Below are positions 1 through 32,641 of a DNA stretch of 32,641 nucleotides, piece by piece (position 1 is the stretch's first letter; every line of letters starts with the position of its first letter). Location: the NCBI GenBank assembly GCA_031279015.1, contig JAITJI010000121.1:1-32641 (forward strand), read 5' to 3'. The notes under the pieces were generated by a model, which made no database searches, had not been told where the DNA came from, and was given only the letters and a program-made list of their open reading frames with translations. A program made the position numbers and the translations under genes. The DNA is from Spirochaetaceae bacterium (GTDB taxonomy: Bacteria; Spirochaetota; Spirochaetia; Treponematales; Breznakiellaceae).

Positions 1-808
1 CAATGCTGCCCATCATACCGGCCTCTTCGGGGCTGCGGCCCTGACAGCAGCCCGCAAGTACCGCTCCGGAGGAACTGTTCCCCGCGCCGGTAGGATCCGT
101 TACGGGAAAACTTTTTTCCGGCGGAACGGTAATCCGCTCCCCGCTGCGTATCATCAGGGCCCCGTCTCTTCCCCGGCGGTAGAACACCAGGGGTATCCCC
201 GCAACGGCCAAAAATTCCGGGCCCGCCTCTTCATCGCAGCCAAAAAGCGATGCCGCCTCGGTCCGGTTTATTGAAAGGATATCTACCCGGGAGGCAATGG
301 AAAGTACCTGCTCCCTTTTTTCCGGCGTTGCGGAAGCGGCGGATAGTTCCCAGAGGAGGACGAATTGATACCGCCCCTTGAGGGTCAGCAGCCGATCCCA
401 AAACAGAGCGTCATCGGCTTCCCTGAAGATATACATTCCCCTGCAACCGGGACAATAGGGAGCGATTTGATCGATGCCGGCTACAAAACGCTGATAGTGG
501 CTGTCCCCGTACAGGGGGGTTTCAACCCGTTCCCCGTTGGGAAGATACTGCACCAGGGTACGGGGAGTTTTTGCATCCACGGGGAACATGGCGGCGGTAG
601 ATACCCCGTGTTCAGCAAACCAGGGACCCAGGGTATCGGCAAAATCATTGCCTTTGCCGCAAAGCAGGCCCACATCATCGGCCCATAGCCGGGCGCCGCT
701 GTAGGCGTACAGTCCCGCACCGCCGCCGGCAATAAGCGGGGACGCCGCGGGAGATCCGGCAAAGCGGATCTCATCGCTTACCGCTGTGGAAACGATCAGA
801 TACTCCAT
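1..808 (-). CDS. PfkB-family sugar kinase (3' end outside window)
   Basis: This is the last visible gene of the leftward operon. The reading frame runs from an ATG at 808 to the window edge, so about 269 residues are visible and the C-terminus is missing. An in-frame TGA just upstream leaves no alternative start, and the gene begins 4 bases after the preceding stop. A weak AGGG lies close to the ATG. The protein has the ribokinase/PfkB layout: a glycine-rich N-terminal substrate region (GGGAGLYAYSGA), a central alpha/beta part with the SINRTEAASLFG segment, and the signature-2 anion hole TDPTGAGNSSSG near residue 245. In most PfkB kinases the last G of GAG is followed by the catalytic Asp; here it is Asn, as in the MAK32-like branch of the family. 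It probably phosphorylates the sugar released by the two upstream ADP-ribosylglycohydrolase-family proteins. The substrate is unknown, and the Asn raises doubt about ordinary kinase activity. Confidence 0.88.
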   Translation of the reverse strand, partial: MEYLIVSTAVSDEIRFAGSPAASPLIAGGGAGLYAYSGARLWADDVGLLCGKGNDFADTLGPWFAEHGVSTAAMFPVDAKTPRTLVQYLPNGERVETPLYGDSHYQRFVAGIDQIAPYCPGCRGMYIFREADDALFWDRLLTLKGRYQFVLLWELSAASATPEKREQVLSIASRVDILSINRTEAASLFGCDEEAGPEFLAVAGIPLVFYRRGRDGALMIRSGERITVPPEKSFPVTDPTGAGNSSSGAVLAGCCQGRSPEEAGMMGSI

Positions 809-812
809 GGCC

Positions 813-2942
813 CTAACATCTTCTCAGGATAAAATCCCGGACGATCATGGTTCCCCGGTCAACCCGAAAACCGGCCGCTCCGTCCCGGTACCTGCCGGAA
901 GAGGCCTCAAGGACAGGCCTGCCGTCAACAGCAACACTGATCCTGTTCTCCTTTACCCGGGCGATCACCTTGTAGGGTATATCCTGCCGGTAGGCAAAGG
1001 GGATGGATTGCAATACCGTTTCTTTCCCGTGGACACATTCTATAATGGACAGAGTATCTCCCCCGCTGAACAAGAGCCCGTAGTATAAGCGGTGTCCCCT
1101 GCTCCGCAGCACCAGCCCCCCCGCCTGATGCAGGCTGAAGATCAGGTTTGTTTCCACCTCATAATCACTCCAATCCCGGGTTCCGATGGTCACCACGCCG
1201 TTTTGTTCCGTATGACTGATACAAAGGGTGTGGGTAAAATCGGCGGCAAATTGTTTTGCCGAACTCACCCAGCCGCGAAACCAATAGGGCTTGGTTTCCC
1301 ATATCGACTGCATCATCATGCCCCTTTGGGCGAATAAAACCGGCGTATTTGACCAGTCGATCCGGGTAACGAGGATTTCCGCACCTTCACTTTCCCCGGT
1401 ACAGTCAAGACCAAACCGGAATATGGGCATTCCCCCGATGAAAGGCGCCGCATCCTGTATGACATTCCTTCCCGGTGAAAGCCGGTGGGAACCCAGGATT
1501 TTCCGTTCCACCCGTTGATCCGCCGTATAGTAGAGAATATAGGGAGCTACCTGTACGGGACAGCGGAACACCTCCAGTTCCAGTTCTACCGTCTGGCCTT
1601 CGTAGAGGGTAGGCGACGCCAGGGTGGAAAAGTTCCGGGCCAGTTCATCAAAGTCAATTGAGGTGGGACTTGATACCGATCCGGTATTTGTCCCGTTAAG
1701 GATTATACGGAGGCCCGATTGCAGACCGGCGGTGTTTCCGTTAGACACCCTCATGTCAGGATTCCCCCTGCCGGCTCCGTGCCCTGTGCCGCCGGCATAG
1801 GGACAGGGCATAAAGCCCTGCACGCTGCCGGGAAAGGCAAAACTAAAACGGGGCGATTTCCCATCCGCAGACTCGGCGGCGGAGCTTCCCCTGCCGATGC
1901 GTTCGGCGGTCCGGAGGATCCTGTCGGCTTCAATCACCGCATCGCTGACACAGGAACCGCCGTCGGAACTGACCACCAGGATCCGGTCTGCCACCGCTTC
2001 CCGCAATTCCGCCGGTTTGTTCAGGGCGTCCAATCCAAGCCGGATCCCGTTGAGGCAACCCACATTACCGGCGTTACAGTCCGTATCCCAGGCGGCGCTG
2101 GAGGCGATGGTAAGGGATCGGTGGAAATCGTCCCCTCCCAGGAGCAGTGAAGCCAGTACCATGGCATGATTTGGAATGATATGACAGGGACCGTTAAACT
2201 TGTGATACCCGTATCGTTCATCAATTTCCGCCCGGGCGGCGCGCCAGGCAGGGGCATGACGGCTGCAAATGGAGCGGATATCCTCAATCATTTTCAGCAA
2301 AAACGAATCGGAAACAAAGCGTATATTACGATCTATAAGGACATTTATATCTCTCTGTGAAAAGGCGTCCGCCTCCATGGCGCCGAGGAAGACGGCGGCT
2401 TCAACAGCCATCCCGTCATGGCTCACCTTCGCCACCTCCCGGACATAGCGGGCCGCCCGTTCCGGATCATTGGGACACATCATGGCAAAGGCGTCTATAA
2501 ATATCTGTGCGCCGATCTGCTCCGCCAGGGTTTTTCCGTTCAGGGCGATGCTGCCGCTTTGGGGAGCCCGGATACCCTCCTTAAGCCGCAGGAAGGCCGT
2601 ATGTTCGGTGGATCGTCCCAACCCTCCCCACCATAGAATGGTTTTATCTTCAATAATGTAATCAAGCCAGGTATCGCCCACCATGGAGGATACCAGATTC
2701 TCCGGGTAACCGTGATCCTCCATGGTCCTGAAGAATCCGAAGGTTCCGGAAATATCATCGTCCGCCACTATCAGGGGGATGCCCAGGTCCCGGTTCACAT
2801 ACCGGTCAACTTCACCAAAACGATCGATGATTGCCTTGTAAGACCAGCCTTCAACCGGCCGCCCCATATATACGCCGATAATCTTTCCCAATACCCCGGC
2901 ATAAACCCTGTTACGAATATCTTCGGTAAGCGTCAACATCAT
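813..2942 (-). CDS. ADP-ribosylglycohydrolase-family protein with C-terminal beta-sandwich, copy A
   Basis: This 709-residue protein belongs to the ADP-ribosylglycohydrolase (ARH/DraG) family, which cleaves N- or O-glycosidic bonds to ribose using two Mg or Mn ions. Metal-site motifs are visible: VADDDISGTF (D61-D63) and AWDTDCNAGNVG (D286, D288). Conserved segments between them include SHDGMAVEAA. The ARH fold covers roughly residues 12-350, whereas free-standing ARH enzymes are usually 300-370 residues. The remaining half is an extension: a middle beta-rich region (about 380-590) and a C-terminal LamG/concanavalin-like region (about 595-709) containing DWSDYEVETNL and GLVLRSRGHRLYYG. No signal peptide is seen, so it should be cytoplasmic. 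Two adjacent ATGs follow AAGGA at the end of the upstream gene; the second ATG (2939) has better spacing. It starts directly after the stop of copy B, which indicates a co-translated tandem pair. The true substrate is unknown and need not be ADP-ribose. Confidence 0.9.
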   Translation of the reverse strand: MMLTLTEDIRNRVYAGVLGKIIGVYMGRPVEGWSYKAIIDRFGEVDRYVNRDLGIPLIVADDDISGTFGFFRTMEDHGYPENLVSSMVGDTWLDYIIEDKTILWWGGLGRSTEHTAFLRLKEGIRAPQSGSIALNGKTLAEQIGAQIFIDAFAMMCPNDPERAARYVREVAKVSHDGMAVEAAVFLGAMEADAFSQRDINVLIDRNIRFVSDSFLLKMIEDIRSICSRHAPAWRAARAEIDERYGYHKFNGPCHIIPNHAMVLASLLLGGDDFHRSLTIASSAAWDTDCNAGNVGCLNGIRLGLDALNKPAELREAVADRILVVSSDGGSCVSDAVIEADRILRTAERIGRGSSAAESADGKSPRFSFAFPGSVQGFMPCPYAGGTGHGAGRGNPDMRVSNGNTAGLQSGLRIILNGTNTGSVSSPTSIDFDELARNFSTLASPTLYEGQTVELELEVFRCPVQVAPYILYYTADQRVERKILGSHRLSPGRNVIQDAAPFIGGMPIFRFGLDCTGESEGAEILVTRIDWSNTPVLFAQRGMMMQSIWETKPYWFRGWVSSAKQFAADFTHTLCISHTEQNGVVTIGTRDWSDYEVETNLIFSLHQAGGLVLRSRGHRLYYGLLFSGGDTLSIIECVHGKETVLQSIPFAYRQDIPYKVIARVKENRISVAVDGRPVLEASSGRYRDGAAGFRVDRGTMIVRDFILRRC

Positions 2943-5099
2943 CTATTCCTTCTTGTTTCCGCCGGCGGCGGCTACGATCATTTCATCAATCAGGATGGCT
3001 CCGGTATTCACCACGAATCCTGCGGCGCCGGAATCATAGGAGGCATCCTTGGCTTCAAGGATACACACGTCATCAACAGACATGCTTAGCCGGGTTCCCA
3101 CTGCTGAAAAACATATTTTGTGCCGGGAGTCAATACGATAGGCGCCGTCATACTCCGCCAGAACCGTCACATCCCCATCCTTCCGTTTGATGATCCGTCC
3201 GCAGGATCCGGCGATGATCGCCCCGTAATACCGCCGGTGTCCCCTGCTCCGCAGGACAATCCCGGCGCCCTGTTGTTGCATAAACGTAAGCGTCGAGGTA
3301 ACGGAATAATCCTTCCAGTCGGCGGAACCAATGGTTACCACCCCGTTTTCCGCCGGATGGGAAAGGGAAAATGTGGCGGTATAATCGGGATAAAAATTTT
3401 GGGCGCTGCTCATGAACATTTTAAGCCAGATGGTATCGGTGGTCCAGGGTGTCAGAGCCGGGGACATGACGAGGGACTTTCCCAATACAAAACGTCCGGG
3501 GGCGCCCTTCCAGTCCATAGAGCGGAGGACTACCGTCCCGTCCAGGCGGCGGGCCGACCGCAGTTCTACGCCGGTCCGGAAAATTGGAAACCCGCCGGTA
3601 TCGGGAAGCCGCCAGCTTAACCGGGTACAACCCTTACCCAGGGGCTGAAAGGCGCTGCGGGCGCAGAAAAGCCCTTCATCAGAATAATATTCAATGTAGA
3701 GGGCCCCTTCGCCCTGATCATCCGTCAAGCCCTGAATCTCGGCGGTAAGGGTCTGGGTGCCGTAGAGGCTTGGACTGGTCAGCACCTCAAAGTAACTGGT
3801 TCCATCCCTGCCCCTGGGCATAAGATCCGTGAAAGTCTCCACCGCTACCGAGGCGATTATCCCCGGTCCCAAATGGGCGTAATCTATCCTGAGGCCGGGG
3901 AAGCCAAGGCTGTCCCCGGCGTTTGAAATCGAACGGATCCCCTGGGCAAGTCCCTTCCCCGGATGTATCATAAAACCCTGAAGGCTGCCGGGATATTCAA
4001 AGCCGAAGCGGGGCCTGTCCGCGGACAGAGAAAACCCTTCATGAGGACGCCCCTCTTTTTCCGGCGCAAGAGCAAGGGCCATGTCCGTGATCCTGCGGGC
4101 CTCGATGACCGCATCGGAGATGCAGGAACCGCCGTCGGAACTAACCACAAAGAGCCGGTCGGCAACGGGACCGCGGAAATCCGCCCCCCCATCGATTCCC
4201 GCCAGGCCCAGCCGAATGCCGTTAAGGCATCCAACATTTCCCCCGTTGCAGTCCGTATCCCAGCCGGAGGAAACCGCGATGGAGAGGCTTTTTTGAAAAT
4301 CATCACCCCCCATTATCAGCGCCATGAGTACCACCAGGTGATTGGTAACCAGGGGACAGTTACCCAAATATGTATCATAGCCGTGGTGAAGGGCTATCCA
4401 GGAACGGGCATCCCGCCAGTCCCCTGACCGGGCGCACACCCCGGTAATTGTATCGGCCAGGCTTTTCAGGGTCTCATCTTTCACATAGCGCAGTCCTTCG
4501 GCGAGCAGCCTGTCCATCCGGGGCTCGGTAAAGGCCATCGCCTCCATGGACGCCAGATATACAGCGGCTTCCACGGCGATACCGTCGTGGCTTACCCGGG
4601 CGGCTTCCCGGGCGAAATATGCCGCCCTTTCCGGATTGCCGGGGTTTACCAGGGCCCAGGAATCGATAAAGATCTGGGCGCCGATCTGGGTAGCCATGGA
4701 CTCGCCGTTCAGGGCGATGCTGCCGCTTGCGGGAGCGGGGATTCCGTTTTTCAAGCGCAGATAGGCGGTATGTTCGGTGGATCGAGAAAGCCCGCCCCAC
4801 CAGAGAATAGTTTTATTTTCAATAATATAGTTCAGCCAGGCTTCACCAATAACCCCGCTTGAGATGGCGGGATCGCACCTTGAATCCTCCAGAGCCCGGA
4901 TAAAGGTAAAGGTTCCGGAAATATCATCATCCGGTATGACAAGGGGCGTCTTAAGATCGTCATTCACATAATAAGGGATCTCTCCGAATTGGGCCTTGAT
5001 CTTTTCATAGGGCCAGCCTTCAACCGGCCTCCCCAGGTACACCCCGATGATCTTGCCCAAAACACCTGCGTATATTCTCTCGCGGATTGTATCGGTCAC
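2943..5099 (-). CDS. ADP-ribosylglycohydrolase-family protein with C-terminal beta-sandwich, copy B
   Basis: This 718-residue paralogue of the next gene has the same order of parts: an ARH catalytic region (about residues 5-345), a middle beta-rich region, and a C-terminal LamG-like region with DWKDYSVTSTL and GIVLRSRGHRRYYG. Metal motifs are IPDDDISGTF (D57-D59) and GWDTDCNGGNVG (D281, D283). The N-terminal regions of the copies are near-identical in blocks (YAGVLGKIIGVY, GRPVEGW, ILWWGGL, RSTEHTA), while the C-terminal halves have diverged more. The start is GTG at 5099, preceded at proper distance by AAAGGA overlapping the permease stop region; the permease ends 5 bases upstream. Retaining two full copies with all metal residues suggests different substrates or linkages, or a heteromer. 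This is inference. No export signal is visible, so it should act on material already imported by the ABC system. Confidence 0.9.
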   Translation of the reverse strand: MTDTIRERIYAGVLGKIIGVYLGRPVEGWPYEKIKAQFGEIPYYVNDDLKTPLVIPDDDISGTFTFIRALEDSRCDPAISSGVIGEAWLNYIIENKTILWWGGLSRSTEHTAYLRLKNGIPAPASGSIALNGESMATQIGAQIFIDSWALVNPGNPERAAYFAREAARVSHDGIAVEAAVYLASMEAMAFTEPRMDRLLAEGLRYVKDETLKSLADTITGVCARSGDWRDARSWIALHHGYDTYLGNCPLVTNHLVVLMALIMGGDDFQKSLSIAVSSGWDTDCNGGNVGCLNGIRLGLAGIDGGADFRGPVADRLFVVSSDGGSCISDAVIEARRITDMALALAPEKEGRPHEGFSLSADRPRFGFEYPGSLQGFMIHPGKGLAQGIRSISNAGDSLGFPGLRIDYAHLGPGIIASVAVETFTDLMPRGRDGTSYFEVLTSPSLYGTQTLTAEIQGLTDDQGEGALYIEYYSDEGLFCARSAFQPLGKGCTRLSWRLPDTGGFPIFRTGVELRSARRLDGTVVLRSMDWKGAPGRFVLGKSLVMSPALTPWTTDTIWLKMFMSSAQNFYPDYTATFSLSHPAENGVVTIGSADWKDYSVTSTLTFMQQQGAGIVLRSRGHRRYYGAIIAGSCGRIIKRKDGDVTVLAEYDGAYRIDSRHKICFSAVGTRLSMSVDDVCILEAKDASYDSGAAGFVVNTGAILIDEMIVAAAGGNKKE

Positions 5100-5103
5100 G
5101 GGA

Positions 5104-5943
5104 TTATCCTTTTACCGAACCGGCGATGAGCCCGTCGATAAACATCCGCTGTACACAGAGAAAGAAGATCAGCACCGGTACAATCAGGATCAGCGCACCG
5201 GCCATCATTACTCCCATGTTCAGGTTAAACACATGGTTCATAGATAGATAGCCCAGGGTAGCATTTCTGTTCTGATTCTGCAGGAACGTGGCCGTCAGAA
5301 GGTATTCATTCCAGGACATAAGGCCAACGATAATCGCCACCGTTATCAGTCCCGGAGAAACCACCGGAAGCATTACCCGGGTAAACACCTGCCACGATGA
5401 AGCCCCGTCAATCCGGGCCGCCTCCTCAAGTTCCTTGGGAATGCGCAGAAAAAAGGTTCGCATCAGGAATACTGCGGTAGGCATATACAGGGCCGCATGG
5501 AGGGCGCCGACAACATGCAAATTTCCCAGAAGCCGCAGTTTTGATAATGTCGAATAGAGGGTAAACATAAAGAGCTGTACCGGTATGGTCATGGCAACCA
5601 TAAAATAGACGATCAGCACCGGTACAATCCTTATCCGGTTTTTAGCCAGTACATAGGCCATGGTGGAGGAGCAGAAAAGAATAACAATGATCGATGTGCC
5701 GGTAAGGATTATGCTGTTGATAAATCCCTTGCCGAATTCTCCCCAGCGCCAGGCGCCCCTGAAATTTTCCATGTTCAGAAATACGGGAGGCGCCAGCGGG
5801 TTGGCTACGATGTCAACATGGCTCTTCATGCTGTTTATCATTACCAGATAAAACGGAGCGATGGCGATAATGGCAAAAAACAGCAAAATCAGATGATACC
5901 AGGAAAGCTTCCACCCTGTAGTGGATTTTATCGTTCCCCTCAT
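5104..5943 (-). CDS. sugar ABC transporter permease, MalG/carbohydrate type
   Basis: This 279-residue inner-membrane protein has about six hydrophobic segments, starting with LILLFFAIIAIAPFYLVMIN. The cytoplasmic EAA loop, which docks to the ATPase, is clear: EEAARIDGASSWQVFTRVML. The C-terminal GLIAGSVKG is typical of MalG-type permeases (binding-protein-dependent transport family 1). The ATG at 5943 overlaps the TGA of the preceding permease gene by four bases (ATGA), so the two subunits are translationally coupled. It should form the heterodimeric channel with that protein, fed by the binding protein at 6876-8306. No ATPase gene follows; the next genes are the hydrolases. The ATPase is probably a shared MsmK/UgpC-type protein encoded elsewhere or beyond the left edge. 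Confidence 0.95.
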   Translation of the reverse strand: MRGTIKSTTGWKLSWYHLILLFFAIIAIAPFYLVMINSMKSHVDIVANPLAPPVFLNMENFRGAWRWGEFGKGFINSIILTGTSIIVILFCSSTMAYVLAKNRIRIVPVLIVYFMVAMTIPVQLFMFTLYSTLSKLRLLGNLHVVGALHAALYMPTAVFLMRTFFLRIPKELEEAARIDGASSWQVFTRVMLPVVSPGLITVAIIVGLMSWNEYLLTATFLQNQNRNATLGYLSMNHVFNLNMGVMMAGALILIVPVLIFFLCVQRMFIDGLIAGSVKG

Positions 5944-6809
5944 TCCAATTCCTCCTTCCGGCTTAACCTGACATAGATGCTTGCGGCGATAAAGCCGAAC
6001 AGGGACATGATAAATGCCACCGAAGCCGCCTTCCCGGTCTGAAAACTTGTAAAGTAGACGTTGGCATAGGTACTCAGCATCTCCGTTGAACGGGCCGGGC
6101 CGCCGGCGGTCAGCAGGTAGACATAATCGAAGGTCATAAAGCTAAAAATAATGATCATGATAAACATCAGCTTCATGGTCATTTTGATGTTCGGATAATA
6201 AACATATCTGAATTGCTGCCAGAGGTTACAACCGTCAATGATCGACGCCTCAACCTGATCCGCAGAGGTTTGACGCATGGCGGCAAAGTATACCACCGTG
6301 AGGAATCCCCAATAATGCCACATATCAACTCCGGCGACAGCGTAGAGGGCGGTTTTCATGTTTCCCAATGGGGCATTGAGATTCCAGCCGTGGTTATTCA
6401 AAAATCCGACAAGTCCCGATATGGGGTTAAATATAATGTTCTGCCAAAGTAACGCATTGGTAACAGGCGCTAAAATATAGGGCATAATAAACACCGCCTG
6501 ATATGCACGGTAGGTCCTTTTTACCTGCAGCAGGAAAAATGAAGTAAGGAGGCCAATCAATACGGGGATAGTCAAAAACATGACGGTCCATTTTATGTTA
6601 TTGCCCAGGGCACGAAAAAATATTTCATCAGAAAAAATTTCCCTGAAATTTGCCATTCCGACAAAATTGTAATCCGAGGATACCCCGTTCCAGTCGGTAA
6701 AGGCATAGAAAAATGTCATAAACCCGGGAACAAGTATCACCGAGACGCTCAGGAGCAAGCCCGGCAACATAAAAATATAATCAGACGCCAACAGGATTTT
6801 TCTCTTCAC
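5940..6809 (-). CDS. sugar ABC transporter permease, MalF/UgpA type
   Basis: This 289-residue permease has six predicted membrane segments. It begins with the usual YIFMLPGLLLSVSVILVPG followed by a short periplasmic loop (FFYAFTDWNG), and carries the EAA-loop equivalent VEASIIDGCNLWQQFRYVYY. The start is GTG at 6809 with a strong GGAGGA about seven bases before it. It lies 66 bases after the binding-protein stop, and that gap contains a strong RNA hairpin. Its stop overlaps the start of the second permease. It belongs to the carbohydrate-uptake type 1 (CUT1) transporters, which typically carry oligosaccharides or glycosides. Together with the hydrolase genes this suggests uptake of a glycosylated small molecule. 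Confidence 0.95.
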   Translation of the reverse strand: MKRKILLASDYIFMLPGLLLSVSVILVPGFMTFFYAFTDWNGVSSDYNFVGMANFREIFSDEIFFRALGNNIKWTVMFLTIPVLIGLLTSFFLLQVKRTYRAYQAVFIMPYILAPVTNALLWQNIIFNPISGLVGFLNNHGWNLNAPLGNMKTALYAVAGVDMWHYWGFLTVVYFAAMRQTSADQVEASIIDGCNLWQQFRYVYYPNIKMTMKLMFIMIIIFSFMTFDYVYLLTAGGPARSTEMLSTYANVYFTSFQTGKAASVAFIMSLFGFIAASIYVRLSRKEELE

Positions 6810-6837
6810 CCTGAATTCCTCCGGAAAATCAAAGATA

Positions 6838-6863
6838 CCGGCAGCAGATATTTCTGCAGCCGG
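6838..6863 (-). other. intergenic mRNA hairpin between binding-protein and permease genes
   Basis: Two 11-base arms (6838-6848 and 6853-6863) are inverted repeats with a single A/A mismatch and a 4-base loop. There is no T-tract, so it is not a classical terminator. Hairpins at this place in binding-protein operons commonly protect the upstream message and reduce downstream expression, giving excess binding protein over membrane subunits. That role is inferred here. Confidence 0.7.
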
Positions 6864-6875
6864 AAACCGGCGTAG

Positions 6876-8306
6876 TTACCTTGCGCCATTGGGCGCCGGA
6901 ATACCCGGTATGGATCCCCGGGCGGCATCCTTCTGATATTCGGCGGCAACATTCCTAAGAAATTCCTCAGCCGTCTGATCCTTTAACCAAACCCGTTCAA
7001 TGTCGATAAGCGCGGCCTGGGTCAGGGGCGGATAAAAGGTGGAGATGTGAATACCGAAATTACCGGAGGCAACCGACCGGTACATTTTCTGTATGGTTGA
7101 AACAAACTCAAGGGAAAGGGAGCTAAACCCGGAGGTATCGGGATTGAACTCATTCAGGGGTACGGCCCAATATCCGGGCCACACCCGCGCAAGGCTTTGG
7201 GCAAAAGCGGAACTCATCATCATGTCCATTATTTTGGCTGCCTCATCGGCATGCTTGCTACCCGACCAGATTGAAAATGAATTCACAACCCCCAAGACAT
7301 AGCTTTGGGTGGGAATGGATGGATCCATGGGAAATACGGTGAATCCAAGGTTTTCCGTCTTGTTTCCCTGGAAATAGGTATTCATAAACTGGAATGCCAG
7401 GGAGGGCCCCACAAAAAATGCGGCCTTGTCGTCGGCTAACAGTTGGCAGGATTCGGCAAAATTCAAGTTGGGATAATCAATAACCAGGGTTTCGTTGAGT
7501 ATGTGGCCGCCTCCAAGATACCCCTTCTGATACCATTCGGCGGACTTGTTTACCGCTTTTACAAATTCCGCATCGGTAAAGGCCTTCTGTCCGTTTACCG
7601 CCTTATACACATTTTCCGGTCCTGCGACGGCATTTAGAAAGATGGTTGAATAGTTTTCATTCACCGGTTTCCAGCCCTTGTTGCCGGTTACCGACGCGTA
7701 GTATCCGTTTTTCAATGCCGCTTCCATAAACCGTTCAAATTCCGCGATGGTTGCGGGAACGCCCCTGGGCAGGGAGGGATCCTTTGCACGGAGATCGTTG
7801 AGAACTTTTTTATTGTAGAATACCCCCATGGTGACGGTCCCGCCGGGGAGACAGTAGAGTTTACCGTTCACCTTGCCCGCCTCATAGATCGCCGGCATGA
7901 TCCGCTCAATCCATCCGTACCGGGCGGCATAGGGGGTCAGGTCAAGCAGTTTCCCTGCCTGGGCATATTGGGAAACAAAGGCAGGTCCCGATCCGTAGAC
8001 GATGTCCGGGGCGTTTCCCCCATCCGCGGCTAATGCGGTAGCGATATTGTTATCCACCGCGTTGTCATAAGAAACAACCAGTTCATAGGTATCCTGGGAC
8101 GCATTGTAGGGCTTTACAAGGGCCTCTTCCAGTACCATCCGGTATTCAGGAGCGGCGCCCCAAAACCACATGGTAATCTGTTCCCGGCCTGTCTGCTGTC
8201 CTCCCCCATACAGCGGGGGCGCATACAGCGGAAACACAAACAGAGCGGCGGCAAAAACCAGAAACGGCCCGGACCACATCAAAAAACGGCTTTTGTTTTT
8301 CATCAT
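6876..8306 (-). CDS. extracellular sugar-binding protein of ABC transporter (SBP family 1)
   Basis: This 476-residue protein is the first gene of the leftward operon. It has a basic N-terminus, a hydrophobic core (GPFLVFAAALFVFPLYAPP) and then mature sequence beginning with ITMWFWGAAPEYRMVLEEAL, typical of bacterial family 1 solute-binding proteins. The body has the usual features: APDIVYGSG near residue 90, LYCLPGGTVTMGVFYNK, and the FFVGPSLAFQFM region. The signal region has no lipobox cysteine, so it is predicted to be soluble in the periplasm or anchored by an uncleaved segment rather than lipidated. ATG at 8306 follows AAGGAGG at good spacing. It delivers substrate to the two downstream permeases. 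Ligand identity cannot be read from sequence; the downstream hydrolases suggest a ribosyl or similar glycoside. Confidence 0.93.
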   Translation of the reverse strand: MMKNKSRFLMWSGPFLVFAAALFVFPLYAPPLYGGGQQTGREQITMWFWGAAPEYRMVLEEALVKPYNASQDTYELVVSYDNAVDNNIATALAADGGNAPDIVYGSGPAFVSQYAQAGKLLDLTPYAARYGWIERIMPAIYEAGKVNGKLYCLPGGTVTMGVFYNKKVLNDLRAKDPSLPRGVPATIAEFERFMEAALKNGYYASVTGNKGWKPVNENYSTIFLNAVAGPENVYKAVNGQKAFTDAEFVKAVNKSAEWYQKGYLGGGHILNETLVIDYPNLNFAESCQLLADDKAAFFVGPSLAFQFMNTYFQGNKTENLGFTVFPMDPSIPTQSYVLGVVNSFSIWSGSKHADEAAKIMDMMMSSAFAQSLARVWPGYWAVPLNEFNPDTSGFSSLSLEFVSTIQKMYRSVASGNFGIHISTFYPPLTQAALIDIERVWLKDQTAEEFLRNVAAEYQKDAARGSIPGIPAPNGAR

Positions 8307-8343
8307 CCTTTTCCTCCTTGATAAATTGGCAACCCTAACAGGG

Positions 8344-8384
8344 TAGTATTCGATACTATATGTACTTAATATAATACATATAGT
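8344..8384. promoter_or_regulatory. overlapping inverted repeats, candidate GntR operator
   Basis: Two perfect inverted repeats overlap here. TAGTAT (8344-8349) and ATACTA (8353-8358) are separated by 3 bases. ACTATATGTA (8355-8364) and TACATATAGT (8375-8384) are separated by 10 bases. They lie just downstream of the predicted transcription start of the transport operon, a position suited to repression. The 7-mer TACTATA at 8354-8360 recurs at 8465-8471 in the regulator's own promoter. Binding by the adjacent GntR protein is inferred. Confidence 0.6.
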
Positions 8385-8400
8385 GTCTATTAAGTATCTT

Positions 8401-8428
8401 ATTATAACATATAATAGTCCTATGTCAA
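8401..8428 (-). promoter_or_regulatory. sigma70-type promoter of transport/hydrolase operon
   Basis: On the minus strand a perfect -35 TTGACA (8428-8423) and a perfect -10 TATAAT (8406-8401) are 16 bases apart. Transcription should start near 8394, giving a leader of about 88 bases that contains the inverted repeats and then the AAGGAGG of the binding-protein gene. Confidence 0.8.
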
Positions 8429-8446
8429 GGATTATTTACAAAAATA

Positions 8447-8475
8447 TTGACTTTTTATCTGTATTACTATACAAT
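8447..8475 (+). promoter_or_regulatory. promoter of gntR-type regulator, predicted leaderless
   Basis: TTGACT (8447-8452) and TACAAT (8470-8475) have the ideal 17-base spacing. Predicted initiation is near 8482, only about two bases before the GTG at 8484, and no Shine-Dalgarno sequence is present. The palindrome GTAT-N4-ATAC (8461-8472) overlaps the -10, consistent with autoregulation. Confidence 0.75.
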
Positions 8476-8483
8476 TAGACATC

Positions 8484-9209
8484 GTGATAGACAAAAGTTC
8501 TCCAATACCGGTATACCATCAGATTACTCTGATTTTGCGGAAAAAAATTCTCAGCGGTGAATGGCAGGAGGGGATCCGGCTGGCCAGGGAAGATGCCCTT
8601 GCGGAGGCATACGGGGTAAGCAGAGTAACGATGCGGCAGGCTCTTGATATTCTGGAGAAGGAAGGCCTCATCAGCCGGCAGAAACGCCGGGGGACCTTTG
8701 TGCAGAAGGTTCCACAGCCGGTAATTCACGACTTCAGCCTGCCTTCTATTATTTGCGAAAAACTTGGACAACGGGGGATAAGCCTCAATGCGGACATCCT
8801 TGATCTGAAGTTTGTCCCCATGATTCCGGCCATCAACACTATTCTAAAACTAAAATACGAACAGTCCCTTGCCTACATAAAACGTCTCTTTTTATACGAC
8901 AGAAGCCCCATCGCCCTGAACGAGTCCTGGATATCCCGGGAACTTGTTCCGGACATCGTGGAAAAAGGGCTCATCGACAACCATCTGAGTTTAACCCTGA
9001 CAAAACGGTACAGCCTGTCTCCGGTGCATATCCAAAACACCATTGAGGCGGTCGGCCTGAATATGGAGGAGATCCGGATTCTGGGGGTCAGCTCCGAAAC
9101 GCCCTTCATGGCGGTTACCAGCATTTCCTTCCTCCCCTACGAGGTTCCCCTTGAATACTCCCATACCCTGTGGCGGGGCGACCGGGTCAAATTCAACTTT
9201 AATATGTAA
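8484..9209 (+). CDS. GntR-family transcriptional regulator, HutC/UTRA subfamily
   Basis: This 241-residue regulator has an N-terminal winged helix (about residues 8-75) with the characteristic helix-turn-helix segments REDALAEAYGVSRVTMRQAL and LEKEGLISRQKRRGTFV. A C-terminal UTRA ligand-binding region (about 90-240) follows. HutC-subfamily members bind small effectors, often sugars, phosphosugars or histidine-pathway compounds, and repress adjacent catabolic operons. The start is GTG at 8484; the residues that follow (IDKSSPIPVYHQI) match the standard N-terminus of the family, so later starts are unlikely. It diverges from the ABC/hydrolase operon with 177 bases between starts. The likely role is effector-responsive repression of that operon and of itself. 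The effector is unknown; a product of the hydrolase/kinase pathway would be the natural candidate. Confidence 0.93.
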   Translation: MIDKSSPIPVYHQITLILRKKILSGEWQEGIRLAREDALAEAYGVSRVTMRQALDILEKEGLISRQKRRGTFVQKVPQPVIHDFSLPSIICEKLGQRGISLNADILDLKFVPMIPAINTILKLKYEQSLAYIKRLFLYDRSPIALNESWISRELVPDIVEKGLIDNHLSLTLTKRYSLSPVHIQNTIEAVGLNMEEIRILGVSSETPFMAVTSISFLPYEVPLEYSHTLWRGDRVKFNFNM

Positions 9210-9271
9210 TAACTCCGGCCCGTACAGGATGCACCCCGGGCCTTGCCCGCCGCAGGTACCTGGAAACCACC

Positions 9272-9302
9272 TTGACATAAAGTTAACTTTAACATTTATG
9301 AT
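9272..9302 (+). promoter_or_regulatory. candidate promoter with 14-base palindrome before aldo/keto reductase
   Basis: A consensus -35 TTGACA (9272-9277) is followed by a weak -10; TATGAT at 9297-9302 leaves a long 19-base spacer. The perfect palindrome TAAAGTTAACTTTA (9278-9291) fills the spacer, where a bound regulator would block RNA polymerase or, as in MerR-type control of long spacers, realign the promoter. The regulator is unknown. Confidence 0.5.
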
Positions 9303-9337
9303 GAGCCCATCAAATTCATGAAGAATGGGAGTATATT

Positions 9338-10519
9338 ATGGAAAGACGTATCTACAAAAAAACGGGAGAGTCCGTATCATTGCTGGGCTTTGGCATGATG
9401 CGGCTGCCCAAACCCAATCCTGACAAGCCCGATATCGACTATGAGCTTGGCCAGAAGATGGTTGACTATGCGATAGCCCGGGGGGTAAATTACTTCGACA
9501 CCGCCTATCCCTACCATGAAGGTAAATCCGAGCCCTTTACCGGCCATGCCCTGTCGAAATACAAACGGGACAGTTTCTATCTCGCCACAAAAATGCCCAC
9601 CTGGGAACTGAAGGACCCTGAATCGGCGCCGCGGCTTCTCCGGACCCAGCTTGACCGCCTTAAGATGGACTATATCGATTTCTACCTCTGCCATGCCCTG
9701 GGTTCCTTTGATGATTATGTGGCGAAATACGAGGGACTCGGCGCCATCGATTATCTTGAAGAACAAAAGGCCCGGGGAGTGATCCGCAAACTGGGGTTTT
9801 CCTTTCACGGGGAAGTTTCGGATCTGGAAAAACTGACGGAACGGCGGGAATGGGATTTTGTACAGATCCAGGCGAACTACCTTGACTGGGATACCCAAAA
9901 CGCCAAGAGGCTCTACGAAATTCTGGAACAAAAAGACATCCCCTGCATCATCATGGAGCCCGTCCGGGGCGGTATGCTCGCCACCCTCTGCGAAGAGTCC
10001 CTCGGGATACTGAAAGACGCCGAACCCGGCCAAAGCCCCGCCTCCTGGGCCATCCGTTTTGCCGCAACGCTGCCGAATGTGCTCACCGTCCTCAGCGGCA
10101 TGAGTACCATGGAACAGGTTGAGGATAATGTAAAAACCCTTGGGAATTTCAAAGCCCTGGCAGACAGGGATTACCGGATTCTGCAAAAAGCTCTGGCGGC
10201 TTTTCTCAATACCGGGGCTATTCCTTGCACGGGCTGCCGGTACTGTATGGACTGCCCTTCCGGCGTTGACATTCCCGGGATTTTTGCGGTCTACAACAGA
10301 TGCGCCGCAGCGCATCAGCTCCCCGTTTCCTTTGGCGACAGGGAAACGATCCGGGAAAGCGCGAAATTCTTTACCGCCGCGTACCGTGGAATCTCTGTAA
10401 AAAACCAGGCCCATAACTGTACGGCCTGCAAGGCCTGTATGGATCACTGCCCCCAGGGTATCAAGATCCCCGATCAGATGAAGGGAATAGCCAGAATGAC
10501 CACCGGTTTAGCCGGATAG
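9338..10519 (+). CDS. aldo/keto reductase with C-terminal ferredoxin-like 4Fe-4S motifs
   Basis: This 393-residue enzyme has an N-terminal aldo/keto reductase TIM barrel (about residues 1-280). Catalytic tetrad candidates are visible: D54 in NYFDTAYPYHEG, Y59, K85 in LATKMP and H119 in FYLCHA. Conserved GFGMMRLP lies near residue 17. The C-terminal region carries two cysteine motifs: CX2CX2CX2CP starting at C297 (CTGCRYCMDCP) and CX2CX2CX3CP starting at C361 (CTACKACMDHCP), as expected for two [4Fe-4S] clusters. Fused ferredoxin-type aldo/keto reductases are common in anaerobes, where they may pass electrons between NAD(P)H or ferredoxin and a carbonyl substrate. The ATG at 9338 has GGGAG six bases upstream. 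It follows the regulator gene but has its own promoter. The substrate is unknown; a role in the neighbouring sugar pathway is possible but unsupported. Confidence 0.93.
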   Translation: MERRIYKKTGESVSLLGFGMMRLPKPNPDKPDIDYELGQKMVDYAIARGVNYFDTAYPYHEGKSEPFTGHALSKYKRDSFYLATKMPTWELKDPESAPRLLRTQLDRLKMDYIDFYLCHALGSFDDYVAKYEGLGAIDYLEEQKARGVIRKLGFSFHGEVSDLEKLTERREWDFVQIQANYLDWDTQNAKRLYEILEQKDIPCIIMEPVRGGMLATLCEESLGILKDAEPGQSPASWAIRFAATLPNVLTVLSGMSTMEQVEDNVKTLGNFKALADRDYRILQKALAAFLNTGAIPCTGCRYCMDCPSGVDIPGIFAVYNRCAAAHQLPVSFGDRETIRESAKFFTAAYRGISVKNQAHNCTACKACMDHCPQGIKIPDQMKGIARMTTGLAG

Positions 10520-10526
10520 AGGTCAG

Positions 10527-10563
10527 CCGCCGGTTCCGGACGGCGCCTGTCCGGGACCGGCGG
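10527..10563 (+). terminator. strong GC hairpin after aldo/keto reductase
   Basis: Fifteen-base arms (10527-10541 and 10549-10563) pair completely if one G-U is allowed, around a 7-base loop. The hairpin begins 8 bases after the stop codon. No T-tract follows, so it may act as a 3'-end stabiliser or need a factor to terminate transcription. Confidence 0.55.
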
Positions 10564-10725
10564 TAAACCCGTATTGCTGCACGAGGTTTAACGATTATTT
10601 GATATTATCCGAAAAAAAGGCATATCTACTATAAAACCTGGGGATAAATGAAATATAATTGAATATAATGGATATGATCTGTTTGAAATATCCGTTATTT
10701 CGTAAGCGTTTGTAAAGGATACTGT
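10564..10725 (+). promoter_or_regulatory. AT-rich upstream region of OmpA-like gene
   Basis: The 162 bases before the start contain tandem -10-like hexamers TATAAT (10654-10659 and 10664-10669) and TATGAT (10673-10678), but no convincing -35 at standard spacing for any of them. AAAGGAT sits about six bases before the ATG at 10726 and serves as the ribosome binding site. The promoter is probably here, but the exact hexamer cannot be chosen by eye. Confidence 0.4.
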
Positions 10726-13700
10726 ATGTTAAAATTAAAGATATCTTATGCGGTCATAAACCTTGCCCTGGTTTTGGCGTTTTTTCTTCCGGTTCTTCCT
10801 TCGGGGGGCGCGGCGGAACCCAAGTCTCCTGCCGGCGCCGATGTGGTACCGGATCTCTATTCACCGGTTTTTGCCGGAGGCGGAGGATTCAGCACTTCCA
10901 CGGGGGGGGCGCCGGCAAGCGCGATAAACCCCGCAGCCGGCGGGGGAGCCCAGCGCATCGTCTTTGACGTGGGGTATCTGGGGTTGACCACCTTTGGCGG
11001 TGAATTTAACTGGGGCAATGTCCTCGAACTGGGGACCCTCTTTCCAAGCAAATTCGCAACATTCGGCGGTTCCCTTCATTTAATACATAGTCCCTTTGGC
11101 GCTTTTCCGGTAAAAACCAACTTTGACGGTAACCTCAACATTGCCAAGGAACTCTACCCGGGTTTGGATATTGGATTGGGTTTCAACTTTGGTTTTGGAG
11201 AGGGAGAAAATAATTGGTCCGCATCGGGGGATCTGGGCTTCCGCTACAATATTGGCAACCTGGCCCGTCTGGAGAATTTTACCCTGGGCTTTGTGATGAA
11301 AAGCATGGGGAAAAGCTGGACCCCCACCGCCTTTAGCCCAACCCTTGGGTTCTCCACAGATTTTATCCATTTACGGAGTAATGGGGATACGGCAGACCCC
11401 CTTAAGGTAACGGGATTCCTGGACTTTAGCGTCCCGGGTTTTCAAAATTTTACCGGCAAGATCGGCGCCGCGGTAGTCCTGGCGGAAGTTGCCACCATTT
11501 CCGGGGCCTGGGGGTTCAATGTTAACGATATGCGGAACAACATAGCCCCCTTCCTGCCATCCCTGGGGCTTTCCCTCAACTTTGTTCTCAAATCCGGAGG
11601 TAAACGTATCATCGGCGGCAAGCTCCCCTCAGACGGGGATCTGGGTATCGCCATGGCCTTGAAGCCCCTGTACAGCGGCATCACCGGTATCGGCGCCGGA
11701 CTCACCTGGTATGTGGGGGTCACGGATAAAACCCCTCCCTCCATTGTGGTAGACTATCCTAAAACCCTCTGGATCTCCCCCAACAACGACGGTATTGCGG
11801 ATGCTCTGGAATTCCCCCTGAGGATCTACGATCAGCGTTACGTTACCGAATGGGTTTTTGAGATCAAAAACGAATATGGCGAGGTGGTACGGACCTACCG
11901 GAACAAGGAGATCCGCCCGGAAACCCAGGGGGTCAAAAACATCTTTATCCGGCTGGTGATGGTTAAATCCGGGGTGGAGATACCCCCAAGCCTCCGCTGG
12001 GACGGGACCTTCGATTCCGGGGAAACCGCCCCCGATGGCAGCTATTTCTTCACCGTCAGCGCTTCCGACGATAACGGCAACACGATCAGTACCCTGTCCT
12101 ATGAGGTGGTGGTGGATAATACCCCCCCGGATGTTGAGATAGCCGAAATTTCTGAAAGCGCCAGAATATTCTCCCCCGACGGAGACGGCAACAAGGATGC
12201 CATCGATATCGGTCAATCCGGTTCCCGGGAAGAAGTTTGGAATGCGGGGATCTACGATGCCGAGGGAAGGCAGGTTAAAACCTTTGCCCTGTCCGATACC
12301 GAACCGGTCTCCCTGGTCTGGGATGGCGCCGATGACGACGGGTTAATCGTACCGGACGGGGTCTACGGATACCGGATCACCGCTACCGACCGGGCGGGCA
12401 ACACCGGGCAGGCGGCCCTTGACAACATCATCATCAGTACCATTCAGCCGGTAGTCAGCCTCTCCATTGGTGACGCCTATTTCTCCCCCAACGGTGACGG
12501 GATCAAGGATACGGTAACCCTGAATCCCGGCGTACCGGTCAGGGAAGGCGTCGTGGGCTGGGAGATAAACCTCAGGGATACCCGGGGCAGTGTCCTGCGG
12601 ACCATCACCGGGGGAAGTTCCGCCGGACCGGCCGCAGCCCCGCCGGAACAGCTTGATTTTGACGGCAGGAATGACAACGGAACGATCCTGGCGGAGGGGA
12701 TCTACAGCGCGGCGCTGTCGGTACGGTACCGGAACGGCTACGTGTCCACCGCCTATTCACCCGCCTTTACCCTGGACGTAACCCCCCCCGCCGCTTCCGT
12801 CCGGGCGGCCTATACCGCCTTCTCCCCGAACAACGACGGGCAGCAGGATGAGATGATCATCACCCAGGAAGGATCCAATGAAGCGGCATGGCTGGGTACG
12901 GTTCGCCGTTCCGCCGCTCCCGCCTCCGAACAGCCGGTCAGAACCTTCCGCATTGCCGGGGTTCCGGCTTCCCCCCTCATCTGGGATGGCCTTAACGGCG
13001 CCGGGGCTCTTGCCCCCGACGGGGAGTATAGCTATGAACTCAGCGCCACCGATCAGGCTGGAAATACCGGCCAGTCCAATACGATTCGCTTTAGCCTGAG
13101 CACTGCGGATACCCCGGTGCTCCTCTCCACGGATGTCCGGGCTTTCTCGCCGAACAATGACGGTTCCCGGGACAACATCACCATCATACCTCAGCTACAG
13201 CTTAACCAGGGCATCGCTTCATGGAAGCTGGACATCCTCGACGCGACGGGTAACCCCGTCCGGACCTTTGAGGGCCAAAACACGGTTCCCGGTTCTATTC
13301 CCTGGAACGGGCGGACCAGCGCTAATTCTGTTGCTCCGGACGGTACCTATTCAGCCCGGATAGATCTGCGGTACACCATGGGGAACCAGCCCGCCGCGGT
13401 AAGCCGGCCTTTTGTCCTGGATACGGTTCCTCCCAAGGCGGAGCTTTCGACTCCCTTTACCCTCTTCTCCCCCAACGGCGACGGTCTCAAGGATTTTGTG
13501 CCCATCAGCGTCGTTACCGAAGGGAATGATGAATGGCATGCGGAGATAAGCAATTCCCGGGGAAATACGATTCGATCCTGGAACTGGACCGGTTCCGCCC
13601 CGGCTCTGGTTTGGGACGGCACCGACACGGTGGGCAACAATGTACCCGACGGAACCTATCGGCTCACCCTGGTTTCCACCGATGAGGCGGGGAACAGCTT

Positions 13701-14838
13701 CCGCAAAACCGTGGACAACATCACCGTAGACGCCCGGATTCCCCGGGTCTTCCTGACCTCCTCCGGTTCGGGCATCGCCCCCCGGGACAACACAAGCGCC
13801 GGAATCCGGCTGGGAACCGTCATCTCCCTTAAAGAGGGCATCGAGTCCTGGAAACTTGAGTTACGCTCGGATCCGGGTTCCACCGGGCCCGGCGGGGTCC
13901 TCCGCAGCTTCCCCGAGGGGGACAACTGGACCCCGGCGCCTCCGGAGACCGTCAACTGGGACGGCAGGGATGCCTCGGGGATGGTTAAGGAGGGGACTTA
14001 TACCCCGGTATTGACCCTCACCTATACCAAGGGGGATGTGGTCACCGCCCAGGCGGGGCCTGTCATCGTAGATGTTTCCGGTCCGGAGCTCAGTTTCAGT
14101 TCCCAGCCGGAATTCTTCAGTCCCGACAACGACGGGGTGGATGATGAACTCATCATGTCCCTGGGAGTCCGGGACGTTTCCCCCATCGCCAACTGGAGTC
14201 TGGAGATCAGCGAGGTTCAACTTGACAGCCAGGGCAGGGCTGCGGGTTATTCGTCCTTCTACCGGATAGAAGGCCGGGGCAGTCCGGCGGAACGGCTCGT
14301 CTGGGACGGCCGGAGCAACAAAACCAAGAGTTCCGGCGGCGAACTGGTGCAGGCCGCCACCGATTATCCCTTTGTCTTTAAGGCGGCGGATATTCTGGGC
14401 AACGAATCCACCCTGGAGGGCAAGATCGGGGTTGACGTCCTGGTGATTCGGGACGGCGATCTCCTGCGGATACAGATACCCTCCATCGTCTTCCGGGCCA
14501 ACGAGGCGGACTTTATCGGCCTTCCCCAGGCAGTGGTGGAGAATAACAACCGGATCCTCAGGCGCATTGCCGAGATCCTCAACAAGTTCCGGGACTACCG
14601 GATCCAGGTGGAGGGCCACGCCAACCCGGTTACCCGCACTGCAACAGAAGAGACCAACGAACTCCAGCCCTTAAGCGAACGCCGGGCCAGGGCGACGGTA
14701 GATTTCCTCGTCGGTTTCGGGGTCAACCGCAGCCGCCTCTCCTCGATAGGCATGGGGGGAAAGCGGCCGATAGTCAAATACGAAGACCGGGACAACTGGT
14801 GGAAAAACCGGCGGGTGGAGTTTATCCTGATCAAGTAG
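10726..14838 (+). CDS. large outer-membrane protein: barrel-like N-terminus, eight Ig-like repeats, OmpA C-terminus
   Basis: This 1370-residue protein starts with a signal peptide (hydrophobic NLALVLAFFLPVLPS, cleavage near residue 30). Residues about 32-330 are rich in alternating aromatic/Gly strands and contain SAINPA, resembling the PorV/FadL-like outer-membrane barrels (UPF0164) of treponemes. Eight Ig-like units of FlgD/gliding-associated type follow. Seven carry an SPNxDG-type acidic motif, beginning near residues 350, 482, 586, 699, 807, 914 and 1131; one near 1016 has lost it. Most units also contain WDG...PDGxY and DxAGN. The C-terminus (about 1255-1370) is OmpA-like, ending NRRVEFILIK-style. 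In that region the Asp that binds diaminopimelate is replaced (GHAN, N1300), while the Arg of SERRA (R1320) is kept. It probably links the outer membrane to the cell wall and displays or spans a periplasmic stalk. AAAGGAT precedes the ATG. Confidence 0.9.
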   Translation: MLKLKISYAVINLALVLAFFLPVLPSGGAAEPKSPAGADVVPDLYSPVFAGGGGFSTSTGGAPASAINPAAGGGAQRIVFDVGYLGLTTFGGEFNWGNVLELGTLFPSKFATFGGSLHLIHSPFGAFPVKTNFDGNLNIAKELYPGLDIGLGFNFGFGEGENNWSASGDLGFRYNIGNLARLENFTLGFVMKSMGKSWTPTAFSPTLGFSTDFIHLRSNGDTADPLKVTGFLDFSVPGFQNFTGKIGAAVVLAEVATISGAWGFNVNDMRNNIAPFLPSLGLSLNFVLKSGGKRIIGGKLPSDGDLGIAMALKPLYSGITGIGAGLTWYVGVTDKTPPSIVVDYPKTLWISPNNDGIADALEFPLRIYDQRYVTEWVFEIKNEYGEVVRTYRNKEIRPETQGVKNIFIRLVMVKSGVEIPPSLRWDGTFDSGETAPDGSYFFTVSASDDNGNTISTLSYEVVVDNTPPDVEIAEISESARIFSPDGDGNKDAIDIGQSGSREEVWNAGIYDAEGRQVKTFALSDTEPVSLVWDGADDDGLIVPDGVYGYRITATDRAGNTGQAALDNIIISTIQPVVSLSIGDAYFSPNGDGIKDTVTLNPGVPVREGVVGWEINLRDTRGSVLRTITGGSSAGPAAAPPEQLDFDGRNDNGTILAEGIYSAALSVRYRNGYVSTAYSPAFTLDVTPPAASVRAAYTAFSPNNDGQQDEMIITQEGSNEAAWLGTVRRSAAPASEQPVRTFRIAGVPASPLIWDGLNGAGALAPDGEYSYELSATDQAGNTGQSNTIRFSLSTADTPVLLSTDVRAFSPNNDGSRDNITIIPQLQLNQGIASWKLDILDATGNPVRTFEGQNTVPGSIPWNGRTSANSVAPDGTYSARIDLRYTMGNQPAAVSRPFVLDTVPPKAELSTPFTLFSPNGDGLKDFVPISVVTEGNDEWHAEISNSRGNTIRSWNWTGSAPALVWDGTDTVGNNVPDGTYRLTLVSTDEAGNSFRKTVDNITVDARIPRVFLTSSGSGIAPRDNTSAGIRLGTVISLKEGIESWKLELRSDPGSTGPGGVLRSFPEGDNWTPAPPETVNWDGRDASGMVKEGTYTPVLTLTYTKGDVVTAQAGPVIVDVSGPELSFSSQPEFFSPDNDGVDDELIMSLGVRDVSPIANWSLEISEVQLDSQGRAAGYSSFYRIEGRGSPAERLVWDGRSNKTKSSGGELVQAATDYPFVFKAADILGNESTLEGKIGVDVLVIRDGDLLRIQIPSIVFRANEADFIGLPQAVVENNNRILRRIAEILNKFRDYRIQVEGHANPVTRTATEETNELQPLSERRARATVDFLVGFGVNRSRLSSIGMGGKRPIVKYEDRDNWWKNRRVEFILIK

Positions 14839-14933
14839 GATAGGATGAGGGGCCGGCGTTTCCCGTCTCCCCAAATTCCCTCCGGCCTCAGGCGATCCGC
14901 TACGGGCCGGAGACAGCGCTGAAACCCTGCGAA

Positions 14934-14967
14934 CCGGGGTGCGGACAGGATCCGCGCCCCGGGTTTT
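14934..14967 (+). terminator. intrinsic terminator after OmpA-like gene
   Basis: Twelve-base arms (14934-14945 and 14951-14962) pair with one G-U, with a 5-base loop, followed by G and TTTT (14964-14967). It lies about 95 bases after the stop of the rightward gene. Confidence 0.65.
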
Positions 14968-14970
14968 CAT

Positions 14971-14989
14971 CCGGGGGAATTATCCCCGG
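14971..14989 (-). terminator. GC hairpin downstream of glpK
   Basis: CCGGGG (14971-14976) pairs with CCCCGG (14984-14989), or seven pairs with a G-U and a 5-base loop. It lies about 45 bases past the glpK stop on the minus strand and next to the opposite-strand terminator. No T-tract follows on the minus strand, so termination activity is uncertain. Confidence 0.35.
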
Positions 14990-15032
14990 GGCTCATAGGT
15001 TCAGGGACGGCAGAAGAGGCCCGGCGCCTGCC

Positions 15033-16517
15033 CTATTCCGCCCAACTCAGGCTTCTCCCCACCGCCTTGTGCCAGCCCGCAAGCAGGGCCGTCCGTTTCT
15101 CCTCTCCCATGAGGGGACTGAAGATCCTGTCGCACCGCCATTTTGTCCTGACCTCCTCAAGGCCCTGCCAGAATCCCGTGGCGATCCCTGCGAGGTATGC
15201 GGCCCCCAGGGCTGTGGTTTCCCGGATAACCGGCCGGTGGATATGGCCGTTCATGATATCCGCCTGAAACTGCATCAAAAAGGCATCCCTACAGGCGCCG
15301 CCGTCAACCTTGAGAGCCTCAATTCTGGCCCCCGTATCCTTTTCCATGGCCCGGACCAGGTCAAGGCACTGGTAGGCGATGGATTCCTCCGCCGCCCGGA
15401 TGATATGGTACCGTTTGGTACCCCGGGTAATCCCCACAAGGCAGCCCCGGGCATACATGTCCCAGTGGGGGGCCCCCAGACCGGTAAAGGCCGGTACCAG
15501 GTAGACCCCGCCGGTGTCAGCAACCTTTCCCGCGTAATACTCGGCGTCGGCGCTTTCGGTGATAAACCGCATCTCGTCCCGAAGCCACTGGATCACGGCG
15601 CCCCCCACAAAAACGCTCCCCTCCAGGACATACTGCGCCCGGCCGGTCAGGCCCGCCGCCACGGTGGTCAGGAGACCGTTCCGGCTTTCACAGGGCTCAT
15701 CTCCGGTGTTCATCAGCAGGAAGCAACCCGTACCGTAGGTATTTTTCGCTTCCCCCGTGCTGAAACAGCACTGACCAAAGAGGGCCGCCTGCTGATCCCC
15801 CGCAGCGGCGGCAATGGGAATATCGGTCCCCTGGATGTTGGTGGCGCCGTAGATCGAACCGGAGGGCCTAACCTGGGGCAGACAGGCAGCAGGGATATCC
15901 AGGGCTTCAAGAAGGGCATCATCCCACTTGAGGGTATGGATGTTAAAGATCATGGTCCGGCTGGCATTGGTATAATCGGTAACGTGGACCGCCCCATTGG
16001 TCAGCTTCCAGATAAGCCAGGAATCCACGGTGCCAAAGAGGATCTCCCCCCGCCGGGCCCGTTCCCGCGCCCCCTCCACATGGTCAAGGATCCACTTGAT
16101 CTTGGTCCCCGAAAAGTAAGCGTCCGGGATCAGACCCGTGGTCTTTCGTATATGGTCTTGAAACCCCTCTTTTACCAGAGCGTCAACAATTTCCGCAGTA
16201 CGCCGGCACTGCCACACGATGGCATTGTAAATGGGACGCCCCGTCTGCTTATCCCAGAGAATAGTGGTCTCCCGTTGATTGGTAATACCGATAGCAGCGA
16301 TTTCCCCCGCGGCCACATCCCGCTGGGTGAGAAGTTCCATCATCACCGCATACTGGGATGAGTATATCTCCATGGGATCATGTTCAACCCAGCCTTCCCG
16401 GGGATAGATCTGGGCGAATTCCCGCTGGGCGCTCCCGATTATGTTCTGATCCCGGTCAAACAGAATGGCCCGGGAGCTGGTGGTCCCCTGATCCAGAGCC
16501 AAAATATACTTACCCAT
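15033..16517 (-). CDS. glpK: glycerol kinase
   Basis: This 494-residue FGGY-family kinase phosphorylates glycerol to sn-glycerol 3-phosphate with ATP. It has the phosphate-1 motif [14 protein letters not shown] at residues 8-21, the glycerol-binding GITNQRETT (R82, E83), VWQCRRT, the central [13 protein letters not shown] with the general-base Asp, and the FGGY signature region near [13 protein letters not shown]. The length matches the family's usual 495-505 residues. The frame is open to a TTG at 16520, but the ATG at 16517 has AAGGAGG at ideal spacing and is chosen. The gene is monocistronic as seen: no glycerol facilitator or glycerol-3-phosphate dehydrogenase lies beside it. The upstream leader has an extended -10 promoter and a compact GC hairpin. 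The family assignment is secure. Confidence 0.97.
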
Positions 16518-16532
16518 CAATTTCCTCCTTGT

Positions 16533-16547
16533 CCCGGCGCTGCCGGG
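16533..16547 (-). promoter_or_regulatory. leader hairpin just upstream of glpK ribosome binding site
   Basis: Perfect six-base arms CCCGGC and GCCGGG with a 3-base loop end about nine bases before the AAGGAGG. It could limit ribosome access or stabilise the 5' end; no ligand class is recognised. Confidence 0.4.
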
Positions 16548-16577
16548 TTAGATCCTGTGCCTTCATATCCGGCCCCT

Positions 16578-16586
16578 ATTATACCA
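16578..16586 (-). promoter_or_regulatory. extended -10 promoter of glpK
   Basis: On the minus strand TGG immediately precedes a perfect TATAAT (16583-16578), forming a TGn extended -10. No good -35 is seen 16-18 bases upstream. Initiation is predicted near 16571, giving a leader of about 54 bases. Confidence 0.65.
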
Positions 16587-16650
16587 CCTTTTGGAAACAT
16601 GGAGGAAGAGAATTCGTTTGTTTAACAGCAACAGAACGGGATGATGATCC

Positions 16651-17475
16651 CTACCGGAATTCCTGCCGCCAGCCGCCCGGATTCCCGGGGCCCACCCACT
16701 TGTTCAGGGGGAAACTCCGGCTCAGGCTTTCGGTGATGAACCGTTTTGCCAGGGCAACCGCATCGTGGATCGAAAGCCCCCGGGCCAGTCCTGCGGTGAT
16801 TGCAGCGGCGGTGGTACAGCCCGCGCCGTGAGTCCAGCCGGTTTTAATGAGGGGGCTCTCCAGAACCTCAAAACTGGTCCCGTCAAAAAAGATATCCAGG
16901 GCGGCGTCTGTGCCGGAAGGATTCTGTTCCGCCAGCTTTGCGCCACCCTTGACAAAGACCGTCCTGGCGCCCTTATCCGCAATAATCCGGGCGGCTTCCC
17001 GCATCCTGGCCGGGGTAGATACGGTGTCCAGGCCAGAAAGCTGGGCCGCCTCAAAGAGATTCGGCGTAACCACCGCCGCCAGGGGCAGTAGTTTTTCCGC
17101 AAGGCTTGCATTCAGTTCGGGGTTAAGGGCCTCCCCTGCCCCCTTGCAAACCATCACGGGATCGAGGACGTAGTTCCGAATTCCATAACCTTCAATATAT
17201 TCCCGGGTTACTTCTACCGCATAAAAAGTCCCCAGCATACCCGACTTTGCCGCAGCTACCCCAACGCCCTTAAAAATCGTCTCCATCTGCGCCCGCAGCA
17301 CCTCTTCCTTCACGGGAAAAACCTGGTGTCCCCAGCCGGCGTCGGGGTCCATGGTTGCTATCACGGTAACCGCCGCCATGCCGTAGAGGCCGTACTCCTC
17401 AAAGGTCTTGAGATCCGCCTCAAGTCCGGCGCCCCCCGAGGCGTCAGAACCGGCAATTGTCGCTATTTTTATCAT
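16651..17475 (-). CDS. pdxK: pyridoxal/pyridoxine kinase of ThiD type (PdxK-like)
   Basis: This 274-residue ribokinase-superfamily kinase starts IATIAGSDASGGAGLEADLK, shared by hydroxymethylpyrimidine kinases and the PdxK-type B6 kinases of Firmicutes. Several features fit the latter: MDPDAGWGHQVFPV near residue 42, DPVMVCKGAGE with C110, THGAGCTTAA with C220, and a C-terminal SFPLNKWVGPG. The two cysteines correspond to the pair used by the dual-Cys pyridoxal kinase of Staphylococcus. ThiD proper normally has no Cys after VMV. It therefore probably salvages vitamin B6 (pyridoxal to pyridoxal 5'-phosphate), with possible activity on HMP. ATG at 17475 follows GGGAGG with good spacing. It stands alone, with no thi genes nearby and no recognisable TPP riboswitch in the leader. 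The alternative name is thiD. Confidence 0.9.
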   Translation of the reverse strand: MIKIATIAGSDASGGAGLEADLKTFEEYGLYGMAAVTVIATMDPDAGWGHQVFPVKEEVLRAQMETIFKGVGVAAAKSGMLGTFYAVEVTREYIEGYGIRNYVLDPVMVCKGAGEALNPELNASLAEKLLPLAAVVTPNLFEAAQLSGLDTVSTPARMREAARIIADKGARTVFVKGGAKLAEQNPSGTDAALDIFFDGTSFEVLESPLIKTGWTHGAGCTTAAAITAGLARGLSIHDAVALAKRFITESLSRSFPLNKWVGPGNPGGWRQEFR

Positions 17476-17588
17476 AGATACCTCCCTGTAAATTGCTCAT
17501 GGACCCGCATTGAAATAAGAAGGGGCCCTTATTCGTACATAGGGCGCAGACGCCGCCTTGACCGGCAGAACCATCAGACCCTAATATT

Positions 17589-17616
17589 TATATACTATGT
17601 TATAGGATTGTGTAAA
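17589..17616 (-). promoter_or_regulatory. candidate promoter of pdxK-like gene
   Basis: On the minus strand TTTACA (17616-17611) and TATATA (17594-17589) are 16 bases apart, located after the methyltransferase stop. This would give a leader of about 105 bases. It is plausible but not consensus. Confidence 0.45.
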
Positions 17617-17648
17617 TTCCCAAATCCCCACGCCGCCCCGCAACGATA

Positions 17649-18509
17649 CTACGAAGGATACCCCTTGCGCCCTACCACGACAAGGGTTTCCGCCCGGTAA
17701 TCGTAGGGGGATTCATCCCAACCGCCGTAGATCTCCACCGGGGAAAAACCCGTTTCCAGGAGCAGCTGTCTGAGTTCCGAGGCGGCATAGAGACGCTGGG
17801 TAAAGGTCTTTTCAATACGCGTCCCCTTTCCAATAAGGATCCACCGGTTCCGCAGCCGTGTCCAGGAATCAACGGGCTCGTACTCGGTAAGAACCGTGTA
17901 ACCTGCCCGCTCAAACCACTCGCCTTCGGTAAAGTCCCTAACCGCAATCTCCTTGCCCAGAGTCTCTATGATAAAGGCCCCGCCGGGCTTGAGGGAATCC
18001 CAGACATTCCGGGCCACAAGCCGGTCATCCCCGGAATCTTCAAAATAACCAAAGGAAATATAGCTATTCACCGCGGCGTCAAAGCCTTCGGGCCGCCTGA
18101 AGCGCCGCCCGTCGGCATGAATAAATTCGATATCCAGATTTTCGCAGGCCGCGTCTTCCCGGGCGGTTTCAAGATAGGCATTGGTAATATCCACGCCGGT
18201 AACGATAAATCCCCGCCGGGCCAACTCCAGGGTAATGCGGCCGATACCGCAGCAGAGATCCAGTATCCGGGGACCCTCCCCGTCCCCCGGAGTGCCGGCG
18301 GCGCCGCAAGCTTTGCCGCCGGTCTTACCGCCAACTCCACCGGCGGAAACCGGCCCATGGTCCCGGTAGAGGTCAAGCCGGCACAGCCTGGTTATACTGT
18401 CAACTACCGCGGGAACCTCGCCCCAACGTTTGCTGTCAAACATGATGGGGGCGTATTGTTGCCAAAATTCCGCATCATTCCACCATTCCGCTTTACCGGC
18501 ATCTTTCAT
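17649..18509 (-). CDS. class I SAM-dependent methyltransferase
   Basis: This 286-residue protein has the Rossmann-type motif I ILDLCCGIGRITLELARRG, the acidic GVDITN at the end of strand 2, and motif-IV-like AAVNSYISFGYF, placing it in the class I methyltransferases. An N-terminal segment (EWWNDAEFWQQYAPIMF) resembles members of the Methyltransf_25/11 group acting on small molecules. The substrate is not identifiable. Between the N-terminal helix and motif I there is a Gly-rich insertion of about 25 residues (SAGGVGGKTGGKACGAAG), which is unusual. The frame is open to TTG at 18524, but the ATG at 18509 is preferred because a -10-like TATCAT ends six bases before it, predicting a leaderless transcript; neither start has a Shine-Dalgarno sequence. 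It diverges from a lipoprotein gene. Confidence 0.88.
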   Translation of the reverse strand: MKDAGKAEWWNDAEFWQQYAPIMFDSKRWGEVPAVVDSITRLCRLDLYRDHGPVSAGGVGGKTGGKACGAAGTPGDGEGPRILDLCCGIGRITLELARRGFIVTGVDITNAYLETAREDAACENLDIEFIHADGRRFRRPEGFDAAVNSYISFGYFEDSGDDRLVARNVWDSLKPGGAFIIETLGKEIAVRDFTEGEWFERAGYTVLTEYEPVDSWTRLRNRWILIGKGTRIEKTFTQRLYAASELRQLLLETGFSPVEIYGGWDESPYDYRAETLVVVGRKGYPS

Positions 18510-18515
18510 AAAACC

Positions 18516-18544
18516 ATGATACAACAGCGCCGGATATTTTTAAA
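18516..18544 (-). promoter_or_regulatory. promoter of methyltransferase gene, predicted leaderless
   Basis: On the minus strand TTTAAA (18544-18539) and TATCAT (18521-18516) are 17 bases apart, and six bases separate the -10 from the ATG at 18509. Initiation would fall at or beside the start codon. Confidence 0.5.
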
Positions 18545-18660
18545 GTCCCCGCAGTCTAAAGGGCGGTGATACACCGTTCCTTCTTTTCGTAAAATACTAC
18601 ATAAAATTGTTATAAAAACCTTTTTCCAAAAAATTTTTTTTCTTTCTGCGGTAATATTTT

Positions 18661-18689
18661 TTGTTATATCAAAACCAATGTGTTATTAT
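18661..18689 (+). promoter_or_regulatory. promoter of lipoprotein gene, predicted leaderless
   Basis: TTGTTA (18661-18666) and TATTAT (18684-18689) are 17 bases apart, with seven bases between the -10 and the ATG at 18697. No Shine-Dalgarno sequence is present. If this is correct, the in-frame ATG at 18688 and TTG at 18661 cannot be the start, since they lie within the promoter. Confidence 0.5.
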
Positions 18690-18696
18690 GAATAAT

Positions 18697-19518
18697 ATGA
18701 AAAAGCACCGATATGAATATTATTATCTTCTGTCAGCAGTTTTACTGTTCTTTTCCGGTTTTAACATACTGGCCTGTAAAGGCAGTCCGTCGTCTCTAGC
18801 TCTACAGGCTAAGGATGCTTCTTCCGGCCAGATTATTCCTTTTCAACTCCATACCAAGGAAACATCGATTCCCCTCCTGCCCAGCCGGGGCGCCACCAGT
18901 CCCCAGATGCGTTTTTCATTGGTGCTGCTGGAACTCCCCAGGCAGAGGGAAATAGAAGAGCTGGTGGAAAAAACTTTCTATGACGGTGAGGATCCGCAGA
19001 GTTACGGAAACAGACTCATCAATCAACACAAGGCCAACTATCTGGAGATGGTACATGCCATTACAGAACATTCCGATACATACGAATCCCTGAATTGGGA
19101 GTATAACGAAGTCATGGACATCTCCTTCCCCCTGCCGGGCATGGCGGTGGTAAGCCGGAGCCGGGAATACTATCTTGGAGGCGCCCACGGCATGCAGGAA
19201 AAGAAATACGTGGTTATCAATACGGAAAGAAACAAACAGGTAAAACTTGACGACCTGATGAAAAAAGGATACCAGACAGTGTTGTTGCAGCAGATAGAAG
19301 CGGAACTGCGGACTCTGACCGGCATTAAGAAGACGGCCCCCCTCCGGGAAGGCGGTTTTTTTGAAGATACGGTTACAATACCGGAAAACTTTTTCATTGT
19401 TCCCGGTGGTCTCGGATTCCACTGGGACCCTTACGAGATAGCTCCTTATTCTATGGGTCCCGTTGAGATCACCATTCCCTTTGAAAAACTGCAGGATGTA
19501 CTCCGGATCTATACATAA
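18697..19518 (+). CDS. putative lipoprotein with RsiV-like DUF4163/DUF3298 region
   Basis: This 273-residue exported protein has a lipoprotein signal with hydrophobic core YYLLSAVLLFFSGF and lipobox ILAC, giving lipidation at C27. The mature part has a DUF4163-like region (about residues 60-150). It is followed by a DUF3298-like region marked by YLGGAHGMQEKKYVVINTE, LDDLMKKGYQ, and near the end FHWDPYEIAPYSMGPVEITI. In Bacillus the RsiV anti-sigma factor uses this domain pair to sense lysozyme. Here there is no sigma-binding helix or adjacent sigma factor gene, so a surface- or periplasm-facing binding or inhibitory role is more likely. The frame is open upstream to TTG 18661 and ATG 18688. 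ATG 18697 was chosen on promoter position and on the short basic n-region MKKHR. Confidence 0.85.
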   Translation: MKKHRYEYYYLLSAVLLFFSGFNILACKGSPSSLALQAKDASSGQIIPFQLHTKETSIPLLPSRGATSPQMRFSLVLLELPRQREIEELVEKTFYDGEDPQSYGNRLINQHKANYLEMVHAITEHSDTYESLNWEYNEVMDISFPLPGMAVVSRSREYYLGGAHGMQEKKYVVINTERNKQVKLDDLMKKGYQTVLLQQIEAELRTLTGIKKTAPLREGGFFEDTVTIPENFFIVPGGLGFHWDPYEIAPYSMGPVEITIPFEKLQDVLRIYT

Positions 19519-19613
19519 ACAAACCCGTACAGGCAGGTTGTCTCCTCTTGTATGCAAACAATGAGAACAGAACAGATGGCGTTTTATTCTTCTGCGGCTC
19601 CCTGCGTGTACGG

Positions 19614-20516
19614 TTACATTGAAGGGCTGAACATTTCCGCCATCAGCCGGGACAGCCTTTCCTGCTGCTCTTCCCCAGGTTCCTCCAGGGGCTCTAAACA
19701 GCAGGGCGGCAGGGTCAGGCCTTTTTGTATCAGCGCCGCTTTCATAATAGGCATAAAGGGAACCCCCAGGGCATAGAACTCCATCATCCGGTTTATATAC
19801 CGCTGCATGTCCGCAGCCACGGCCAAATCATTGTTTTGCAAAGCCTTAACCCACCGGGCGCAGATATCGGGGACCAGGTTGGACAAGGCCCCTATGGCGC
19901 CGGCGCCGCCGGACAGGACGTTATGGGCAAAGTTATCATCGTATCCGCAGTAAACCCGGAAATCCGGAAAACCTCCAAGGGTGGTGGCTCGCAGAATTTC
20001 CCGGGTGTGGGCCATGGCAACACAGGTGTCCTTATATCCGGCGATGTTGGGGTGCCTCTCCAGGAGGGTTCTCGTCATCTCAGAATCGAGATCATAACCG
20101 GTACGATCCGGGTAGTTGTAGAGATAGACAGCTCCATCAATGTGATCAACCACGGAATCATAGTACCGGAGGATAGCCGCCCTGTCGAGGTTAATGTAGT
20201 AGGGACCCACGATCAGCACCCCGTTGGCCCCCCGGTCAAGGGCGTATTTCGCCAGAGCGATGGTGTCCCGGGGGGTCATACAGCCGGCCCCTATGAGGGT
20301 TTTTACCCGGCCGGCAATGCAGGTCAGGGCCAGTTCAGCCAGGGCCTTCCGCTGGTCCATGGACATGCTGAAGAATTCCCCGGAACTTCCCATCACCGCG
20401 ATACCGTTTATGCCATTTTGAATAAGGTAATCGTAGAGCACCTTGTTTCCCCTAATGTCAATGTTTCCTTCGGCGTTGAAAATAGTCAAAGCCGGGGCAA
20501 TATATTCGGCATCCAT
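19614..20516 (-). CDS. DapA-superfamily aldolase/dehydratase, probably for a 2-keto-3-deoxy sugar acid
   Basis: This 300-residue TIM-barrel protein belongs to the dihydrodipicolinate synthase/N-acetylneuraminate lyase superfamily. GSSGEFFSMS corresponds to the GTTGE loop that binds the pyruvyl carboxylate. YLYNYPDRTG carries the catalytic Tyr, and IAGYKDT carries the Schiff-base Lys. Length and motifs are complete, so it should be an active class I lyase or dehydratase. It follows the UxaA-type dehydratase with a 37-base gap, which points to cleavage or dehydration of a 2-keto-3-deoxy aldonate rather than lysine synthesis. Substrate stereochemistry is not readable. ATG at 20516 has a purine-rich GGGGAAGGG just upstream. 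It ends convergent with the lipoprotein gene, 95 bases away. Confidence 0.9.
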   Translation of the reverse strand: MDAEYIAPALTIFNAEGNIDIRGNKVLYDYLIQNGINGIAVMGSSGEFFSMSMDQRKALAELALTCIAGRVKTLIGAGCMTPRDTIALAKYALDRGANGVLIVGPYYINLDRAAILRYYDSVVDHIDGAVYLYNYPDRTGYDLDSEMTRTLLERHPNIAGYKDTCVAMAHTREILRATTLGGFPDFRVYCGYDDNFAHNVLSGGAGAIGALSNLVPDICARWVKALQNNDLAVAADMQRYINRMMEFYALGVPFMPIMKAALIQKGLTLPPCCLEPLEEPGEEQQERLSRLMAEMFSPSM

Positions 20517-20553
20517 TTCCCTTCCCCCTGTCCGGTATCACCGGGTTACACAA

Positions 20554-22113
20554 TCATACATAGTTACAGAGCCGGGCTATGGCCATTTCCGTATAACCCA
20601 GCAGCTCCGACCTGGTAAACCCGCCGTTTGCTATGCGTATCATTTCCGCAAAGAGGCGGCCGCTTAACCCGGAAAAAGAATCGGGCCTGGCGATGACGGC
20701 ACTTGCGTCAAAGTCCAGATTGTCGGACATACGGGCCCAGGCATCCCTGTTGGCGGTTATCTTTATCACCGGCACGATGGGATTACCCGTGGGCGTACCC
20801 CGTCCTGTGGAGAATACCACCAACTGGCAGCCCCCGGCAGCCATCCCGGCTACCGAAGAAGCGTCATTTCCGGGGGTGTCCATAATGACCAGCCCCCTGG
20901 CGGCGATCTGCTTTGCATAATCATAAACCGCCTCAACAGGCGCATGCCCCCCCTTGTGTATACAGCCCAGAGACTTTTCCTCCAGGGTGGTGATCCCCCC
21001 CCTGATGTTGCCCGGGGAAGGATTCCCCTCCCGAATATCGGCGCCCACCAACCGGAAGGCATCTTCATACCGTCTGACAATATACCGGATCCGTTCCCCG
21101 GTTTCCTCCGTCCGCGCCCGGGCCGCCAGAATATGTTCCGCCCCGATAAATTCGGTGGTTTCGGATAGGACAGAGGTTCCCCCCAGAGCCACCAACCGGT
21201 CGCTGATATCCCCGATCAGAGGATTGGCAGCGAGGCCGCTGGTAGAATCCGAACCGCCGCAGTTGGTCCCCAGGATCAGTTCCGAAAGGGGAAATTCTTC
21301 CCGCCGCTCCGCCGAGGCATCCCGGGCCATTTGCAGCCCCGCCCGGACCGCCTTCTCTATGGTAGCGATGGTCCCGCCGTTTTCCTGGATGATAAATTGA
21401 ACCAGCGGCTTATTGGTCCGCTCCCGGATTGCCTTTACCACCAGATCCATCTGACAGTTTTCACACCCCAGAGACACCGCCACGGTTCCGTATACATTGG
21501 GATTGGCGGCCATTCCCGCCATAACATCCATAGTCAACTGTTGATCCCGGTCTATCTGGGAACAGCCGTTCTGATTGTTAAAGCTGATTGCCCCATCGAT
21601 TTGGGAAGCGATAATCCGGGTCGTATCCGAAGCGCAGATACTCGCCGGCAGGATAAAAACCTTGTTCCGTATGCCAACCCGGCCGTCGGGCCGCCGGTAT
21701 CCCCAGAATGTCGCCGATGCCCCTCCGCCGCTCCAGCCGGGACTGTTCTTTCCCTGTTTCCCTATCGTCGCCACCGTTGGTGTCGTCGCCACCGTTGGTG
21801 TCGCCACTGTTGGTGTCGTCGCCGTTGGCAACGATGCCGGTTCCTGCCGCCGGCTCCCCACATTATGAACATGAACATGCTCCCCCATCCGTATGTCACA
21901 GAGGGAGACGCCGATTTCTTCCCCGTATTTTATTATCGCCCCGCCCTGCGGAATAGCAGCCACCGCGATCTTGTGGTAAACAGGAATATCCTCCAAGGCG
22001 GAGATCTCCCTTGATTCGCCCCGGAGGGTAAAAAAGACGGCTTCGTTTTTAAGAACCGGTTCCAGGACCACCGCCACACTGTCCCGGGGGTCGATAAGAA
22101 CTGAATTATTCAT
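20554..22113 (-). CDS. UxaA-family altronate/galactarate-type dehydratase
   Basis: This 519-residue sugar-acid dehydratase has an N-terminal SAF domain (residues about 1-88, ending GEHVHVHNVGS). A low-complexity Thr/Pro/Val/Ala linker (about 90-135) follows, then the large C-terminal catalytic domain of the UxaA/GarD family (GYRRPDGRVGIRN onward, with GCENCQMDL, GTNCGGSDSTSGLAANPLIG and FSTGRGTPTGNPI). Such enzymes use an iron or similar metal to dehydrate altronate or galactarate to 2-keto-3-deoxy acids. The frame is open to 22164, but the ATG at 22113 has GGAG seven bases upstream and begins the SAF domain, so it is chosen. The downstream DapA-superfamily lyase is likely to use the product. 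The linker is coded by tandem repeats. Exact substrate is uncertain. Confidence 0.92.
   Translation of the reverse strand: MNNSVLIDPRDSVAVVLEPVLKNEAVFFTLRGESREISALEDIPVYHKIAVAAIPQGGAIIKYGEEIGVSLCDIRMGEHVHVHNVGSRRQEPASLPTATTPTVATPTVATTPTVATIGKQGKNSPGWSGGGASATFWGYRRPDGRVGIRNKVFILPASICASDTTRIIASQIDGAISFNNQNGCSQIDRDQQLTMDVMAGMAANPNVYGTVAVSLGCENCQMDLVVKAIRERTNKPLVQFIIQENGGTIATIEKAVRAGLQMARDASAERREEFPLSELILGTNCGGSDSTSGLAANPLIGDISDRLVALGGTSVLSETTEFIGAEHILAARARTEETGERIRYIVRRYEDAFRLVGADIREGNPSPGNIRGGITTLEEKSLGCIHKGGHAPVEAVYDYAKQIAARGLVIMDTPGNDASSVAGMAAGGCQLVVFSTGRGTPTGNPIVPVIKITANRDAWARMSDNLDFDASAVIARPDSFSGLSGRLFAEMIRIANGGFTRSELLGYTEMAIARLCNYV
21765..21829. repeat. 15-18 base tandem repeat inside the UxaA-type gene linker
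   Basis: About four units built around GTTGGTGTCGTCGCC recur with 15- and 18-base periods and keep frame. On the coding strand they give TPTVAT-like units in the linker between the SAF and catalytic domains. The in-frame unit length would allow copy-number change without breaking the gene. Confidence 0.8.
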
Positions 22114-22582
22114 ACCTCTTCTCCGTTGTAACCCGAAGGATAAGGATTTTTCTATACGCTGCAACCCTGCATTACAGGCATTGCATGGCAGGCCAGGGGA
22201 TCAAAGGGGATGGCCCGGAAGACCTTCCCCGGATTCCCCCTCTATGGCAACCCCTGGGTAAAACCAGAGAATCCGGCGCCGATAAACACAAAAATCTTTT
22301 TCATAAACACCGCTATCTGTTAAATCATAGGATGAGATCGCTGAAAACTGAAACTGTCGGACGCCTTCCTGCACAGGACCCCTGAAACAAGCCGGAGCTT
22401 CAGAAGCGTCCCGTTAAAAGAGCCTATTTGCTTTTGACGGCGCTGTCAAGTAACCCTTTGGCCGGATTTTGCCGGGGCATCACGGCATCCATGATGTTCC
22501 CCGGTCAAATACTTTTTCCTCTTAAGTCCTCCCCCTGAGTTTTCCGATATTAGGAGTATACCTAAATACGGAGGAAAAAGAG
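22114..22582. other. intergenic region between uxaA-type gene and small ORF
   Basis: This 469-base divergent region holds no convincing gene. It contains an inverted-repeat structure on the uxaA side (22229-22276) and a TTGAC/GTCAA inverted repeat at 22434-22449. A near-palindrome TTAGG-N6-CCTAA lies at 22550-22565, just before the small ORF. Promoters for both directions must lie here, but no hexamer pair is good enough to call. A 20-codon minus-strand ORF starting with MKKIFVFIGAG is present but unsupported. Confidence 0.5.
22229..22276 (-). promoter_or_regulatory. structured leader element upstream of uxaA-type gene
   Basis: Perfect 8-base arms CCGGATTC (22229-22236) and GAATCCGG (22269-22276) enclose a further short paired segment (TCT with AGA, GG with CC) and a loop, forming a stem of about 48 bases. 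It is 115 bases upstream of the ATG on the minus strand. It could be an RNA leader structure or an operator; it matches no riboswitch I recognise. Confidence 0.4.
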
Positions 22583-22798
22583 ATGAAACGATACTGTATA
22601 AAATGCGAACCCGGCAGGGTTGAATATATGGATATCCTCAGGGAAACCAGCGATGGTTTTATGATTCGTCTTACCAGAATAAAAGATGATTATGAAAAAA
22701 CTCTGGAAGAATTTATGTCCCGCCAGCTTTTCAAAACCTGCCTTAACACGGGGTACATCTATGAAATAGACCTGACTACTGCCACATCGGTAGCCTGA
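22583..22798 (+). CDS. small protein of unknown function
   Basis: This 71-residue ORF begins MKRYCIKCEPGRVEYMD and includes DGFMIRLTRIKDDYEKTLEEFMSRQLFKTC. It has an excellent Shine-Dalgarno sequence (GGAGG eight bases before the ATG), and its sequence reads as a compact soluble alpha/beta protein with no signal or membrane segment. Three cysteines are present (two as CIKC), but they do not form a recognisable metal-binding motif. It stands between divergent uxaA-type and convergent parC genes, so context gives no function. I do not recognise the family with certainty; it may be a spirochaete-conserved hypothetical protein. Confidence 0.75.
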   Translation: MKRYCIKCEPGRVEYMDILRETSDGFMIRLTRIKDDYEKTLEEFMSRQLFKTCLNTGYIYEIDLTTATSVA

Positions 22799-22801
22799 TC
22801 A

Positions 22802-22826
22802 AACTGCCGGGCCGGTTCTGTTTTTT
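22802..22826 (+). terminator. weak intrinsic terminator after small ORF
   Basis: A five-pair stem (AACTG with CGGTT, one G-U) around a 6-base loop is followed by CTG and six Ts (22821-22826), four bases after the stop of the 71-residue ORF. Confidence 0.4.
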
Positions 22827-22921
22827 AACTGAAAGGAGACAAACCGGCGCCGGCCTTGCCCCTTTTAAAGACGCCGTACCGGGCTGCGTTTTTTCCGGAG
22901 GGTAGTAATTCTGTCTTCAGG

Positions 22922-22939
22922 TCCGGCTTCTGCGCCGGA
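22922..22939 (-). terminator. hairpin downstream of parC
   Basis: Perfect TCCGGC and GCCGGA arms with a 6-base loop lie 20 bases past the parC stop on the minus strand. There is no T-tract, so it is probably a 3'-end structure rather than a full intrinsic terminator. Confidence 0.35.
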
Positions 22940-22958
22940 TCGGGACGCCACGGTCCGG

Positions 22959-24878
22959 CTATTTAACCTCAACTTTTTTCACTTCCTTGGCGGCAAGCCG
23001 TACTCCGTTGGCCTTGAGACCCTTGACCATATAGTCCTGGGCCTTAAAGGCCTCCTCTAAAACCTTGAGCCGGGGTTTGGGTTTATAGCAGAGGGTAAAG
23101 CTGAATTTCTGCCGGGTATCCACATGGAGCACCCCGGCCCCGTCAGGAACCAGGGAGTATTCCTTGTTCATGATCCACCCTTCTATAACACAGCGTTTGA
23201 TATAGGGATAACCGGTCTCCGCCTCTTTGTAGATCACGGTGAACACCATAGCCCCCAGAGCTTCCTTGTCGGCCACCCCCACCCACCAGACGTTCAACCC
23301 CACAAAGGCCTTCTCCGGCAGATCAGTTACGGTATAGCTGCCGTTTTCACGGAGAACGAGGATGCGGTCAAAGGGGGAAACCTCCGCCACAAGGTCCCCT
23401 GTCACGGCGATCCCCAGGTAGCCGGTCGCCTTGTCGTATTTAAGCTCCAGGTCCTTCTTGACCACTTCCTTCACATCCACCTTCTCAAACTTGCCTACCT
23501 TTGTCCGCCGTTCCCCCTTTCCCAATTCCGGATTGGCCTTTACCTTGGCAATAATCCCGTCCAGATACCCCAGGGCATAGGCCACAATGTTTTTAAGGTG
23601 GCCGTTAATCTCCTTGATCCGGGCCTGAATCTCCAGCATCTCCGCCCGGGCCCTGTTGATATCGTAGAGGGATATCCGGCGGATGGGGATCTTGAGGAGG
23701 TGTTCCACATCTTCAGGACTCACCCCCCGGGCCCCCACCTCTTTGAGAAAGGGCTTAAAACCGTCGATCACCGCCTTGACCACTCCTTCGGCGGTTTTCA
23801 TTTTTTCAATTGCCTTGTAGATCCGTTCCTCTATGAAGATCCGTTCCAGGGCGCGCAGGTGTAACTTGTCGGTAAGTTCCTTTTTCTCCAGTTCCAGTTC
23901 CCGGGTCAGGATCTTCACCAACTGTTTGGCATGATGTTTGATTACCTCCGTAACAGTCATCACCACCGGCAGATTATCCTGAATCACCAGGAGGTTTACC
24001 GAGATGGACTGCTCACATTCGGTAAAGGCGTAGAGGGCGTCCACGGTTTCTTCCGAGTAGACTCCCCGGGCCAGTTTGATCTCAATCTCCACCTTGCCGG
24101 TGGTAAAATCGTTGATGGACTGAATCTTGATCCGGCCTGCCCGGGCGGCGTTTTCCACACTGCTCATGAGGCTTTCGGTGGTGGAACCAAAGGGCAGTTC
24201 CCGGATAACTATACGCTTTGGGTCCGAGGTATCGAGGCTTGCCCGTACAAGGACTCTGCCGTTTCCATCCCGGTAGTCCGATACATCCACAAGGCCGCCG
24301 GTAGGAAAATCCGGGAAGAGCTGGAATTTCTTCCCCGAAAGACAGGCCTTTTCCGCTTCCAGCACTTCGATGATGTTGTGAGGCAGAATCTTGGTGGACA
24401 TCCCCACGGCGATCCCCTCGGCGCCCATAACCAGCACCACCGGTATCTTGGCGGGAAAGAGCACCGGCTCCCGGTTACGGCCATCGTAGGAATCTACAAA
24501 GGCGGTAAGCTTTGGGTTGTAGAAGATATCCTTTGACAGGGGAGTAGCCCGGCATTCTATATACCGGGCTGCGGAAGCCTCATCCCCGGTAAAGATGTTC
24601 CCAAAGTTCCCCTGCCGGTCAATGAAAAATTCCTTGTTGGCTAAAACCACCAGGGCGGATCCGATGGAAGCGTCCCCGTGGGGGTGATACTTCATACAGT
24701 GGCCAACCACATTGGCCACCTTGTGGAACTTACCGTCATCCATCTCAAAGAGGGAGTGGAGGATCCGCCGCTGCACCGGCTTGAGCCCATCTTCAAGGTC
24801 GGGGATAGCCCGGTCCTTAATAACGTAGGAAGCGTATTCCAGAAAATTTTTATCAAAGAGATTCTTTATATAGGCCAT
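22959..24878 (-). CDS. parC: DNA topoisomerase IV subunit A-like protein
   Basis: This 639-residue type IIA topoisomerase breakage-reunion subunit decatenates or relaxes DNA together with the ParE-like protein encoded upstream. The N-terminal winged-helix region is clear: EYASYVIKDRAIPDLEDGLKPVQRR, KYHPHGDASIG, and the catalytic Tyr in AARYIECR. The coiled arm (KKELTDKLHLRALERIF) and the C-terminal part follow, but no GyrA box of the GQGGKG type is seen. That absence and the short length favour ParC over GyrA. The frame is open to an ATG at 24905; the ATG at 24878 (MAYIKNLFDKNF) is preferred because homology normally begins there and GGAG lies nearby, though its spacing is short. It follows parE after a 364-base gap and has its own candidate promoter. 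A C-terminal Lys-rich tail (KEVKKVEVK) is present. Confidence 0.92.
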   Translation of the reverse strand: MAYIKNLFDKNFLEYASYVIKDRAIPDLEDGLKPVQRRILHSLFEMDDGKFHKVANVVGHCMKYHPHGDASIGSALVVLANKEFFIDRQGNFGNIFTGDEASAARYIECRATPLSKDIFYNPKLTAFVDSYDGRNREPVLFPAKIPVVLVMGAEGIAVGMSTKILPHNIIEVLEAEKACLSGKKFQLFPDFPTGGLVDVSDYRDGNGRVLVRASLDTSDPKRIVIRELPFGSTTESLMSSVENAARAGRIKIQSINDFTTGKVEIEIKLARGVYSEETVDALYAFTECEQSISVNLLVIQDNLPVVMTVTEVIKHHAKQLVKILTRELELEKKELTDKLHLRALERIFIEERIYKAIEKMKTAEGVVKAVIDGFKPFLKEVGARGVSPEDVEHLLKIPIRRISLYDINRARAEMLEIQARIKEINGHLKNIVAYALGYLDGIIAKVKANPELGKGERRTKVGKFEKVDVKEVVKKDLELKYDKATGYLGIAVTGDLVAEVSPFDRILVLRENGSYTVTDLPEKAFVGLNVWWVGVADKEALGAMVFTVIYKEAETGYPYIKRCVIEGWIMNKEYSLVPDGAGVLHVDTRQKFSFTLCYKPKPRLKVLEEAFKAQDYMVKGLKANGVRLAAKEVKKVEVK

Positions 24879-25242
24879 ATACTCCGAACATTCCACCCAA
24901 AGCATGCGCCCGGACCAGCCATTTGTATCCGGTACTTAAAAAAGATCCGGGCGCCTTTTTAGTTTAGCCGAAACGGAAGGGGGGATGCAAGAGCCGGGAG
25001 GACAGCCCGGCAATTATACCCCTCTGTAATTGCCGAAAAAGCTACTGCACAAGGAACCGGAGGGGTGTGAAGCGTTTTTTGCCTCCCGGAATGCGGGCGC
25101 GGTCTGGACCGAAATGGAAGACGGGATGTCCAAGATCTTCTCCGGCGGTAATCCGGACAACCAGTTGGTTATCAGGTATGTAGAACGGCTCCAAAATGGT
25201 CTCTATGAAATACGTCTGCCGGCAATATACGGTTCTTCCGGA
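24879..25242. other. intergenic region between parE and parC
   Basis: This 364-base gap includes, on the minus strand, a perfect -10 TATAAT (25018-25013) with no good -35 and a GC hairpin at the predicted start (24993-25011). An AAAAAG/CTTTTT inverted repeat with a 10-base loop (24939-24960) lies in the presumed parC leader. On the plus strand, bases about 25031-25260 are an open, codon-biased frame (MSKIFSGGNPDNQLV...) that runs on antisense into parE; it looks coding-like but has no plausible end as a gene. Confidence 0.5.
25013..25018 (-). promoter_or_regulatory. candidate -10 of parC promoter
   Basis: TATAAT is present on the minus strand about 135 bases before the preferred parC start, after the parE stop. 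The -35 region is poor, so this rests on the -10 alone. It would allow parC expression independent of parE. Confidence 0.4.
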
Positions 25243-27258
25243 TCATCCTGCGTCATCGATGAGGTTTTTCATAATATAATCCCTCCGTTCAGGAGTGTTC
25301 TTGCCCATGTAGAAGCTGAGCACCTTGGGTACCGCTTTAAGGGTATTTACCGACACCGGTACCAGACGCATATCCTCACCGATAAACTGGCCGAACTCCT
25401 TGGGGTTGATCTCCCCCAGTCCCTTGAAACGGGTCACCTCGCTCTGGCTTCCCAGGGCGGACACCGCCTCATCCCGTTCCTTTCCATTGTAACAGTAGCG
25501 GGTCTCCTTTTTGGTCCGTACCCGGAAGAGGGGAGTCTCCAGAATGAAAACCCGGCCGCCGGTAACCAGTTCCTCAAAGTAGGAGAGAAAGAAGGTGAGG
25601 AGCAGATTCCGGATATGGAAACCATCAAAGTCGGCGTCGGTGGCGATGACAACCCGGGCGTAACGGAGACCCTCCACATCGTTTTCGATTCCCAGGGCCA
25701 TCATCATGTTGTAGAGTTCCTCATTTTTGTAGATAGCCGTCCGTTTCTTACTGTACATGTTTTCTATCTTTCCCCGGAGGCTGAAGATAGCCTGGGTCAT
25801 CACATCCCTGCTTGAGACCATGGAACCCGCTGCGGAATCTCCTTCGGTGATAAATATGGTAGAAAACTCGCCCTTCTCTCCGTCCTCTACATGGTATTTG
25901 CAATCTTTAAGCTTGGGAATCTTGAGGGTAATTTTTCTGGCCGCCTCCCGGGCTTCTTTCTTGACCACGTTCAGTTCTGTCCGGAGCTTCTCGTTGGCCA
26001 TGATCTTCTGTTCCAGTTGTCTGGCAGCCTCCGGATTTTTGTGGAGCCAATCCTCCACCGCATCCTTGGTCCTCTGGACTACCCAGGTACGGATATCCGA
26101 ATTACCCAACTTATTTTTGGTCTGGCTTTCAAACACAGGGCTTTTCAGCTTTACCGCCACGGCGGCAATCGTTCCCTCCCGGACATCCTCACTGCGGTAA
26201 TCCTTCTTGAAGTATGCCTGGATCCCCTTGAGGAAACCTTCCTTGAAGGCCGAAAGGTGGGTTCCCCCGTCGGAGGTAAACTGGCCGTTTACAAAGGAAA
26301 AATACTCCTCCCCGTAGTTGTTGGTATGGGTAAAGGCGAATTCGATGGAACCCTGGTTCGACGCACCCGGGTCCGATGAACCGGGGCGTGAAGGCTCCCC
26401 CTTGTAGTAACCGATGGGGTAGAGGTGATCCTCCCCGGTTTCCTCACTCAACAGATCGTAGAGGCCTCTCTGGGAAACATAGGACTTGCCGTTGAAGATA
26501 AGGGTAAGCCCCGCGTTGAGGTAGGCGTAGTTGAGAATCCGCCGTTCGATGAATTCCGGATTGAACGTATAATCCCCAAAAATCTCCCGATCCGGGGTAA
26601 ATTCCACATAGGTGCCATTTTTCTGCTGATCCCGGGGCAGGGAAGCCCCCAGTTTCCCCTTCCGCTGACTCTTCAGGACTCCCCGTTCAAAGACGGCTTC
26701 GGCAAATTCCCCGTCCCTGACGGAAACTACCCGGAAATGAGACGAAAGGGCGTTGACTGCCTTGGTACCCACCCCGTTGAGACCCACGGAAAACTGGAAT
26801 ACATCATCGTTGTATTTAGCCCCGGTATTGATCACCGAGACACACTCTACAAGCTTCCCCAGGGGTATGCCCCGGCCAAAATCCCGTACTTTTGCGGTTC
26901 CATCCTTAACCGCCGTCTCGATAAGCTTACCGTTCCCCATGATAAACTCGTCAATACCGTTATCAATCACCTCCTTGAGGAGTACGTAGATACCATCATC
27001 GGGATTTGATCCGTCCCCCAGGCGGCCGATGTACATACCGGTCCGCAGCCGGATATGCTCCAGGGAGGAGAGGGTCTTGATCTTCGATTCGTCGTAGACC
27101 CCCGGCGGCCCGGCGGTCTTTCCGGCGGCCTGTTTTTCCGCGGCATCCGGGGCTCTGGTCCGGGTCTTTTGGGAAGGGGCCGGGGGAAGAGGCTTCCCTC
27201 CGGTTTTTTGTCCGGTCCGCACCGCCGGAACGGTTTTCTTTTCACTCTTTACTGCCAT
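25243..27258 (-). CDS. parE: DNA topoisomerase IV subunit B-like protein
   Basis: This 671-residue ATPase subunit of a type IIA topoisomerase is the partner of the ParC-like protein. GHKL ATPase motifs are visible: KEVIDNGIDEF (Mg-binding Asn/Glu region), DFGRGIPLG, VGLNGVGTKAVNAL (ATP lid), and the SQTKNKLGN QTK loop near residue 390. The TOPRIM domain has EGDSAAGS and DADFDGFHIRNLL with the metal Asp residues; the second Gly of the usual EGDSAGGS is Ala, as seen in ParE-type branches. The C-terminus RFKGLGEINPKEFG is standard. About the first 55 residues form a Pro/Lys/Thr-rich extension (KPLPPAPSQKTRTRAP) absent from most ParE proteins. ATG at 27258 has GGTGA upstream at short spacing. It is transcribed leftward toward parC. 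Confidence 0.93.
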   Translation of the reverse strand: MAVKSEKKTVPAVRTGQKTGGKPLPPAPSQKTRTRAPDAAEKQAAGKTAGPPGVYDESKIKTLSSLEHIRLRTGMYIGRLGDGSNPDDGIYVLLKEVIDNGIDEFIMGNGKLIETAVKDGTAKVRDFGRGIPLGKLVECVSVINTGAKYNDDVFQFSVGLNGVGTKAVNALSSHFRVVSVRDGEFAEAVFERGVLKSQRKGKLGASLPRDQQKNGTYVEFTPDREIFGDYTFNPEFIERRILNYAYLNAGLTLIFNGKSYVSQRGLYDLLSEETGEDHLYPIGYYKGEPSRPGSSDPGASNQGSIEFAFTHTNNYGEEYFSFVNGQFTSDGGTHLSAFKEGFLKGIQAYFKKDYRSEDVREGTIAAVAVKLKSPVFESQTKNKLGNSDIRTWVVQRTKDAVEDWLHKNPEAARQLEQKIMANEKLRTELNVVKKEAREAARKITLKIPKLKDCKYHVEDGEKGEFSTIFITEGDSAAGSMVSSRDVMTQAIFSLRGKIENMYSKKRTAIYKNEELYNMMMALGIENDVEGLRYARVVIATDADFDGFHIRNLLLTFFLSYFEELVTGGRVFILETPLFRVRTKKETRYCYNGKERDEAVSALGSQSEVTRFKGLGEINPKEFGQFIGEDMRLVPVSVNTLKAVPKVLSFYMGKNTPERRDYIMKNLIDDAG

Positions 27259-27325
27259 AGTTCACCGGGACTTTCAAAGTTCATTTGAATCCTGAAAGTA
27301 AATTCCTTCTATAATAATATATAAT

Positions 27326-28543
27326 TTACAGTTTTTTTGATAATTCCTCAATACATCGCCGGGCTTCTTCAATTTGCCTTTCCAGGTCGGCTATGATCCC
27401 TTCAGAGACGGCTATTCGTTGCTGCTGCTCCGCAATGGCCTTTTCCTTTTTGGCAATTCTTTCCCGCTCTTCATCAATGGCCAGGGAAGCCTCCAGGGTT
27501 TCGATCCGCCCGTCATAGTCTCTGACGGTTTTCCGAAGCTGACGAATCCTATCCAGCAGGGATCTGTCATCCGCGGTGAAGGGGGCTTCCGATCCTTTTG
27601 ATGAAGCGGCTCCTTCAAGCCGTGCCCCATAACGGAGGTATAGCTCCCGAAGCTGTTCCCGGGCATGGATGATTTGCCGTTCCAGAGTCCTGATCCTCCG
27701 CCGGGGGTTTCCCTCGGAACCAAAGGACTCGCCAATATGTCGCCGTTCCTCCCGCAGACGGGTCAGTTCCCCGGTTAATTCCGCCTGAACCTTCCGTCTC
27801 TCCCTGATTTCATCCAGGATCTCCCTGATCCCGGCATCAAGATCCCCCTCCCGGACGGGGGAAGAGCTGAACTGTTCCCCTGCGGCGGCATATATCTGCC
27901 GTATGTTTTTCTGATTCTTCCCCAGAAAGGAGCGGATTACCACCGTTTGGGTGTTTTTTCCAATCCAGGAAAACAAACCGGCGTCTCCCCTTTCGGCAAG
28001 CACATCCAGCCGATCCCCCAGGGACTTGACCTTCGATGTCAGGTAGTCAAGCTGTTTCCGGTACGGTTCGGTAAACTCCGCAAAACCGGGATCCTCCAAA
28101 ACAAGTTCCCCCAACCGGGCATACAGACCGTACAGGTTTTTTGTCTCTTCGGCGCTTGTCTTTTCCAACTGCCGGACAAGGTCTTCCAGTTCCTTAATGC
28201 GGATAATGCCTGCATTGATGATCCGGATATTCTCTTCACAAGCCTCAATTTCCCTTAAAAGCTGATGATAGGCTGCAATATCCTCCGGAACCGGCCTGGC
28301 CGCACCCCAGGGGTGTGAAGGGGCGCTCCCCCTCTCCTCTGCGGATGTTTCACCCGGTACGGAAAAGGGTACAAGCGTCCCTTCGGAAGCTTCCTCTCCG
28401 GGTTCGGGATCTCCGGCCCCGCCGGCGGAACTGAGCCGTCCCAACAGGGCGGCGCCCAGTTCTTCCAATAGCCGATCCACAGCAAGCAGATCCTCCCGCT
28501 GCTGTTCCTTCATCTCCCGAATCGTCCTTCTTCTTTCATCCAT
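27326..28543 (-). CDS. coiled-coil protein of unknown function
   Basis: This 405-residue protein is dominated by charged heptad-like sequence. An N-terminal helix (MDERRRTIREMKEQQREDLL) is followed by an acidic, Pro/Gly-rich linker (about 40-85). There are then two long helical stretches, the last (residues about 320-405) rich in Glu/Arg/Lys (ERIAKKEKAIAEQQQRI). A more globular segment near the middle contains GLFSWIGKNTQTVVIRSFLGKNQK. No signal peptide, membrane segment or enzyme motif is seen. I do not recognise a named family; it may be a spirochaete-specific structural or cell-envelope-associated protein. The frame is open to 28681, but the ATG at 28543 is preferred: it begins the ordered sequence, and a -10-like TATAGT ends six bases before it. 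It diverges from the EF-G paralogue. Confidence 0.8.
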   Translation of the reverse strand: MDERRRTIREMKEQQREDLLAVDRLLEELGAALLGRLSSAGGAGDPEPGEEASEGTLVPFSVPGETSAEERGSAPSHPWGAARPVPEDIAAYHQLLREIEACEENIRIINAGIIRIKELEDLVRQLEKTSAEETKNLYGLYARLGELVLEDPGFAEFTEPYRKQLDYLTSKVKSLGDRLDVLAERGDAGLFSWIGKNTQTVVIRSFLGKNQKNIRQIYAAAGEQFSSSPVREGDLDAGIREILDEIRERRKVQAELTGELTRLREERRHIGESFGSEGNPRRRIRTLERQIIHAREQLRELYLRYGARLEGAASSKGSEAPFTADDRSLLDRIRQLRKTVRDYDGRIETLEASLAIDEERERIAKKEKAIAEQQQRIAVSEGIIADLERQIEEARRCIEELSKKL

Positions 28544-28549
28544 ACCCTT

Positions 28550-28578
28550 ACTATAGGGCATTCCGGGATTTTTGAAAA
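28550..28578 (-). promoter_or_regulatory. promoter of coiled-coil gene, predicted leaderless
   Basis: On the minus strand TTTTCA (28578-28573) and TATAGT (28555-28550) are 17 bases apart, with six bases to the ATG at 28543. AAGGG abuts the ATG too closely to act as a normal ribosome binding site. Confidence 0.5.
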
Positions 28579-28641
28579 CATCCCCTATCTTTCCCGTTCC
28601 CCACATTTTTGCGTTTATTTTGCGGCAGCCCGACATTTTCC

Positions 28642-28670
28642 TTGACATTCCCGCCAGTCCGTTCCATGAT
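28642..28670 (+). promoter_or_regulatory. promoter of EF-G paralogue
   Basis: A perfect TTGACA (28642-28647) is followed after 17 bases by CATGAT (28665-28670), a 4/6 match to the -10. Initiation near 28677 leaves a leader of about 28 bases containing AAGGAG before the ATG at 28705. Confidence 0.6.
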
Positions 28671-28704
28671 GGTACATACATATAGAATTGTAAGGAGCGC
28701 CTCT

Positions 28705-30789
28705 ATGAGTTACACCACGGATCTTATCAAAAATGTTTCCATTGCCGGTCATGGTGGAACCGGCAAGACTACTCTCTTTGAACATCTTCTCTTTGTGGGG
28801 GGTATAATTCCCCGGGCAGAGACGGTGGAATCCGGCAAAACGGCAGGAGATTACAGCCCCGAGGAAATTGAGCGGAAAATCTCCATTCATACAGTCCTGG
28901 CCCATCTGGAACGGAAGGGCAGAAAGATCAACATATTTGATACCCCCGGATCTTCAGACTTCCTGGGGGATGTGATTCTCAGTTTCCGGGCATCGGAATG
29001 CGCCCTTTTAACGGTGGATGGCCGGGCGGGAGTACAGATAGAAACGGTAAAACTCTGGCGTAATCTTGATGACCGGAAGAAGCCCCGGGGCATTTTTATC
29101 ACAAAGCTGGATGAAGAACGGGCGGCCTTTGATGCGGTCCTGGCGGATATAAAAGAGAAATTCCAGGTGAGCCCTGTTCCCGTCACCCTGCCCATGGGCA
29201 TTGGCCCCGGTTTTAAGGGGGTGATCGATATCCTGGAGGAAAAGGCCTATTTTGCCCAGGATGGGGATACCATTGAAAAGGAAGGGCCCATTCCGGCGGA
29301 GTATGAGGAAGCCGTGGCCGCTGCCCGGGAACGGCTCATCGAGGCTGCCGCCGAGGGGGACGATACCTTGATGGAGAAGTATATCGACAAGGGCGCCCTG
29401 ACGGCGGAGGAGATCCACGCTGGTCTTATTGAAGCCCTGGCGGCCAACTCCTTTGTACCCGCCTTTGCGGGGGTTGCCCTGAAGAATTCCGGCCTCCTCC
29501 CCCTGCTGGACTTTGTCGCCGGGATTGGCCCTTCTCCCTTTACCGCCAAGGATCTGGCCCTGACGGCGGAAGGAGAACGGCAGGAGGTCCCCATCGACCC
29601 CGCTAAACCCTTCTCGGCCCTGGTAATCAAGACCAGCTACGACCAATTCTCCGGGAAACTCTCCTGGGTAAAGATCGTCAGCGGAAAACTGAGTTCCGAA
29701 TCGGATATCCTCAATGTCTCCGAAAATAAAAAGGAGCGGGTGGGCAAGATCTACACCTGTGTGGGTAAAAAACTGGAAGAAGTCCGGGAACTGGATGCCG
29801 GGGATGTGGGGATCATCGCCAAGTCGGCAACCCTCAAAACCAACGATACCCTGAGCGCCGGTGACAGCAGCCTGAACTTTGTACACCTCCGGCTTCCCGA
29901 ACCGGTTCATTCGGTGGCGGTAAACGCGGTGGCCAAAAAGGATGATGACAAGCTCGGTGAATTCCTCATCCGGGCAACCGAAGAGGATAAAACCTTCCGC
30001 TATGTTTTTAATACCGAAACCAAGGAAGCGATGATCTCCGGCATGGGTGAGCTCCAGGTGAATATCATCCTGGATAAGATCAGGCAGAACCAGAAGATCG
30101 AAGTTGAAACCCATATCCCCCGAGTGGCCTACCGGGAAACGATCACCAAAAAGGCCTCCGCCGAATACACCCACAAGAAACAGACCGGGGGTCACGGCCA
30201 ATACGGCAAGGTGGTGCTGGACATCAGTCCCCTGGCCCGGGGAGAGGGATACAAGTTTGTCAATGCCATCTTCGGCGGGGCGGTTCCCAAGAACTATATC
30301 CCCGGGGTTGAAAAGGGCATTGCCGAAGGCATGGCCCGGGGCACCATGGCGGGCTACCCCGTGGTGGACGTGGAAGTGACCATTGTAGACGGCAAGTACC
30401 ACCCGGTGGATTCTTCGGAACTCTCCTTCAAACTGGCCTCCCGCAACGCCTTCCGGGAGGCAATGAAACAGGCCAGCCCCACCTTGCTGGAACCGATCAT
30501 GAATCTGACGGTATTTGTGGAGGAAAAATACCTGGGAGACGTGATGTCGGACCTTTCAGGAAAACGGGGCAAGATCCTGGGCCAGGACACCGTAGGGGGC
30601 ATCGGAGAGATCCGCGCCCAGGTTCCCCAGGCGGAACTCCTCCGTTACTCCATCGATCTCCGGTCCATTACCAGCGGCACCGGATCTTTCAGCGTGGAAT
30701 TTGACCACTACGCGCCCATCTCAGGGAGGATTGCCGACGATGTGATCAAATCCGCGGAGGCATTCAGGGTGAAAGAAGAAGAGGAGTGA
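28705..30789 (+). CDS. EF-G-like translational GTPase (FusA2-type paralogue)
   Basis: This 694-residue protein has full elongation factor G architecture: GTPase domain, domain II, and C-terminal domains III-V with the EF-G IV motif region (KKQTGGHGQYGKV) and RGKILGQD near the end. The P-loop is GHGGTGKTT (residues 15-23). Switch II is DTPGSSDF, where EF-G has DTPGHVDF, so the catalytic His is Ser. The G4 motif is TKLD instead of NKxD. Both changes are typical of the FusA2 branch (as in mycobacterial FusA2) and imply altered GTP hydrolysis, so it is probably not the main translocase. Possible roles are ribosome recycling, stress translation or assembly. The frame is open to 28609, but the ATG at 28705 has AAGGAG at eight bases and starts the conserved sequence. 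It is transcribed alone. Confidence 0.93.
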   Translation: MSYTTDLIKNVSIAGHGGTGKTTLFEHLLFVGGIIPRAETVESGKTAGDYSPEEIERKISIHTVLAHLERKGRKINIFDTPGSSDFLGDVILSFRASECALLTVDGRAGVQIETVKLWRNLDDRKKPRGIFITKLDEERAAFDAVLADIKEKFQVSPVPVTLPMGIGPGFKGVIDILEEKAYFAQDGDTIEKEGPIPAEYEEAVAAARERLIEAAAEGDDTLMEKYIDKGALTAEEIHAGLIEALAANSFVPAFAGVALKNSGLLPLLDFVAGIGPSPFTAKDLALTAEGERQEVPIDPAKPFSALVIKTSYDQFSGKLSWVKIVSGKLSSESDILNVSENKKERVGKIYTCVGKKLEEVRELDAGDVGIIAKSATLKTNDTLSAGDSSLNFVHLRLPEPVHSVAVNAVAKKDDDKLGEFLIRATEEDKTFRYVFNTETKEAMISGMGELQVNIILDKIRQNQKIEVETHIPRVAYRETITKKASAEYTHKKQTGGHGQYGKVVLDISPLARGEGYKFVNAIFGGAVPKNYIPGVEKGIAEGMARGTMAGYPVVDVEVTIVDGKYHPVDSSELSFKLASRNAFREAMKQASPTLLEPIMNLTVFVEEKYLGDVMSDLSGKRGKILGQDTVGGIGEIRAQVPQAELLRYSIDLRSITSGTGSFSVEFDHYAPISGRIADDVIKSAEAFRVKEEEE

Positions 30790-30801
30790 TAAAACTCCAC
30801 C

Positions 30802-30835
30802 GAAGATGCCCAGGATATTGCTCCTGGGTATCTTC
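30802..30835 (+). terminator. hairpin after EF-G-like gene
   Basis: Fourteen-base arms (30802-30815 and 30822-30835) pair throughout with one G-U, around a 6-base loop, 12 bases after the stop. An A/T-rich run follows only later, so it is a strong structure but not a textbook intrinsic terminator. Confidence 0.6.
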
Positions 30836-31005
30836 ACTCAGTTAAAAAATTAGTTCAAAATTGCCGTCCCTGCGAGCCCCGCCTATTGTGTTTTTTTAAA
30901 AACAACAGGGTATATTTTTGCACAAACGGACAAAAGCCGCTTTGAGGAACCGGTATGAATTTAACAATTCTTGTTTTCTGCGGGTCAATATTAGCTCCGG
31001 CGGCC

Positions 31006-31035
31006 GGGCTGTGTTGTTTCCGACAGGGACAGCCC
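31006..31035 (-). terminator. inverted repeat at the end of citrate synthase
   Basis: GGGCTGT (31006-31012) and ACAGCCC (31029-31035) are perfect 7-base arms with a 16-base loop, touching the stop codon on the minus strand. A T-rich run does not follow directly, so the function is uncertain. Confidence 0.35.
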
Positions 31036-32384
31036 TAGCGATCCTCCAGGGGCGTATAGTCCAGCCGCCGCTGAACGCATTTATAGGCGGGCCGAATGAT
31101 ACGGCCCCCGGCGATGATCTCTTCCATACGGTGGGCGCACCAACCGGCGACCCGACTCACCGCAAAGAGGGGTGTATAGAGTTCCGCAGGGATCCCCAGC
31201 ATCCGGTAGATAAAACCGGAATAGAAGTCCACATTGGTACAGATATCCTTGTCGGAACCCTTAACCTTTTTGAAAACCCGGGCAATCAAGCCTTCAACAA
31301 GGCGGTAAAGATTAAATTCATCGACGAGTCCCTTTTCCCGGGCCAGAATTCCCGCCTTTTCCCGGAGCAGTACCGTCCGGGGGTCCGACTTGGTATACAC
31401 CGCATGTCCCTGACCGTAGATCAACCCGGAACCATCGTAGGCTTCACCCTTCAGGATCCTGATGAGGTAATCCATCACTGCACCCTCGTCGTCCCAGCGT
31501 TTAACATTCGACTTGATGTCTTCCATCATACCAATAACCTTGCGGTTGGCCCCGCCATGCTTAAAACCCTTGAGAGAGCCTATCCCTGCGGACAGAGCGG
31601 CATAGGTATCGGTATCGGCGGAGGAGACCAGGTGCACCGCAAAGGTGGAGTTGTTCCCGCCCCCATGTTCGGCATGGAGGATCAGGGACAGATCCAGAAT
31701 CTCCGCCTCCAGCCGGTTAAACTGCTGATCCGGCCGGATCAGCGAGAGGATCGTTTCGGCGCTTTGACAACTTGAAGCGGGCAGGTGGATGATGAGGCTT
31801 TCGTTGTCATAGTAGTGCTTCTTTGCCATATAGGAGTAGGCCACTATGGTGGGAAACCGGGCGATAAGTTCAATGCACTGGCGGAGTACATTTTCCGGGG
31901 ACTGATTGTCAGGATCATCATCGTAGGAGTAAAGCGTCAATACGGAACGGGCCAATTTGTTCATAATGTCCCGGGAAGGGGCCTTCATGATGGAGTCTTC
32001 GGCAAAATTCGCCGGCAAGGACCGGTTTTCACCCATGAGGGTACAGAATTTTTCTAATTGATCCTTTGTGGGCAGAACACCGAACATGAGGAGATAAACC
32101 GTTTCCTCAAACCCAAACCGTCCCTCTGCAGCGGTGGCCCGTACAATATCCTCTACATCAATGCCCCGGTAGTACAATTTGCCGTCTGCGGGGACTTTTT
32201 CGCCATCCACAATGATATAACCATGGACATCCCCAATCCGGGTCAAGCCCACGAGCACACCGGTTCCATCGGCGTTACGGAGTCCCCGTTTAACGTTATA
32301 TTTACCGTATAGTCGGGCATCGATATAATCGTTTCCGGTTATCTCTGAAATAAAATCTTTGATGGTGATTTTGTCACCCGCCAT
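31035..32384 (-). CDS. gltA: citrate synthase
   Basis: This 449-residue enzyme condenses acetyl-CoA and oxaloacetate into citrate. Catalytic regions are clear: LHAEHGGGNNSTFAVHLV, GSLKGFKHGGAN with the first catalytic His (H276), GQGHAVYTKSDPR with the second (H327), and NVDFYSGFIYRML with the catalytic Asp. An N-terminal extension of about 60 residues precedes the usual YYRGIDVEDI segment; this longer form is found in several anaerobes. The frame is open to an ATG at 32399, but the ATG at 32384 has GGGGGA at good spacing, and a promoter-like region overlaps the first ATG, so the later start is chosen. No other citrate-cycle genes are present. It may supply 2-oxoglutarate for glutamate synthesis. 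2-Methylcitrate synthase activity cannot be excluded. Confidence 0.93.
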   Translation of the reverse strand: MAGDKITIKDFISEITGNDYIDARLYGKYNVKRGLRNADGTGVLVGLTRIGDVHGYIIVDGEKVPADGKLYYRGIDVEDIVRATAAEGRFGFEETVYLLMFGVLPTKDQLEKFCTLMGENRSLPANFAEDSIMKAPSRDIMNKLARSVLTLYSYDDDPDNQSPENVLRQCIELIARFPTIVAYSYMAKKHYYDNESLIIHLPASSCQSAETILSLIRPDQQFNRLEAEILDLSLILHAEHGGGNNSTFAVHLVSSADTDTYAALSAGIGSLKGFKHGGANRKVIGMMEDIKSNVKRWDDEGAVMDYLIRILKGEAYDGSGLIYGQGHAVYTKSDPRTVLLREKAGILAREKGLVDEFNLYRLVEGLIARVFKKVKGSDKDICTNVDFYSGFIYRMLGIPAELYTPLFAVSRVAGWCAHRMEEIIAGGRIIRPAYKCVQRRLDYTPLEDR

Positions 32385-32411
32385 AGGTCCCCCGTGCATA
32401 TTTATACAGAT

Positions 32412-32440
32412 ACAATACGATAAAATGCATATTTTTGCAA
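32412..32440 (-). promoter_or_regulatory. candidate promoter of citrate synthase
   Basis: On the minus strand TTGCAA (32440-32435) and TATTGT (32417-32412) are 17 bases apart. Initiation near 32405 would give a leader of about 20 bases containing the GGGGGA ribosome site. Match quality is moderate. Confidence 0.35.
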
Positions 32441-32512
32441 GCCATACCTTGTCCCTGTAAAGCCTGATAAAATATTCTCTGTTGGACGGATTGCCGGGTA
32501 TAACGGATCCGC

Positions 32513-32530
32513 AAAAAAAACAAAAAAAAG
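32513..32530 (-). terminator. T-tract terminator of rRNA operon
   Basis: On the minus strand the 3' end of the 5S sequence is followed by two runs of eight Ts separated by one G. The terminal helix of the rRNA or its trailer would provide the upstream stem. Confidence 0.6.

Positions 32531-32641
<111 letters not shown>

Follow-up and report, generated by a model that had tools for sequence, protein, structure and literature searches.

Genes and features at the locus

The window analysed here, a stretch of 32,641 nucleotides from the genome of a Spirochaetaceae bacterium, holds a gene coding for a predicted barrel, a stalk of Ig units and an OmpA-like end in one chain, which we call the tether gene after the role proposed for its product below. 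Its parts and the features that follow it are listed here by position in the window.

10726..14838, + strand: tether gene (barrel-Ig-OmpA), a single frame of 1370 aa without internal stop
10726..10815, + strand: putative Sec signal peptide (residues 1-30), identified by eye in the sequence
10927..10935, + strand: NPA motif, residues 68-70, ahead of the barrel and like the FadL hatch motif (33-member alignment)
10957..11715, + strand: predicted 14-stranded outer-membrane beta-barrel, residues 78-330 (AlphaFold2, Foldseek)
11731..14391, + strand: Ig stalk, eight units of the FlgD type, residues 336-1222 (Pfam and motif positions; boundaries approximate)
14395..14835, + strand: OmpA-like C-terminal domain, residues 1224-1370 (Pfam, AlphaFold2, Foldseek)
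14623..14625, + strand: N1300, codon AAC, at the position of the diaminopimelate (DAP)-binding Asp (D271 of A. baumannii OmpA)
14647..14652, + strand: E1308-E1309, acidic pair in the pocket loop (E in 71/78 and 76/78 family sequences)
14683..14685, + strand: R1320, counterpart of R286 in A. baumannii OmpA (R in 78/78)
14934..14962, + strand: terminator-like hairpin 3' of the tether gene, 12 pairs, 10 of them G-C
15033-16520, - strand: glycerol-kinase-like ORF 3' of the tether gene, named from its sequence start DQGTTSSR and not from a profile

A chance open reading frame or an artefact was ruled out by a sequence search, in which full-length relatives belonging to the same family were 54-67% identical across almost the whole protein. 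Its neighbours on the 5' side code for a regulator of the GntR type and for an aldo/keto reductase that includes a 4Fe-4S domain. On its 3' side, the long + strand ORF at 15069-16361 was rejected as a neighbour gene; it lies antisense to the glycerol-kinase-like ORF and is probably not a gene. As the terminator counts around the tether gene show no excess over shuffled sequences, the support for the hairpin as a terminator is the strength of its stem. By its look, the tether gene would be monocistronic. Elsewhere in the window, two ADP-ribosylglycohydrolase-family genes lie in tandem on the - strand (813-2942 and 2943-5099), adjoined by a sugar-type ABC transporter (5104-8306).

A predicted barrel followed by an Ig stalk

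AlphaFold2, run with ten relatives included, modelled the N-terminus with 14 strands at residues 78-330 (mean pLDDT 73.5, pTM 0.68). Foldseek with this model matched OmpG, PorV of the type 9 translocon and FadL/TodX/TbuX with E values of 1e-5 to 1e-3, at modest TM-scores of 0.30-0.43 by query length. An earlier note on this DNA had proposed a PorV/FadL-like barrel at this end and had named structure prediction as the check on it; the 14 strands and the matches, PorV and FadL among them, agree with this proposal. Sequence and profile searches against Pfam and PDB gave no match of the N-terminal barrel to a known barrel family, and the FadL (Toluene_X), UPF0164 and PorV profiles matched none of 33 members at E values up to 1. 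In the alignment of these 33 members, Asn and Pro of the NPA motif are invariant and Ala is present in at least 90%. NPA is characteristic of the hatch in FadL-like barrels, those of T. pallidum included (PMC8407342). The strand count and the conserved NPA would fit a FadL-type fold, but the confidence of the model is moderate and the TM-scores are low. Between families, barrel identity drops to 24-33%.

For the stalk, Pfam FlgD_ig gives seven stretches (E 3e-45), and reading by motif places eight units at residues 350, 482, 586, 699, 807, 914, 1017 and 1131, the seventh of which (residue 1017) is degenerate; the eight FlgD-type repeats of the earlier note were therefore found, one of them in degenerate form. 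Matches to CHU_C and TIGR04131 sit on the Ig units and were taken as a shared Ig-like fold, and T9SS membership was rejected. Four Treponema MAG loci (L008, L010, L011, L012) carry a shorter version of the protein, of about 945-957 aa, with approximately half of the Ig stalk.

An OmpA-like end with an altered DAP site

The OmpA-like nature of the C-terminus, read from the sequence earlier, is borne out by three lines of evidence. Pfam OmpA (PF00691) matches residues 1273-1357 (E 2e-11) with 44.6 bits, above the gathering score of 27.2; the AlphaFold2 model has the expected OmpA fold (pLDDT 80.7); and Foldseek matched it to PA0833, MotB, YiaD, OprF and Tp0624 (5jir), with E values down to 4e-11.

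In A. baumannii OmpA, the binding of DAP requires both D271 and R286 (PMC6572160). The exchange of this Asp for Asn (N1300), with the matching Arg (R1320) kept, was confirmed, with AAC as the codon of residue 1300. The protein departs from the DAP-binding pattern TD(x)7NxxLSxxRA in that Asp is replaced by N1300 and Asn by L1313, while Arg is kept as R1320. Across the order of the window's genome, 78 distinct family sequences carry N (75), V (2) or H (1) at residue 1300; the GH motif, the LSxxRA helix, the Arg and the Glu pair hardly vary among them. The corresponding residue is V or A in the other families of the class, N in families f10, f23 and f36, and D, together with the canonical Asn and Arg, in most other Spirochaetota families.

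The genome of the window also encodes a lipoprotein paralogue (L003:892-1824, + strand, contig C64) with a lipobox LGC, a proline-rich linker and one Ig unit, whose OmpA end is 61% identical to that of the tether protein and carries GHAN. With one Ig unit and the same OmpA end on a lipid anchor, this paralogue represents a use of the module with a second type of anchor. At two further loci (L009, L017), a 351-aa lipoprotein-like Ig-OmpA ORF (- strand) with GHSN lies near the tether gene on the opposite strand.

Distribution of fused and split forms

Relatives were found in 195 of the 197 genomes sampled from the order, some as partial matches only, and full-length relatives in families f1 to f5. 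A profile built from 75 barrel domains recovered this N-terminus from fused proteins of approximately 860-1480 aa in many other Spirochaetota families (E 1e-81 to 1e-5). Since the matches of this profile span the phylum, fusion is probably the ancestral state and is not unusual; the earlier view of the fusion as unusual is wrong for Spirochaetota, and within its own clade the tether gene is an ordinary member of its family. In distant members the Ig and OmpA parts are the most alike, and the barrel less so. Searches of plasmids by tblastn gave weak Ig and OmpA matches only.

In the fetched set, 21 loci carry a split form, in which the barrel and the Ig-OmpA part are separate neighbouring genes, mostly in family f3 with a few in f1. 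In all 21 the barrel gene comes first and the Ig-OmpA gene lies downstream on the same strand, with an overlap or gap between the frames of less than about 90 bp. The cut falls at the domain boundary, and a separate leader is present in the second gene, which begins at the first Ig unit.

Outside the class, three genomes (G221, G199, G241; loci L158, L228, L226, L237) hold two Ig-OmpA proteins each, a long form of about 1345-1359 aa and a short form of about 836-906 aa. Several genomes of the set presumably belong to described species: we take G013 to be T. pallidum Nichols, G016 T. primitia, G043 T. azotonutricia, G012 T. caldarium, G304 Brachyspira murdochii, G202 Spirochaeta thermophila and G314 S. 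africana. The search of G013 (1,139,633 bases) gave no clear member of the tether family. A search of the open literature, partial in coverage, found no paper on this barrel-Ig-OmpA family. Three things seem to be new: how widely the architecture occurs, that it also exists in a natural split form, and that the Asp has gone from the outer-membrane anchors of this clade and stayed in MotB.

Loss of the Asp and the type of MurE

MurE adds the third residue of the peptidoglycan peptide, and its motif was used as a proxy for the diamino acid of the peptidoglycan. All 49 MurE sequences read from the order carry DEDPR or NEDPR, as do those of other families of the class; PEDPR is present in f10, NDDLY in f23 and NDDTY in f36, and most other families carry DNPR. 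The DEDPR type is common to the window's genome (L074), the genome taken as T. pallidum Nichols (L044) and a Borrelia-like genome (L191). MurE at L252 and L253 (f23) and L290 (f36) combines NDDLY or NDDTY with GTKGKT and differs from both the DNPR and the DEDPR types. DNPR is the motif of DAP-adding MurE enzymes (PMC3681970). In the literature, the peptidoglycan is assigned to the ornithine type for Spirochaetaceae, with Treponema, and Borreliaceae, and to the DAP type for Leptospirales (PMC3726837).

In the comparison of OmpA loci, which are the best-scoring matches rather than a random sample and among which near relatives recur, the Asp was absent from 35 of the 36 other non-MotB domains of the non-DNPR clade (31 A, 2 N, 1 T, 1 G); the exception (L354, GHLD) was read by eye and counted as keeping it. 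Six genomes of DNPR-type spirochaetes kept the Asp in 19/20 non-MotB and 3/3 MotB-like domains. MotB-like domains in the non-DNPR clade kept it as well (14/14), including MotB of the window's genome (L001). At least two families that are homologous outside the OmpA domain, the tether and Tpn50-like proteins, have D outside the clade and N or A inside it, and for a third family the same shift from D is seen in one pair.

The earlier note had suggested that the exchange at residue 1300 could reflect a different cross-link chemistry. With MurE as proxy, one part of this idea stood: Asn is the rule in the order, and the contrast between 35/36 and 19/20 follows the type of MurE. In an RpoB tree of 50 genomes, obtained by a quick search, with three long branches and with f36 left out, the non-DNPR genomes form one clade, and the MurE trait changes once; with only one independent pair, the co-occurrence of MurE type and residue 1300 is not open to a statistical test. 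Counterexamples occur on both sides. Lsa66-like f13 proteins and f43 proteins lack the Asp in the presence of a DNPR-type MurE, and Tpn50-like proteins of Brachyspira-like genomes keep GHTD and the Asn. These genomes form an independent lineage and have been described as ornithine type (PMC3726837). Because MotB and the Brachyspira-like proteins keep the Asp, its loss is no simple consequence of ornithine. Ornithine is without the second carboxylate that DAP has, and therefore a loss of the Arg, rather than of the Asp, might be expected.

We consider it somewhat short of an even chance that the protein is a tether whose loss of the Asp had nothing to do with the diamino acid, i.e., that a one-time change in several anchors of the clade, caused for example by differences in the glycan or by a shift to D-Glu binding, was then inherited. 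The single independent event, the Asp retained in MotB and Brachyspira-like proteins and the Asp-less Lsa66-like and f43 proteins of DNPR type all agree with such a history. However, two or three families changed in the same clade with differing replacements, which a shared change of ligand fits better than separate drift. A link between the loss of the Asp and the diamino acid is partly supported. The idea itself is not new: it has been proposed for Tp0624, which has Ala in place of the Asp and did not bind DAP (PMC5104382), and published for BpiP of Borrelia, which has Glu for the Asp and binds the Borrelia wall but not the E. coli wall (PMC8092773). A more far-reaching version is possible, albeit doubtful: when the third peptidoglycan residue changed in Spirochaetia, the outer-membrane OmpA anchors might have been retuned together and MotB not, each reading different parts of the wall. 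The retuning, held here just as tentatively, might then have been from Asp to Asn in the barrel-Ig-OmpA tether and from Asp to Ala in Tpn50-like proteins.

A proposed tether between the outer membrane and peptidoglycan

We propose, with a probability of roughly 0.7, that the protein ties the outer membrane to peptidoglycan as a tether, and that its pocket most likely suits a wall built with a diamino acid other than DAP, probably ornithine. After Sec export, the 14-stranded FadL/PorV-like barrel would insert into the outer membrane, and the eight Ig units would form a periplasm-spanning stalk of about 30 nm (at roughly 4 nm per unit), comparable to the space occupied by the periplasmic flagella. 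The OmpA domain would then grip the peptidoglycan through a pocket that, in this clade, has Asn for the DAP-binding Asp and retains the Arg and the Glu pair, and whose ligand may be the wall with ornithine. This reading draws on the order and folds of the domains, the phylum-wide architecture, the adjacency of all 21 split loci, the lipoprotein paralogue and the invariant R1320; from the architecture we infer the location in the outer membrane and the binding of the sacculus. The DEDPR-type MurE of the genome, the ornithine type of Spirochaetaceae and Borreliaceae and the binding of BpiP to the Borrelia wall point to the ornithine-type ligand. Against the reading as a tether stand the moderate confidence of the barrel and its lack of a sequence match to a known barrel family.

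The NPA motif conserved in 33 members, the 14 strands and the FadL/TodX/TbuX matches would also suit a barrel that is mainly a FadL-type nutrient channel, merely held in place by the stalk and the OmpA end. This is improbable, as it is the Ig and OmpA parts that are most alike in distant members, the barrel having only 24-33% identity between families, and the module is also found without a barrel (L003). Quite unlikely, lastly, is an OmpA end that no longer binds peptidoglycan, its Asn reflecting decay or a newly gained function, for instance protein-protein contact, and the barrel and stalk doing the work as, e.g., a porin or surface scaffold: the D-N-R triad has lost its Asp as well as its canonical Asn and Tp0624, without the Asp, did not bind DAP (PMC5104382), but the near-invariant Arg, GH motif, LSxxRA helix and Glu pair in 78 sequences argue for a pocket under constraint, and BpiP without the Asp still binds its own wall (PMC8092773).

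As a tether, the protein would likely provide the chief physical connection of the outer membrane to the cell wall in many spirochaetes, and it can be compared in nature as one gene and as two. The set of proteins is suited for asking how OmpA domains recognise walls free of DAP, and why MotB keeps the old site.

Comparison with known systems

The predicted barrel resembles those of FadL/TodX/TbuX and PorV in strand count and Foldseek matches, and that of FadL also in the NPA motif, but differs in having no Pfam or PDB sequence match and TM-scores of only about 0.30-0.43. Lsa66 of Leptospira (LIC10258, NCBIfam NF053608), investigated as a host-matrix-binding protein (PMC3130794), shares an OmpA-like end preceded by Ig units (E 1e-92, residues 853-1368); it is only about 600 aa long and has no barrel, and the tether protein, with 311.2 bits against a curated cut-off of 700, falls outside Lsa66_OmpA (NF053608). 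Tp0624 and TP0292 (Tpn50) of T. pallidum and BpiP (BB_0167) of Borrelia likewise have an OmpA-like domain in which the DAP-binding Asp is replaced, in their case by Ala or Glu and in the tether by Asn, but they have neither a barrel (PMC8407342) nor an Ig stalk. OmpA/OprF-type proteins share the general plan of a barrel anchor and a C-terminal OmpA domain with the conserved Arg; theirs is a barrel of 8 strands, whereas the tether combines a predicted 14-stranded FadL/PorV-like barrel with eight intervening Ig units and an OmpA end without the DAP-binding Asp.
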